From Campylobacteraceae bacterium (lineage in GTDB: Bacteria; Campylobacterota; Campylobacteria; Campylobacterales; Sulfurovaceae), in NCBI GenBank assembly GCA_027035765.1, contig JALVUD010000002.1:106704-170703 (forward strand): 64,000 nt of DNA. Reading direction: 5' to 3'. The notes beneath the pieces are model-generated. The model was not told the origin of the DNA and did not search any database. It worked only from the letters and a program-made list of their open reading frames with translations. Made by a program: the position numbers and the translations under genes. Below, one piece after another: positions 1 to 64,000 of this stretch (position 1 is its first letter; each line of letters opens with the position of its first letter).

Positions 1-49
1 CGATGATATCGAAAATCCCTTTTGAACCCTATGAATGCGGGATTTGGTA

Positions 50-448
50 CTATTCGGAGCTTTGGAAAAGCCAGCGTTCCAGAATGATCTGTGCCGCCAG
101 GGAATCGATCCGTCCATCCCTCTTCTGGCGGATAACGCCACGGGTCCGTTCTTTGGCCTCTTCGGAAGAGCCTGCCTCATCCTGATAGAGCACCTTGATA
201 CCCTCCGGCAGCTCCAGCAGACTGACAAAGTGGCGAATCCGGCGCTCCATCTCCTCTTCGCTGCTTCCGCCGCGGGGCAGCCCCACGACCAGCGTCTCGA
301 CTTCCCACTCTTTCAGGAAAGCCTCGACTTCCCGGGCCGCCTGCCGACGCCCCCTCCGCTCAATGGCCGGTTGGGGGAGAACCGTCCTGCCGTCCGGGCT
401 GATGGCGGTTCCGATCCGGCGAAGCCCCACATCCAGTGCGGCGATCAC
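50..448 (-). CDS. ruvX: Holliday junction resolvase-like protein RuvX/YqgF
   Basis: ORF with N-term ALDVGLRRIGTAISPDGRTV and VVGLPRGGSSEEE, YqgF family motifs. Confidence 0.9.
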   Translation of the reverse strand: MIAALDVGLRRIGTAISPDGRTVLPQPAIERRGRRQAAREVEAFLKEWEVETLVVGLPRGGSSEEEMERRIRHFVSLLELPEGIKVLYQDEAGSSEEAKERTRGVIRQKRDGRIDSLAAQIILERWLFQSSE

Positions 449-1086
449 CCCGTGACTCCCGGATGCCTCGCCAGCGCCTCCATCACCTCCTCGTCCTCCA
501 GTTGATGGAAATCCCGATAGAAGCGGCCCACGGCGATCAGGTTGGGATCGGGATGGAGCACCACCACCTCGTCGGCTACCTCCTTCAGAAGCGGAACGAT
601 CTCTGCCGGAGCCACGGGAACGGCGATGATCACCCGGGAGGCACCGGCCTCTTTGAGCGCCCTGGCTGCCAAAAACATCGAGGAACCAGTCGCAATGCCG
701 TCATCCACCAGAATGACCTGTTTTCCGGAAAAATCAGGGACCGGACGGCCGTAGAGTCTCCGCTTGGCCGCCATCTGCTCCAGTCGCTCCCGGGCACGGC
801 GCTGCAGATACTCTTCGCTGACCCCCAGAGACTTCACCGCCTGGGGATTCACCTGCATCAAGCCCGTTTCGCTCACGGCACCGATCCCCGCCTCCTCGTT
901 ATAAGGACTGGGAATCTTCTTGACAAAAAAGATATCCAGAGGCAGATTCAACTCCCGGGCGATCTCCTCGGCGACGGGTACCCCGCCTCTGGGCAGAGCC
1001 ACCACCACGGTATCCGGAACGTTCCTGTAGGCCTCCAGCCGCTCCGCCAGCAGCCGTCCTGCCTCTTCTCTGGTATTGAAAATCAT
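445..1086 (-). CDS. phosphoribosyltransferase family protein
   Basis: PRTase motif QVILVDDGIATGSSM; ALPRGGVPVAEEIA; overlaps ruvX. Confidence 0.88.
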   Translation of the reverse strand: MIFNTREEAGRLLAERLEAYRNVPDTVVVALPRGGVPVAEEIARELNLPLDIFFVKKIPSPYNEEAGIGAVSETGLMQVNPQAVKSLGVSEEYLQRRARERLEQMAAKRRLYGRPVPDFSGKQVILVDDGIATGSSMFLAARALKEAGASRVIIAVPVAPAEIVPLLKEVADEVVVLHPDPNLIAVGRFYRDFHQLEDEEVMEALARHPGVTG

Positions 1087-1087
1087 C

Positions 1088-1288
1088 TCATCCTCCTCCG
1101 ACGAAATGGAGCAGCTCGATCCGGTCTCCCTCCTGCAGAGGATGCTCGGGCCAGCGCTCCTTTTTGACGATCTCCATATTGACCGCCGCCGCCATCACTT
1201 TCTCGCCGATTCCCAGCTCCTCGATCAGTTGCAGCAGGGTCGTTCCGGCCGGGATCTCTTTCACCTCTCCATTCACTGTAACCTTCAT
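1088..1288 (-). CDS. thiS: sulfur carrier protein ThiS/MoaD-like
   Basis: 66 aa beta-grasp sequence ending ..DRIELLHFVGGG, terminal GG; start chosen inside the longer ORF. Confidence 0.85.
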   Translation of the reverse strand: MKVTVNGEVKEIPAGTTLLQLIEELGIGEKVMAAAVNMEIVKKERWPEHPLQEGDRIELLHFVGGG

Positions 1289-1411
1289 AAAACTCCTTCT
1301 TTTTATTACATTGCATCGATGGGGAGATATCTCTTTGATTCTATTGAGAACTTCAAGGAAAGTCAAGGTAGAATAGATCCCAAATATTGAAGCATTCAAG
1401 CGAGTCGGACA

Positions 1412-1882
1412 ATGAAAAAAACTCCAAAATATCTCCTCTATTCTCTGCTGACACTGGTGTTTGTCACCGGTTGTATGCCCCGGGTCCCCGTTCCCCAGCT
1501 TCCGGACCGCAACGAGACGGCAGTTCAACGGACGATGTGGGAGGACACCTCCACCGTCGAACGCAACTATTCCCTCAAACCCGAGCCCTATTCTCTGGAT
1601 TCTAAGCAGAAAGATCCTGAACTTCTCGGTCCCCAGAGTACTCTGAAAAAGAACCTGGCAAGCAGTGAAATGGTCGAGTCCTCTTCTCTGCAGGAACCGG
1701 AACCCAAACCGCAATTCGTCGCCAAAGACGCAACCGAAAAACCGGCAGCTCCCGCCATGACACGCAGCCGCTGCATCGAGCTCATCGGCCAGGCGGACTA
1801 CGACAAGTACACCCGCCAGTTCGGCAGCGAACAGGCGGCCCTCCGCAAGTGCATCATCCTGGAAAGGGTCCAGAAGCGTTGA
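1412..1882 (+). CDS. putative lipoprotein
   Basis: Signal peptide with lipobox LVFVTGC; 156 aa; no recognised domain. Confidence 0.6.
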   Translation: MKKTPKYLLYSLLTLVFVTGCMPRVPVPQLPDRNETAVQRTMWEDTSTVERNYSLKPEPYSLDSKQKDPELLGPQSTLKKNLASSEMVESSSLQEPEPKPQFVAKDATEKPAAPAMTRSRCIELIGQADYDKYTRQFGSEQAALRKCIILERVQKR

Positions 1883-1974
1883 TCCGAAATCCCGGGTCCA
1901 AAGAGACAAAACCAGGCTACCGTGACTCCTCAGGTTCGGGATGACGGAACCACCTTCATCCACTTTCTACGAAC

Positions 1975-2964
1975 TCAGCTTTTGGAAAACTCCACCACTT
2001 TGAAACGATCCCCCATGACCGTCGGAGCGATGAGGGTCTTGATCCGGTCCGCCTGACGCAGATAGTCGGCGTGGCTTGCGGTACGGGCGTACTGCTCCAG
2101 CAGATCGATCAGCCCATAGCGTACCAGGGCCCGCGCCTGGGTCTCGTAGCGCTCCAGCCGCATTCCCGCTCCTTCGAAGGCTTCGATCACATGGCCGAAG
2201 TTGACATCGTAGGTGATGTCGCTCTCCCCGAAGGCCTCCTGCAGATCCAGCGTTTCGTCGAAGAGAGGAAAGGTCTCATGCCGGCGATAGACCCGGATAG
2301 AGAAGTCATTGCGCACATAGCGTTCACCGTAGTCGAAGGAGACAAACTCCAGCGCCTCGGCCGCCTGCGCCATCCGCGTTGCAAAGGCTTCGTAGCCGAC
2401 GGCGATCTCCCCTTTTTCCAGGCGATGACGCTTGGCAAACTCCAGCAACTCCTCCTCGGCACTCACCCAGTCGATACGGTGGTCCCGCACCTCGGCCCGC
2501 TTACCCTCTTTGTAGAGTTCGCAGGGAAAAGCATCGAAGATCTCATTGGCGACAAAGAGGCCGTAGGGAACTTTGACCTCTTCGAGGGAAGCGAAGTGAT
2601 GCAGCTGCACCCCGCTGCCGAAACGCTCGGCGAAATAGTCCCGCTGTACCTGTTGCACCGGTTCCTGCCGCTCCACGATCCCGAAACGCATACTCTCCAC
2701 CAGGCTCGCGTCACAGCTGTAGAGCCACTGGATCATATCGGCCAGCAGATAGCCCCGATGGGCTCCGATCTCGATGAGCCAGGCATCTCTGGGAATCCGT
2801 CCCTCCCGGATCCCCTGCCAGAAACGATTGGCGATCGCCGCCCCGAAAAAGGCACTGGTACTCACCGCCGTATAGAAATCCCCGCCCTTGCCGATATCCC
2901 GAAAGGTGCGATAGTATCCCCGCGGCCCGTAGAGCCACTCGTTCATATACTCACTGAAGCGCAA
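1975..2964 (-). CDS. SAM-dependent methyltransferase, MidA/NDUFAF7-like (COG1565)
   Basis: GDFYTAVSTSAFFGAAIA, LIEIGAHRGYLLADM, FVANEIFDAFPCEL motifs. Confidence 0.8.
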   Translation of the reverse strand: MRFSEYMNEWLYGPRGYYRTFRDIGKGGDFYTAVSTSAFFGAAIANRFWQGIREGRIPRDAWLIEIGAHRGYLLADMIQWLYSCDASLVESMRFGIVERQEPVQQVQRDYFAERFGSGVQLHHFASLEEVKVPYGLFVANEIFDAFPCELYKEGKRAEVRDHRIDWVSAEEELLEFAKRHRLEKGEIAVGYEAFATRMAQAAEALEFVSFDYGERYVRNDFSIRVYRRHETFPLFDETLDLQEAFGESDITYDVNFGHVIEAFEGAGMRLERYETQARALVRYGLIDLLEQYARTASHADYLRQADRIKTLIAPTVMGDRFKVVEFSKS

Positions 2965-3059
2965 CGGTAAACCTTGTTATTGGTGTATTAGTGTATTGGT
3001 TATTGGGGGTAGAGTTCTAGCCCCGCATTGTAAGGCCAAAGCCCTTCCTCGAAAAAACC

Positions 3060-3118
3060 GCGTTGCAATGCAACGCCCCGAAATTACTAGTTTCTAGTTA
3101 CTCGTTACTAGTTTCTCA
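3060..3118. repeat. GCGTTGC-AAT-GCAACGC palindrome plus heptamer array (TTACTAG family, 5 units)
   Basis: ttactag tttctag ttactcg ttactag tttctca at 3084-3118; palindrome 3060-3076. Confidence 0.85.
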
Positions 3119-3122
3119 AAAT

Positions 3123-4328
3123 TCACTCATGGATTTTGCCATAGAGCTTCAAAAGCTGAATCTGCCGCTCGACCCCATAGATCTGTGCATCCAGTTTGGC
3201 CATGTTCATGGAGTTGCGCATCGTCTCCACGTCGAAGCGGGTCTTCTGTCCCGCAGCAGCCTGCTCTTTGGTGCTTTGGAGCAGACTCCGGTAGAGTTTC
3301 TGATCCGATCGGGCCAGGGCGATCTTTTTGTCGATGATGGCGAGGGTATCCAGGACCAGGCGGTATTCGCTTGCGACCTTGCGCCGGGCATCCTGGAGCT
3401 GGACCGCCTGCTGGAGATAGCGTACCCGCCCCGCTTCGATATCCTGGGGTGCGTTGATGCTCAGCGGCATGGAGATCCTGAATCCGTAACGGTAGTAGTC
3501 ATCTTTCTGTCCGGGGATGGGCCGGTCGGAATCGGTGGCATAGTAGTTGGCATTCAGGGAGAAAGTAGGCAGATATTTGGCCCAGGTCACCTTGCTGTCG
3601 TATTCGCTCTGGGCCACATGGAGACGCTGGGCTTCCAGCTCCAGATTCCGGCGTCGGTACTCCCGGGGTGTGATGAGAGTCAGTCGGGGCAGCCTGAGAC
3701 CCTCAGGGCGCTTGTCGCTCAGGAGTGAAAAGGCGTTGCGGAGGTTTTTCTCTGTCAGTTGGAGGGCCAGCAGGCTGGTTCGGTCCCGATTGCGCTGCAG
3801 GATCGCTTCATTGAGGAAACTGCTGTCGATCACTCCGGCATCATACTGCTCCTTTTTCCGCCGGATGTCGATATTGTCATTACGGATCTTCAGCCGCATC
3901 TGCTGCTGCTGCAGGCGGTTCTTTTTCAGTTGGAAGAGCGTCTCGATCGCCTGGGTGATGAGCTGACGACGCTGAAGACGGATCTCGGTTCGTGTCGCCC
4001 CCTCCTTGGCGTTGGCGAACTTCACGGCGTAGTAGATCCCTCCGCTTTTGAAGATCGGCTGATCGATCCCGACGTTGAAAACCCGGTCTGTTTCGTGCCC
4101 GCTCGGGGAGATGGTGTTGGTGGTCTCCGAATAGTTGAGCATGATGGGGCTGATCCAGCTTTTGCGCAGGACAGCGCTCTGAAGCCGGTTGGCCTCCTGT
4201 TGATAGTCGAAGATCAGGTTCTTTTCCCGGGAGAGGTAGTTCTCCAGTTCACTCTCCGCCGCCAGCGGCAGCGTCAGCAGGAGACTAAAGTTGAGCCAGA
4301 GCTTTTTCAAAACGTTTGAACCCTTCAT
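3123..4328 (-). CDS. TolC-family outer membrane protein
   Basis: N-terminal signal, heptad-rich OEP repeats (ex. LELEAQRLHVAQSEYDSKVTWAKYLPTFSLNANY). Confidence 0.8.
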   Translation of the reverse strand: MKGSNVLKKLWLNFSLLLTLPLAAESELENYLSREKNLIFDYQQEANRLQSAVLRKSWISPIMLNYSETTNTISPSGHETDRVFNVGIDQPIFKSGGIYYAVKFANAKEGATRTEIRLQRRQLITQAIETLFQLKKNRLQQQQMRLKIRNDNIDIRRKKEQYDAGVIDSSFLNEAILQRNRDRTSLLALQLTEKNLRNAFSLLSDKRPEGLRLPRLTLITPREYRRRNLELEAQRLHVAQSEYDSKVTWAKYLPTFSLNANYYATDSDRPIPGQKDDYYRYGFRISMPLSINAPQDIEAGRVRYLQQAVQLQDARRKVASEYRLVLDTLAIIDKKIALARSDQKLYRSLLQSTKEQAAAGQKTRFDVETMRNSMNMAKLDAQIYGVERQIQLLKLYGKIHE

Positions 4329-5472
4329 CGATCTCCTCGCGGCTGATGATCAGCGGAGGGAGGAAACGCACGGTATTGCGGCCCGCTTTGAGCACGATCA
4401 GCCCTTCGGCGAAGGCCGCCTTGAGGATCGCCCCCTGGGTGGCGGCATCGACGCAGCGAAGCCCCCGCATCAAGCCCAGCCCCACCGCTTCGGTGAAGCG
4501 CTCGGGCATGCTCTCGGCCAGACGCGCCAGATAGCGGCTGAAGATCTCGATCCGCTCCGCCAGGGCTCCTGCGGACTGCTCCCGCTCCAGCACCTCCAGA
4601 ACCGTCAGTCCCGCCCGGGTGCTCAGATAGTTGCCGCCGAAGGTGCTGCCGTGATCCCCGGGTTGGAAGATCTCTTTGAGCCGGGTCATGGCCACCCCGA
4701 TGGGGACCCCGCCGCCCAGCCCTTTGGCCAGGGTGACGATATCGGGTTCGATCTCGTAAAGATTGGAGGCGAGAAATTCACCCGTGCGGTAGACCCCGGT
4801 CTGCACCTCGTCCACGATCAGAAGCAGTTCACGGCTGCGCAGGAAAGCCGCCAGATCCTGTACTTCACCCTTGTCGAAGGGCTGCACACCCCCCTCTCCC
4901 TGGACCAGTTCGATCATCACCGCCACAGTCTCCCCGTCGATGGCTTCATAGATCGCATCGATGGAGTCCACATAGGCGAAGCCCGCTGGATAGGGGGAGA
5001 AGTCGGGCTTGTGCATCTCTTTCTGGCCTGTGGCTTTGACCGTGGTGATGGTGCGGCCGTGGAAAGAGTGCTTGAGGGTGATGACCTTGTAGCGTTTGGA
5101 TTCGAAACGGGTCTCACCGTATTTTCGGGCGATCTTGAGCGCCGCTTCGTTGGCTTCGGCTCCGGAGTTGCCGAAAAAACAGCGCATATCGTAACCGCTG
5201 AGTTCCACGATCCTTTGGGCCAGACGCGCCTGGGGTTCAATCACCTGGAGGTTGGAGACATGGATCAGCCGGGAAGCCTGCTCACAGAGGGCTTCGCTCA
5301 GTCTGGGGTGAGCATGCCCCAGACTGCAGACCCCGATCCCGCTGCCGAAATCGATGTACTCCCTCCCCTTTTCGTCATAGAGCTTCGCTCCCTCCCCCCG
5401 GACGAAGTTGGTATAGTTCCTGGCGTAGGACCCCAGGACATATTCACGATCGAGTCTCTCCAGTTCGTTCAC
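4285..5472 (-). CDS. argD: acetylornithine/class III aminotransferase
   Basis: PLP aminotransferase III motifs: FFGNSGAEANEAALK, LLIVDEVQTGVYRTG, VTLAKGLGGGVPIG. Confidence 0.88.
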   Translation of the reverse strand: MNELERLDREYVLGSYARNYTNFVRGEGAKLYDEKGREYIDFGSGIGVCSLGHAHPRLSEALCEQASRLIHVSNLQVIEPQARLAQRIVELSGYDMRCFFGNSGAEANEAALKIARKYGETRFESKRYKVITLKHSFHGRTITTVKATGQKEMHKPDFSPYPAGFAYVDSIDAIYEAIDGETVAVMIELVQGEGGVQPFDKGEVQDLAAFLRSRELLLIVDEVQTGVYRTGEFLASNLYEIEPDIVTLAKGLGGGVPIGVAMTRLKEIFQPGDHGSTFGGNYLSTRAGLTVLEVLEREQSAGALAERIEIFSRYLARLAESMPERFTEAVGLGLMRGLRCVDAATQGAILKAAFAEGLIVLKAGRNTVRFLPPLIISREEIDEGFKRFEKALAQL

Positions 5473-5590
5473 AGAAAATCCTTACATGAAATTGCCGATA
5501 TTATAACACTTTTACTGTCGGTTAAATTGCGTTAAAAATGGGAGTGCTATAATTGTCGAAAGCCAGCAGAAAAGCGAGAAAATCGTCTTT

Positions 5591-7051
5591 ATGAAATTCA
5601 AATTGCCAACTGAGCATCCATCCATTTTACTGAGTGTCACCAAATGGACCATACTCTCGAGCGGAGTAGGCATCATCATCGGGGCGATCGTCACGCTCTT
5701 TCTGAATATACTCGCCTACGGGGAGAGTGCCCGCGGACTCCTCCCCTTTCACTACTACTATCTGCTGCCCCTGGGACTGGTACTCAGTGTCTGGCTCACC
5801 CGACGGTTCGCCCCTGAAGCCAAGGGACACGGAACCGAAAAGGTGATCGAGGCGGTGCACAAGCGCGACGGCAAGATCAATGTAGCAGTCATCCCCGTCA
5901 AGCTGCTGACCACCGTTGTGACCCTGGTCAGCGGCGGTTCGGCGGGAAAGGAGGGCCCCGGTGCACAGATCGGAGCCGGAACCGCTTCGGCTATCTCCGA
6001 TCTGCTCCACTTCTCCAAACGGGATCGCAAAAAGCTGGTCATCTGCGGAATCAGCGCCGGCTTCGCCACTGTCTTCGGCACCCCCATCGCCGGGGCGATC
6101 TTCGGGATCGAGGTCCTGGTGGTGGGGGCGGTGATGTACGAAGTGCTCCTCCCCTCCTTCGTGGCCGGCTTCAGCGCCTTTTTTACCGCCCAATACCTGG
6201 GCGCCCACTACACCTATTACGATATCAGCTACTTCCAACACTACTTCATCGACCTGGTCCTCATCGCCAAAGTGATCCTGGGCGGAGTCTTTTTCGGTCT
6301 GGTGGCCTGGCTCATTATCGCCACCCTCAAACAGACCGAAGCTGCCGTTGAGAGGATCCCGATGAATCCCTACTTCAAGGCGATTGGAGCGGGCGTCCTC
6401 CTGATCCTACTGGTTCCCCTGGTCGGAGAGCACTATTTCGGCCTGGGGCTGGACACCATCTCCCAGACGATGCGGGTCGACAGCAGCCTGGGGAGTGACG
6501 CCCTGCCCTGGTACGCTTTTCTGGTCAAAATCTTCTACACCGCCGTCACCTTGGGATCCGGGGGGAGCGGAGGGATCATCACACCGATCTTCTACATCGG
6601 GGCCACCAGCGGCCACTGGTTCGGCGGTCTCTTCGGGAGCGAGCATCAGCTGGCTCTCTTCGCCGCCCTGGGATTTGTCAGCGTCCTGGCCGGGGCCACC
6701 AACGCCCCCATCGCCGCTACGGTAATGGCCATGGAGCTTTTCGGGATGGATGTGGCCCACTACGCTGCCGTGAGCATCGTTATCAGCTTCCTGCTCTCAG
6801 GCCACCGCAGTGTCTTCCCCTCCCAGAAGATCCAGATGAGCAAGTCGGATCTGCTGGAGATCGAGTTCGGTGAAGATATCGAACACTCCCGGGTGAAGTT
6901 CGACAAAGCCCACTACCGCCGTTTCAACAGGATCTATCACGATATTCAGCTCAAGCGCCATCGCCATCGGCAGGACCGGCTCAAACGCCGAAAGAAAAGT
7001 GAGGAAGAGATAGAGAATGAAACAGGGGGGAAGAGTGAGGAGGAGGAGTAG
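5591..7051 (+). CDS. ClC-family chloride channel/antiporter
   Basis: GSAGKEGPGAQIGA selectivity motif, GSGGSGGIITP, multi-TM. Confidence 0.92.
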   Translation: MKFKLPTEHPSILLSVTKWTILSSGVGIIIGAIVTLFLNILAYGESARGLLPFHYYYLLPLGLVLSVWLTRRFAPEAKGHGTEKVIEAVHKRDGKINVAVIPVKLLTTVVTLVSGGSAGKEGPGAQIGAGTASAISDLLHFSKRDRKKLVICGISAGFATVFGTPIAGAIFGIEVLVVGAVMYEVLLPSFVAGFSAFFTAQYLGAHYTYYDISYFQHYFIDLVLIAKVILGGVFFGLVAWLIIATLKQTEAAVERIPMNPYFKAIGAGVLLILLVPLVGEHYFGLGLDTISQTMRVDSSLGSDALPWYAFLVKIFYTAVTLGSGGSGGIITPIFYIGATSGHWFGGLFGSEHQLALFAALGFVSVLAGATNAPIAATVMAMELFGMDVAHYAAVSIVISFLLSGHRSVFPSQKIQMSKSDLLEIEFGEDIEHSRVKFDKAHYRRFNRIYHDIQLKRHRHRQDRLKRRKKSEEEIENETGGKSEEEE

Positions 7052-7183
7052 AAACTAGTAACGAATAACTAGTAACTAGTAACCGATTTTGGAGTGGGAG
7101 TGAGGAGTTTAAACCGGTTGACATTCTTTCTCAAACTTTCCAATCCAAAATCCAAAATTCCTAATTCCTAATTCCTAATTTTT
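7051..7183. repeat. two heptamer arrays between clc and ribF
   Basis: gaaacta gtaacga ataacta gtaacta gtaaccg (7051-7085); aattcct x3 aattttt (7156-7183). Confidence 0.85.
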
Positions 7184-7989
7184 TCCAATTTCTCCATCGC
7201 TTCTTCGATATCGGCATAGATCTGCTCCTTGAGCACCTGGGGGGTGTCGAAGCGTCGGTTGGGCCGTAGATACTCCGCGAACTCCAGGAAGATTCGCCCG
7301 GAGACGGGGCCGATCCGGCGGTCCAGCAGGTGGGTCTCCACGGCGAAGCTGCCGTCGGTGCTGTGCCGGTATCCCAGGAAGATGACACTGGGGAAGCGCT
7401 CACTGCCGATCCGGGTATAGCCGGCATAGACCCCTTCCGCCGGGAGCTGATACCCTTTGACACGCAGGTTGATCGTGGGGACGAACTCCCTGCGCCCCAG
7501 CCCCTGGCCCGGTACCGGCTCACCGTCGACGGTATAGCGCCGGCCCAGCAGGGCATTGGCGCTTTTCAGTTCCCCCTCCTGCAGCAAACGGCGGATGGTT
7601 CTTGCATGGACCGGTATCCCCTCCACCCGGATCTCGGGGAGGATCTCCACCTCTCCTTCAAAGAGCTCTCTGAGTGTCTCAGCACTTCCGTCGCGTCCTC
7701 GTCCAAAGCGGAAATCGTAGCCCACGATGATCTTCTCCAGGCGGGGATAGTCCCGTTTCAACAGCTCGACGAAGGCTTCCGCCGAAAGCCCCCGTATCTT
7801 TTCAAAGCAATAGAAATCCATCGGCCGGTCGGTATACCAGCTGCGTTTGAAACCCGGGGTCAGGCTCCCGAGCTGCCGCTCGATCACCGTCACCGCTTCC
7901 GCCCGCCGGATCAGCTCCTGATGGGCAACATGCATCCCGTCGAAGGAGCCGATGGCGATCCTTCGGATATTGTTGTCGATCCTGATCAC
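7168..7989 (-). CDS. ribF: bifunctional riboflavin kinase/FAD synthetase
   Basis: GSFDGMHVAHQELI, GYDFRFGRGRDGS; C-terminal riboflavin kinase domain. Confidence 0.85.
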   Translation of the reverse strand: MIRIDNNIRRIAIGSFDGMHVAHQELIRRAEAVTVIERQLGSLTPGFKRSWYTDRPMDFYCFEKIRGLSAEAFVELLKRDYPRLEKIIVGYDFRFGRGRDGSAETLRELFEGEVEILPEIRVEGIPVHARTIRRLLQEGELKSANALLGRRYTVDGEPVPGQGLGRREFVPTINLRVKGYQLPAEGVYAGYTRIGSERFPSVIFLGYRHSTDGSFAVETHLLDRRIGPVSGRIFLEFAEYLRPNRRFDTPQVLKEQIYADIEEAMEKLEKIRN

Positions 7990-8103
7990 ACTTTCTCCTC
8001 TTCATACCCATAGTACATATTGGGGTAAAAACAGCGGCTATTATACGATACAATGGGAAAAAGAATAACCCAAAATTTGCAGTAGAAAGTACGCTAGATG
8101 TGT

Positions 8104-8198
8104 TGATGCTCGGTGTGTAGGGGTGTCGAAGAGAAGCGCAGGCGCACTTTGAAAGTGCGTTGAGCATTCGCTTCGATCGCCCATGCCACCGATGATCA
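8104..8198. other. nested inverted repeat / candidate structured RNA
   Basis: TGATgcTCGGTG(8104-8115)/CACCGAtgATCA(8187-8198), GAAGCG(8133-8138)/CGCTTC(8169-8174), CGCACTTT-G-AAAGTGCG(8143-8159). Confidence 0.5.
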
Positions 8199-8249
8199 AT
8201 GCAAATAGCGTGCAGGCTAATACAAGTTTTGGGTTCCAGGAGTCTGTCG

Positions 8250-9635
8250 ATGAAATTTCTCTCCCTCTTTGTATTGGGTGGCCTCGTACTGGCTGCCGAT
8301 ACGATCATCCCCTCCAAAGGGACCGATCTCTCACTGACCATCTACAACAACGACCGGGTCTTCGTCCACGAGATCCGCCATACGAAGATCCCGGCGGGCA
8401 GACAGCGGCTCATCTATCAGAACGTCCCCAGTTCCCTGATCACTGCCAGCGTCGTGCCCGACTTTATCGGGCTTCCCGTCACCCTCTACTCCCAGAACTA
8501 TGTTTACGATCTGGTCAACCTGCAGGCCATGCTCAAAAAGAGCGTCGGCCGAACCGTCGCCTTCCATCCCAACGGCAAAAATCCCGGTCTCAAGCACGGT
8601 ACCCTCCTCAGTGCCCAGGATCCTGTCATGGTCCGGGAGGAGAAGAGCGGCCGGATCATTGCCCTGGAGAAAGCGACCCAGGTGGTCTTCCCCTCTGTCC
8701 CTCCCAACATGATCACCCGTCCCAGCCTGATCTGGAACATCGAGGCTCCCCAAGAGGGAAATCTGACCGTGGATCTGAAGTACCTTGGCACCGGAATCCG
8801 CTGGAAAAGCGACTATGTCCTGGATCTCCATCCCAAAGCGAAGAACATGGATCTGGTGGGCTGGATCACCGTGGACAACCGCTCCGGCGTCAGCTATCCC
8901 AACGCCCGCATCACCTGCCTCGCCGGAGAGGTCCATACCGCTGCCACCCCGAGAAAGAACCGGGTCCTCTACAAAGCCATGGCCGAAGCCGTAGCGGCTC
9001 CCGAGGTAAAAGAGGAGGCCTTCTCCGGCTACCACATCTACAAGATCCCCTTCCGGGAGACCATCGCCGACAAGGAGCAGAAGCAGATCCGTTTCCTGGA
9101 GAAACGCTCCGTCGGCTACGAGAGCTACGGCCGGGCCCAGGTCGCCTCCTTCCCCCGCAAAGGGGTGCAGAAGCTCAGTTTCCTCAACACCCTGCGTTTT
9201 GCCAATACCCGGGCCAACGGCATGGGGATCCCCCTGCCGACAGGGATCGTTCGGATGTACAGTACCGACAGTGAGGGCAAAACCCACTTCATCGGCGAGA
9301 GCCGTCTGGGCAATATCCCGGCGGACGAACCGGTCACCCTCACCATCGGTACCCTCTTCGATGCCACCGGAGAGAAACGTACCACCAAATACATCGCCCG
9401 GGAGGGATACCGAAACGTCGTGAGCACCTACACCCTCAACAATCGGGGCAAAACACCGCTGACACTGAAGGTCGAAGAGCGCCTCCCCACCTTCGGCGGT
9501 ACGATCCACCTCAAAAGCAGCTGCAAAGGCCCCTGCTCCGTCAAAAAACTCAGTGCCTTTGTCCGGGAGTTCACCGTCAAACTCCCTCCCAAAAAGAGTT
9601 ATCAATTCACCTCCGAGTTCGAGGTGATCCGCTAA
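8250..9635 (+). CDS. DUF4139 domain-containing secreted protein
   Basis: Signal peptide MKFLSLFVLGGLVLA; ..LTIYNNDRVFVHEIR..; start set at 8250. Confidence 0.7.
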   Translation: MKFLSLFVLGGLVLAADTIIPSKGTDLSLTIYNNDRVFVHEIRHTKIPAGRQRLIYQNVPSSLITASVVPDFIGLPVTLYSQNYVYDLVNLQAMLKKSVGRTVAFHPNGKNPGLKHGTLLSAQDPVMVREEKSGRIIALEKATQVVFPSVPPNMITRPSLIWNIEAPQEGNLTVDLKYLGTGIRWKSDYVLDLHPKAKNMDLVGWITVDNRSGVSYPNARITCLAGEVHTAATPRKNRVLYKAMAEAVAAPEVKEEAFSGYHIYKIPFRETIADKEQKQIRFLEKRSVGYESYGRAQVASFPRKGVQKLSFLNTLRFANTRANGMGIPLPTGIVRMYSTDSEGKTHFIGESRLGNIPADEPVTLTIGTLFDATGEKRTTKYIAREGYRNVVSTYTLNNRGKTPLTLKVEERLPTFGGTIHLKSSCKGPCSVKKLSAFVREFTVKLPPKKSYQFTSEFEVIR

Positions 9636-9644
9636 GGCCCTGAG

Positions 9645-9929
9645 ATGAACTACCCCATGAGAGTGGCCCTGGGCTTTGCGGCGGGAGCACTGCTCGGCCT
9701 TATGGTAGGTTTGGGAATCTCTGCACTCTTGAGCTTCGTCACATCGGTCAAACCCGGCGGGCCCGGGGTCGCTATCGGCAATCTTCTCAGTCTGTTGACG
9801 GGCGGCTTCCTCTCGGGAGCCCTCGGCGGCGCGGCGATCGGTAGAGGTTCCCGGCCGATCCTGGGCTACGGACTCGCCTTCATCCCGGTTTTCGCTCTGG
9901 CGATGATCTCACTGCTGGCCTTTATGTGA
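9645..9929 (+). CDS. small glycine-rich membrane protein
   Basis: 94 aa ORF with TM segments, directly after DUF4139 gene. Confidence 0.5.
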   Translation: MNYPMRVALGFAAGALLGLMVGLGISALLSFVTSVKPGGPGVAIGNLLSLLTGGFLSGALGGAAIGRGSRPILGYGLAFIPVFALAMISLLAFM

Positions 9930-9930
9930 G

Positions 9931-10221
9931 GTGGCTGCCTTGCATCTGAGCGCCGATATCTTTCAGACCTTTGTCCTGGCCCTCCCGGTCGCCTACGCTC
10001 TGGCCGGTCTGGTGGGCGGTCTCTTCCTCGGAGCCGGGAGCTCCGGAGCCCTCGCCTCCGCCCGGTCCTTCGGCTTCGGCGCGCTCTTGGCCGGCCTCCT
10101 GGTCTGGCTCGCCACCCTTCTCTCTCCCCACCTGGGTTTCTACGCCGCTCTGGCCGATCCGATCCTCGCCGGAGGGATCGGCGGCTGGCTGCTGGGTCGC
10201 TATCTGGAACGGCAGCCGTGA
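9931..10221 (+). CDS. small membrane protein
   Basis: 96 aa ORF with TM segments, overlaps next CDS by 4 nt. Confidence 0.5.
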   Translation: MAALHLSADIFQTFVLALPVAYALAGLVGGLFLGAGSSGALASARSFGFGALLAGLLVWLATLLSPHLGFYAALADPILAGGIGGWLLGRYLERQP

Positions 10222-10667
10222 CGCTCTACATCGACGGGGATGCCCTCCCCAATCTCCTCAAACCGATCCTGCTGCGAAGCATCGAGCGCCTGGAGATCCC
10301 CACCCGTGTCATCGCCAACAAAAGGATCACAATCGGCGATTCTTCCCATGTCGAATATCTCATCGTGGATCAGGGAGCGGACCGGGCCGATGACCGGATC
10401 GTGGAGCTCCTAGAGCCGGGCGATCTTGTCATCACCGCCGACATCCCTCTGGCCGACCGGGTCCTCAGCGCCGGCGGGCATGCCATCGACCACCGGGGCG
10501 ATCGCTACACATCCGACAATATCAAAGAGCGCCTGGCTCTGCGCAACCTCATGGAGGCGATCCGCGAGAGCGGAGAGATCACCCGAGGCCCTAAACCCTT
10601 CACCACCAAAGACGCCCACGCATTCGCCAACCAGCTCAACCGCTTTTTGCAGGAGCGGCAAAAGTGA
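10218..10667 (+). CDS. YaiI/YqxD family (DUF188) protein
   Basis: YIDGDALPNLLK, DLVITADIPLADRVL, DHRGDRYTSDNIKERLALRNLM. Confidence 0.88.
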   Translation: MTLYIDGDALPNLLKPILLRSIERLEIPTRVIANKRITIGDSSHVEYLIVDQGADRADDRIVELLEPGDLVITADIPLADRVLSAGGHAIDHRGDRYTSDNIKERLALRNLMEAIRESGEITRGPKPFTTKDAHAFANQLNRFLQERQK

Positions 10668-10771
10668 CTCCGTAGCCACATCCCAAGAGGAGGCGGGACT
10701 TCAGTCCCGCAATGCAGGATTGAAACCTTTCTCCCCTTTCGCCGCCGGAGGATTTGAGTGATAAGCCGGGA

Positions 10772-11695
10772 TCAAAAGATAGAGAGGCCGGTTTTGGTCG
10801 TAAACTTCTCCAGGGCCAGGGTCCCGGCGTGGGAGTTGCCGTAGCGGTTGAGTGCCGGCGACCAGACGGCGATGGACATCTTCCCGGGGACCACGGCGGC
10901 GATGCCCCCGCCCACGCCGCTTTTGGCCGGCAGACCCACGTGGTAGGCGAACTCGCCGCTGGCGTCATAGTGCCCGCAGGTGAGCATCACGGCGTTGATC
11001 CGTTTGGCCTTGCTCGCACTGATAAACGCCGTGCCGCTGATAGGATCGGTCCCGCCGAAGGCCAGATAGAGAAAGGCCCGGGAGAGCTCTTCGGTGCTCA
11101 TCTCCACGGCGCAGTGTTTGAAGTAGGTCATGACCGTGGCGTGCACATCGTTCTCGAAATTGCCGAAGCTCTTCATCAGGTGAGCCAGGGAGAGGTTCCG
11201 GTCTCCATGCTCCATCTCGGAGCGGGCCACCTCGGCATCGAAACCGATTTCGGGATTCTCCGTCAGACGGCGGATGAAGCCCAGGATCGCTTCGAGGGTG
11301 TTGTACTCATCTTTGTAGTGGCTGATCAGTGCGTCGGTCACCACCAGCGCCCCGGCATTGATGAAGGGGTTGCGGGGGATCCCCTGCTCATACTCCAGCT
11401 GCACCAGGGAGTTGAAGGGATTCCCCGACGGCTCCACCCCCACCCGCTTGTAGAGTTCACGTGAATAGTGCTCCAGCGCCAGGGTAAAGGTGAAGACTTT
11501 GGAGATGCTCTGGATCGAAAAACGCTTCGACGCCTCCCCCACCGAATAGACACTCCCGTCCCCCAGGGTCAGGCTCATGGCGAACTGCCCCTTCTCCACC
11601 GCCGCCAGCGCCGGGATGTAGTCGGCGACCTTCCCTTTGTCCAGCTCGGGTTGGATCTCTTCGTAGATCTCGTCGAGGATGGCCTGGTAGTTCAT
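10772..11695 (-). CDS. glsA: glutaminase A
   Basis: Serine-dependent glutaminase motifs FSIQSISKVFTF, EPSGNPFNSLVQLE, NPFINAGALV. Confidence 0.92.
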   Translation of the reverse strand: MNYQAILDEIYEEIQPELDKGKVADYIPALAAVEKGQFAMSLTLGDGSVYSVGEASKRFSIQSISKVFTFTLALEHYSRELYKRVGVEPSGNPFNSLVQLEYEQGIPRNPFINAGALVVTDALISHYKDEYNTLEAILGFIRRLTENPEIGFDAEVARSEMEHGDRNLSLAHLMKSFGNFENDVHATVMTYFKHCAVEMSTEELSRAFLYLAFGGTDPISGTAFISASKAKRINAVMLTCGHYDASGEFAYHVGLPAKSGVGGGIAAVVPGKMSIAVWSPALNRYGNSHAGTLALEKFTTKTGLSIF

Positions 11696-11764
11696 GGATT
11701 TCCTTATTAGCAAGATTCTCGGTGCATTATACTCTCACCCGTTTTGAGAAACGGGCTTTCCCTG

Positions 11765-11918
11765 CGTTTTCATCCAACGTCTCGTCATCCTGAACTCGTT
11801 TCAGGATCCACGGTATAGTGGGCATTCTCTACCCTCGATTCCGGATCGGGTCCGGAATGACGGAGTATTCAGCACCCAGTCAACAATCGGTTACTAGTTA
11901 CTCGTTACTAGTTACTAG
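11765..11918. repeat. double-palindrome repeat followed by heptamer array
   Basis: TCATCCTGAACTCGTTTCAGGATCCA...GATTCCGGATCGGGTCCGGAATGACG; ttactag ttactcg ttactag ttactag (11891-11918). Confidence 0.8.
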
Positions 11919-11943
11919 TTCCCAAATTAGTTCCCAACCTCCC

Positions 11944-12369
11944 TCATTCCTCACCGCGCACTTTCCTGCGCAGCTGCTTTTTGCCCGAATGTTTCTTCTT
12001 CGAGGCCAGCCGCCGTTTGACAGCCCCTTTGGTAGGCCGGGTCGGGATGCGCTTTTTCTGCGTGACGTTGACACTTCGTATCAGCTCCACCAGCCGCTCC
12101 AGCGCTTCGGCCCGGTTGAGTTCCTGGCTTCGGTGCTGTTGGGATTTGATGACGATGATGCCCTCTTTGGTGATGCGCTTGTCTTTGCGGGCGAGGAGCC
12201 TCTCTTTGTAGTGTTCAGGCAGGGAGGATGCAGCGATATCAAAACGCAGATGCACCGCCGCCGCCACCTTGTTGACCTTCTGCCCGCCGGACCCCTGCGC
12301 CCGTATGGCGGAGATCTCCACTTCATTTTCGTCCAGGGTGACGGTATCGGAGATTTTCAAGGTTGCCAT
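11944..12369 (-). CDS. arfB: alternative ribosome-rescue peptidyl-tRNA hydrolase ArfB
   Basis: GGQ motif in RAQGSGGQKVNKVAAAVHLRFD; basic C-terminal tail. Confidence 0.9.
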   Translation of the reverse strand: MATLKISDTVTLDENEVEISAIRAQGSGGQKVNKVAAAVHLRFDIAASSLPEHYKERLLARKDKRITKEGIIVIKSQQHRSQELNRAEALERLVELIRSVNVTQKKRIPTRPTKGAVKRRLASKKKHSGKKQLRRKVRGEE

Positions 12370-12632
12370 TCTTTCTCTTTCAGCCCTTCACTCAATATCA
12401 TTTTGATCAGTGACTGATACGGGACATCCATACTGTTCGCTTTGACCTTCAATGCATCGATCATATCTACTGGCAGACGGATCGAAATGCTTTTGGTTGT
12501 CTTTTTCAGATTGGGGAAACGCACCCTTTTTGCCTGAGACATCTCCAGATACTCTGTGGCATCGTGTGTCTCCCAAAAGATGCGCTCTTCGTTTTCGTCC
12601 TTAAAGATAGGGATTGTTTTTGTTGCTTTCAT
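12357..12632 (-). CDS. BrnA/CopG-type ribbon-helix-helix antitoxin
   Basis: SISIRLPVDMIDALKVKANSMDVPYQSLIKMIL RHH; overlaps the toxin gene upstream. Confidence 0.75.
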   Translation of the reverse strand: MKATKTIPIFKDENEERIFWETHDATEYLEMSQAKRVRFPNLKKTTKSISIRLPVDMIDALKVKANSMDVPYQSLIKMILSEGLKEKEWQP

Positions 12633-12924
12633 AGAATTTTTTCTCCTTCTTTGTCATTTCTCTTGCCGAGATCACGCGTATGAGACGATCTCTCACGGTA
12701 AAGACCACCATGATTTTCACATTGGCATCATCTCTGCCAAATGCGATGCACCGGCATTCATCTTGTGAATGGGAAAAATCCTCGATCACAATAAGAGGTT
12801 CATTGAAAAATATCTCTTCGATCCTCTTATAGTTGAGCCCGTGCTTCTCTTCATTTTTATAGACATTGCCATCGTCCCAATCAAAGCCAACCAGGGCTTC
12901 CACATCCAAACAGTCGAATTCCAT
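12601..12924 (-). CDS. BrnT family toxin
   Basis: FDWDDGNVYKNEEKHGLNYKRIEEIFFNEPLIV, VFTVRDRLIRVISAREMTKKEKKFYE; start set at MEFDCLD. Confidence 0.85.
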   Translation of the reverse strand: MEFDCLDVEALVGFDWDDGNVYKNEEKHGLNYKRIEEIFFNEPLIVIEDFSHSQDECRCIAFGRDDANVKIMVVFTVRDRLIRVISAREMTKKEKKFYESNKNNPYL

Positions 12925-12976
12925 TTTTCCAACCTCATGTATATTATGAGTATATACAATTATCATTAAAGAAAAA

Positions 12977-13687
12977 TTAATTCATACTTCCCGCATCCCG
13001 CCTCAACCTCTCCAACACCCTCACCATCGCCAGCGTATCGAGCTCGCAATACTTCAGCAGCGCCTCGCGCATCTTCTCTTTCTTCTCATCATCCATCTTG
13101 TCCATAGTGGCAAAGGCGTTCATCGCTTCGCTGCCGTTGTGTATGCCATCGAGGGCTTTGTAGGCCTGTGCCATTTCGGGTACGAGGGCGGGGAGGACGT
13201 ACTTGATGGAGTAGCTTCCCTGCATGGCCGGGGTGACGTAATATTTTTGCTGAAACGGGGTCATGAGGTCTCTGAGGTTGTCGGCGATCGCCAGCAGATG
13301 CTCACGCAGATCCTCGTACTCCTCCGCCAGCGCTCTGATTACCCCTTTTTCAAAGCTCATGTTGTACGCCAGGACGGTGACGTCGGCGGGGATGTCAGCA
13401 CAGAGCCGCCGCACCAGGGCTTCTCGGGGGTCGCTGCCCTCTTCGGCCAGAAACTCACGGTGCTCCAGCCTGCCGTCTGCGTGTTCGATATGCAGCGAAT
13501 ACTGAAAGGGGATCTGCATGAAGGGTTTGACCCCTTTCCATCGGGGGATGGCCTGCTGGAAGGTTTCGAAGTCGAGGTGATAGACGGGATACGTGAGCGT
13601 CTCGAGAAAGGCTTGAACGGCCTTTTTGTCGAAGTGGGTGGTTTGGGCTTTGTACTGCTCTACGGCCTGGCGCTGTTTGGCGGTCAT
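12977..13687 (-). pseudogene. DUF2779 domain protein, N-terminally truncated (RNase H-fold/exonuclease-like part retained)
   Basis: TYPVYHLDFETFQQAIPRWKGVKPFMQIPFQYSLH is DUF2779 core. Same frame extends upstream as GGGKIFNIFNLGSKKQKALYEQGIIDIADIPDDFEM to an in-frame TGA near 13793-13795, with no N-terminal half. Confidence 0.7.
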
Positions 13688-13882
13688 CTCGAAATCATCG
13701 GGGATGTCGGCGATGTCGATGATGCCCTGTTCGTAGAGGGCTTTTTGTTTTTTGCTTCCAAGATTGAAGATGTTGAAGATTTTACCTCCACCTCACCGTG
13801 AAAGAACCCGCAAGCCTAATCTCCAACCTCATTACCAGTATCGAATCCGGTCTGAACAGAACCATCGGAAGAGGTATGCAGT

Positions 13883-14890
13883 TTACTGTCTAGCTCCAGT
13901 CGAAAATTTTATTTCTTTAACCTCAAATAGTTTAACATCAACAATATTGACTTTTTCGTCATCAAATAAAACCACATTATCACCTTTACCAACAGAACTT
14001 TTGAAAATAAACCCATCAAAACCAGCGTCTTTAATAAGCTCAGAGAGATATTGACTTGGAAGATATTCTAAATAAGCATCTCTCGGAAGGACAGGTTTTG
14101 ATAGCTCTTCTGCAAAGTGCTGTAATAATGAAATATATTTGAAAATATACACAGCCTCTTCGCTCTCTTTTGAAAAAGGGGAAGTGGCCTTTCTTGGGTT
14201 CCTTAAATCGGCCAATCTCAATCGATCAACAATTTTTATTTTTGCAATAGTAATCACATCTCCTTTATGGGGACGTACTTCAGCAATTGCTGTAGAACGA
14301 TTGGTAGCGGTATACAAATATGAGATGCCTACAGGATTGGCTCTTCCACCATTTTTTACATACTCAGCCGGTGGCTTACCCATTTTCTCTAGTTCTATTA
14401 GTTTCTTGTCTTCACTTATTCTTGCACGATACAACACTCTTTTCCCAAAATTTTGTATAGACAACTCATTCAACCATTCACGAAAGCGTTCTATGTCAAA
14501 ATCATCAAATTTCAAAAAAAATCTATTGTTATGCTTGATCTCTGTTTTAAATTTTCCCCATATGTCCTCTACTGACTGTATATCAAGTTTATGTTGATAT
14601 TTTTTTTCTTCAGAGTAGGGAATTATCCTTGGAATAAGTTTTGATGCAATCTCTTGATTGGAAAATATTTCCCAATCATTTTGGATCAAGAAAGCCAAAT
14701 CAGTCCCATTATGATTCTCTTCATCATAAATTTCTAACAACATTTCAAAATAATCTACTATGTTATTAATTCGGATAGCTTTTACATTTTGAGATCCACA
14801 CACAGAACATTCAGCTACAACACCACCTTCTTTTTCAATAATACCATTTATAATTTTATCGTTAATGCACTTTTCACAGCAACTATCCAT
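13883..14890 (-). CDS. RES-domain protein with N-terminal Cys-rich (zinc-ribbon-like) segment
   Basis: RANPVGISYLYTATNRSTAIAEVRPHKGD RES signature; CCEKC...CSVCG at N-term. Confidence 0.8.
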   Translation of the reverse strand: MDSCCEKCINDKIINGIIEKEGGVVAECSVCGSQNVKAIRINNIVDYFEMLLEIYDEENHNGTDLAFLIQNDWEIFSNQEIASKLIPRIIPYSEEKKYQHKLDIQSVEDIWGKFKTEIKHNNRFFLKFDDFDIERFREWLNELSIQNFGKRVLYRARISEDKKLIELEKMGKPPAEYVKNGGRANPVGISYLYTATNRSTAIAEVRPHKGDVITIAKIKIVDRLRLADLRNPRKATSPFSKESEEAVYIFKYISLLQHFAEELSKPVLPRDAYLEYLPSQYLSELIKDAGFDGFIFKSSVGKGDNVVLFDDEKVNIVDVKLFEVKEIKFSTGARQ

Positions 14891-15833
14891 TGTGTTCCTC
14901 TAAAAACTTTGCAATTATTTCTATATGGTTTTGCATTGAAAGTTTTTTAGCATATCCCAGTCCTCTAAAAAGTTTTTTTTCATATAATTCCATATATTCT
15001 TGTGAAGCTTTTGTGTTGTATAAATTATGACGCTTTTCATCATCTACTAAATATCTAAGTGCCTCTATAAATTTTCCGCCGGCATCCTTATTATCATCTC
15101 TTCTATCAGATTTATAGTGCTTAATAAACATTTCATCATCTTCATCTTTCTTCAAGTACGTCATATGAATAGCAACTGCCCATGCTGGACCTCCACTATC
15201 AGAGTAATCATCACCAACTATTAGAAAATCCCCAAAGCCATCTAAGTTTTCTTCAATAAAATCTAAGTGCAAGTCAGAAAAAGGTTCTTCATCCTTATAG
15301 TGAGCATTTTTTTCACGTTTGAAGCCATCACGCAAAACGACTCCTTTTCCAATATCTTTAAATTTTCTTCTATACCGTTTCTCATTTTCATTGGATATAA
15401 AAATATTGTATTCAATTTTTGTAGAATATTGTTCTAATAAACTATGAAGTTCTGCTGTATCCAAAAATCCTCTGTGAATTATCGCTATCTTATAATCTTT
15501 AAATTTATTTAATAAGATTTGCAATTCTTCTAGTGTGGACGAAGGATTTACTACTATTCCAATTGTAGTGAGTTCTTTATACGCTCTTTTTAATAAGAAT
15601 TCTTGCAATTCGCTACTTTTATTATTTGAGAAATCTCCAACATTAGGGTTTGCCACTAAAACATGATATACACCATTTTCCTCAAATTGTTCCATAGTTC
15701 TTAGAAGAGGGTTTATATTTTTCTTAACGGGTTCTATAATTGGTATGATATTCCCATTTTTTAAAGCTTGGCTGGCTTGCTCTTTAAGCAAGACTAATTC
15801 ATATTGCTTGCCTCTAAAATATGGAAAATACAT
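14883..15833 (-). CDS. sce7725 family (beta-protein-like) protein
   Basis: MYFPYFRGKQYELVLLKEQA...IIPIIEPVK; position between RES and sce7726-like genes. Confidence 0.7.
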   Translation of the reverse strand: MYFPYFRGKQYELVLLKEQASQALKNGNIIPIIEPVKKNINPLLRTMEQFEENGVYHVLVANPNVGDFSNNKSSELQEFLLKRAYKELTTIGIVVNPSSTLEELQILLNKFKDYKIAIIHRGFLDTAELHSLLEQYSTKIEYNIFISNENEKRYRRKFKDIGKGVVLRDGFKREKNAHYKDEEPFSDLHLDFIEENLDGFGDFLIVGDDYSDSGGPAWAVAIHMTYLKKDEDDEMFIKHYKSDRRDDNKDAGGKFIEALRYLVDDEKRHNLYNTKASQEYMELYEKKLFRGLGYAKKLSMQNHIEIIAKFLEEHNG

Positions 15834-16735
15834 TACATATCCCCTTTTACAATATCTTTTACCTTTAACTCCAAAAGAGACAAAAAGTTCTTTTTTTCCT
15901 TATGAGTTAATTTTGTCTCGATCGCTCTTGCTTTCAAAGATTTTGGAGTATTTTCAATAAATTCCTTTAACTCTTTACTATCCCCTCTTTTTTTTACAAT
16001 TTTTACTGCTTCCTTGTATGCCATACCCTTATCTAAAGTTACAAAAATGTCTTTTGCGTAATTATACATTTCTGAATTCGGAACATCTAATTTTTCGTTT
16101 GTCAGTTTCTTAATTATAAATAGATATTCATCACGTCTTAATATATCAAATAGACAAGAAAGATCTATATTGTCTTTGTTTGATTTAGATTTAAAAACTG
16201 TTGATATAGATCCATTTACATTAAGCTTTAAAAGTCCTATTCCCATATCCTTTAAGTAGGTAAGTTTATCTGCTTTATTTTCATCAGTAATAACATAAAT
16301 TTTATCAAAAACCTTCTTATAGTCATCAAGCTGTTTCAAGAGTCGATCAAGATTGTCATACTTAGATTTAATTTCATAAGCAGTAAACGTCCCATTAACA
16401 ATTACGCAATCGGCTTTTGAGTTTTTGATACAAACTTCGGTAAGCATAAAAGAGGTATTTAGGGAATGCGTTCCCAATAATATTTTGTTTGCCAAAACGT
16501 TTTTATAAATATATTCATTAGGATACTTTTTTTGAATATATTCAAATATTAAATCGTATATAGAAGATAGTTTCAAATCTGCTATTGTCAGATAATTTTC
16601 TCCCAATGTGTGTCTCAATATTCTATTAAATCTCATAGAAGAGCCAAATTTTGCCAACTCTTTGATGACAGATGGCAAGAATATATTTGATAATGATGAC
16701 AATTGATTTTCATGAAAAGTAATTTTTAGTATCAT
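15833..16735 (-). CDS. sce7726 family protein, PD-(D/E)XK nuclease-like
   Basis: SKADCVIVNGTFTAYEIKSKYDNLDRLLKQLDDYKKVFDKIYVIT, i.e. D-x(n)-ExK; adjacent to sce7725-like gene. Confidence 0.72.
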   Translation of the reverse strand: MILKITFHENQLSSLSNIFLPSVIKELAKFGSSMRFNRILRHTLGENYLTIADLKLSSIYDLIFEYIQKKYPNEYIYKNVLANKILLGTHSLNTSFMLTEVCIKNSKADCVIVNGTFTAYEIKSKYDNLDRLLKQLDDYKKVFDKIYVITDENKADKLTYLKDMGIGLLKLNVNGSISTVFKSKSNKDNIDLSCLFDILRRDEYLFIIKKLTNEKLDVPNSEMYNYAKDIFVTLDKGMAYKEAVKIVKKRGDSKELKEFIENTPKSLKARAIETKLTHKEKKNFLSLLELKVKDIVKGDM

Positions 16736-16887
16736 TCCAAATATATCCTAAATATTATATTCCTTCTAAGCTCCACATAAGGTATCTGTACTCATTTTAG
16801 CAATTTTTTTCTTTGCATTTAGCATGTATGCTCGTCATGAACCGAAAAAAACAAAGAATAGAATATAAACTTACATTCATCACTTTC

Positions 16888-17010
16888 TCACAACTCCACC
16901 ACCTTCTCAAACATCTCCTTAATCTCACTCTCATGCGAGATCAGAAATATCTGCCGATACTGCTCTTTGATGGTATGAAACGCCTCCATGATCTTCAAAC
17001 CATCACTCAT
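16888..17010 (-). pseudogene. C-terminal remnant of SbcC/Rad50-type ATPase
   Basis: 40-codon frame MSDGLKIMEAFHTIKEQYRQIFLISHESEIKEMFEKVVEL matches SbcC C-terminus (QIFLISHE H-loop); its ATG overlaps the DUF2130 stop. Confidence 0.65.
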
Positions 17011-18319
17011 CCTCCCCAACCTCCTCCGGCAGCTCCAGCACATCGATCTTCGGTAGTGCATTCCCCCCGGCGATCCCCTGCAGCGCCCCGTACATCTCGG
17101 TGGTGTTGGCGAGTACCGAGTCGATGAGCTTCTGGCGCCGTTTCCAGGCTGCCATGAGGGAGCGCTTCTCCTTGTCCAGTTCACTCTGCATCTGCATGAA
17201 ACCGTCGACGATGGCTTTGAGCTGCATCTGAAATTCGTTGCCGGTGAGGTAGTTGTAGAGCAGCGTCATCTTGTCGGCTTTGTTCTCCTCCCGCTGCACG
17301 GTCTGATGGACGCGGATCAGGCTCTCCCGCAGCAGGGAGACCGAGCCTTTGAACTCCTCCAGAGAGCAGACCCAGATGCCGTCCACCCAGCCCATCCGCT
17401 CCATTCCCGGGGGATAGACCGAGGTCACCAGAACGCCGATATCGGCTCCGGCTTTGAGCATATCCTGCTTGAGCTTGCCGATCCAGGCGTCACTCCAGGC
17501 TTTGGTGTTTTTGGACTCGTAGCAGATCACGCCGCAGTTGGGAACCTCCCGGGTATGCACCGTCTGGATGCAGTCGGCGCCGAATGCCCCCTTTTTGACC
17601 TCTTCGATCTGATCGAAAGGGAACTGGTCGCGCAGCCACCCCTCGATGGCCAGCTCCAGCGCCTCCCCCTGCACCTGCATGCTCCCCTGCTCCGCCTTGC
17701 GCTTGGCCTCCTCCAAAGAACGCTGGAGCTGTTTGAGCTGCTCGTCCTTCTCCCGCAACTTCATCGCCTGCTCCTCTTCGATCTTTTTGAGGCGCTGGGC
17801 GGCGATCTCGTCCAGGCTCTTCTGGAGCTTCTGCCGCTCCTTGGCCAGGGCTTCGTTGAGTTTGGCTTCCGCTTCGGCCTTGGCCTTCAGCGCCTCCTCC
17901 TCCTTCTCCCGCTTGAGCCGCTCGATCTCGATTTTGGCCGCGGAGAGCTCCTGGACCTCCTTGGATTTGGCCTCCAGCTCCTTCTTGAGCAGTTCCATCG
18001 CCGCACTCTGTTCGGCGGTGATCTCCTTTTTCAGCTCCTCGGCCAGTTTCACCCTCTCCTGGCGCAGCTGCTCCTTCGTCGCCTGTCTCAGCTTCTCGTC
18101 GAATCGCTCCTTCTCCTCCTTCAGTGCCTCCTCTTTAGCTTTGAGAGAATCAAGATGGTTTTTATACTGCTTGCGTGCCTCCTCGATCTCCGCCTGGAGA
18201 CGCTTCCGCTCCTCGATCTGCTCTTTTTTGAACTTGGCCTCGATCTGATGATAGAAGATCTCATCGATATCGATGACCGTCCCGCAGTTGGGGCAGGTGA
18301 TGGTATTGGCTGACGACAT
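17003..18319 (-). CDS. DUF2130 domain-containing coiled-coil protein
   Basis: N-term zinc-ribbon ITCPNCGTVIDIDE, long coiled coil, C-term YESKNTKAWSDAWIGKLKQDM nuclease-like domain. Confidence 0.85.
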   Translation of the reverse strand: MSSANTITCPNCGTVIDIDEIFYHQIEAKFKKEQIEERKRLQAEIEEARKQYKNHLDSLKAKEEALKEEKERFDEKLRQATKEQLRQERVKLAEELKKEITAEQSAAMELLKKELEAKSKEVQELSAAKIEIERLKREKEEEALKAKAEAEAKLNEALAKERQKLQKSLDEIAAQRLKKIEEEQAMKLREKDEQLKQLQRSLEEAKRKAEQGSMQVQGEALELAIEGWLRDQFPFDQIEEVKKGAFGADCIQTVHTREVPNCGVICYESKNTKAWSDAWIGKLKQDMLKAGADIGVLVTSVYPPGMERMGWVDGIWVCSLEEFKGSVSLLRESLIRVHQTVQREENKADKMTLLYNYLTGNEFQMQLKAIVDGFMQMQSELDKEKRSLMAAWKRRQKLIDSVLANTTEMYGALQGIAGGNALPKIDVLELPEEVGEDE

Positions 18320-18407
18320 GGGCGTACCTTGTAGGAGTTTTGGATTATTGTAACGGAAATTTTATCCCTGCTCATCCAAAATTCAACATCCAACATCCCA
18401 TTTCCGC

Positions 18408-19121
18408 CTACAGGCGGAAATGATAAACCCACTCCAAATTCCCCTCTTTGCCCGTCACGCTGCTGGGGACTTTGCGCAGCAGCTCCCAGCCCAGCGCCGC
18501 CGTCTCTCCCTCGAAACGCTCCATCGCCGACTCAATCGCTCCCTCGTCGGTGACCACGCCGCGGCGGTCCCGTTTGGCCTGGCGGCCCACTTCGAACTGG
18601 GGTTTGAAGAGCAGGATCACCTCGGCCCCCTCCTCCGCCAGTCGGACGATGGAGGGGAGGATGTGTGAGAGGCTGATGAAACTCACATCCGAGACGATGA
18701 TCGGGTAGCGGATTCCCGGATTGAAATCGCGGATGTCGGTGGATTCATAGACGCGGACTCTGAGATCCTCCCGTAGTGAAAGGTGCAGCTGATCCCGCCC
18801 CACATCCACCGCGTCCACCCGCGCCGCTCCCTGGCGCAGCAGGACCTGGGTGAAGCCCCCGGTGGAGCTGCCGATGTCGAGGCAGCTTTTGCCGGCAATG
18901 GCGACGGGATGTTCCCGCAGATAACCCGTCAGCTTCCCCGCGGCCCGGGAGACCCAATCCTCCCCATCCGCGACGGCGACTTCATCCTCCGGTCCCACTT
19001 GATGCGAGGGCTTGAGGATCTGCCGCCCTCCGATGCTGACCCTTCCGGCACAGATCGCCTCGGCGGCTTTGTTTCGGCTGGAGAAATCGCCCCGCTCCGC
19101 CAGAAAAGCATCCAGACGCAT
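18408..19121 (-). CDS. tlyA: TlyA family rRNA methyltransferase/hemolysin
   Basis: S4 domain MRLDAFLAERGDFSSRNKAAEAI, then FtsJ-like CLDIGSSTGGFTQVLL. Confidence 0.88.
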   Translation of the reverse strand: MRLDAFLAERGDFSSRNKAAEAICAGRVSIGGRQILKPSHQVGPEDEVAVADGEDWVSRAAGKLTGYLREHPVAIAGKSCLDIGSSTGGFTQVLLRQGAARVDAVDVGRDQLHLSLREDLRVRVYESTDIRDFNPGIRYPIIVSDVSFISLSHILPSIVRLAEEGAEVILLFKPQFEVGRQAKRDRRGVVTDEGAIESAMERFEGETAALGWELLRKVPSSVTGKEGNLEWVYHFRL

Positions 19122-19690
19122 CAGCGAAATACCCGGAAATGATCGACGATTCGGTAGGCCCTCAGCACATCCTCCTCTTTGGCCCCGGCACCGACGTTGT
19201 GGATAATGAGGGGTTCGCCGGCGGTGTTGAGACGATCGGAGCAGATGCCGATATGGTCCAGATTGGAGCCGGGGAGCTTCCAGACCACGATATCCCCGGG
19301 TAGAAAGCGCCCCCGCACCCGATAGCCCCTTGCCGCCAGATAGGCCTGGATGTTTTTGACCCGTCGATGGTCGATATTGGGATCGAGACGATCGGTGTAG
19401 TAGAGTCCCTTGTAGAGCTCGGGATGGGCCTTTTTGTGGCGCCAAATCCGCTCCTGCGGATCGATCCCCACCCCCCGAAAGGCCCGCACCAGCACATCGG
19501 TACAGACTCCACGTACGATGGGAACATCCCCGCCCGGGAATTTGAGCTTCACATAAGCGGGATCATAGATCAGCGTCCGGCCCACCTGGCCCCTGGCCGC
19601 CTCGATAAAACGCTGCTTCGTCGTCACCTCCCCGCCAAAGAGATAGAGCGATACCAGGAGAAAATAAAACAAAAATCCTCGTCGATTCAT
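19121..19690 (-). CDS. DUF1287 domain-containing protein
   Basis: YDPAYVKLKFPGGDVPIVRGVCTDVLVRAFR...IDHRRVKNIQAY..DHIGICSD. Confidence 0.85.
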   Translation of the reverse strand: MNRRGFLFYFLLVSLYLFGGEVTTKQRFIEAARGQVGRTLIYDPAYVKLKFPGGDVPIVRGVCTDVLVRAFRGVGIDPQERIWRHKKAHPELYKGLYYTDRLDPNIDHRRVKNIQAYLAARGYRVRGRFLPGDIVVWKLPGSNLDHIGICSDRLNTAGEPLIIHNVGAGAKEEDVLRAYRIVDHFRVFR

Positions 19691-20550
19691 TTCCCACCCT
19701 CCAAATCATCTTCCATCTTCAATCTTCCATCTTCCATCCGAATGATCTCCACCTTCTCCCCCACAATCCGCTCCACCGCCTTGTCGTCGATCGGCCCGGT
19801 AGCGAAGATCCGTAGATGTCCCGGTTCTTCGGCCGGCTGCTCCCCCAGCAGCGTCTCCAGGCGCCGGGCGATCGCCTCCCCGGTCTCGATGAGCGTCACC
19901 GGCGTTTCCATCACCTGCCGGATTGCCTCGGCGGCCAAAGGATAGTGGGTGCAGCCCAGGACGATGGTATCGACTCCGGCGCTTCGCATGGGAGAGAGCC
20001 ACCCCTCCAGCATCGCCCGGGTCTCGGGAGTGTCGATCCGTCCCGTTTCGATCCGATCCACCAGCCCCGGACAGGCCCGCTCGAAGAGCTCCACCTCCTG
20101 TGTGCCGCAGAGGCGATCCACCAGCGCCTGGTACTTCTCCCCCGCCAGGGTAGCCGGAGTAGCCATGACGCCGATCTTTCCTGTCCGGGTAGCGCCCAAA
20201 GCCGGCTTGATCCCCGGCTCGGTCCCCACGATAGACAGATCTGGGTAACGCTCCCGCAGCGCGGCAATCGCCGCGGAAGTGGCGGTATTGCAGGCCACGA
20301 CCAAAGCATCGGCCCCTTGTTCCTCGACGAAAAAGCGGGCGATCTCCAGGGAGTAGCGGCGGATTTCGTCGTGGGTTTTCTCCCCGTAGGGCGCATGGGC
20401 CGTATCGGCCAGATAGAGGATCTCGGCTCCGGGCAGCCGCTCCCGGATCGAACGGACGACGGTGAGACCGCCCAAACCGGAGTCGAAAACGCCGATGCGT
20501 TTTCGGATGGAGGATGGAAGATGGAAAATGGAAGATGAATCGGGACCCAT
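19687..20550 (-). CDS. murI: glutamate racemase
   Basis: IGVFDSGLGGLTVVRSI, VVACNTATSAAI, VLGCTHYPL. True start is probably near RKRIGVFDS; both ORF ends run into heptamer repeats. Confidence 0.9.
   Translation of the reverse strand: MGPDSSSIFHLPSSIRKRIGVFDSGLGGLTVVRSIRERLPGAEILYLADTAHAPYGEKTHDEIRRYSLEIARFFVEEQGADALVVACNTATSAAIAALRERYPDLSIVGTEPGIKPALGATRTGKIGVMATPATLAGEKYQALVDRLCGTQEVELFERACPGLVDRIETGRIDTPETRAMLEGWLSPMRSAGVDTIVLGCTHYPLAAEAIRQVMETPVTLIETGEAIARRLETLLGEQPAEEPGHLRIFATGPIDDKAVERIVGEKVEIIRMEDGRLKMEDDLEGGK
19708..19735. repeat. heptamer array ATCTTCC (inside murI 3' end)
   Basis: atcttcc atcttca atcttcc atcttcc. Confidence 0.85.
20505..20539. repeat. heptamer array GGATGGA/AGATGGA (murI 5' end)
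   Basis: ggatgga ggatgga agatgga aaatgga agatgaa. Confidence 0.85.
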
Positions 20551-20939
20551 TATCCGACATTCCGTTTGCTACTGATAAGAATGCGGCTCAATAAACGGAT
20601 AATCGAGTCCAATTCCTGATTGAGAGTAGTCACTCTCTCATGTTTTTTGGGGAGATATTCAGTAGCCTGTAACAGAGCGATCCAATAACGGGTTTCCTTG
20701 GCTTCTTTGAGGGCTATCGATATTTTGGAAATAAAATCTTTTTTGCTTTGGGCATCCTGGGCTTCGGTAACATTCGCTCCGATGGAGGTACCGGCTCTAA
20801 GCAACTGGGTTGAAAGGGTAAACTCTTTTTTCTTCTCTTTCAGATAATCTGAAAGTCGGACGATCCGGACGGCAAACTGAAAACTGAGACGAACGATTTC
20901 ATTTCCCTCATTTTCCATCTTCCATCCTCCATCTTCCAT
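20550..20939 (-). CDS. four helix bundle protein (S23/23S rRNA IVP-like)
   Basis: LLRAGTSIGANVTEAQDAQSKKDFISKISIALKEAKETRYWIALL signature. Confidence 0.9.
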   Translation of the reverse strand: MEDGGWKMENEGNEIVRLSFQFAVRIVRLSDYLKEKKKEFTLSTQLLRAGTSIGANVTEAQDAQSKKDFISKISIALKEAKETRYWIALLQATEYLPKKHERVTTLNQELDSIIRLLSRILISSKRNVG

Positions 20940-20945
20940 CCGTGA
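20911..20945. repeat. heptamer array ATCTTCC (between 4HB and rho)
   Basis: ttttcc atcttcc atcctcc atcttcc atccgtg. Confidence 0.85.
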
Positions 20946-20960
20946 AACAGAAGTTTCGCG

Positions 20961-22292
20961 TTACGCTCCTTCGTTCATGATGCTGAGGAACTCTTCGTTG
21001 CTTTTGGTCTTGAGCATTTTGGAGAAGAGGAATTTGAGGCCTTCGACCTCTTCCATGTTCTGCATGGCGTTGCGGATGGCCCAGACTTTCTGGAGGGTTT
21101 CGGGGTCGGTGAGGAGCTCCTCTTTGCGGGTGCCGGATTTGGTGACGTCGATGGCGGGGTAGATGCGGCGGTCGGCGACGTGGCGGCTGAGGACCACTTC
21201 GGCGTTTCCTGTTCCTTTGAACTCTTCGAAGATCACCTCATCCATCCGACTGCCGGTCTCGATGAGCGCCGTGGCGACGATAGTGAGGGAGCCGCCGTTC
21301 TCGATATTTCGTGCCGCACCGAAGAAGCGCTTGGGCTTGTGCAGGGCGTTGGCGTCGACCCCGCCGGAGAGGACTTTGCCGGAGCTGGGGGTGACGGTGT
21401 TGTAAGCCCTTGCCAGACGGGTGATGGAGTCGAGGAGGATGATCACATCCTGCCCCAGCTCCACCCGGCGCTTGGCCCGCTCGATCACCATCTCGGCGGT
21501 GCGGACATGGTTCTGGGCCGGCAGGTCGAAGGTGGAGGCGTAGACCTCCCCTTTGACGCTGCGCTGCATATCGGTGACCTCCTCGGGGCGCTCATCCACC
21601 AGGAGCACCATCAGGGCCGCTTCGGGGTTATTGTGGGTGATGCCGTGGGCCACCTCCTTGAGCAGCTCGGTCTTACCGGTCCGGGGCGGGGCCACGATGA
21701 GAGCCCGCTGTCCCTTGCCGATAGGGGAGAAGAGATCGATCACCCTGCCGGTGAGCTTCATGGGGTGGTACTCGAGCTTGAGCTTCTCCTGGGGATAGAG
21801 CGGTGTGAGGTTGTCGAAGAGGGGGCGTTTTTTGGACTCTTCGGGGGGGAGGTAGTTGATCGCCTCGATCTTGAGCAGGGCGTAGTACTTCTCCTGCTCC
21901 TTGGGGGCGCGGACCTGGCCGGTGACGATGTCGCCGTTACGCAGGGCGAAACGTTTGATCTGGGTGGAGCTGACATAGGTGTCGTTGGAGGAGTTGGCGA
22001 AGTTGCCGTCGATGGAACGGAGGAAGCCGTAGCCGTCATTCATGATCTCCAGGATCCCCGTAAAGAGGATATAGCCTCCCTGGCTCACCTGGGCCTTGAG
22101 GATCTCGAAAATCAGGTCTTTTCTCTGGTATTCGTTGGGGTTTTCCACCTTGAGCTTGCGGGCGATCTCGATCAGCTCTTCCAGGGGTTTGGTCTGGAGG
22201 TCTTCGATCTTGTACCCTTCGACCGGGGTGTGGGTGCGTTGATGTTGTTTTTTGCCGTTGTTCTGGCTGTTTTTTTGTCGATTCTCTTCCAT
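20961..22292 (-). CDS. rho: transcription termination factor Rho
   Basis: [63 protein letters not shown]. Confidence 0.96.
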
Positions 22293-22418
22293 GAGTCCTC
22301 GTCGATTATGAAGATTGGTAAAAATAGTGCAGGGGTGAAAGCATCACGTCGGAACCTTGCGGTATCCTGCGAAGCACGTTTGTAGTGACGCCATTATAAT
22401 GCTTTTTGACTTTAAATG

Positions 22419-22817
22419 TCAAACAGACGTATGGGTCAGGGCCAGCCAGACCAGCCAGGGGTAGGTGAGCGGCCCGATAAGCCAGAGCCAGGGGGGCATC
22501 CGCATTCCGAGCATCTCTTCCGTCACCGGATCGGTCTCCCGCCGGACGTAGATCTTGCGGACCATCTCGATCTTGGTGAAGATATCCAGGGTCTTGAGGG
22601 CGATGGCGACGATGATGGGCCAGTTGAGCAGATCATAGCGCAGGGAGAGGTAGAGGATATAGAGATAGCCGGTATGCCCGGCCAGAAGCCAGAAGACCGA
22701 ACGGCGGTAGAGCCGCCAGACTTTTTCCATCACCCCCTGCATCGAAGGGGCGTACTGCCAGCTTGTCTCCACGATTTCCGCAACAAAGCTCAGCGCCACC
22801 AGATGCCAAAGTTCCAT
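22419..22817 (-). CDS. hypothetical membrane protein
   Basis: 132 aa multi-TM ORF overlapping dapE by 1 nt. Confidence 0.55.
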   Translation of the reverse strand: MELWHLVALSFVAEIVETSWQYAPSMQGVMEKVWRLYRRSVFWLLAGHTGYLYILYLSLRYDLLNWPIIVAIALKTLDIFTKIEMVRKIYVRRETDPVTEEMLGMRMPPWLWLIGPLTYPWLVWLALTHTSV

Positions 22818-23911
22818 CAGAACCTCTCGATCAGATCGCGGAAGACCCGGTAGAGCCCCTCCACCTCTTCGACAGCGACCCGTTCATTGGGGGCGTGGAT
22901 CGTGTCGTTGCGCACACCGAACTCTACCACCTTGACCCCATACTCCCCGAAAAAGCGGGCGTCACTGGTGCCGCCGGCGGTGGAGTGTTTGGGGGTGAGC
23001 CCCGTGACGGTCTGGATCGACCGGTCCAGGAGCCGCACGATACGGGTATCGGGATCGGTGACGAAGGGGTTGGCGCTTTGGGAGAGGCTGAGCTCATACT
23101 CCAGCCCTGCGAAGCGCTCCCGGATGAAGCGTTCCACATCTTCGAGGCTTGTCGCCGTGGAGTTGCGGACGTTGAACATCATCTTGAGCGTGCCGGGGGT
23201 GACATTGGTCACCTCCATCCCGGCGCGGATATCGGTGATGACCAGCTTGCTGGGAGCGAAATACTCGTCGCCGCTGTCCAGGTCCACTCCCGCGATCTGC
23301 GGCAGGATCGGAGCGATGCGATGGATCGGATTGTCCGACTTTTCCGGATAGGCCGCATGTCCCTGCCGTCCGAAAACCTCGATGACGCCGTTGATGGAGC
23401 CGCGGCGGCCGATCTTGACGGCATCACCGAAACGCTCTTCACAGGTGGGTTCTGCCACGACGGCATAGTCGGGAAGCCGTCCCATTTTTTTCAGATGCTC
23501 CAGTACGATCCGGGTACCGTATTTCGCTTCCCCCTCCTCGTCGGAGGTCAGTAGCAGAGAGAGGGTTCCGTCGAAGGTCTCCGCCTCTTTCACCGCCTGC
23601 AGGAAAGCGGCGACACCGCTCTTCATATCCTGGGCGCCCCGACCGTAGAGCATCCCCCCTTCGATCCGAGGGACGAAAGGATCGCTGTGCCACCCCTCTC
23701 CCGGCGGCACCACATCCACATGTCCGGCAAAGCAGAGATGTTCCCCTTCGCCGAACTTTCGGGAGATAAAGAGGTTTTTGACGCCGCCTTCGTCCACACG
23801 GAGGACTTCAAAACCGGGCAGGGATTCCTGAACATACTCCATCAGTCCCGCATCCTCCGGCGTGACCGAAGGGGCCGAAAGCAGGCGGATCAAAAGGTCT
23901 ACGACATTCAT
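22817..23911 (-). CDS. dapE: succinyl-diaminopimelate desuccinylase
   Basis: LCFAGHVDVVPPGEGWHSDPF; YGRGAQDMKSGVAAFL; LLTSDEEGEAKYGT. Confidence 0.92.
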   Translation of the reverse strand: MNVVDLLIRLLSAPSVTPEDAGLMEYVQESLPGFEVLRVDEGGVKNLFISRKFGEGEHLCFAGHVDVVPPGEGWHSDPFVPRIEGGMLYGRGAQDMKSGVAAFLQAVKEAETFDGTLSLLLTSDEEGEAKYGTRIVLEHLKKMGRLPDYAVVAEPTCEERFGDAVKIGRRGSINGVIEVFGRQGHAAYPEKSDNPIHRIAPILPQIAGVDLDSGDEYFAPSKLVITDIRAGMEVTNVTPGTLKMMFNVRNSTATSLEDVERFIRERFAGLEYELSLSQSANPFVTDPDTRIVRLLDRSIQTVTGLTPKHSTAGGTSDARFFGEYGVKVVEFGVRNDTIHAPNERVAVEEVEGLYRVFRDLIERF

Positions 23912-24285
23912 GAGACACCTTCGGCACTGTCATTGCGGACGATCTCGCCCCGCCACTGCATGATCCCGCCACGGTGGTCGATCAGTTGTCCGGCGCCGTT
24001 GGCTCGGAGAATCTGCTGCACCTGGCCGGTGCGATTGCCGGTACGGCAGGTGAGGATCACCGGCCGCTGACGGCTCAGATCGATCAGTTCCTGCGCCCAC
24101 ACCTGGAACCGGCTGGTAGGCCGCAGGAGATCCACCCCCGGCAGATGCGCCGCTTCGTATTCGAAAGGCTCCCGCACATCCACCAGCATGAAATCGCACT
24201 CCCCGGCACTACGGGCTTTCAGCAGCGCTTCAAGTGTGGCGGAATCGACGACATCCGCCTCCAACCATTCCCTTTGATATTCCAT
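23908..24285 (-). CDS. rhodanese-like domain protein
   Basis: MLVDVREPFEYEAAHLPGV; active-site-like VILTCRTGNRT. Confidence 0.85.
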   Translation of the reverse strand: MEYQREWLEADVVDSATLEALLKARSAGECDFMLVDVREPFEYEAAHLPGVDLLRPTSRFQVWAQELIDLSRQRPVILTCRTGNRTGQVQQILRANGAGQLIDHRGGIMQWRGEIVRNDSAEGVS

Positions 24286-24465
24286 CCTATTCTATCCTGT
24301 CAATTGGAGTTCCGGCAGCCTGGGGCGACTGCCGTGCCGGAATCCACCGTCCGGCCAATGTAAAACGCATTATACTCCGTCAGCTCCTAAATCATCCTAT
24401 GCCCGGAGGCTTAATCACATTTTCTATATAATAAGCCCATCAAGTTTCACGGAAAAGGACTGCCT

Positions 24466-24756
24466 TTGCAGATCGATCAGCAAACCCTGGAAAAACTCGA
24501 AAAACTTTCCCACCTGAGGATCGCGGAGGAGAAACGCTGTGAGGTACTGCAGCAGCTCACCGAGATCCTCGAATATGTAGAGAACCTCAACGAACTGGAT
24601 ACCCAGGCTCTCGACAGCTACTTCTCCACGCTGGAGGGGGGAACTCCCATGCGTGAAGACCTTCCGGGCAACGACCCCGAGGTTCCGAAGATCATCCTGG
24701 AACACGCCCCTGAGAGCCGCGACGACTTTTTCATCGTGCCGGCCATCATCGAATAG
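24466..24756 (+). CDS. gatC: Asp-tRNA(Asn)/Glu-tRNA(Gln) amidotransferase subunit C
   Basis: LEKLSHLRIAEEK...YVENLNELDT...MREDLPGNDPE; TTG start. Confidence 0.85.
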   Translation: MQIDQQTLEKLEKLSHLRIAEEKRCEVLQQLTEILEYVENLNELDTQALDSYFSTLEGGTPMREDLPGNDPEVPKIILEHAPESRDDFFIVPAIIE

Positions 24757-24785
24757 ATCACTCCGTCAACGAAAAGGGAACCTCC

Positions 24786-25841
24786 ATGGCATTCAATATC
24801 AAAAAACTTCTTCAAAGCGTCGTCGTCCACAACGCTTCCGACCTTCACCTGATCTCCAAAAAAGAGCCTCTGCTGCGGGTCGACGGGAAACTCCGGCCCG
24901 TCAATATGCCCAAACTGACCGGCGAGGACATCGAAGAGATGTGTTACGCCCTGCTGACCGAAAAGCAGAAGAAACGCTTCGAAGAGGAGAACGAACTGGA
25001 CTTCGTCGTCGAACTGGAAGGGATCGGCCGTTTCCGGGTCAACTACTACCGGACCCTCGGGGATATGGCGGCCGCCTTCCGGATCATTCCCCTCACCGTC
25101 CCCTCGCTGGACGACATCGATGCTCCTCCGGTCTATCGCAAAATGATCAAACGGGAAAAAGGGCTCATCCTGGTCACCGGTCCCACCGGATCGGGTAAAT
25201 CGACCACCCTGGCCGCTATGCTCAACGAAATCAACGAAAACGAATCCAAACACATCATCACCGTGGAAGATCCTGTGGAATTCGTCCACCAGCATAAAAA
25301 GTGCGTCTTCTCCCACCGGAGCGTCGGGGACGACACCCGAAGTTTCGCCGCGGCACTCAAATACGCCATGCGGGAAGACCCGGACATCATCCTGATCGGG
25401 GAGATGCGGGACAAAGAGACCATCGCCGCCGCCCTGACCGCCGCCGAAACCGGCCACCTGGTCTTCGCCACCCTCCACACCAACTCCGCTCCGGGGACCA
25501 TCAACCGGATCATTGACGTCTTCAGCGGGGACGAACAGCCCCAGATCCGGGCCATGCTCTCCAGCTCCCTGGTGGCGGTCATCGCCCAGGCACTGCTGCC
25601 CAAAATCGGCGGCGGACGGGTCGCCGTTCCCGAGATCCTCATCAGCAATCACGCCATCGCCAACCTGATCCGGGAGGACAAGGTCCACCAGATCTACTCC
25701 GCCATGCAGCTGGGCCAGGAGGATACCGGCATGCAGACTCAGACTCAGGTGCTGCTGCGGCTGATCCGTCAGGGGGTCATTACCCGGGAGAATGCGATCC
25801 AGTGGTCCAACAAACCCGACGAGCTGATCCGCTCACTCTAA
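24786..25841 (+). CDS. pilT: type IV pilus retraction ATPase PilT-like
   Basis: LILVTGPTGSGKSTTLAAM; AMREDPDIILIGEMRDKETI; HTNSAPGTINRIIDVF. Confidence 0.9.
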   Translation: MAFNIKKLLQSVVVHNASDLHLISKKEPLLRVDGKLRPVNMPKLTGEDIEEMCYALLTEKQKKRFEEENELDFVVELEGIGRFRVNYYRTLGDMAAAFRIIPLTVPSLDDIDAPPVYRKMIKREKGLILVTGPTGSGKSTTLAAMLNEINENESKHIITVEDPVEFVHQHKKCVFSHRSVGDDTRSFAAALKYAMREDPDIILIGEMRDKETIAAALTAAETGHLVFATLHTNSAPGTINRIIDVFSGDEQPQIRAMLSSSLVAVIAQALLPKIGGGRVAVPEILISNHAIANLIREDKVHQIYSAMQLGQEDTGMQTQTQVLLRLIRQGVITRENAIQWSNKPDELIRSL

Positions 25842-25869
25842 GCCCCCTCATCAAGCAAAAGGCTGAACC

Positions 25870-26388
25870 ATGGCACTCAATTCCATCGATCTGATCGTCG
25901 GCGCACTGGTCCTCGTCCTGGGGATCAAGGGGATTCTCAACGGCTTTCTCCGAGAGCTCTTCGGCTTTTTGGGACTGGTCGGCGGCGTCTTTCTGGCCTC
26001 CCGGGGGGCCGACCCTCTGGCCGCTCTGGTGGAGGCGAAGCTCTTTCATCTCTCCAATCCTGCTTTTCTCCGTCTGATCGCCTTTATCCTGATCCTTGCC
26101 CTGGTCTGGGGGGCCTTCTCCTGGCTGGGGAACCTGATCCAGCAACGGCGGGCACAAAAGACTCTGGGCACCGCCGACCGGATCGGCGGCTTTCTGGTCG
26201 CTGCATTGAAATATTTTCTTATCTTCGCCATGATTCTCTCGGCCCTCTACCGTACCCCGGCGGTCCACAACAGACTCCGCCATCATGTCCGGGATTCGCT
26301 GCTCTTTCCCGTGCTGATGCAGGCCGGAAGCACCCTCATCCATCTGGCCCCGCTTCATCAGCCGAAAACCGGTAAAACAAAGCGGTAG
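25870..26388 (+). CDS. CvpA family protein
   Basis: SIDLIVGALVLVLGIKGILNGFLRELFGFLGLVGGVFLA. Confidence 0.85.
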   Translation: MALNSIDLIVGALVLVLGIKGILNGFLRELFGFLGLVGGVFLASRGADPLAALVEAKLFHLSNPAFLRLIAFILILALVWGAFSWLGNLIQQRRAQKTLGTADRIGGFLVAALKYFLIFAMILSALYRTPAVHNRLRHHVRDSLLFPVLMQAGSTLIHLAPLHQPKTGKTKR

Positions 26389-26396
26389 GGGGTGCC

Positions 26397-26852
26397 ATGG
26401 TCGAGTACGATTTTCTTCTGGAGGAGCTTAAGAGGATCCTCAAAGAAAAACAACTAAAATTCACCCGCCAAAGGGAGCTGGTGCTCAAGGCACTCTACGA
26501 GAATCCGGGCCATTTCTCCCCCGAGGAGATCCATCGGCTCGTCCAGCAGGCCGATCCGGGAGCCAAAGTGGGCATCGCCACGGTCTACCGGACCCTCAGC
26601 CTCCTGGAAGAGGAGGGACTGGCCGACTCCATCTCTTTCGGCAAGGAGGGGAAACGGTACGAGATCGGTCTGAAGAAGCACCACGACCATCTCATCTGTA
26701 TCCGCTGCGGCAAAATCATCGAATTTTGCGACGAGACCATCGAGAAGCAGCAGGAGGCGGTGGCGAAGAAGTTCGATTTCGAAATGACCGACCACGCCAT
26801 GAAGATTATCGGCATCTGCAAAGAGTGCCGGGAACACGAGACCAAAAAGTAA
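26397..26852 (+). CDS. fur: Fur family transcriptional regulator
   Basis: HFSPEEIHRLV, GIATVYRTLSLLEEEGL, HHDHLICIRCGKIIEF. Confidence 0.9.
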   Translation: MVEYDFLLEELKRILKEKQLKFTRQRELVLKALYENPGHFSPEEIHRLVQQADPGAKVGIATVYRTLSLLEEEGLADSISFGKEGKRYEIGLKKHHDHLICIRCGKIIEFCDETIEKQQEAVAKKFDFEMTDHAMKIIGICKECREHETKK

Positions 26853-26867
26853 ACGACAGGAGCTCCA

Positions 26868-28430
26868 TTGATATTCGACAACCCTTACGTCCAGGAACGC
26901 ATCAAAAAGACCGAAACCCTGCGCCAGGAGGGGATCAACCCCTACCCCGCCGGACGCCGTCGCGGTACCCCCTCGGCACGGTTTCTCGCCGAGAACCAAG
27001 ACCTGCCAGAGCGCCCCGAAGGGGAGCGTATCGCTACCGATCGTCACTACCGCCTCACCGGCCGGGTCAAATTCATCCGCATCATGGGCAAGGCGGCCTT
27101 CGCCAAGCTCGAAGACAGCGAAGGGCTGGTGCAGATCTACTACAACCGTGACGACCTCCCCGAAGGGTACTACAACAAGATCAAGAAACTGATCGAGGTT
27201 GGCGACATCGTCGAAGCCGAAGGCTACCCCTTCGTCACCCGCACCGGAGAGATCACGCTGCACTGTACCGATCTGCGGATCGTCACCAAGGCGGTCCACC
27301 CCCTGCCCGAGAAGTTCCACGGCCTGACCGACCAGGAGATCCGCTACCGCCAGCGCTATCTGGACATGATCATGAATCCGGAGGTCAAAGAGACCTTCAA
27401 GCTCCGCAGCCGCATCGTCTCCCTGGTACGCCGATTCTTCGAGGAGAAGGGTTTCCTGGAGGTGGAGACACCGATGATGCATCCCATCCCCGGCGGCGCC
27501 AACGCCCGCCCCTTCGTCACCCACCACAACGCCCTGGGAGTCGACCGCTACCTGCGCATCGCCCCCGAACTCTATCTCAAGCGACTCATCGTCGGCGGAA
27601 TGGAAGCAGTCTTCGAGATCAACCGCAACTTCCGCAACGAAGGAATGGACCACACCCACAACCCCGAATTTACAATGATCGAATACTACTGGGCCTGGCA
27701 CACCTACGAGGATCTGATGCGCCTGACCGAGGAGCTCTTCGACTATCTCTTTGAGAACCTGGGGCTGCCCCGCAAGCTCCAATACGGAGAACACGAAGTG
27801 GACTTCTCGACCCCTTTCCGCCGGGTGGGATACCTGGAGTCCCTGGAGAGCATCGGCGGGGTCCCGGCCGAGGTGATCCATGATAGGGAAAAAGCACGGG
27901 CCTACCTCAAAGAGCACGGTGTCGAGACCGATCCCAACCTGAGCCTGGGCTATCTGCAGGCGGAGCTCTTCGACGCCTTTGTGGAGGAGAAGCTCATCGA
28001 CCCCACCTTTGTCAAGGATTTCCCCGTCGAGATCTCTCCCCTGGCGCGGCGCAGCGACGAAAACCCTGAGATCGCCGAGCGTTTCGAGCTCTTCATCGCC
28101 GGCAAAGAGATCGCCAACGGCTTCAACGAGCTCAACGACCCTCTGGATCAGTACGAGCGCTTCAGGATGCAGGTGGAGGCCAAGGAGGTCACCGGAGACG
28201 ACGAGGCGATGCATATGGACCTGGACTACGTGCGGGCCCTGAGCTATGGCATGGCCCCCACGGCCGGCGAAGGAATCGGCATCGACCGCCTGGTGATGCT
28301 CCTGACCGATCAGCACAGTATCCGCGATGTGCTCCTCTTCCCCGCCATGCGGCCCGAAGCGAAACTGGAGGGCTCCGCCGAAACAGAGGAGACAGCTTCC
28401 GAAAATGAATCCCAGCAAAAGGAAAACTGA
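26868..28430 (+). CDS. lysS: lysyl-tRNA synthetase class II
   Basis: [48 protein letters not shown]. Confidence 0.95.
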
Positions 28431-28431
28431 T

Positions 28432-29682
28432 ATGAGTTACTACATCGAACAGTTCGACCCCGAGGTCTATCAGGCGATCGTCGACGAGCTCAAGCGCGAA
28501 ACCGAGCACCTGGAGATGATCGCCAGCGAAAACTTCACCTTCCCCGACGTCATGGAGGCGATGGGATCGGTCTTTACCAACAAATATGCCGAGGGCTACC
28601 CCAACAAACGCTACTACGGCGGCTGTGAATATGCCGACAGAGTGGAGCAGCTGGCCATCGACCGTTGCAAGGAGCTCTTCGGCTGTGAATATGCCAATGT
28701 CCAGCCCCACTCGGGCTCCCAGGCCAACGGCGCCGTCTATGCGGCCCTCATCAAAGCCGGCGACAAGATCCTGGGGATGGACCTCAGCCACGGCGGCCAC
28801 CTGACCCACGGCTCCAAAGTGAGCTTCTCCGGCAAGAACTACCAGAGCTTCACCTACGGCGTGGAGCTCGACGGCCGCATCGACTATGAGCGGGTCCGCG
28901 ACATCGCTCAGATTGTCAAGCCCAAGATCATCGTCTGCGGCGCTTCGGCCTATCCGCGGGAGATCGACTTCGCCAAATTCCGTGAGATCGCCGACGAGGT
29001 CGGTGCCCTCCTCTTCGCCGACATTGCCCACATCGCCGGACTCGTCGTCGCCGGAGAGCACCCCAGCCCCTTTCCCCACGCCCACGTGGTCACCACCACC
29101 ACCCACAAAACCCTGGCCGGTCCCCGAGGCGGCGCCATCATGACCAACGACGAGGAGATCGCCAAGAAGATCAACTCCGCCATCTTCCCCGGTCTCCAGG
29201 GCGGTCCCCTGGTCCACGTCGTGGCGGCCAAGGCCGTCGGCTTCAAACACAACCTGGCCCCCGAGTGGAAAGCGTACGCCCGACAGGTCAAAGCCAACGC
29301 CAAAGTCCTGGCCGACGTTCTGATGCAGCGGGGCTACGATGTGGTCAGCGGCGGCACCGACAACCACCTGGTGCTCGTAAGCTTTCTCGACAAGGAATTC
29401 AGCGGCAAGGATGCCGATGCCGCTCTCGGCCGCGCCGGTATCACCGTCAACAAAAACACCGTCCCCGGTGAAACCCGCAGCCCCTTCGTCACCAGCGGGA
29501 TCCGCATCGGCTCCCCTGCGCTGACACGCCGGGGAATGAAAGAGAAGGAGTTCGAGCTCATCGCCAACCGGATCTGCGACGTCCTGGACCATATCGACGA
29601 TCACGAGTTCCAGGCCAAGATCCGCGAAGAGATGCGCCAGCTCGCCCTGCAGTTCGTCATCTATGACCGGCCCATCTACTGA
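28432..29682 (+). CDS. glyA: serine hydroxymethyltransferase
   Basis: [35 protein letters not shown]; start reset to ATG 28432. Confidence 0.95.
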
Positions 29683-30199
29683 GACACTCCCTCCCCTCAC
29701 GGAGGATCTGGAGGCCCTGGCGGCTTCCGCCGACCACTACTACCTCAAATCCTCCTCCATCGTGGAGAAAATCGTCCACAACGGCCGAACCTTCTACAGC
29801 AAATTCCGCCGATACGACCACGCCCCCAATCCCATCCTCGTCTCTCAGCATCTCCGCCGGGAGGTGACCCTGGCCCTTCCCTTGCTGCAGGAGGGATTCG
29901 GCGAACGGATCGTCATTGAGTATCTGGGGGAGGAGCCTGAGCTTTTCCTCCAGACCCTGCGGCACCTCTTTCAGCATCTCGGCATCGACGATTACCGCTG
30001 CTATCAGGGGAAGAAAGGGAACAAACGGACCGTCATTCTCCCCGTGGCCCGGCAGGACCTGGAGCAGCTCCATGCGGAGGGAGGACGTCTCTCTGATATG
30101 CTCCAGACCCGTCTGCAGAAGTCCTGGCGCATCCTCCCCGACCGGCGCCTGCCGGAAAGCTACAATATCTTCACGCTTCCCTATGGATATATTAACTAA
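29663..30199 (+). CDS. DUF1882 domain-containing protein
   Basis: [31 protein letters not shown]; conserved position after glyA in Campylobacterota. Confidence 0.75.
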
Positions 30200-30254
30200 T
30201 ATAGTGCTCAGATTTTTTTGGTTATAATCGACCCATCCCAGTCTGGAGTTGCGC

Positions 30255-31010
30255 ATGAACGATCACAATCTTGACGACCTCATCATCGGTGAACCGGAGT
30301 CGGGAGGCAAAGGTCCCAAAAGCCTTCTGACACTTATCGGCCTGATCCTGATCATTCTGATCGTAGGGGTCTTCCTGGCCAAACTGATCTTCAGCGAACC
30401 CGAGACCCCTGCCGAAGGAGCGACCACGGAGCTCACCGGCGTGGTCAAACCCGCCGGCCAAGGGACGGCAGCGGAAGCCAAAGGATCCAAGGCCCAACCT
30501 GCCGAAGAGATCCCCGATGAGCTCAAACCTATCGCCAAAGAGACGCTCCCCGAAAGCAGCGAACTGAGCCCCATTGCTCCCTCTGCCCCCCATACCGCCA
30601 AAAGCAAAACAAGCCGGCCCGCTCCGAAAAAAGCGGCGGCTCCCCGTCCCGCCGCCAAACCCAAACCTGTTACGGCCCAAAAGCCTGCCCCCGCCCCCAA
30701 ATCCAAAGTGAAAAAAACCCGTCCCAGTGAGCTCTTTGCCAAGCAGAAAGCCAAGACCAAGAGCAAAGCCAAGCAGCCCCCCGCCGGCAGCAAGATCTAC
30801 TACATCCAGATCGGCTCTTTCAAGCGGATGCCCAATCAGAAATATCTGGACAAGATCAAGGCCCAGGGGTACAAACCGATCATCGTCAAGAGTGGAGAGA
30901 TGGTCAAGGTTCGCGTGGGCCCCTACGGTTCCTACGCCGACGCCAAAGCGAAGCTCCCCGTGGTCAAAGAGAAACTGGGAATCTCCGGTTTCGTCGTCAG
31001 GAAACAGTAA
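30255..31010 (+). CDS. SPOR domain-containing protein
   Basis: N-term TM, Pro/Ala/Lys-rich linker, C-term YYIQIGSFKR..MVKVRVGPYGSYADAKAKL. Confidence 0.85.
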   Translation: MNDHNLDDLIIGEPESGGKGPKSLLTLIGLILIILIVGVFLAKLIFSEPETPAEGATTELTGVVKPAGQGTAAEAKGSKAQPAEEIPDELKPIAKETLPESSELSPIAPSAPHTAKSKTSRPAPKKAAAPRPAAKPKPVTAQKPAPAPKSKVKKTRPSELFAKQKAKTKSKAKQPPAGSKIYYIQIGSFKRMPNQKYLDKIKAQGYKPIIVKSGEMVKVRVGPYGSYADAKAKLPVVKEKLGISGFVVRKQ

Positions 31011-32458
31011 TGCTCCGCAGCTACCTCTTTGACCAGCTGACCCCCGTCGCTCTCTACGGCGAGATCAAAAAGCTCTACCCCGACGAAGTAACCATGCTCT
31101 TCGAGAGCGTCGTCACTTCCGAAGAAGGGAACTTCAGCTTCATTGTCATCGGGGCCAAGGAACGGCTGATCTACCGAAACGATCGCACGGTCTATATCGA
31201 TGCAGAGGGCAAACGCCATGAGCCTGATACCGATCCCTTCACCTTTCTGCAGGACTACTATCGGCAACTCGACAAAGAGCACTACCGTACCCTCGCCCGG
31301 GAGGCGGGATTCTCCTTCGTCGACGGCTTCATCGGCTTCATCGGCTACGACATGGTCAAGGTCTTCGAACCGGTCCTGCGGCAGTGGATGGACGATCTGG
31401 AAGATCCGCTGAAGACCCCGGACCTGGATCTGGTCCGCCCCCGCCTCATCATCGGCTTTTCCCACAAGAGCTCGGAGCTTACGCTGATCGATCCGGGAAA
31501 CGAAAATCCCGAACTCCTGGAATCGGTGGCGGCACTGCTTCCCCGTCCCCATCAGCCCATGCCTTTCCAACCCGCCCGTCTGGAGGGAGAAGGGAGCTTC
31601 GCCATCGAAGCGGAACGCTTCATGGAGATCGTGGAGCAGGCCAAGGAGCATATCCGCGCCGGCGATGTCTTTCAGATGCTCCCCTCCAACCGCTATACCC
31701 AGAAGGGTCATGTCGATCCCCTGAGCTTCTACCGGGTACTGCGCTCCAAGAACCCCTCCCCCTACCTCTTTCTCCTGGACTATGAGGATTTCAGCATCTG
31801 CGGCTCTTCCCCGGAGGTGATGGTCCGCCTCACCGCAGGAGAGATCCTGCTGCGTCCCATCGCCGGGACTCGCAAACGGGGTGCCACCCCCCAGCGGGAC
31901 TATGAGCTGGAGCAGGAGATGCTCAGCGACCCCAAAGAGTGTGCCGAGCACCTGATGCTGGTGGATCTGGGACGCAACGATGTGGGACGGGTGGCGAAGA
32001 CAGGGAGCGTCAAAGTCCCGGAGATGATGCGGGTGGAGAAGTACTCCCACGTCATGCATATGGTCAGCGACGTCATTGCCCGGATCGACGAGGGGAAGGA
32101 TATGTTCGACCTCTTCCGGGCCACCTTTACCGCCGGGACCATGACCGGAGCCCCCAAGATCAAGGCCATGGAGCTCATCGCCCGCTTCGAGGGGCTCAAA
32201 CGAGGCTTCTACAGCGGCAGTGTGGGGTATTTCTCCTTCACGGGAGACATGGACTCCGCCATCGCCATCCGTACCGCCCTGATCAAACCGGATCAGATCA
32301 TCCTGCAAGCGGGCGCAGGCGTCGTGGCCGACAGCCGTCCCGAGCTGGAGGAGCTGGAGGTACGCAACAAACTGATGGCCCTGATGGCCACCCTGCGTGA
32401 GATGGAAAATTTCTCGGCAGACCAACCGGTCCTGATCCTCAAAGAGCTGGAGAGCTGA
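31010..32458 (+). CDS. trpE: anthranilate synthase component I
   Basis: RPIAGTRKRGATPQRDYELEQEML; SHVMHMVSDVIA; TFTAGTMTGAPKIKAMELI. Confidence 0.9.
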   Translation: MLRSYLFDQLTPVALYGEIKKLYPDEVTMLFESVVTSEEGNFSFIVIGAKERLIYRNDRTVYIDAEGKRHEPDTDPFTFLQDYYRQLDKEHYRTLAREAGFSFVDGFIGFIGYDMVKVFEPVLRQWMDDLEDPLKTPDLDLVRPRLIIGFSHKSSELTLIDPGNENPELLESVAALLPRPHQPMPFQPARLEGEGSFAIEAERFMEIVEQAKEHIRAGDVFQMLPSNRYTQKGHVDPLSFYRVLRSKNPSPYLFLLDYEDFSICGSSPEVMVRLTAGEILLRPIAGTRKRGATPQRDYELEQEMLSDPKECAEHLMLVDLGRNDVGRVAKTGSVKVPEMMRVEKYSHVMHMVSDVIARIDEGKDMFDLFRATFTAGTMTGAPKIKAMELIARFEGLKRGFYSGSVGYFSFTGDMDSAIAIRTALIKPDQIILQAGAGVVADSRPELEELEVRNKLMALMATLREMENFSADQPVLILKELES

Positions 32459-32718
32459 AACTTTTTCCAGCCGCATTCTTCAAGAAGACCACAAAATTTT
32501 TCTCCCTTTTTTCTATTTCCTGCTCTGAAGATATTTTGATTCCTTCGTTGGTGTAAAAGAAAAACATTTTCGGCATATACATTCTGTAATAATATGTAGA
32601 ATTAATAAGTCCGATAAAAGCAAAAAACTTCTATGATAGTAGCTCATACGGCTGCTGTTTCGGTGCGGTTTTCCTCGCCGCACCTTTCCTCTTCTTCGAA
32701 CATTCAAAAGGAATCAAG

Positions 32719-34077
32719 ATGTCGGAAAAGAAAAAAATGTCGCTGACCGTCAAGGTGCTGATCGGGATGGGTCTGGGAATCCTTGTCGGCCTTGCCCTGA
32801 ATCTGCTGGGTCTCAATGCAGAAGGTTCCTGGATCAACTTCTACATCACCAACGGACTCTTTCTTATCATCGGAAAGCTCTTTGTCGCCGCCTTGAAGAT
32901 GCTGGTGGTCCCCCTGGTACTCTTCTCCCTCATTACCGGCGTCATCGGAATCGGTGACATTCGTGAGCTTGGAAAGGTCGGTGCCAAATCCTTCTTTCTC
33001 TATATGCTGACCACTGCTATCGCCATTGCTGTGGCGATCAGTATCGCGGCATCTCTCGGAATCGGATCGGGAGTTCATATGACCAGCCAGGCCGTTTTTA
33101 CAGCCAAGGAGGCTCCGCCTTTGAGCCAAGTCCTCATCAACATTGTCCCGACCAATATGTTTGAGGCGATGGTCAAAGGCAATATGCTCCAGGTGATCTT
33201 TTTCTCCATCCTTGTAGGAATCTCCATCCTCATGGTAGGGAAAAAGGCACGACAGATTGTAGAGCTTACAGAGATAGGCAACGAGATTATGATGAAGATG
33301 GTGACCATCATCATGGCATTGGCCCCTTATGCGGTTTTTGCCCTTCTGGCTCGGGCCATGGCCAATCTCGGCTTGGGACTGCTCGTGGATCTGGCAGGTT
33401 ATGTATTGGTCCTGATCGGTACGTTGATGCTCCACCTGTTTGTCACCCTGATGCTACTGCTGAAGATCTTCTCCGGCAAGAGTCCTGCCATGTTCCTGAA
33501 AAAATTCAGGGAAGTCCAGGTCTTTGCCTTCTCCACCTCCAGCTCCAACGCGACGATCCCTGTCACACTGCGGGCCACCACCGAACGACTCGGGGTGCAT
33601 AACTCCATCGCCTCCTTTACCATTCCTTTCGGGGCGACGATCAACATGGACGGAACCGCCATTATGCAGGGGGTGGCTACGGTTTTCATCGCCAATGCTT
33701 ACGGTGTACCTCTCGGCCTTGCCGGATACCTGACGGTCATTCTCATGTCGGTTCTGGCCTCTATCGGGACCGCCGGAGTACCGGGGGTCGGCCTGATCAT
33801 GCTTTCGATGGTCTTTACCCAGGTCGGACTGCCCGTAGAGGGGATCGGACTGATCCTTGGAGTCGACCGACTGCTGGATATGATCCGAACCGCTGTCAAT
33901 GTCTCCGGTGACGGGGTAGTGACCACCATTGTCGCGCGAAGTGAGAAGAAACTTGACGAAGCTGTCTATGACGATCCCTCTGCCGGTACAGTGACCGAAG
34001 AGGAGCTCGAAATCAATGAAGACGCCGAACACCAGCTCGCCGAGGTGATCGAAGAGGTCAAAGAGGAGGAGGAATAA
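32719..34077 (+). CDS. dicarboxylate/amino acid:cation symporter (DAACS)
   Basis: FSTSSSNATIPVTLR; PFGATINMDGTAIMQGVATVFIA. Confidence 0.9.
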   Translation: MSEKKKMSLTVKVLIGMGLGILVGLALNLLGLNAEGSWINFYITNGLFLIIGKLFVAALKMLVVPLVLFSLITGVIGIGDIRELGKVGAKSFFLYMLTTAIAIAVAISIAASLGIGSGVHMTSQAVFTAKEAPPLSQVLINIVPTNMFEAMVKGNMLQVIFFSILVGISILMVGKKARQIVELTEIGNEIMMKMVTIIMALAPYAVFALLARAMANLGLGLLVDLAGYVLVLIGTLMLHLFVTLMLLLKIFSGKSPAMFLKKFREVQVFAFSTSSSNATIPVTLRATTERLGVHNSIASFTIPFGATINMDGTAIMQGVATVFIANAYGVPLGLAGYLTVILMSVLASIGTAGVPGVGLIMLSMVFTQVGLPVEGIGLILGVDRLLDMIRTAVNVSGDGVVTTIVARSEKKLDEAVYDDPSAGTVTEEELEINEDAEHQLAEVIEEVKEEEE

Positions 34078-34245
34078 CACCTCCCGGCACGCCTCTGCCG
34101 CCCTGCCGATCCTCCACACTCGGCAGGAAAAAACATCCCTGCCCTTTTTCCTGTGCATAAAGAGAAAAAAGTCTACACTATGATAGAATATTTCCACAAT
34201 ATATCATCTTCTGTTTGTGGTAACAAATAATAATAAGGAAAAGCC

Positions 34246-34875
34246 GTGAGACTACAGTTGGCAATTGACGTACTCAGTTCGGAAGAGGCCCTGCGCCTGG
34301 CACAGGAAACCCGAAAGCACATCGATATTATCGAAATCGGTACCCCGTTGATCAAACATGAGGGAGTCCGACTCATCTCTTTGATGAAGGCACTTTTTCC
34401 CGAAAAGACTCTGCTGGTGGACCTCAAGAGTATGGATGTAGGTGAGTACGAAGCCGATTTCTGCTTTGAAGCGGGAGCGGATATCGTCACGGTTCTCGGC
34501 GCCGCAGACCTTCGGACGATCGAAGGGACAATCCGCAGTGCAAAAAAGCACCACGGTGAAGTGGTCGTCGATATGATCAGTGTGGAGGACAAAGTCTCCC
34601 GAGCCAAAGCTGTACAGAAGATGGGGGCCGACTATGTAGGGATCCATTCCGGAATCGATCAGCAGAATGCGGGTCACAGCCCTCTGGAGGATCTCAAACT
34701 CCTCTCCGACAAAGTCAATATTCCCCTGGCTGTCGCCGGCGGGATCAATCTGGAGACACTCGACGATATCGTCAAATGTGATCCGGAGATCGTCGTCGTG
34801 GGCGGAGCGATCACCGGAGCGAAAAACCCGAAAAAGATGGCCCGAAAAATCGCCAAGCGTCTCGGAAAACACTGA
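34246..34875 (+). CDS. hps: 3-hexulose-6-phosphate synthase
   Basis: RLQLAIDVLSSEEAL..IIEIGTPLIKHEG, DLKSMDVGEYEADFCFEAGADIVTVLGAAD; followed by a Phi-type SIS protein. Confidence 0.85.
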   Translation: MRLQLAIDVLSSEEALRLAQETRKHIDIIEIGTPLIKHEGVRLISLMKALFPEKTLLVDLKSMDVGEYEADFCFEAGADIVTVLGAADLRTIEGTIRSAKKHHGEVVVDMISVEDKVSRAKAVQKMGADYVGIHSGIDQQNAGHSPLEDLKLLSDKVNIPLAVAGGINLETLDDIVKCDPEIVVVGGAITGAKNPKKMARKIAKRLGKH

Positions 34876-35423
34876 TGATCGGAGAGCATCTGCTGGAGAA
34901 GATCCGTCAGGATCTCGACCGCATCGATGATGAGAGTTTCCGCCATTTCGTCGATTATTTTCTTGAGGATCGCCGAGTCTTTGTCTGCGGAGCGGGACGA
35001 AGCGGGCTGGTCGGAAAGTGTTTCGCCATGCGGTTGATGCATCTGGGCGAGGAGGCCTTTGTCGTGGGAGAAACCAATACACCGGCCATCCGCAAAGGGG
35101 ATCTGCTGCTTTGCATCTCCGCCTCCGGTACCACCGACAGCGTTGTGAGTGCCGCCCAAAAGGCAGCCGGTCACGAAGCCACGATCCTCTCTCTCACTGC
35201 CAATCCGGAAGGACCTCTCCTCGCCTACTCCCGATTCGCCGTGATCATCGACTCCGACAAAAGCCCTGAAAAAGAGGCCGAGAAACCTTCTTCCCGTGCC
35301 ATCCCACTCGGGACTGCTTTTGAACTGACATCACTCATTTTTCTGGAATCGGTCATTTCGGAAATCATGCAACTCAAAGAGATCAGTGAATCGGAGATGA
35401 AAAATCGCCATACCAATCTCTAA
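34875..35423 (+). CDS. hxlB: 6-phospho-3-hexuloisomerase
   Basis: SIS-domain VFVCGAGRSGLVGKCFAMRLMHLGEEAFVVGETNTPAIRKGDLLLCISASGTT; 1-nt overlap with hps. Confidence 0.88.
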   Translation: MIGEHLLEKIRQDLDRIDDESFRHFVDYFLEDRRVFVCGAGRSGLVGKCFAMRLMHLGEEAFVVGETNTPAIRKGDLLLCISASGTTDSVVSAAQKAAGHEATILSLTANPEGPLLAYSRFAVIIDSDKSPEKEAEKPSSRAIPLGTAFELTSLIFLESVISEIMQLKEISESEMKNRHTNL

Positions 35424-35457
35424 TCCGTAATCTGCGGGAGATCTCTGCTCTGCACGA

Positions 35458-35802
35458 TCAATGATCGTGCGTCGCGGCGTACTCCGGCGTGCAGAAGATC
35501 CCGCAGTGGCATTTCCCCTCTTCCGGCACCTCATGCTCGATGGCCGGTTTGCAGGGGCAGAGGCGGTTGTCGGCGCTGACGTGCTTGCCCTCCTCATTCT
35601 CGATCACCATGAAGCAGGGGCACCAGCGTTTGCCGTAGAGAAGCTTGTGCCGGGCCAGCCCCATCAGGACCCCTTCGTTGACCTCTTCATTGGGGTTGTA
35701 GACCCATCCGAACTGTTTGCAGACCTTGTCGGCGAACTTCTTGGTTTTCTCCAGCTCCTCCAGGAATTCCTCTGAACTCATATCGACCTGTTTCATAGCC
35801 AC
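35458..35802 (-). CDS. ferredoxin-thioredoxin reductase catalytic subunit-like protein
   Basis: YGKRWCPCFM...CPC...GKCHCGIFC cysteine pattern. Confidence 0.85.
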   Translation of the reverse strand: MAMKQVDMSSEEFLEELEKTKKFADKVCKQFGWVYNPNEEVNEGVLMGLARHKLLYGKRWCPCFMVIENEEGKHVSADNRLCPCKPAIEHEVPEEGKCHCGIFCTPEYAATHDH

Positions 35803-35822
35803 TCCTTTTTTTAGTTGATCTC

Positions 35823-38099
35823 TCAGCGCTCCGGCTCATCCAGCTTTTCAGCCACCAGTTTATTAACCACTTTAGGATTGGCTTTACCTCCGGTCGCTTT
35901 AAGCACCTGGCCCACGAAGAAACCGAAGAGCTTTTGGTTGCCTGCTTTGTACTTGGCTACGTTGTCGGGATTGGCGGCGATCACCTCTTCGATGACCGGC
36001 AGGATCTGCGCCGGGTCACTGATCTGGACCCAGCCCCGCTCTTCGACAATTTTGACCGGGGATTCGCCGCTTTGGGCCATCAGCTCGAAGAGCTCTTTGG
36101 CGATTTTGCTGGAGACGGTCTCTTCATCGATCATTTTAGCGAGCCGGGCGATCCCTTCGGGGGTGAAAGCCAACGCTTCCAATGATTTCTGCTTCAACTC
36201 CCTGGCCACCTCGTTGACCACCAGATTGGCCAGAGTCACGGGGCTGTTCTGCTCGGCAAGCGCCTGCTCGAAAAACTCCCGGAGCATCGCGTCACGGGCC
36301 AGAGTATTGGCAGCGGCCTTGCCGATACCCAATTCCCGGGTGTAACGCTCGTAGCGTGCCTGCTCCTCCTCGTTGAGAGGGGCGGCTTCTCCCTCGTTTG
36401 CCCCCTGCTTCGGTTTCGGTGCTTTGGACTCCGCTGCTTTGGGGGCGGGCTTGGAAGGCTGCTGCTTTTTACTCCAGGAGTCTTTGAGGCTGACGATCTT
36501 GTTGAAGACCGGATGCTCGTCGCTGGAGTCCACCGGATCGGGGTAGAAGTAACCCTGCCGCTCGAACTGGAAGCGTTCGTCGGGCTTCTCTTCGATCACC
36601 GCCCGTTCGACGTAGGCCCCTTTGACGATCTTCAGAGAATCGGGGTTGAGATCCTCGATGCCTTTGGGATTTTCGACCCGGAAGAGCCGGTCGTAGAGGC
36701 GCACTTCCACTTCATGAGCCGTTGCCGCATCGACCCAGTGGATGGCGCTTTTGACCTTGATGCCGCTGGTGTCGGCGCCGCTTTTGGAGTCGGGATAGTA
36801 CTCTGCGCGAATCTCGGTGATACGGCCGCTCTCATCTTTGATCACCTCATTGCAGCGGATGATGTAGGCGTGGCGCAGCCGCACCGGCTGATCGGGAGTG
36901 AGGCGGTAGTACCCCTTGGGCGGGTTCTCCGAAAAATCCTCCCGCTCGATATAGATCTCCCGGGAAAAAGGGAGCTTGCGGGAACCCTCTTTGGGGACGT
37001 CGTGGGGATAGTAGGAGGCTTCCAGCTCTTCGCTTCCTTTGTAGTTTTCGATCACCACCTTCAGAGGATCGAGAACGCACATCACCCGCGGGACCTTCAT
37101 ATTGAGATCGTCCCGGATGGCATGCTCCAGCTGAGCGACATCCACGACGGAGTTGGCCTTGGAGATGCCGATGCTGTTGCAGAAGTTGACGATGGACTCG
37201 GGAGTGTAGCCCCGGCGGCGATAGCCGGCGATGGTGGGCATGCGGGGGTCGTCCCAGCCGCTCACTTTGCCGCTGTCGACCAGCTCCTTGAGCTTGCGTT
37301 TGCTCATCACCGTATAGTTCATATTGAGCCGGGCGAATTCGTACTGATAGGGTCTCGGAGGCCCCAGGCGGAGCGTATCGAGGACCCAGTCGTAGAGAGC
37401 GCGGTTGTTCTCGAACTCCAGGGTGCAGAAGGAGTGGGTGATCCCCTCGATGTAGTCCGAGAGACAGTGGGCGAAATCGTACATGGGGTAGATGCACCAG
37501 GCATCACCGGTGCGCATATGATGGGCATGGCGGATGCGGTAGAGCAGCGGATCGCGCAGCTGCATATTGGGGGAGCTCATATCGATTTTGGCCCGCAACA
37601 CGTGTTCACCGTCTTTGAACTCTCCCCGGCGCATCCGCTCGAAAAGATCCAGGTTCTCCTCGACGCTGCGCTCGGCATAGCGGCTGCGTCGCCCGGGCTG
37701 TGTGACTGTTCCCCGATACTCCCGGATCTCCTCTTCGCTGAGGCTGTCCACGTAGGCTTTGCCCATTTTGATCAGCTGCACCGCATAGTCGTAGAGGCGC
37801 TGGAAATAGTCGGAGGTGTGGCGCACCGGACCGTCCCACTCGTAGCCCAGCCACCGGACCGCCTCTTCGATGGCCTGGGCATACTTCTCCTCTTCGGTCA
37901 CCGGGTTGGTATCGTCCATCCGCAGGTGGCAGCGCCCCCCGAAATCCCGGGCGATGCCGAAGTTGATGGTGATCGCTTTGGCATGTCCGATATGGGGAAA
38001 GCCGTTGGGCTCGGGAGGAAAGCGGGTCACCACCTCCTTGTATTTCCCCTCGGCCAGATCCCGCTCCACGATCGCGCGTAAAAAATCTTTCTTCTTCAT
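35823..38099 (-). CDS. glnS: glutaminyl-tRNA synthetase with C-terminal YqeY/GatB-like domain
   Basis: RFPPEPNGFPHIGHAKAI, VMSKRKLKELVDSG; C-term LANLVVNEVAREL..GKVLKATGGKANPKVVNKLV. Confidence 0.93.
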   Translation of the reverse strand: MKKKDFLRAIVERDLAEGKYKEVVTRFPPEPNGFPHIGHAKAITINFGIARDFGGRCHLRMDDTNPVTEEEKYAQAIEEAVRWLGYEWDGPVRHTSDYFQRLYDYAVQLIKMGKAYVDSLSEEEIREYRGTVTQPGRRSRYAERSVEENLDLFERMRRGEFKDGEHVLRAKIDMSSPNMQLRDPLLYRIRHAHHMRTGDAWCIYPMYDFAHCLSDYIEGITHSFCTLEFENNRALYDWVLDTLRLGPPRPYQYEFARLNMNYTVMSKRKLKELVDSGKVSGWDDPRMPTIAGYRRRGYTPESIVNFCNSIGISKANSVVDVAQLEHAIRDDLNMKVPRVMCVLDPLKVVIENYKGSEELEASYYPHDVPKEGSRKLPFSREIYIEREDFSENPPKGYYRLTPDQPVRLRHAYIIRCNEVIKDESGRITEIRAEYYPDSKSGADTSGIKVKSAIHWVDAATAHEVEVRLYDRLFRVENPKGIEDLNPDSLKIVKGAYVERAVIEEKPDERFQFERQGYFYPDPVDSSDEHPVFNKIVSLKDSWSKKQQPSKPAPKAAESKAPKPKQGANEGEAAPLNEEEQARYERYTRELGIGKAAANTLARDAMLREFFEQALAEQNSPVTLANLVVNEVARELKQKSLEALAFTPEGIARLAKMIDEETVSSKIAKELFELMAQSGESPVKIVEERGWVQISDPAQILPVIEEVIAANPDNVAKYKAGNQKLFGFFVGQVLKATGGKANPKVVNKLVAEKLDEPER

Positions 38100-38216
38100 C
38101 CGCTTTGCACCTTTGTCTACAGAAACTCGTCTCGGAATCGTATTTTATCCAAGTTCCCCTCCATATCGCGATGATCCGTTTGTCTACAATTAAACTCCGA
38201 TGGATAAAATATCCCT

Positions 38217-38885
38217 ATGGAACAAAACAGCCAACGCCCTATCAAAATTCTGATGATCGAGGACGACCCCGAGTTTGCCGAACTGCTGAGCGAATACCTG
38301 GCCCAGTTCGGTATGGAAGTGACCAACTACGAGGACCCTTTCCTGGGCGTCAGCGCCGGGGTGCAGAACTACGATCTGCTGCTGCTGGACCTGACCCTGC
38401 CGGGGATGGACGGTCTGGAGGTCTGCGAAGAGGTGGTCCGCAAATACGACATCCCCGTCATCATCTCCTCCGCCCGCAGCGACGTGGAGGACAAGGTCAA
38501 GAGCCTGCAGCTGGGGGCCGACGACTACCTCCCCAAACCCTACGACCCCAAAGAGCTCCACGCCCGGATCCTCTCCCTGCTGCGGCGTTACAGCAAGGGC
38601 GGAGCCGGTCGCCCCGCACCCGCCAGTGCCTACGAGATCAGGGGGGATACCATCTACCACCACGGCCAGCCGCTCCATCTCACCCCTGCAGAGTTTGACA
38701 TCCTCTCCCAGCTGATCCGCAAACAGGGGATCACCCTCTCCCGGGAGCAGCTCATCAACGAATCGAGTGTCATGAGCGACAGCTCTACCAAGAGCCTGGA
38801 TGTGATCATCAGCAAGATCCGCTCCAAGCTGGGAGACCCCAAAGCGATCCAGGCGGTCCGCGGTGTCGGTTACAAGCTTGTTTGA
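38217..38885 (+). CDS. OmpR-family response regulator
   Basis: Receiver LLLLDLTLPGMDGLEV..; winged helix ending AIQAVRGVGYKLV. Confidence 0.92.
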   Translation: MEQNSQRPIKILMIEDDPEFAELLSEYLAQFGMEVTNYEDPFLGVSAGVQNYDLLLLDLTLPGMDGLEVCEEVVRKYDIPVIISSARSDVEDKVKSLQLGADDYLPKPYDPKELHARILSLLRRYSKGGAGRPAPASAYEIRGDTIYHHGQPLHLTPAEFDILSQLIRKQGITLSREQLINESSVMSDSSTKSLDVIISKIRSKLGDPKAIQAVRGVGYKLV

Positions 38886-40086
38886 ACGGTTGCGCATCAC
38901 GTCGCTCAGGGCCAAGATCGATCTGGTCTTCCTGATTGCCGTTTTGCTGCTGGTGCTCCTCTTTGCCGCCCTCTGGAAACGATCCATCGACCGCTCTTTC
39001 CAGGAGATTCAGATGCAGGAGCGGGCCAACATCCACTATCTCTATCTCTACTACCTCAAAACCGGCAAGATCGACACCGACTATCTAGCCTCCCAGAATA
39101 TCCGGGTCGTCGATGTGGGAGGGAAAAATCTCAAACTCTATCGCCAGATCGCCCAAAAGGGCAAAAGCAAGAAATTCTCCGTGGTCAATCTGCGGCTCCA
39201 CCGCTACATCCTCATCAACAATGACCGTTTCAAACTGATCCTGGAGAACCTCAACAAACCCCGTTTCCCCCTGGAACTCTTCATCGCCTTTACCGGCGCG
39301 TTGGCGATGCTGCTGCTGCTCTATTTCTGGGTCATTCGTTCCATTCGACCCCTCAGCGAACTCAAGAAGAAGATCCTCCGCTTCTCCGAAGGAGATCTCA
39401 ACATCCACTGCCACAGTGATCGCAAGGACGAAATCGCCGAAGTGGCCAACGCCTTCGACCAGGCGGTGGAGACCATCCGGAATCTGCTTCGCTCCCGGCA
39501 GCTGCTGCTGCGGGCCATCATGCACGAACTCAAAACCCCCATCGCCAAAGGACGGCTGCTTTCGGAGATGATCGACGATCCGAAAAAGAGGGCCCGTTTT
39601 CATGCCATCTTCGAGCGGCTCAATCTCCTCATCGACGAATTTGCCAAGGTGGAGCAGATCACTTCCAAAAACTTTCAACCCGACTTCCACTCCTACAAAG
39701 CCAGCGACATTCTGGAAGGGAGCATCGACCTGCTGATGCTCGACGATCCGTCCCGCTATCTCCACACCGTCATCCGCAAAGATTTCACGCTGCGGGGGGA
39801 TTTTGAGCTTCTGACACTGGCCATCAAGAACCTCATCGACAACGCCATCAAATACTCCGCCGACCGTCATGCAGACATCCTGATCCGCGAACCGGAGATC
39901 CGGATCATCAACCGTGGCAAGGCTCTGCCGCATCCCATCGAGGAGTACTTCACCCCCTTTCACAGCTCCGAAGGGGGACTGGGACTGGGACTCTATATCG
40001 TCAAGAGCATTCTGGATCTTCACGGGATGGAGCTGATCTATCGGCACGAAGAGGGGAAAAACATCTTTGCGGTCATCGTGAAATAA
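38863..40086 (+). CDS. sensor histidine kinase
   Basis: HAMP, H-box RAIMHELKTPIAKGRLL, GGLGLGLYIVKSILDLHG; overlaps the RR gene. Confidence 0.92.
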   Translation: MSVTSLFERLRITSLRAKIDLVFLIAVLLLVLLFAALWKRSIDRSFQEIQMQERANIHYLYLYYLKTGKIDTDYLASQNIRVVDVGGKNLKLYRQIAQKGKSKKFSVVNLRLHRYILINNDRFKLILENLNKPRFPLELFIAFTGALAMLLLLYFWVIRSIRPLSELKKKILRFSEGDLNIHCHSDRKDEIAEVANAFDQAVETIRNLLRSRQLLLRAIMHELKTPIAKGRLLSEMIDDPKKRARFHAIFERLNLLIDEFAKVEQITSKNFQPDFHSYKASDILEGSIDLLMLDDPSRYLHTVIRKDFTLRGDFELLTLAIKNLIDNAIKYSADRHADILIREPEIRIINRGKALPHPIEEYFTPFHSSEGGLGLGLYIVKSILDLHGMELIYRHEEGKNIFAVIVK

Positions 40087-40139
40087 AATAGAATCCTCTG
40101 TTAAACCCAAAATTTGAGTTAAACCGATTGGACATCGTT

Positions 40140-40235
40140 TCGTTGTCCTGAACTTGATTCAGGATCCACAGCATTATGGGTGTTTGAAGCCCTTGATTCC
40201 GGATCGGATCCGGAATGACGGGAGGGTTCAACAGG
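40140..40235. repeat. double-palindrome repeat (second copy)
   Basis: TGTCCTGAACTTGATTCAGGATCCACAG...TTGATTCCGGATCGGATCCGGAATGACG, same architecture as 11765-11870. Confidence 0.8.
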
Positions 40236-40265
40236 GAAGAATGAAACAGAAAGGGGAAGATATTC

Positions 40266-41600
40266 TTAGAACTCTTCTCCGATCATAAAGGCCAGTTCCA
40301 GCGCCTGGTTGGCATTGAGCCTCGGGTCGCACTGGGTGTGATAGCGATCCGCCAGTTTCTCTTCGGTGATGGGGCAGGAGGTACTGCCGGTGCATTCGGT
40401 GACATTCTCGCCGGTCATCTCCAGGTGGATCCCTCCGGCGACGGTCCCCTCCTGCTGATGAATTTCAAAGAACTGCCGAACTTCCGAGAGGATATTGTCG
40501 AAATCCCTGGTTTTGAATCCTGTGGAGGTCTTCTCCACGTTACCGTGCATGGGATCGATGGTCCAGACGACGTTTCGTTTGGCCTCTTTGACCGCCTGCA
40601 GCAGCGGAGGATAGAGTTCGGAGATTTTGTCAGCGCCCATCCGGACGATCAGATTGAGCCGTCCTTCCTCGTTGGCGGGATTGAGGGCATCGATCAGTTC
40701 GATCAGCTCATCGGGCTGCATAGTGGGGCCGACTTTGCAGCCGATGGGATTGTGGATCCCCCGGAAATATTCGATATGCGCGCCATCCAGATCCCGGGTC
40801 CGGTCGCCGATCCAGAGCATGTGGGCGGAGGTGTTGTACCACTGGTCCGTCAGACTGTCGATCCGGGTCAGTGCCTCTTCGTAGTTGAGCAGCAGCGCCT
40901 CGTGGGAGGTGTAGACAACCGTCTGGCGCAGCTGGGGAGCTGTCTGGCTGTTGATCCCCGCAGCGGCCAGGAACTTCATCGCCTTGTCGATCTGGCAGCT
41001 GAGCTCCTCGTAGCGCTTGCCCAGCGGGTGATCCTTGATGAAATCCAGGTTCCACTGATGCACCTGATTCAGATCCGCCAGTCCGCCCCGGGAAAAGGCC
41101 CGCAGCAGGTTCATCGTCGCCGCGGACTGGTAGTAGGCCCGCAGCATCCGACGGGGATCTGGCCGGCGCGCCTCTTCGGTGAAAGCGATATCATTGATGA
41201 TATCTCCCCGGTAGCTGGGGAGTTGCACTCCATCTTTCTCCTCGTAGTCGCTGGAGCGGGGCTTGGCGAACTGCCCGGCGATCCGGCCGATCTTGACGAC
41301 CGGTTTGCCGCTGGAGTATGTCATGACCACCGACATCTGCAGAATCAGTTTGAAGAGGTTCTTGATGGTCTCGGCATTGAAGGCGGCGAAACTCTCGGCA
41401 CAGTCACCCCCCTGGACGATAAAGGCCTCTCCCCGGCCGACGCGGGCCAAATCTTTTTGGAGATTGCGGGCTTCCCCGGCGAAGATCAGAGGAGGATAGC
41501 TCCGCAGCTCCTCCTCCACCGATCGAAGCAGTGCCTGGTTTTCATACTGAGGCTGCTGCTTGATGGGAAAATCTCGCCAGCTGCTGGGACTCCATTGCAT
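40266..41600 (-). CDS. class II 3-deoxy-7-phosphoheptulonate synthase
   Basis: [46 protein letters not shown]. Confidence 0.94.
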
Positions 41601-41925
41601 ACTCTATCCTTCTTTTCACACTGTGAATCATTCGTATTACTTGAAGGGAGATTATACCCAATCTCCCCGGGATACAAGTTTGAGGAAATTGAGAGAACCT
41701 GTAAGTGGAAGCTGAGAAGGAAGCGAGGGAGACTATACCCATTCTATGGTGTGTTTATAAAAATCTACAGGGTAATAAACGCTCCAAATCTTCCTGAGAA
41801 TCGGAACAATTGTATAGTGGATAAAGTTTCTTTTTTGAAGAAAAAATGCTCTATTCACGTGGTGAATAACCCGTGAAAAACTCCTATTAATAAATATATC
41901 CCATCAAATGGGGACCAGTTGAAAA

Positions 41926-42645
41926 TCAGAGTTTTTTTGCCCGGAAGGTGACGAAGTTTGCCCACTGGAAAATCGTATCGACATGGGTGAACCCGGCCTC
42001 CCGGCAGAGCCGGATATTCTCTTCGATTGTAAAGGGAATCAGCACATTTTCCAGCGCCTCGCGCTTGGCGGAGATCTCATAGTCGCTATATCCCTGCCGC
42101 CGCTTGTAGTCGTAGTAGATATCGATCATCGCTTTGTCCAGATAGCGGTCTTCGAAGACCACTTTTTCTGAAAAGTAGAACTCTCCCCCCTCATTGAGCC
42201 CTTCGTAGATCCGCCGGACCAGGGCGGGACGGTCAATAGGCCGGATGAACTGCAGGGTGTAGTTGGCCACCACCACATCTTCCGCTTCGATGGGAAAAGT
42301 CCGCAGATCCCCCTCGATCAGCTCGATATTCTCGGCCCCGAAGGCGGCGCACTTTTTTCTCGCCCGGTCGATCATCGCCGGTGAGTTGTCGATCCCCCGC
42401 AGAATCAGAGGGTATTCGGCGGCATTGTGGAGTGCCAGAAGCAGCCGGGCCGTAGAGGTCCCCAGATCCAGAATCCGCAACCCCTCTCTGTCCCGGGCCA
42501 GGATCAACCGAACGATCAGATCCATCACCTCTTCGTAATAGGGTACCGATCGATTGAGCATATCGTCGAAGACAGCCGCCACTGTCTCATCGAACTCGAA
42601 CTTCTTTCCGGGCGCTTCCCGAAAGACCCGGTCTTTCTGACTCAT
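41926..42645 (-). CDS. cmoA: carboxy-S-adenosyl-L-methionine synthase
   Basis: [42 protein letters not shown]. Confidence 0.9.
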
Positions 42646-43568
42646 CGCTTCCCCTTTTTGCTCCGCGATTTTTCGCTGCGGTAGGGAACCCGGGCGCTGG
42701 GAGTCTTGCGGCTGGTGCCTTCCAGATGAACATCCTGATCATCGAAAAAGATATCCGCACCGAAGGCTTTGACGATCCGGCGCTTCTCCACGCCCCCCAG
42801 AAAAAAGGCTTCATCCACCCGCACTCCCCAGGCATCAAACGTCCGGATCACCCGCTCGAAGGTGGAGAAGTTCCGGGCAGTAATCAGAGCCGTAGTGATG
42901 GGAGCTTTCTCCATGGGAAAGTGCTCCTGGATCCGGGAGATCACCTTGAGAAGTTTGGCGAAGGGGCCTTCGGGGAGAGGCTTTTTGGCATTGCGGCGTT
43001 CATGCTCCAGAAAGGCCTCCAGCCCCTGCTCCTTGTAGATCCGCTCCGAAGCGTCCGAGAAGAGCACCGCATCCCCGTCGAAGGCGATTCGGACCTCTTT
43101 GCCCTTTCGTTTGCGGTATTTTTTGGGGATGATCCGGGCGGCAGCCACCCCGGCATCGGTCGCCTCCTGCACATCCGCCTCGTGGGCCGAGAGGAAGAGG
43201 TCCACGTCAAAGGCCTTGAGGTAGCGGCTGATGGGCCGCCCCGCCGTCCATCCCGCCCGGTCGATGGCCAGACCGTAGTGTTCGATGGATTGTCGGATCC
43301 GCAGGCCGGTAGCGGCATTGTTGCGGGAGAGGATGATCACTTCGATAATCGGCTCGTCGAAATGGCGGTTGATCCGCAGCAGGTTTTTGACGAAGCCGAA
43401 AGCGGCCCCCCGACCCAGGATCCGGTTTTCATGGCCGATCTGGTGGCGATAGTACTCTTCGATCCCCTTCTTTTCGAAAAGACGGTTCTCCTCCTCCAGG
43501 TCAAAAAGGGCCCGGGAGGAGATGGCGACGACGAGTTTCTCTTTCAGATCATAGGCCATGCATCTCAC
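42642..43568 (-). CDS. 5'-nucleotidase (PF06189-like)
   Basis: [64 protein letters not shown]. Confidence 0.85.
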
Positions 43569-43596
43569 TTTTTTGTTTTGATTTTATCATAAGCGT

Positions 43597-44301
43597 TCAG
43601 GCAGGCAGGGTGTAGACCAGAAACGCTTTGTCCGGCTCCTCGGCATAGAGCGTCACCGGATCCCGCTGCACCATTTCCGCCCCCAGCAATCCGGCGATCT
43701 CCTCCGGCGAATAATGATACTGTCGGATAGTCTGGGAGGATTTGCGCCAGCACTCGCCCTCCCTCTCGAAGAGGGTGAAATCCGCTTCATAAACGCCCGC
43801 TTCGAAATCGCTCTCGATCGCAACGAAACGTCTGTCGTCCTCCGCCGTAAAGGCCCCCACCGCCACCTCTTCGAAGCCGTAGAGGGTATTGAGGTCGCAG
43901 AGCAAAACGCCCCCGGGATTGAGCCGTTCTTTCAGGCAGTTCAAAAAAGCCGGAAGCTCTTCGGGGGAAAGATAGTTGAGCATATCGAAGACACAGGTGA
44001 CGACGTCATAACACTCCCTCACGTCGCAGAGATCGATACAACGGGCATCGACCCCCTGCTCCCCGGCCCGGCGGACCATCTCAGGGCTGAGATCGATCCC
44101 TTCGAAACGCACTTCGGGAAAGGCGCCCTGCAGCTGAACGATAAAATCCCCGCTCCCGCACCCCACATCCAGGAGCGAACGGAAATCGATCGCCTGCAAA
44201 GCCAGCAGGTAATGGGCATAGAGCCGCGGCGCCGCCTCTTTGACCCCCAGAAGGTCCTCCACTTTGGCATAGAGGTCAAGCGCGGAAGGAGTGTTGGACA
44301 T
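43597..44301 (-). CDS. class I SAM-dependent methyltransferase
   Basis: SLLDVGCGSGDFIVQLQ; start set at MSNTPSALDLYAKV. Confidence 0.85.
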   Translation of the reverse strand: MSNTPSALDLYAKVEDLLGVKEAAPRLYAHYLLALQAIDFRSLLDVGCGSGDFIVQLQGAFPEVRFEGIDLSPEMVRRAGEQGVDARCIDLCDVRECYDVVTCVFDMLNYLSPEELPAFLNCLKERLNPGGVLLCDLNTLYGFEEVAVGAFTAEDDRRFVAIESDFEAGVYEADFTLFEREGECWRKSSQTIRQYHYSPEEIAGLLGAEMVQRDPVTLYAEEPDKAFLVYTLPA

Positions 44302-44334
44302 TTTTTTCCTTTGGGAAAAGGTGGGGGCTGGGAT

Positions 44335-44475
44335 CGCGCTACGCGCTGGTGGGAGGGTGAGAAGGTAGAAACCGTTCTTTTTACGCACCTTCCCACCAGG
44401 CACGAAGTGCCGATCTCACCAGCCGCAAAGCGGCGATCCCACCTCCTCACCCCAAAAAAGTGAGCGAAGCGAACC
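44335..44475. repeat. cluster of short hairpins with GATCG-containing spacers
   Basis: GCGCTACGCGC, GGCAC-GAA-GTGCC (44399-44411), CCGC-AAA-GCGG (44423-44433), GAGCGAAGCGAAC. Confidence 0.65.
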
Positions 44476-44498
44476 TACTGCAAACTGCCGACTGACGA

Positions 44499-45116
44499 CT
44501 AGTTTCTATCGACAACCGCTTTGATCTTGCCGTAGAGATCGAGGATCTCCTCCTTTTTGGCGTAAAAACTGTTTTTGTTGGCGATGAGATGGGCGGAGGA
44601 GTCCATGATCTCTTCGGCGACTTTGAGACCGTTCTCCCGCATCGTCGTACCCGTCTCCACGATATCGACGATGGCGTCAGCCAGGCCCACCAGCGGAGCC
44701 AGCTCGATGGAGCCGTAGAGCTTGATCACCTCGACCCCGACGGCTTTGGAAGCGAAGTAGTTCTTGGCGATGTTGACCATCTTGGTCGCCACTTTGATGT
44801 CGGGACGGCTCCAATCCAGCTCATCTTCGTTGCGGATCCCGATGGCCACCTTGCAGCATCCCAGCTTCATATCGAGCAGATCCACGATGTCCAGCTCTTT
44901 TTCGGTGATCACATCCAGCCCCACGACCCCCAGATCCGCCGCCCCATGCTCCACGTAGGTCGGAACATCCTGGTTGCGGACGTTGAGGAAACGGAACTCT
45001 CCGATATCGAGGATGAGCTTTCGGCTCTCAAACTCGAACCCCTCTCCGAAAAGCTCCGAGAAGATCGCCAGGGTCTCTTCGGCGATCCGCCCTTTGGGAA
45101 GTGCGATGGTCAACAT
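44499..45116 (-). CDS. hisG: ATP phosphoribosyltransferase (short form)
   Basis: MLTIALPKGRIAEETLAIF; DIVETGTTMRENGL; about 205 aa. Confidence 0.92.
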   Translation of the reverse strand: MLTIALPKGRIAEETLAIFSELFGEGFEFESRKLILDIGEFRFLNVRNQDVPTYVEHGAADLGVVGLDVITEKELDIVDLLDMKLGCCKVAIGIRNEDELDWSRPDIKVATKMVNIAKNYFASKAVGVEVIKLYGSIELAPLVGLADAIVDIVETGTTMRENGLKVAEEIMDSSAHLIANKNSFYAKKEEILDLYGKIKAVVDRN

Positions 45117-45140
45117 GATCGCTCCTTGCAGGAGCAAAGT

Positions 45141-45280
45141 GAGGAGTGAGGAGTGAAGAGTGAAGAGTTTCGGTAAGTTTTGCTTTGCAAAACATTCATT
45201 TTATTATCCCTTTTTCGATAAAACACGTTGCAAAGCAACGCGTTCCACAATTATTCATTATTAACTATTAACTGTTAACT
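45141..45280. repeat. heptamer arrays and 7-3-7 palindromes between hisG and coaX
   Basis: gaggagt x2 gaagagt x2; GTTTTGC-TTT-GCAAAAC (45177-45193); CGTTGC-AAA-GCAACG (45226-45240); attcatt attaact attaact gttaact (45253-45280). Confidence 0.85.
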
Positions 45281-45895
45281 TGAAGGCGCCTCCAGCGCCT
45301 TCATCATTCCCTCAAAGACCATCGCTTCATCATAGACCGCATCCTTGAACCACGAAGCGACGATCCGGCCGTCACCGCCGGTGACATAGAGAGGCAGATT
45401 TTCACGTTGACGACATATTTCGTGATAGATGGGTGCAATAATACCATAGCTCAGCTGCTCCGAGGTTCCTTTCGGCAGTCTGTCCGTCGCGATTCCCCAG
45501 TCTGGTTCCCGATCCAGCACCGGCGAGATTTCCGCCAGCATCCGGCGGTAGCTGTGCAGGCCCGGCAGGATCATTCCGCCCCGGTATTCTCCCGCTTCCA
45601 CCCGGTCCAGGGTCAGGGCGCTGCCGGCATCCAGATAGAGGCCGTCACCCCGGCTGAGGCACAAAGCCCGTCGGTCGACGCCCATCCCTTCGTAGGCTCC
45701 CGGCAGGTCGATCCGCTCCGAGATATCCCGCCAGTAGCTCTCCCGGACGATCGCCTCCCGGGCGGCGGGGTTGACGCAGATGTAGTGGACGATCCTCTCC
45801 CCGAAGGCATCCAGGGCATCTTCGAGCTCCAGATGGAGCACCCGTCCTTCCTCGTAGATATGCACGTGCCGATTGCCCACATCCGCCAGAATCAC
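45275..45895 (-). CDS. coaX: type III pantothenate kinase
   Basis: [43 protein letters not shown]. Confidence 0.85.
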
Positions 45896-46497
45896 AGCTC
45901 CTCCTTCGCCCGGTGGCGCAGCCAGTAAAAAAGGCTGAGCCCCGCCACGGCGATGAGCGCCACGATCGTCGCATTGTGCAGGTAACGGCTCACCTGCTCC
46001 TCATGGGCCCCCAGGGAATAGCCCAGCAGAGCCAGAACCGTCACCCAGATCCCCACTCCCAGGGCCGTATAGAGGGCAAAGCGCCCTACCGGCATCTTCG
46101 CCAGACCTGCGGGAAGAGAGATATACTGGCGAATCCCGGGAATCAGCCGCCCGTTGAAAGTTGAGATCTCCCCATGTCGGGTGAAGAATCGCTCCAGCTT
46201 CTCCAGGGTCCGCTCATCGAGAAAAAAGTAGCGGCCGTAACGTTGAAGAAAAGGACGGCCGTAGCGACGGGCCAGCCAGTAGTTGAAAAGCGCGCCCGCC
46301 ACCGACCCCAGAATACCGGTAAAGATCGCCGCATAGAGATTCATCTCCCCCTTAAAAGCCAGATACCCCGCCGGAATCATGATCACTTCGCTGGGAAAGG
46401 GGAAAAAGCTGCTCTCGAGAAACATCGCCGCGAAGATTCCGAAGTAACCCCAGTGGTTGACCGTCTGGACGATCCAGTCGATGACGGAGTTCAACAT
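45892..46497 (-). CDS. DedA family membrane protein
   Basis: [51 protein letters not shown]. Confidence 0.9.
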
Positions 46498-46520
46498 ATG
46501 TTGAACTCCGTCATCGAAAT

Positions 46521-46783
46521 GAGGAATGAGGAATTAGGAATTAGGAACCGACCCCGTAGCGTGGGATTACGATCCCACGATCGGATGGAAGATGGAAGAT
46601 GGAAGATGGAAGATTTCGGTTTGCGTTGCTCGGCAACGCTTCTACTCTTAGCACTTAGCAGATAGCACTTGAGACGAAACCAATGACCAATGACGTTGCC
46701 GAAGGCAACACTACTTGCGACTTGCGACCTCGATGCAGGCGCCTCCCAATTTCTCATTTCTAATTACTAATTTCTAATTTTCC
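46521..46783. repeat. composite heptamer/palindrome array between dedA and accA
   Basis: gaggaat/taggaat x4; agatgga x4; GCGTTGC-TCG-GCAACGC (46623-46639); cttagca; caatgac x2; atttcta x4. Confidence 0.9.
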
Positions 46784-47712
46784 TGAAACGCGCCGATGGA
46801 GGTGAGCTTCTCATACCGTTTCTGCACCAGCTCCTCTTTGCTCAGCTCTCTCAGGCTTCGGACGGAGCGGAGGTAATACTCTTTGACGGCTTCAGCGGCG
46901 CTGTCCATATCGCGGTGGGCGCCGATGAGGGGTTCGTCGATGATGTCGTCGATGAGGCCGTACTCTTTGAGGGCATCGGGGGTGATCTTGAGGGCTTTGG
47001 TGGCCTGCTCTACTTTGGAGGGGTCGTTCCAGAGGATCGCGGAGCATCCTTCGGGGGAGATGACGGCAAAGACCGAGTAGCGCATCATCGCCAGGCGGTC
47101 GGCCACCCCGATGGCCAGGGCCCCGCCGGAGCCTCCCTCGCCGATGACGACGGAGATCAGAGGCACCTTGACGCCGGAGAGTTCGAAAAGGTTTCGGGCA
47201 ATCGCCTCGCTCTGGCCCCGCTCCTCGGCACCGATGCCGGGATAAGCACCCGGAGTGTCGATGAGCATCAGAACCGGAATATCGAACTTCTCCGCCAGCT
47301 TGACGGCCCGCAGTGCCTTGCGGTAGCCTTCGGGATGGGGCATCCCGAAGTTGCGGCGCAGCTTATGCTTGGTGCCGCGGCCTTTCTGCTCGCCGATGAG
47401 GACGGTCTTTTGCCCGCCGATCCAGCCCAGATAGCACAAGATCGCCGGGTCATCCCGGTACATCCGGTCGCCGTGGATCTCCTGAGCATCGGTCATGAGG
47501 CGTCGGACATAATCCAGCGCATAGGGGCGGTCGGGATGGCGGGCCAGTTGGAGCTTCTGATAGTCACTCAAAGATCCGAAGACCTTTTTGACCTCTTTTT
47601 CCAAATCCTTGTTGAGGATCTCGACGGCATCCATATCCCCCCGGGCCTTGGCCGACTCGATATCCTGCTGGATCGCCTCGATGGGCTTTTCAAAATCGAG
47701 ATAGGTGGCCAT
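46774..47712 (-). CDS. accA: acetyl-CoA carboxylase carboxyltransferase subunit alpha
   Basis: [47 protein letters not shown]. Confidence 0.94.
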
Positions 47713-47722
47713 CGCTACCGTC

Positions 47723-48940
47723 TCAGACTCTGCGGAAGATGACGACACCGTTGGTGCCGCCGAAACCGAAGGAGTTGCTCATGACCACATCCAGCTGCGC
47801 TTCGCGTGCTTCATTGGGGACATAGTCCAGATCGCAGTTCTCATCGGGGGTGGTGTAGTTGATCGTCGGCGGGATGACCCCCCGTTCCATCGCCATCAGC
47901 GCGATCACCGCCTCGATGGAGCCGGCGGCTCCCAGGCAGTGGCCGATCTGCCCTTTGGTGGAGCTGACCGGCGGGCAGTTCTCTTTCCCGCCGAAGAGCT
48001 CTTTGAGGGCGGCGGTTTCGTTTTTGTCGTTGATGGCGGTGGAGGTCCCGTGGGCGTTGACGTAATCCACTTTGGGATTGCCGGCCATCGCCATGGCCGC
48101 TTTCATGGCCCGCAGCGGACCGTCCATGGTGGGAGTGGTGATGTGGTTGGCGTCACCGCTCTCGCCGAAGCCGATCAGTTCGCCGTAGATTTTGGCACCA
48201 CGGGCCTTGGCCGCTTCGTACTCTTCGAGCACCAGCGACCCGGCCCCTTCGCCCATCACGAAGCCGTCCCGTCCGGCATCGAAGGGACGGGAGGCGTGCT
48301 TGGGATCATCATTGCGGGTGGAGAGGGCTTTCATCGCGGCAAATCCGCCGACACCGATCCCGGTGATGGCCGCTTCGCCGCCGACGACCAGCATCCGATC
48401 AGCCCCGCCCAGCATAATGGTCTTGGCCGCTTCGCTGATGGCATGGGTTCCCGCGGCACAGGCGGTCACGGAGCCGAGGTTGGGCCCTTCGAGGGTGTGG
48501 GCGATGGAGACGAACCCTCCCAGCATATTGGCAAGCGCCGAGGGGATAAAGAAGGGAGAGATCCGGCGGGGACCCCGCTCATGCAACACGACGGAGTTCC
48601 GCTCGATAGTGGGCAGGCCGCCGATCCCCGAGGCGCAGCTGACGCCGAAGCGTTCCCGATCCACCGAGTCGTCGATTCCCGCATCGGCAAAAGCCTCTGC
48701 CGCCGCTTTGAGACCCAGCTGGATGAAACGGTCGGCCTTCTTGACCTCTTTGGGGTCCATGACAGTCTTGGGATCGAAGTTTTTTACCTCCCCGGCAATC
48801 TGAACCGAGAAGGCTTCCGGATCGAAGAGCGTGATTCTGTCGATCCCGCACTCTCCCCGCACTATGGCTTCGAAGGCACTCTCTTTGTCATGCCCTACAC
48901 TGTTGATCATCCCCAGTCCCGTCACAACGACTCTTCTCAC
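47723..48940 (-). CDS. fabF: beta-ketoacyl-ACP synthase II
   Basis: [41 protein letters not shown]. Confidence 0.95.
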
Positions 48941-49031
48941 ATCGGCTCCTCATGAACGTAATAGATACGAATCTTCACCTAAAGACTCGTATCTGTCACG
49001 CTGCCCCGGCGGGGCGGGCGTCCAGACAGAC

Positions 49032-49265
49032 TCAGGCTTTGTGTTCTTCGATGAACTTGATGGCGTCGGCGACGGTCGCGATCTTCTCGGCCTCTTCGTC
49101 GGGAATCTCGATATCGAACTTCTCCTCCAGGGCCATAACCAGCTCGACAACGTCCAGGCTGTCCGCTCCCAGATCTTCAACGAATTTCGAATCCTCTTTG
49201 ACTTCGTCGGGGCTGACATTGAGCTGCTCGACTACGACCTCTTTGACTTCATCTAGAATTGCCAT
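49032..49265 (-). CDS. acpP: acyl carrier protein
   Basis: [23 protein letters not shown] with DSL phosphopantetheine site. Confidence 0.97.
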
Positions 49266-49348
49266 GTATTGCTCCTCATAGTTTAAATGATGCTCACAAG
49301 TATAGCAAAAGTTATTGAAGATTCCCCGGGCAAAGGCGGGTAAAGACG

Positions 49349-50131
49349 CTAAGGTATCTGTAGCGTTTGCCCCTTGTAGACAGGGAGTTTTCCATCGGGA
49401 GTTTTGTCGGTATTCTCTTCCGATTCGCAGCAGTTGAGCAGAGATTTCTGGGGGTGACGGAGGAAGTCGTAGCCCCGATAGACCGTATAAAGCCCGTAAA
49501 CCACCACGACGATCGCCGCCAGATTGATCATCACTTTGCGCAGGTTGCTTCGGGTAAAGAGCCCGGTAAAAAGCCCCAGCCCCAGCAGTGCCGGCACGGT
49601 GGAGAGGCCGAAGATCAGCATGACGAAGGCTCCCCAGAGAGGACTCCCGGTGCTGGCCGCTTCCACGGCGAAGAAATAGACCAGCCCGCAGGGGAGCAGA
49701 CCGTTGAGAAGCCCCAGAAGATAGAAGCTGTAGAGCGATTTGTCCCGCAGAATGTAGCGGAAAGCCCGCTGGTACCAGCCGCTGCGGGAGAAGGAGTGCT
49801 CCAGATTGGTCAGGAAGCCGATCTTGCCCACCAGAGAGAGCCCCGCCAGGATCATGAAGACTCCGGCGACAATGGTGAGTATCCCGTTGGCATAGCCGTT
49901 GAACTTGGCCACCCCGCCGATGGCGCCGAAGACCGCCCCCAGGGTCACATAGGTGGTAATCCGCCCCAGGGAGTAGAGCAGATGGGCGATCACCTCGTGG
50001 GTTTTGCCCCAGCTTTTGTCGATCTTGGCGGAGCTGTAGGCGATGACGATCCCGCCGCACATCCCCAAGCAATGACCGAAGCTCCCCAGAAAGGCCGCCG
50101 TCACCACCGCCAGTATGTCGATGCCGCCCAT
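49349..50131 (-). CDS. sulfite exporter TauE/SafE family (UreH-like) membrane protein
   Basis: [39 protein letters not shown]. Confidence 0.85.
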
Positions 50132-50635
50132 TCAGACCCCCAGGAGTTTTTTGCGGATTTTTGGATTGGTGAGATTCTCTCCCCGCAGCATCCGCAGCTG
50201 CATCTCGTGAAAATCGATGCAATCATTGCACCGTTTCTCTCTGGCACCGAAACCGTAGTGCATCGCCGTGGCGTCCCGCACCCCGTACCAAGCCTTACGG
50301 GCGTCGATCCAGCGCTTCGTATCGAGGGTATGCACCCAGATCTTCGCCCGGTCCTTCCAGGCTTTGTCCTGGAGCCAGAGGGTCATACAGCCCGGATCGT
50401 CGAAAAACCAGGTCCGCCCGTCGGGGGCGATCACTTCGGCGGCATTACGCTCGCTTTTGATCAGCATCTTGCACTGGGTGTCGTTGGTGGCGTTCAGTTT
50501 GATGGGCAGCGGTTTGAAGGCGGTGTTGCCCTTGACGATGGTCACCGGCTGCTCTTTTTTGGCCAGTGAAATAAAAATCACGGCCACGATCACCACAAAG
50601 AGCAGCGTCCCCAGAATCGGCATCAGTTTTTTCAT
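50132..50635 (-). CDS. NosL-like membrane-anchored protein
   Basis: TM anchor, DTQCKMLI..., [16 protein letters not shown]; start set at MKKLMPIL. Confidence 0.6.
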
Positions 50636-51600
50636 AGCAAGACTCCGTTTCGCAGATAATAGACCCCCACATAGAGGGTGCATACTAACACAAAGAGGCT
50701 GACGAGCCCCAGGCCGATACGCTCCATTCGCCGGGTATCGACCCCCAAGCCCAGACGCAGCAGCGCCGCGATCAGTCCCAGAAAGACCCCGCCAAAGAGT
50801 GATCCCCAGATCAGATACCCCACGTAGTGGTAAGGTCTTTGCATCATACAAAAGGGGCATTTGTGGGTGGGAAGCTCATAGACGTAGGTTCCGAAGAAGT
50901 AGACCACCGCATAGTAGGCGACAAAGACAAAAAGCCCGTAGCCCGCCAGCTCCAGCCAGCTCTGGTGCGCCAGCGCGGCAACGACGATCAGGAGATAGAG
51001 GAGATAAAAGAGCAGCAGCAGCTTGGGGATGTCCAGACCGAAGGGGAGTGGATTGGCCCCCTCCAACTGGCCGAAGAGCGCCGAACAGCAGCTCACCGGA
51101 CGGCTCAGGTCAAAATGGAAAAAGTAGGCCCAATCCATCCAGAGCTCGATGGAAACCAGGACGAATAGAAATGCGAAGAGCCCCATTTTTAGCCGGAACC
51201 AGGGATAGGTCTTCGCCTCCAGGTCATAATGGTTGATCGCCATCCAGAGCAGCAGGCCGAAGAGAATCAGGAGCTTGAGAAAGAGCAGCGGCAGGCCGTA
51301 TCCGTTGGCGCTGATGACCCCCGCAGCACACATGGCCCCCGGCACCAGATCACTGAGCCGGTCGATGGTAAAGACGAAAAACGGCAGCAGCAGGAACTTC
51401 AGTACAAAAGCCGCCAGGATGATCGTCATCACCAGATAGGCCCGCCGCTCCAGGGCATACTGCTCCTCGCTCGTGCTGCCGAAATCCCAGCGCCACAAAA
51501 TATGCACCGAAACCCCGAAGGCAATCGCCAGCAGAACCCAGAGCACGCTTTCGCTGAGGAGATAGACCAGGACTTGGGTGTTGAGCAATACAGGAGTCAT
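50632..51600 (-). CDS. polytopic membrane protein with paired cysteines
   Basis: Multi-TM; HKCPFCMMQ, PVSCCSALFG; overlaps the NosL-like gene. Confidence 0.6.
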   Translation of the reverse strand: MTPVLLNTQVLVYLLSESVLWVLLAIAFGVSVHILWRWDFGSTSEEQYALERRAYLVMTIILAAFVLKFLLLPFFVFTIDRLSDLVPGAMCAAGVISANGYGLPLLFLKLLILFGLLLWMAINHYDLEAKTYPWFRLKMGLFAFLFVLVSIELWMDWAYFFHFDLSRPVSCCSALFGQLEGANPLPFGLDIPKLLLLFYLLYLLIVVAALAHQSWLELAGYGLFVFVAYYAVVYFFGTYVYELPTHKCPFCMMQRPYHYVGYLIWGSLFGGVFLGLIAALLRLGLGVDTRRMERIGLGLVSLFVLVCTLYVGVYYLRNGVLL

Positions 51601-51623
51601 TTTTGACTCCTGTATTGCTCAAT

Positions 51624-51775
51624 GATGAATAGTGAATGGTGAATGGTGAATGGTTTCGGTATGCGTTGCTTTGCAACGCTTCTATTCAAACGACAAACGA
51701 CAAACGACAAACGACGAGAAATCGCCGAAGGCGCTAAACACTCCTCACTCCTCACTCTTCACTCCTCACTCGATC
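51624..51775. repeat. composite heptamer/palindrome array
   Basis: ggtgaat x4; GCGTTGC-TTT-GCAACGC (51663-51679); aaacgac x4 (51688-51715); ctcctca x4 (51741-51768). Confidence 0.9.
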
Positions 51776-52454
51776 GTCCATCGACGATCGCTCCGTTCTC
51801 CATCTCCACCACCCTCGCCTCGAACGGCAGCTCCTCGAAGATCGGATCGTGGGTGGCGATGAGGATCGTTTTGCCCATCTCGTGGAGCCGGGAGAGGATC
51901 TCCAGGAAGCGGCGGGCGTTGGCACGGTCCAGGTTGGCAGTGGGTTCGTCGCAGAGGATGATCTCGGGATCGGTGGCCAGGGCCCGGGCGATGGCAACGC
52001 GCTGCTTCTCCCCTCCGGAGAGGCGGGCGGCTTTCTGGTCGGCTTTGTGGGCGATATTGGCCCGCTCCATCGCCTCCTCCACCCGGCGGGTGACCTGCCG
52101 CATATTCTGGGCCATCGGGATCAGGGGCACGGCCACGTTTTCCCGGACGCTCAGCTCCTCCATCAGGTTGTAGTGCTGAAAAATCATCCCGATATGCCGC
52201 CCCCGGAAACGGCTCAGATGCCGATCGGGGAGTTTGGCGATCGCCTCCCCCTCCACCCGGATCTCCCCGCTGCTGGGGTGATCCAGCCCCGCGATGATAC
52301 TCAGCAGTGTCGTCTTGCCGCTGCCGCTGATCCCCCGCAGGATCACACACTCTCCCCTTTCCACCGTCAGATCGATCTCTTTCAGGGCGTGGAATCGCTC
52401 CTCGCCGCTGTCGAAATGGCGGTTGAGATTGCGGATTTCGATGATCGGATTCAT
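51759..52454 (-). CDS. ABC transporter ATP-binding protein (LolD/MacB type)
   Basis: RGISGSGKTTLLSIIAGLDHPSSG; LSGGEKQRVAIARALATDPEIILCDEPTANLD. Confidence 0.94.
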   Translation of the reverse strand: MNPIIEIRNLNRHFDSGEERFHALKEIDLTVERGECVILRGISGSGKTTLLSIIAGLDHPSSGEIRVEGEAIAKLPDRHLSRFRGRHIGMIFQHYNLMEELSVRENVAVPLIPMAQNMRQVTRRVEEAMERANIAHKADQKAARLSGGEKQRVAIARALATDPEIILCDEPTANLDRANARRFLEILSRLHEMGKTILIATHDPIFEELPFEARVVEMENGAIVDGRSSEE

Positions 52455-52471
52455 CGGACACCTCGGAGAAT

Positions 52472-52881
52472 GAGGAATGAGGAATGAGGAATGAGGAACC
52501 GAATTGTAGAAACTAGTAACGAGTAACTAGTAACTAGGAATAGAGAGATCTTAGCACGTAGCACGTAGCACGTAGCACAATAGATTCGGAAGCGGGAATT
52601 CATTCCCGCAAAATACAGGGCTAAAGTCCTGCCTCCAATAACTCTTTTAATAAAGAGTAAAGAATGAAGAGTGAAGAGTTTTGAATTTCGTTGTTTGGCA
52701 ACACTTCCCCTCTTAGCACTTAGCACATAACACGCAACACGAATCAAACGACAAACGACAAACGACAAACGACGAAAAATCTCCAAACACACCCCCAATA
52801 CACCAATACACCAATACACCAATAACGGCGCCAAAGGCGCTATATACTCCTCACTCCTCACTCTTAACTCCTCACTATTCA
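52472..52881. repeat. composite heptamer/palindrome array (largest in window)
   Basis: gaggaat x4; gtaacta x5; tagcacg x4; GCGGGAATTCATTCCCGC; gaagagt x4; cttagca x3; aaacgac x4; acaccaat x4; ctcctca x4. Confidence 0.9.
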
Positions 52882-54057
52882 CAGCATCGCCTCCTTGGGA
52901 TCGGTCACGGCGATCCGCCAGACGGGGATCAGCACCGCCGCGATGAAGCTGACGCCGTAAAGCAGGAAAATGGAAGCTAGGATCGAAAAATCAATCACCG
53001 GCACGAGCCGGATCGGGGCCGTGAGGTTGGCACCGCCCAGGAAGATCTGCCGCAACAGCGGCGCCCCCAGGGCGAAGACGTAGAAATAGGCCGCCACGCT
53101 CCCCAGGATGAAGCTGCTGATGACGATCGTCAGGGATTCACCCAGTTTCAGCCACAGCACGTCGCGAATGCTCCACCCCAGCGCCCGCAGGATGCCGATG
53201 GAGCGCTTTTCGCTGGAGTAGACCTGGCTGGCGCGCTGATAGAGGATCAGGGCGAAGGCCAGCAGCACAATCAGGAAGAGCACCAGGAAAAAGCCCCCTT
53301 TGTAGTTGAAGAGCCGGTCGTAGGCACCTTGGGTCTCTTTTTTGGAGATGATCCGCAGATCGTAATGCAGTGCCGAGACTTTGCTCTCGATATTGGGGCG
53401 TTCGTCGTCGTTGGGGACGTTGAAGGTGATATCGGTGGATTCATTGGGCCCCAGCCCCAGTATCTTGCGGGCGGTTTCGATGGGGACGATGATCAGATCT
53501 TCTCCCATGAGAGAACTCTCTTTGGGTAGCGTCGCAAAGAGTTTGAGAGGAATGAACTTCCCGTCCGGGGCCAGGAAGTTGTAGCCCTTTTGGTAAAAAT
53601 GCTTACGCATCCAGCGGGCTGCTCCCTCCCCGGCAATCATATAGTCACCGCTGAGGAACTTTCGCAGATCCGTCCGCTCCACAAGTTTGGCCAGGGCTTG
53701 GTGGCTCTGATCCTCCAGAAAGTCGATCCCGACGATGAGGAAGCTTTTGCCTTTGGGCCGGGTGTAGTAGCGCCCCCAGACCCGTGCGCTGACCCGATCC
53801 ACCCCATGCAGCGCCGCGATCTCATCACTCCATGCCTCGGGGACGGGGAGCAGATGCTCCCCCCGCACCCGCTGGACGACGAAATCGGGCTCACTCACCA
53901 ACGCCCGGCGCAAAGAATACTGCAGTGACGAGGAGATAAACAGGGTCGATGCCAGCAGAAAAATCAGCACTACCGAGAGTCCCACTACCCCCAGATGCTT
54001 GCGGCGCTGGGCGAAGAGATTCAGCGTCAGGAAATGAAAAAAGGGGTTATTTCCCAT
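52879..54057 (-). CDS. ABC transporter permease (FtsX/MacB type)
   Basis: N-term TM, C-term SSEKRSIGILRALGWSIRDVLWLKLGES. Confidence 0.88.
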   Translation of the reverse strand: MGNNPFFHFLTLNLFAQRRKHLGVVGLSVVLIFLLASTLFISSSLQYSLRRALVSEPDFVVQRVRGEHLLPVPEAWSDEIAALHGVDRVSARVWGRYYTRPKGKSFLIVGIDFLEDQSHQALAKLVERTDLRKFLSGDYMIAGEGAARWMRKHFYQKGYNFLAPDGKFIPLKLFATLPKESSLMGEDLIIVPIETARKILGLGPNESTDITFNVPNDDERPNIESKVSALHYDLRIISKKETQGAYDRLFNYKGGFFLVLFLIVLLAFALILYQRASQVYSSEKRSIGILRALGWSIRDVLWLKLGESLTIVISSFILGSVAAYFYVFALGAPLLRQIFLGGANLTAPIRLVPVIDFSILASIFLLYGVSFIAAVLIPVWRIAVTDPKEAML

Positions 54058-54322
54058 AGAGCGCTCCGTAGACGAAATCGAGCCGATCGGGAGGCAGCAG
54101 CTCCGGATAGGCCGGATTGAGCGCCGCTTCGAAACGCCGCTCCCTGGGTTCGAACCACGCCACGCTCAACGCCGGTGCATCCAGCCCCGTCACCGCCACC
54201 AGGGTCCGCTGTTTCTCCAATACCCCGGCCCGATCGAAACGTGCATAGTGCCCCGCCATCAGCAGGAGCAATCCAAACAAACCGGCCATCACGGCATAGA
54301 AGGGGCGGATCATGCCAGCCAC
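54047..54322 (-). CDS. small membrane-anchored hypothetical protein
   Basis: 91 aa ORF, N-term TM, overlaps permease start. Confidence 0.5.
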   Translation of the reverse strand: MAGMIRPFYAVMAGLFGLLLLMAGHYARFDRAGVLEKQRTLVAVTGLDAPALSVAWFEPRERRFEAALNPAYPELLPPDRLDFVYGALYGK

Positions 54323-54336
54323 CTATGGGGGTGAGT

Positions 54337-54600
54337 GAGGAGTGAAGAGTGAAGAGTGAGGAACCGATTTTTTTTAATGGAAGATGGAAGATGGAAGATG
54401 GAAGATTTCGGAATGCGTTGCCTTGCAACGCTTCCCCTCTTAGCACTTAGCACATAGCACTTAACACGAATCAAACCACAAAGAGCGCCGAAGGCGGCCC
54501 CACTGCCGACTGCCGACTGCCGACTGCCGACAAAATTCAAACGACAAAGAGGGGCGAAGCCCCGTTCAAACGACAAACGACGCAAATTCACTCCTCACTA
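54337..54600. repeat. composite heptamer/palindrome array
   Basis: gaagagt x4; agatgga x3-4; GCGTTGC-CTT-GCAACGC (54415-54431); cttagca x5; actgccg x4 (54502-54529); aaacgac x2. Confidence 0.9.
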
Positions 54601-55283
54601 TAATCAATCCCATCCAACCCCATCACCATCTTCCCCGTGATCTGATCGAAACGGACGATCCGGTCCCCGCCGTGGTCGGCCATGAAATCCCGGGCCTCTT
54701 TTTCGGTCTTGAAGGGGATCAGTTCGTTGCCCATGGGGCCGTAGAGTTTGGAGCCGATGACGTAGTAGGCCTCTTTCGCCGGAATCGCCTCCAGCGTATA
54801 GTAGTCGGTCACCAGCATCTTCTCGATCTTGCTCCGGTCGTAGGGAAAATCCCCGTCGAAGATATAGAACTTCATCATATCCTTGACCCCGTCGAAGTAG
54901 TAGGTCTTGCCGTCCACGACCATTTCGGCGGCCCATTTGGGGTATTTGGAGACGAACATCCCGCAGACGGGGCATTTGGCCCCTTTGGGAACTTCGATCG
55001 TTTTGCCGTTTCCGGAACGCTCCGCCGCCTTTCCGGCCTGCAGGAAGGCCACCAGCGCTTCGAGCTTCTGCCCGCTCAGCGGGGGGCAGGCACCGCCGGC
55101 TCTCACGGCGGCAGCGATCGCTTCGGGGCTTTCGCCCCCTTTGAGCTTCGGCAGTTTTTCAGGATCGCAGAGCCGGAGGGCGATCTTTTCCCCTTTGGCG
55201 ACGAGTCGGGTGTATTGGGCGGCGTTGACCTGCGCCTGGGAGATGCCACTGAAAAGGAAGACGATCAAAAGAAGTATTTTCAT
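54588..55283 (-). CDS. nosL: NosL family protein with N-terminal cytochrome c-like segment
   Basis: GAKCPVCGMFVSKYPKWAAEMVVDGKTYYFDGVKDMMKFY; secreted. Confidence 0.8.
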   Translation of the reverse strand: MKILLLIVFLFSGISQAQVNAAQYTRLVAKGEKIALRLCDPEKLPKLKGGESPEAIAAAVRAGGACPPLSGQKLEALVAFLQAGKAAERSGNGKTIEVPKGAKCPVCGMFVSKYPKWAAEMVVDGKTYYFDGVKDMMKFYIFDGDFPYDRSKIEKMLVTDYYTLEAIPAKEAYYVIGSKLYGPMGNELIPFKTEKEARDFMADHGGDRIVRFDQITGKMVMGLDGIDYSEE

Positions 55284-55399
55284 GGCTTTTCCATTCTAAA
55301 AAGATGCATGCATTGTAACACTTTGGGAAATGAGAGAAGATGACGAATGTCAAAAAATCATTCAGAAGCGGGAAATCCCCGCTTCAACAGGAAAAAGCC

Positions 55400-56128
55400 T
55401 TACTGCCCGATCGATTTGAGGTAGAGACCGACCGCCTGGAGCGGCTTGCCTTTGAGGTCGCCACAGACTTTGTTCCTTTTGATATAAGCCTTGGCCTCGG
55501 CCGCGGTGGTAAATTTCTTCTCGATGGGTTTACACATCTTCTTGTAGATCTGATCCCCTTTTTTGGCCATCATCGCCTGGCGCTTGGCGATCATCGCCGC
55601 CTCTTTGTCATAGGCGGCTTCGGCCATCTTGAGTACCGCATCGAAGGGCATCACCTTGCCGCCGAATTCTTTGGCAAATTTCTCCGCAGCCTCTTTGGTC
55701 CCGAAGGCGTATTTGCTCATCTTGGACATGGTCGCCGGCTTGGAGCTGCCCACGACGTACCAGGCCTTTTCGGCGGGGATGAACTTGAGCGTACTGTTGT
55801 CCACCACCTGAATATCGGTGACTTTCTTGCCCGATTTGATCTCCTCGACGAGGCAGTGCATGGAGCAGAACTGTTCCATCTTGCCGTCCACTTTCGCCGC
55901 GTGGTTGGTCCGGTAGAACATCGGCAAGGTCATCCCGCACTTGGGACAGAACATCTTCGCGGGTCCCTCCTGCAGGATCTGTGCTTTCTCCATAGGAACC
56001 ATCCGGTAGTTTTTGGGCATCATCTTGCCATGCCCCATTCCGCGGTGCATCCCCTGGCCCATTCCTTCGGCCTGCAGTCCCATGAGCATCCCCACTGCCA
56101 CTGCGACGATCAGCATCACTCTTTTCAC
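55400..56128 (-). CDS. NosL family protein
   Basis: MFCPKCGMTLPMFYRTNHAAKVDGKMEQFCSMHCLVEEI; GTG start assumed (VKRVMLIVAVAVGM). Confidence 0.75.
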   Translation of the reverse strand: MKRVMLIVAVAVGMLMGLQAEGMGQGMHRGMGHGKMMPKNYRMVPMEKAQILQEGPAKMFCPKCGMTLPMFYRTNHAAKVDGKMEQFCSMHCLVEEIKSGKKVTDIQVVDNSTLKFIPAEKAWYVVGSSKPATMSKMSKYAFGTKEAAEKFAKEFGGKVMPFDAVLKMAEAAYDKEAAMIAKRQAMMAKKGDQIYKKMCKPIEKKFTTAAEAKAYIKRNKVCGDLKGKPLQAVGLYLKSIGQ

Positions 56129-56382
56129 GATTCGCTCCTTATTCTGTCGATAAGAAGCATTGTAAAAGAAGATTGTTACAAAAGTGTTAAGAAAAAGGAA
56201 GGTTGAAAGAAAAAAGGAGAAGGCGGAGAGGAACCGGAAAACGCTATTTCTCCTCCCCCATCTTCCCGATGGCACAGCTGACGAAGCTTTTGGCCTTGGC
56301 CACACCCTGTTCCGGCAAAGCGGATTTTTTGACATGGAGAGAATATGGTTCTTAGCCGCATCTATACCATATATCTTTGCGA

Positions 56383-59300
56383 CTATCGTCGTCGCAACGG
56401 AATACATTTGTGAACTCTATCGTTGTAATAGGTTCCTTTGGGGCAGGTCAAACCGGCCGGTGAAGGTTTGGTATGAGGACGCTGTCGGTCGATTCTTCGT
56501 ATCACACAACGCTTACGACGCGGATCCCAGATAGTACCGCGCTTACATCGCGGTTGGGAAAGAAGGTTTTTTATACAGCGTTTCCGATACCGGTCATAGT
56601 GGGTCCCTTTGGGACATTTAGGCGGAATTAGCTGATCGGGGATACAGCGCCTTCTCCTCTTGTCGAAATGGGTCCCTTTCTTACAAATCGGTTTCTCAAT
56701 CACCTTGGGAACACAACGCTTGAGTTTCGCGTTGTAATATCTCCCTTTGGGGCATCGCGGCCGCTGAATAGCATCAGGGACGCAGCGCTTCAGATGCCGG
56801 TCAAAATGGGTCCCCTTCCGGCAGACAGGACGTTCTATCAATTTGGGCAGACAGCGTTTTATCCGGGAATTCCAGTAAGTTCCCGGCTTGCAACGGGGTC
56901 TTTCAAGATCGGGGAGACACTGTTTGAGCCTCGGATCCCAATGGGTTCCCTTGTGACAGGCGGGGCGGGTCTCATAACGGGGCTTGACAACGTTTTTGAC
57001 ACAACTGCGGACGATACCGGGACGCACCACACCCGAAAGACGTCTGATGGCGGTACGTTCGCTGAGACCCAGTTTTTTTCTGTATCGGTAAAGTGCCCTG
57101 CTTGTAGCTCTATCCATTTTCCCGTTGAGGCGAATCCCTTTGTATCCCATCTTTTTCAGCCGTTTTTGCAGGGTCACTGTCCGTGCAGGTGTCGATCGTA
57201 ATCTTTCGATAGAGGCACAGTTTTTCACATAAACTTTTTTCCTGCTTCGCTTGGTGCGGAATCTGAGTCGCAACTCTTTGTACTGACCCGGAGCGATCAC
57301 CGCGTGGGGCAGCAGGCATTTGACCCGGTTACCGGCGGCATTGCAGATCCACGTGGAGGGGGACCTGCCCACATAGAGCCCCACGCCCGGAGATTTGCGG
57401 TCCACTACTCTCAGGGGGGCGTTGTAGAGGGCATTCCCACGGTTGTAGACTCTGATGGTATAGGTACAGACGTTGCCGGCAATACAGTTGGCAGGAGCCA
57501 TCTTGACGATCTGTAGTCTCGGAGCACCCGCCGGTATGCCGCCCTGAGATGTATCGGGTGTGCCCGGTGATCCCGTCAGACCGCTTCCCGGATGGGGAAC
57601 GGGCAGCGGAATATCGGGCTTGGGTGCGGGGGGCGTAGGAGGCTCAGGCTGCTGAGGTTGTTGAGGCTTGGGCAGACACAACCCGGTGTCAACCTGACAA
57701 TATCTGACCGCTTGTGTACCGTCATCGCAGTCGGCATCAGTCTGGCATCCCTGAGGCGCAGTGTCATTGTTGTCCGTTTTGTTGAGATCAAAGTTGACGC
57801 AATTACCGCTGAGATGCTCGGGATGAATGACGTTGGCATCCTGCAGAGCCTGGCTCGCTTCCTGATCAGTATAGTCACCCACACTCATAGAGGCCGGTGG
57901 GCTGAACGTGGAGAGACAATTTTCCCCGCCGCCGAAGGCAGCAGCCGGTACCTGAATCTGCAGCGTGAAGGTCTTGGTCTCGTTGGGAGCGAAACTCAGG
58001 TGCTGGACACATTGGAAAGGAAGCGTGGCCGGTTGGGTCGGACAAAGTCCGGCAGGAGTCAAGGAGGTGATCGGGTAATTCGACTGGCCGTTACCTGGAT
58101 GTTCCGAGATATAGACCGGTCCGTTGTAGGTGCGGTTGGATTCGTTTTTCAGGAACAGATGGAAGGTACATATTCCTGCAGCGTCACAACCGGCGAACTC
58201 TTTGACCGATGAGATATTGTAAGGGGGCTCATCGGTAGGAATATCGGAGGCGTTATCCTCTCTGGGTACGGTGGCGCAATCTCTCCTTTTTCCATCAAAA
58301 GGAAGCGAAAGACCGTTGACAGCCAGTACGGAGAGCTCCGCACAGTTTTCTCGGGGCATTTTCTCCTGCTCAATATCCGCCTCGAAGCGAAGATGCTGCT
58401 CTCCGCTCACCGGCATAGTGCCGGTATAGAGACAGTCAATCTGTGCGCTGCCGCTGATGGGGAAAGTGTTTGAACAGGTCCAGTTCTGTGCCGAGGCAGC
58501 CGTCAAGGAACGGAGAGTGATTCCCTCCGGCAGAGTCTCACGGATCAGGAGGGCTTTGGGAGGCTGGATCGATCCATCAACCTGTACAGCGATATCGAAC
58601 TGTTTGCTTTCAGGGAGATAGCTTTTGTTGATATCCATATGGAGGGTTTCAGGTTTGGGGGTACAGCTCTGTGACTCGGGAATCGTGATATTGGTTTCTG
58701 TCGCGCAGCAAAGATCATCACCCGGAAATTTGCCCATTCCTTTGAGAACCGAATTGACCAAAAGGGTGACTGTTTCACCCGGACGTGCACCTGCCAGGTA
58801 CCATTTGCCCTGATAGGGTCTGAGCGTCACCCTGTCGGGAGCGATCACTGAGATGGAAGTCTTTCCGTCGTTGCCGAAACTCGAGGGTTTGATTCCCTCC
58901 AGTGTAACGATCCAGCCTTCGTCTTCGCAGCTGAGTTTGGGAGTGGCCTGAAGACAGGATCCTATCTCTTGCGTAGGAGCAGACTGGGCACAGAGGCCGT
59001 CCGCTTCTTTGATCACCTGGGCCGTCGCGACACTTTGTTGGGCGATGGAGGCTTCGACACTGTTTTTGATCTTACCGCCGATAGGACATCGGGTCTGGGT
59101 ATCGAAACAGAACTCCTGAGGCGGAGCACTGAGATCGATGCTCACGGTAGGACTGGGATGAGAGGGGTCTGCATTGGGACCCCAGGTTCCCTCGATCTTA
59201 TAGTGGATGGGTGCATTGGGGAGGAAAGGTGCAATGGCCAGGTTTTCGGTAAAAGTCGGGGAACTCGTGGGAATACTCTCTGTCGTGATCACATTGCCGT

Positions 59301-60810
59301 CGGCATCATAGAAGGTAATGTTGAGATCGCTGAAATCCCCCGGGTCGATCCCCTGGATGACGAGGGAATTATAGTTCCATCGGACCTGCTGGCTGGCGCA
59401 CCAGTTCTTGGAAGCGTCGTAACGATCTTCCAAAACCATGGTCTTGCCGCCACAGGGAGTCTCGCCCGTGAGAGGGTCGAAAGACCAAAGCTTACTGCGG
59501 TCTCCGTAGACCCAGGCGCAGCCGTTTCCGTCTCCCTCGGCGGCGTAAGTACTCGCACCGGCAGGACCGACAATCATCGGTGGGGTACAGGGGGCGGCGG
59601 CGGCCCAGTCGTAACAGTAGACTTTGTCGGTGAAGACATAGGGGATGAAAGTTTTGCCGCCTTGAGTAAACCCGCTCCCTATCTGGTTGTTCGCCGGAAA
59701 AGGATCGGCGACACTCAGCGGAGTGCCGTTATTGAGGTCAAAGCACTTGTTGATACCGCTTTTGACACAAATGCCGATGGGATTCATAGAAGTGTCATAA
59801 TAGAGATAACTGGCAGCGGCATAGGAAGAGTTGGCATTCTGGGCACCGCTCCAGCCGGCACAGGCACTCATGGAGGCACTGTCAAGGCATGCGAGTTTGT
59901 TGTCGCTGACAAAGTAGACATTATTCCCGACTACCTGTCCGCTAACATTGATGTTCCCTTGGGGTGGAAGCCCGGTAGTGGACATGTCGAAACTACCCGC
60001 CGGGGTCATGGTGTTGCCGGTGATGTTGACCTTGTAGCTCTTCATGGCACCATCGATCGTGATTAGGCTATTACCTACCTTGAAAGGACCTTCCATTTTT
60101 TTGGCAAAAGCTCCTCCCATATTGGAGAGCTGAAGGTACCCGCATTCCGTATCGGCCTCCAGGTCGTAGCAACCCAGACCGGAGTCTCCGGCCCGGGTGA
60201 CGGCGTAGTAGAGTTTCCGATTGAGGATCACCGTCTCCGGACCCTTGGTCGTGCCGGTGTAGGCATTGACATTGGGGTCTCCGTCGGGCAGCTTCCTGGG
60301 CCAGGAAGAGCCGGTCGGACAGGCACCCACACAATTGAAGAGAGTCGCTCCGGGGATCTGATGGTGATTGAGAAAATAGACTCTCTTGTCCCCGTTGAGA
60401 GCCGTATAGGGAATAGGCCGGTATCCGTCGCCGGTTCCGGGCACTTTGATCACGCCGTTGTATTTCGGAAATACGTTGTTGTAGTAACCCGGACTATCCT
60501 TTTGCCAGGTGAAACCGCTGGGATTCTGAGCAACGCTCCAACCATCAGGATGGGCTTCCGTCCCATTGACATAGCTCTGATTGGGACTGAAAGTGTCGAC
60601 CAGGCTGAGAGGACCCGAAGGGGAGGGAATGGGCGGGGCGTACCTGACCACCCACTTGAAGGTGGTAACACCGCCGCTGGTACTGCTGGAGAGGAGCTCC
60701 TTGCTCAAAAGGGTCTCGGTGTCGTTATTTTCGGCCGCCGCCCTACTGCCCATAAACAACAAGCCTACAAGCACTGTCAAAATGATCTGAATCCTGGTTG
60801 TCCGTTTCAT
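56383..60810 (-). CDS. large secreted/surface protein with DUF11-like domains, peptidoglycan-binding-like module and C-terminal Cys-rich repeats
   Basis: 1475 aa, signal peptide; VCTYTIRVYNRGNALYNAPLRVVDR; LQKRLKKMGYKGIRLNGKMDRATSRALYRYRKKLGL; eight copies of C-x-KGTxxDxxxKRC-x-P. Confidence 0.75.
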   Translation of the reverse strand: MKRTTRIQIILTVLVGLLFMGSRAAAENNDTETLLSKELLSSSTSGGVTTFKWVVRYAPPIPSPSGPLSLVDTFSPNQSYVNGTEAHPDGWSVAQNPSGFTWQKDSPGYYNNVFPKYNGVIKVPGTGDGYRPIPYTALNGDKRVYFLNHHQIPGATLFNCVGACPTGSSWPRKLPDGDPNVNAYTGTTKGPETVILNRKLYYAVTRAGDSGLGCYDLEADTECGYLQLSNMGGAFAKKMEGPFKVGNSLITIDGAMKSYKVNITGNTMTPAGSFDMSTTGLPPQGNINVSGQVVGNNVYFVSDNKLACLDSASMSACAGWSGAQNANSSYAAASYLYYDTSMNPIGICVKSGINKCFDLNNGTPLSVADPFPANNQIGSGFTQGGKTFIPYVFTDKVYCYDWAAAAPCTPPMIVGPAGASTYAAEGDGNGCAWVYGDRSKLWSFDPLTGETPCGGKTMVLEDRYDASKNWCASQQVRWNYNSLVIQGIDPGDFSDLNITFYDADGNVITTESIPTSSPTFTENLAIAPFLPNAPIHYKIEGTWGPNADPSHPSPTVSIDLSAPPQEFCFDTQTRCPIGGKIKNSVEASIAQQSVATAQVIKEADGLCAQSAPTQEIGSCLQATPKLSCEDEGWIVTLEGIKPSSFGNDGKTSISVIAPDRVTLRPYQGKWYLAGARPGETVTLLVNSVLKGMGKFPGDDLCCATETNITIPESQSCTPKPETLHMDINKSYLPESKQFDIAVQVDGSIQPPKALLIRETLPEGITLRSLTAASAQNWTCSNTFPISGSAQIDCLYTGTMPVSGEQHLRFEADIEQEKMPRENCAELSVLAVNGLSLPFDGKRRDCATVPREDNASDIPTDEPPYNISSVKEFAGCDAAGICTFHLFLKNESNRTYNGPVYISEHPGNGQSNYPITSLTPAGLCPTQPATLPFQCVQHLSFAPNETKTFTLQIQVPAAAFGGGENCLSTFSPPASMSVGDYTDQEASQALQDANVIHPEHLSGNCVNFDLNKTDNNDTAPQGCQTDADCDDGTQAVRYCQVDTGLCLPKPQQPQQPEPPTPPAPKPDIPLPVPHPGSGLTGSPGTPDTSQGGIPAGAPRLQIVKMAPANCIAGNVCTYTIRVYNRGNALYNAPLRVVDRKSPGVGLYVGRSPSTWICNAAGNRVKCLLPHAVIAPGQYKELRLRFRTKRSRKKVYVKNCASIERLRSTPARTVTLQKRLKKMGYKGIRLNGKMDRATSRALYRYRKKLGLSERTAIRRLSGVVRPGIVRSCVKNVVKPRYETRPACHKGTHWDPRLKQCLPDLERPRCKPGTYWNSRIKRCLPKLIERPVCRKGTHFDRHLKRCVPDAIQRPRCPKGRYYNAKLKRCVPKVIEKPICKKGTHFDKRRRRCIPDQLIPPKCPKGTHYDRYRKRCIKNLLSQPRCKRGTIWDPRRKRCVIRRIDRQRPHTKPSPAGLTCPKGTYYNDRVHKCIPLRRR

Positions 60811-62927
60811 TGTAATACCTCCAGTGTTTGCTTGCCTTCTGTGCCTACCTTGAATTTGATACGCACGTTACAGCACTCGTAGGGTTTTCCGCTTTGGGAC
60901 TCCTCTTTGTTAAAGCCGCAGATATCGATGACGGCGAAACTGCCCGGAGCGGCACCCGTAAGATTGAGCGTCGCTCCCTTCGCATCGAGAATCGGTCCGT
61001 TGGTGATGGCACTCGCCCCGGCAACCGGAGTGACCTTGAGAGTATCCACCTTCAGTCCATTAGCGGATCGGATGCCGTAAAGGGGAAGATCCCAGCTTCC
61101 GTCTGCCTGGAAATATGGTGCGTCGGGTGTGGTCTTGACCTGTAGACAGCTCTGGGCACCTTTCGGCGGTTCCTGGCAGAGGGAGGGATTAAGCAGGCAG
61201 GCGATGGGAGTTTGCGGGACTTCGGAATCCGGCCATGGCTCATTATCGTAGGGCCAGGAATCACTTCCTGAGAGTCCCCCGCCCGCTCCCGCTTCATTTG
61301 CCATCCCATCGAGCAGCGGATCAGCAGCACCGATAGGGGGAATGCCGCCGCTACCGGTTACAGGCCCTTCGACAGGTGCGCCGTCACAGCGGCAGACGCA
61401 GGGATCGGCAGCAATCGCCACATCGCCCATGGCTCCCCGCACATCTTTGACCAGAGGGGGATAGTAAAGCGAAAGAGAAACAAGTGCGGGTCTATTACTA
61501 TCATTCAACAGGTAGGGATATCCTTGAATACCGTTTCCGTCCGCTCCCAATATCGATCCCAACCGTCGGCTTCGTCGCAGATGTTCACCTGTGATCCAGA
61601 TCGACGGGATGCATCGCTTGCTATCAAAGGAGCCGTCGGCACGATAGAGGTACCCCAGAGCGATGCCGCCTACCGACTTGCGAAAGGGGGCTTCGAAACC
61701 CAGATAGTACTCCTGGGCCTGGGGATACCAGCGATCTCTCAAGCCGTCCTGGGGGATCTTCAGATGATATTTCAAAACCTGGGCCTCCCCCGCCGTCATG
61801 AAACTGTCAAAGGCATAGGAACCGGTATTGAGAGGTCGTTGGGCCAGGATCAGCTCTGTGCCGTTTCTTACGATCAGGTCGGTAATAGGAAAGTTATTCC
61901 TGACGGAGCTTACCAAGAGCTCGAATCTCACATCCTTCTGACTAAAATTTCCGTTGTCGTCCAATCCCACCGACCAGATCTCTGAGGCGCGGTCGGATCC
62001 GTTGTAGACCGCATAAAAAAGACGATTCCCCGATACAGTCAGACCGTATACTCTACGCCCTTCCCGTGCGTAACCCCATGTTTTGGGATCGGTGGCATCA
62101 AAATTGTGACTTTGAATCTCTGCGCGGTTCAAGGGATTGAGAGGAATCGGTCTCAAGCCGTGGAGCTTTCGTCCGGTTACTCCATGATCGAAATGACTCA
62201 AATCCTTCCCCTCGTAAGAGAGTCGGTGAATCATCCCCGTATCGAGGTCAGAAACAAAAAAGCTCTTGTGCTTTTTGTCGAAGGCGATATTTCCCAGAGC
62301 CGGCCCGCTGTTGGGAATACCGTCTAACGTAATATCGGCGAATTTCGTCACTTCTCCGGTGCGTCCGTCGATTTTCCATACCGTACCCGGGCCACCACCC
62401 TCTCCGAACATCCCATTCATCCATCGGGCGAATCGGATACCGCGGATGTGCCGTTCCGGCCGACGATCGCTATCACCGGTTACAAAAGTCTTTCTCCCCA
62501 ATTTCAGCTTTTCCGGCAAATCATCGGTGACAATATGTAAACCGTAGAAGGATGTGGCCGTAACATAAATATTGGGAGCTTGGCTGTCATCCATAGTCAC
62601 CCCGAAAACCTGCCCGATCTTTTTCGCCTCGATTTTTAGTTTCGTCGGGTTGGAGAGGAGTGAAGCGTCCCAGATATGCCTCCGTTGTGTCTGAAGCGAC
62701 TTCACTATAAGCGAAGGCCCATCCGGATCAATGAACAGTTCATCTTCTAGCCTGTTGAGGAATCCTCCTCTCGGCGTTTTGATCTGCTGAGGAAATCTCT
62801 CATCGGCTGCCGGTATCACGACCCCGGAAAATCCTGTAAACGCTGCGTCACCAAGCTCTATCCCCCGTGCCGAAACCAAACCGGTGCAAAGCAGTGTCAA
62901 CAGTATCACACTTTGAATAGTCTTCAT
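60807..62927 (-). CDS. secreted beta-propeller-like protein
   Basis: 706 aa, signal peptide MKTIQSVILLTLLCTGLVSA; repeated WKIDGRTGEV/FFVSDLDTGMIHRL-type blades; 4-nt overlap with downstream gene. Confidence 0.65.
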   Translation of the reverse strand: MKTIQSVILLTLLCTGLVSARGIELGDAAFTGFSGVVIPAADERFPQQIKTPRGGFLNRLEDELFIDPDGPSLIVKSLQTQRRHIWDASLLSNPTKLKIEAKKIGQVFGVTMDDSQAPNIYVTATSFYGLHIVTDDLPEKLKLGRKTFVTGDSDRRPERHIRGIRFARWMNGMFGEGGGPGTVWKIDGRTGEVTKFADITLDGIPNSGPALGNIAFDKKHKSFFVSDLDTGMIHRLSYEGKDLSHFDHGVTGRKLHGLRPIPLNPLNRAEIQSHNFDATDPKTWGYAREGRRVYGLTVSGNRLFYAVYNGSDRASEIWSVGLDDNGNFSQKDVRFELLVSSVRNNFPITDLIVRNGTELILAQRPLNTGSYAFDSFMTAGEAQVLKYHLKIPQDGLRDRWYPQAQEYYLGFEAPFRKSVGGIALGYLYRADGSFDSKRCIPSIWITGEHLRRSRRLGSILGADGNGIQGYPYLLNDSNRPALVSLSLYYPPLVKDVRGAMGDVAIAADPCVCRCDGAPVEGPVTGSGGIPPIGAADPLLDGMANEAGAGGGLSGSDSWPYDNEPWPDSEVPQTPIACLLNPSLCQEPPKGAQSCLQVKTTPDAPYFQADGSWDLPLYGIRSANGLKVDTLKVTPVAGASAITNGPILDAKGATLNLTGAAPGSFAVIDICGFNKEESQSGKPYECCNVRIKFKVGTEGKQTLEVLQ

Positions 62928-62972
62928 TCTGTATTCCTCCTTTTTGATCTATCGCACCAGTATCACAAAAGA

Positions 62973-62993
62973 GTGTTACGAAGTGTCAATTCG
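62973..62993 (-). promoter_or_regulatory. candidate response-regulator operator, two direct repeats with 10-bp period
   Basis: GTGTTACGAA GTGTCAATTCG, 46-66 nt upstream of the 706 aa gene start. Confidence 0.55.
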
Positions 62994-63057
62994 AGATTTT
63001 TTTAAAAAAATTGCGGGGACACGAAGAAGAAGAACGGTCTAGAGGTTTAGGAAAGAA

Positions 63058-63762
63058 TCAGTGTGGCGTAACACAACGCAGGAGATAACCAATACCATAG
63101 GCATTCTGGATTGTATTTTGAGGAAGTTTTTTTCTCAGTTTGCTGACCAGAGATTTGACGCTCCCGATGGAGACTTCGTTGTCGAAGGAGTCTTCCCAGA
63201 CAATCGCCATGATGTCTTCGAAGGCGACAGGTGAATTGGAGTTTCTGACCAGAAGATCCATCAAAAGGCTCTCTTTGACAGTCAATGGAACCTCCCTGCC
63301 GTGATGTGTCAATTTTAATGTTAGGTGATCCCACCGGTATCCGTCTCGGAAACATTTGCGCTCACCGGATTCCTCCATGAATTCGACGGCCAATGTATCG
63401 AGCAGATCATCGAAAGAGACCAGATCGATCGGTTTGACAATATACTTGACCAGTTTCAATCCCGTTGCCTGAAGCAGTTTTTCTTTGTCGGTATAGGCGG
63501 TCAGAATAACAATTTTGGTCCGTTTGTCGATCCGGCGAATTTTCTTGGCCAGGCTTAAACCATCCATATAGGGAAGATCAATATCCAGCATCATGACATC
63601 AGGCCGTTTGCTGCGGTAGAGCTCAAATCCGGCCTTTCCATCAGATCTCAGCCACACCTCGGCAAAGATATCGACCAAAAGCTCCTTCATATTTCTCTGA
63701 ATAGCCGGATCATCCTCCACATAGGCAATGGTGTAATTTTTTAATATATTCTGTATAACCAT
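63058..63762 (-). CDS. OmpR-type response regulator (no adjacent kinase seen in the window)
   Basis: Receiver YVEDDPAIQRNMKEL..VMMLDIDLPYMDGLSLAKKI..IVKPID; wHTH ending IQNAYGIGYLLRC. Confidence 0.9.
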   Translation of the reverse strand: MVIQNILKNYTIAYVEDDPAIQRNMKELLVDIFAEVWLRSDGKAGFELYRSKRPDVMMLDIDLPYMDGLSLAKKIRRIDKRTKIVILTAYTDKEKLLQATGLKLVKYIVKPIDLVSFDDLLDTLAVEFMEESGERKCFRDGYRWDHLTLKLTHHGREVPLTVKESLLMDLLVRNSNSPVAFEDIMAIVWEDSFDNEVSIGSVKSLVSKLRKKLPQNTIQNAYGIGYLLRCVTPH

Positions 63763-63849
63763 CAGTTGCTCTCCTTTCATCCGACGGGGAGAGTCGGAAG
63801 CGGACCGGAGGTGAATTTTCATCTAGACCTGACGAAGTATGACATGCAA

Positions 63850-63870
63850 GTGTCATAGAGTGTCACTTCG
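63850..63870 (-). promoter_or_regulatory. candidate response-regulator operator, two direct repeats with 10-bp period
   Basis: GTGTCATAGA GTGTCACTTCG upstream of the RR gene; matches 62973-62993. Confidence 0.55.
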
Positions 63871-63873
63871 CTT

Positions 63874-64000
63874 GGGACCGTTAGAAATTTTGTGTCAGTC
63901 CGATAGAATCTAACATTCTAAAGGATTGACCATGAACGACAAGTTTGACTTCAACGAGGCCCTGGAGCAGATCAAGGCCGGGGCCAAAATAGACGGTAAA
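63874..64000 (+). mobile_element. left end of IS256-family-like element with partial transposase (from ATG 63932)
   Basis: GGGACCGTTAGAAATTTTGTGTCAGTC resembles IS256-type termini; MNDKFDFNEALEQIKAGAKIDGK resembles IS256 transposase N-term; truncated by window edge. Confidence 0.6.

Follow-up and report, generated by a model that had tools for sequence, protein, structure and literature searches.

The question raised by this locus is what an operon that joins a RES domain gene to two genes without a named function does for its host. The operon was found in a 64,000-nucleotide stretch of Campylobacteraceae DNA, here called the window, and a sequence-only reading had proposed it as a candidate defence or toxin system. 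The partners of RES belong to the sce7725 and sce7726 families. NCBIfam of 2026 lists both without a named function, and none was given for either in the literature examined, including PMC9394441. We think it fairly likely that these three genes make up an anti-phage module of the Beta/CII class, which includes P4 gop-beta-cII, with RES in the effector position. Its predicted function is probably defence, in which phage spread would be stopped by shutting down the infected cell.

Three overlapping genes at a variable site

The operon begins with a sce7726 family gene (positions 15833 to 16735, 300 aa), followed by a sce7725 family gene (14883 to 15833, 316 aa) and the RES gene (13883 to 14890, 335 aa). 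All three are on the minus strand, and the ORF coordinates in the window give overlaps of 1 nt between sce7726 and sce7725 and 8 nt between sce7725 and RES, exactly as the sequence-only reading had described. It had also called the trio far more AT-rich than its surroundings, which was borne out by GC contents of 0.278 (sce7726), 0.309 (sce7725) and 0.333 (RES), or 31% for the trio versus 0.554 for the window. Its family calls were right. The sce7726 protein was assigned to NCBIfam NF033832 (sce7726_fam, 5.9e-49) and the sce7725 protein to NF033831 (sce7725_fam, 4.4e-86), both above the NCBI cut-off, and the RES domain was identified using Pfam PF08808 (1.8e-15).

The trio occupies a spot bounded by an ArfB-like gene and a DUF2130 gene and is inserted into a DUF2779 gene (12977 to 13882, minus strand; PF11074, 5.4e-48). 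The broken gene consists of an intact ORF (12977 to 13687) and a 5' remnant (13690 to 13882) that contains a stop. The remnant reads SVQTGFDTGNEVGD* in the window versus AAQTVFETGNEVEELACELFPNGVEV in contig L006. This contig, binned as Crocinitomicaceae, carries a trio copy that is 84% identical and sits at the same codon of the DUF2779 gene (L006:1-3040). It was rejected as evidence of inter-phylum transfer. Misbinning is likely because L006 is 3 kb long with low coverage and has a flank GC of 0.54, which matches the window's genome.

The region between these two bounding genes (12357 to 17017) is a variable hotspot in the genus. In the window it holds a BrnT toxin/CopG-BrnA antitoxin pair (12357 to 12966, just beyond the broken DUF2779 gene), the broken gene itself and the trio. 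In four relatives (L128-L131) the hotspot contains RelE/Phd-like genes, signalling genes or a McrBC-like pair. At the spot itself, about 0.6-0.7 kb carrying RelE- or Phd-like genes is found in other genomes from the genus, one of which has a McrBC-like pair nearby.

Scanning genome contigs with a single protein gave one relative only. The trio was recovered, in identical gene order, from 17 independent loci, with gene GC contents between 0.25 and 0.61. Junctions in these loci measure -40 to +11 nt, with one exception of 160 nt. The same order and tight junctions across such a range of GC show that the trio is not a chance arrangement. Rare co-occurrence had been named beforehand as grounds for dropping the defence idea, and co-occurrence in 17 loci removes those grounds. 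Pairwise distances among the loci agree closely between the three proteins, with matrix correlations of r 0.93-0.95 (Mantel p 0.0005; 17 loci).

Horizontal acquisition, also claimed from the sequence, agrees with where the trio was found. It is carried on plasmids of Pseudorhizobium, Rhizobium, Moraxella and Shinella, adjoins ICE genes in Salmonella, lies in islands of E. coli, and is present in viral contigs and in two more genomes from the window's phylum. Among complete E. coli genomes 19/5,426 match the trio, and 18 of the 19 matches span all of it. An IME of P. aeruginosa carries the same three gene names (PMC9394441). We conclude that the three genes form a genuine module that is both conserved and mobile.

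Incomplete versions also occur. Pairs of sce7726 and sce7725 without RES are present in three loci (L084, L085 and L087), and in E. coli UTME-9 RES is frameshifted and sce7725 is intact. In two Firmicutes loci (L013:3306-4957 and L089:3603-5162) sce7725 is preceded by a 229-231-aa protein that has an E-x-K-like motif, is not sce7726 and gave no Pfam match of note.

An association with defence islands was looked for, and defence genes adjoin the trio in most loci inspected; these are sampled loci, not set against a genome background, and carry no enrichment p-value. All four E. coli islands inspected contain other defence genes, including Kiwa KwaB-like genes, cyclase-TIR-caspase genes, a reverse transcriptase gene, type I RM, and AbiE with BREX. 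The last are at the UTME-9 locus, which also has a Kiwa KwaB-like gene. The R. phaseoli trio comes after OloA-OloB (Olokun). In two relatives from the window's phylum the trio adjoins methyltransferase genes (RM), accompanied in one by SMC-like genes.

sce7726 and sce7725 as relatives of P4 CII and Beta

Rousset et al. (2022, PMC9122126) reported that the gop-beta-cII system of satellite phage P4 confers protection from lambda and P1; Gop, as they also note, is toxic when Beta is absent. As judged by sequence comparison, the sce7726 family is the CII family of P4. The PADLOC 'cll' model for gop-beta-cII matches the window sce7726 protein at 4.6e-14, BLASTP aligns this protein with P4 CII at 3e-10 (30% over 93 aa), and the P4 RefSeq record annotates CII itself as a sce7726 family protein. 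The catalytic set expected of PD-(D/E)XK enzymes (E/D ... D ... ExK, plus Q) is present, so that a nuclease is predicted from the motif. In sce7726 the set comprises E74, D109, E121-x-K123 and Q135 (codons within 16331 to 16516, minus strand). These residues are invariant in 17/17 trio proteins and also across 17 family members that include P4 CII. The D-x(n)-ExK pattern noticed earlier is therefore genuine and part of a larger set, and loss of the ExK motif, which would have counted against the proposal, was seen in none of the trio loci.

A fully invariant nuclease motif would suit direct nucleic-acid immunity, in which sce7726 cuts phage DNA, sce7725 guides or limits it, and RES serves either as a back-up or as separate cargo. 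However, the toxic part in P4 is Gop and not CII, and the tightly correlated distances of RES, sce7725 and sce7726 argue that RES is not loose cargo. Pairs without RES are in keeping with such immunity, as are the Beta-CII pair of E. coli prophage Rac-SA53, which has no annotated gop upstream, and the E-x-K-like gene that replaces sce7726 upstream of sce7725 in some Firmicutes. On balance direct nucleic-acid immunity appears quite unlikely.

The relation of sce7725 to Beta is more distant. BLASTP found no similarity between the window sce7725 protein and P4 Beta, and the PADLOC beta and Pfam Beta models did not match it. Profile-profile alignment with few sequences gave a probability of 44% only (hhalign). 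With larger alignments (21 sce7725 and 10 Beta sequences) the probability was 94.8% (E 5e-8), and the alignment ran end to end, covering 291 columns. A reversed Beta profile scored 0.2% and unrelated families scored <1%. When 2,155 ORFs were searched with the Beta HMM, the only matches beyond Beta genes were sce7725 genes, from 3e-8 downward. The reverse search with a sce7725 HMM also matched a DNA-ligase-like protein (L024) at 2.9e-4, and we therefore did not rely on that direction. These profile comparisons place sce7725 and P4 Beta in one superfamily as remote homologues, not in the same family. The sequence-only reading had placed the gene in its family correctly; its remark that sce7725 had no clear activity overlooked this homology.

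The AlphaFold2 model of sce7725 (mean pLDDT 84.5) gave TIM barrels as its Foldseek matches. TIM-barrel active sites usually sit just after the barrel strands. Residues R7, E34, N62 and D202, invariant in sce7725, would occupy such positions according to the model. In BFVD, P4 Beta was absent from the best 50 matches, and the top match was a Gordonia phage protein.

Unrelated metabolic folds had been named as a result that would speak against a defence role. RES proved to have the RES-toxin fold, and sce7725 has a barrel that is common to metabolic enzymes, yet it belongs with Beta by homology. Its resemblance to metabolic TIM barrels could point instead to a stress-response or metabolic regulator of NAD+ on mobile DNA, and RES modules such as NatRT do affect drug tolerance (PMC11535050). 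We felt that this reading was very improbable, given that sce7726 and sce7725 both have homologues among validated defence proteins and that the inspected loci of the trio lie among defence genes.

The RES protein and its possible control

RES proteins are a large family of toxins, and those with known activity degrade NAD+. In 2024 their physiological role was described as unresolved, and none of them had been tied to immunity by that date (PMC11535050). We found no paper linking RES to phage defence within our coverage, which left out subscription papers and most preprints, so an earlier description is possible.

A PDB sequence search with the window RES protein gave a chance match only. Its AlphaFold2 model (pLDDT 82.3) matched MbcT, Xre-RES and ParT best in a Foldseek search of the PDB, and the first nine matches were all RES toxins. 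Ten residues (R155, R157, R183, Y191, Y193, E204, R206, S298, S299 and N305) are invariant in 17/17 trio loci. The conserved active-site residues of NatT are R23, R82, Y93, S184 and N193 (PMC11535050). Pairing by motif, not by superposition, suggests that R157, R183, Y193, S298/S299 and N305 are their respective equivalents, and the protein is a predicted NAD+ phosphorylase. The N-terminus has a zinc-ribbon-like CxxC ... CxxC arrangement (C5, C8, C28, C31; 14798 to 14878, minus strand), which is kept in 16/17 trio RES proteins. It precedes a weak match to HEPN_RES_NTD1 (PF18870) whose E value, 0.0048, is below the cut-off.

In the favoured reading, sce7726 (CII family, nuclease-like) and sce7725 (Beta family, TIM barrel) would form the sensing and control part. 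The two together, or sce7725 alone, would hold RES off in the uninfected cell. In an infected cell RES would phosphorolyse NAD+ and cause abortive infection. The evidence supports the sequence-only guess of a nuclease and a NAD+-consuming effector in an abortive-infection system. What we observed are the homologies, the invariant active-site residues, the linkage and co-inheritance of the three genes, their mobility and the defence genes nearby; a defence function, toxicity of RES, control of RES by sce7725 and the nature of the trigger are inferences.

The evidence on control is mixed. In P4 Beta restrains Gop, and RES has been lost where sce7725 stays (UTME-9 and the three pair loci); yet solo RES exists. 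RES relatives that share the N-terminal region stand alone on plasmids and phages. On a Glutamicibacter plasmid (L135:3778-4960) IS6100 removed sce7726 and nearly all of sce7725, and RES is intact; RES thus need not be lethal without sce7725, unless it is silent there. A simple antitoxin model is uncertain because RES also occurs alone. Given solo RES and the intact Glutamicibacter gene, two arrangements are equally plausible: the pair may activate a latent RES, or an antitoxin may restrain a toxic one.

These points bear on a classical toxin-antitoxin reading. Here RES would be a constitutive toxin, sce7725 its direct antitoxin and sce7726 an accessory nuclease, and the trio would mainly stabilise mobile elements, with phage defence secondary. 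The survival of RES, alone or after loss of sce7725, is hard to reconcile with this, although Beta neutralises Gop in P4 (PMC9122126) and RES tends to go first within trio families, by frameshift in UTME-9 and by absence in the three pair loci. PD-lambda-2C, which is related to the P4 antitoxin Beta, is dispensable for toxin neutralisation and required for defence (Vassallo et al. 2022, PMC9519451). Frequent carriage on plasmids, IMEs and ICEs is what a stabilising element would show, but the neighbours of the trio are defence systems. We consider the toxin-antitoxin reading unlikely. Under the favoured reading of an anti-phage module, the trio gives the RES family a concrete immune context. 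Its control mechanism is directly testable in E. coli, as natural copies occur there.

On an R. brockwellii plasmid (L136:3471-7966) a RES gene of the HEPN/RES type stands alone, close to a gene with a TIR domain; this is another candidate NAD+-linked defence locus.

Beta/CII pairs and comparison with known systems

Among 398 genomes of the window's phylum, Beta was found in seven and sce7726 in only 22, and Beta adjoins sce7726 in 7/7 of the Beta genomes. In 5/7 Beta loci the operon runs sce7726, a 2-TM coiled-coil protein, a ~181-aa protein and Beta. The three ~181-aa proteins examined have a peptidase-like HExxH motif, and the one searched is a Peptidase_M78. The other two loci resemble P4 in layout: Beta and sce7726 converge, and a small gene lies upstream. 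Two more loci (L061 and L063) encode 474-478-aa Beta homologues (hhalign 95.6%) beside sce7726. Beta is convergent with the adjoining gene in Pasteurella phage Pmp11 and in Rac-SA53, where that gene is annotated as CII-like. From these layouts the pair of Beta or sce7725 with CII or sce7726 is constant, and the effector place varies.

Clusters or operons of sce7726, a 2-TM coiled-coil protein, an ImmA/IrrE-like peptidase and Beta were noted at L054-L058, L061 and L063. They are apparently undescribed relatives of gop-beta-cII and PD-lambda-2.

A joint reading, to which we give slightly less than an even chance, is that Beta (PF14350) and sce7725 form one TIM-barrel superfamily and that this, paired with a PD-(D/E)XK protein of CII type, makes up the common core of a modular anti-phage class. 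Effectors would be exchangeable: the Gop membrane toxin, a 2-TM protein with an ImmA/IrrE peptidase, HigB/Xre-peptidase or a RES NAD+ phosphorylase. The conserved barrel pocket (R7/K9, E34, N62, D202, H223) may bind or make an effector-triggering signal. If so, the trio would unite sce7725, sce7726 and Beta, annotations without function, in one class around a validated system, and its RES proteins would be the first of their family with a part in immunity.

The earlier reading, which knew of no established function for the trio, did not recognise that two of its genes have homologues in validated gop-beta-cII, so the trio does have known relatives. Like gop-beta-cII it combines a CII family protein and a remote Beta homologue with a third gene in the effector position, and is carried on mobile elements. 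Unlike gop-beta-cII it is one three-gene operon, whereas P4 cII is convergent to gop-beta, and its effector is RES instead of the small membrane/coiled-coil Gop. Using PADLOC models only the 'cll' match to sce7726 was obtained; RES had none, and sce7725 lies beneath detection by the beta model. No gop match was obtained in the trio with PADLOC, and BLASTP of RES against Gop gave E 1.9. The trio was therefore not filed as gop-beta-cII but as a variant of its class.

PD-lambda-2 resembles the trio in its third component, PD-lambda-2C, which is related to Beta; PADLOC PD-lambda-2_C models match P4 Beta (8e-14) and one Beta of the window's phylum (3e-8). It differs in having a HigB-like protein and an Xre-peptidase, neither found among the trio genes using Pfam, NCBIfam and PADLOC, and no sce7726 or RES is described for it. 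PD-T7-2 was considered and dropped on its published description.

The RES-Xre modules (MbcTA, ParST, NatRT and P. putida RES-Xre) share the RES fold and active-site residues. No Xre/MbcA/ParS antitoxin adjoins the trio RES, whose neighbours are sce7725 and the broken DUF2779 gene; its partners are sce7725 and sce7726, and it has an extra N-terminal CxxC/helical region. Stand-alone HEPN/RES_NTD1 proteins appear to have the same two-part architecture, going by the weak PF18870 match, but occur on Bacillus, Rhizobium and other plasmids with no adjoining sce7725 or sce7726. Finally, the operons of the window's phylum also place a Beta-family gene next to sce7726, and there a membrane coiled-coil protein and an M78-type peptidase replace RES.
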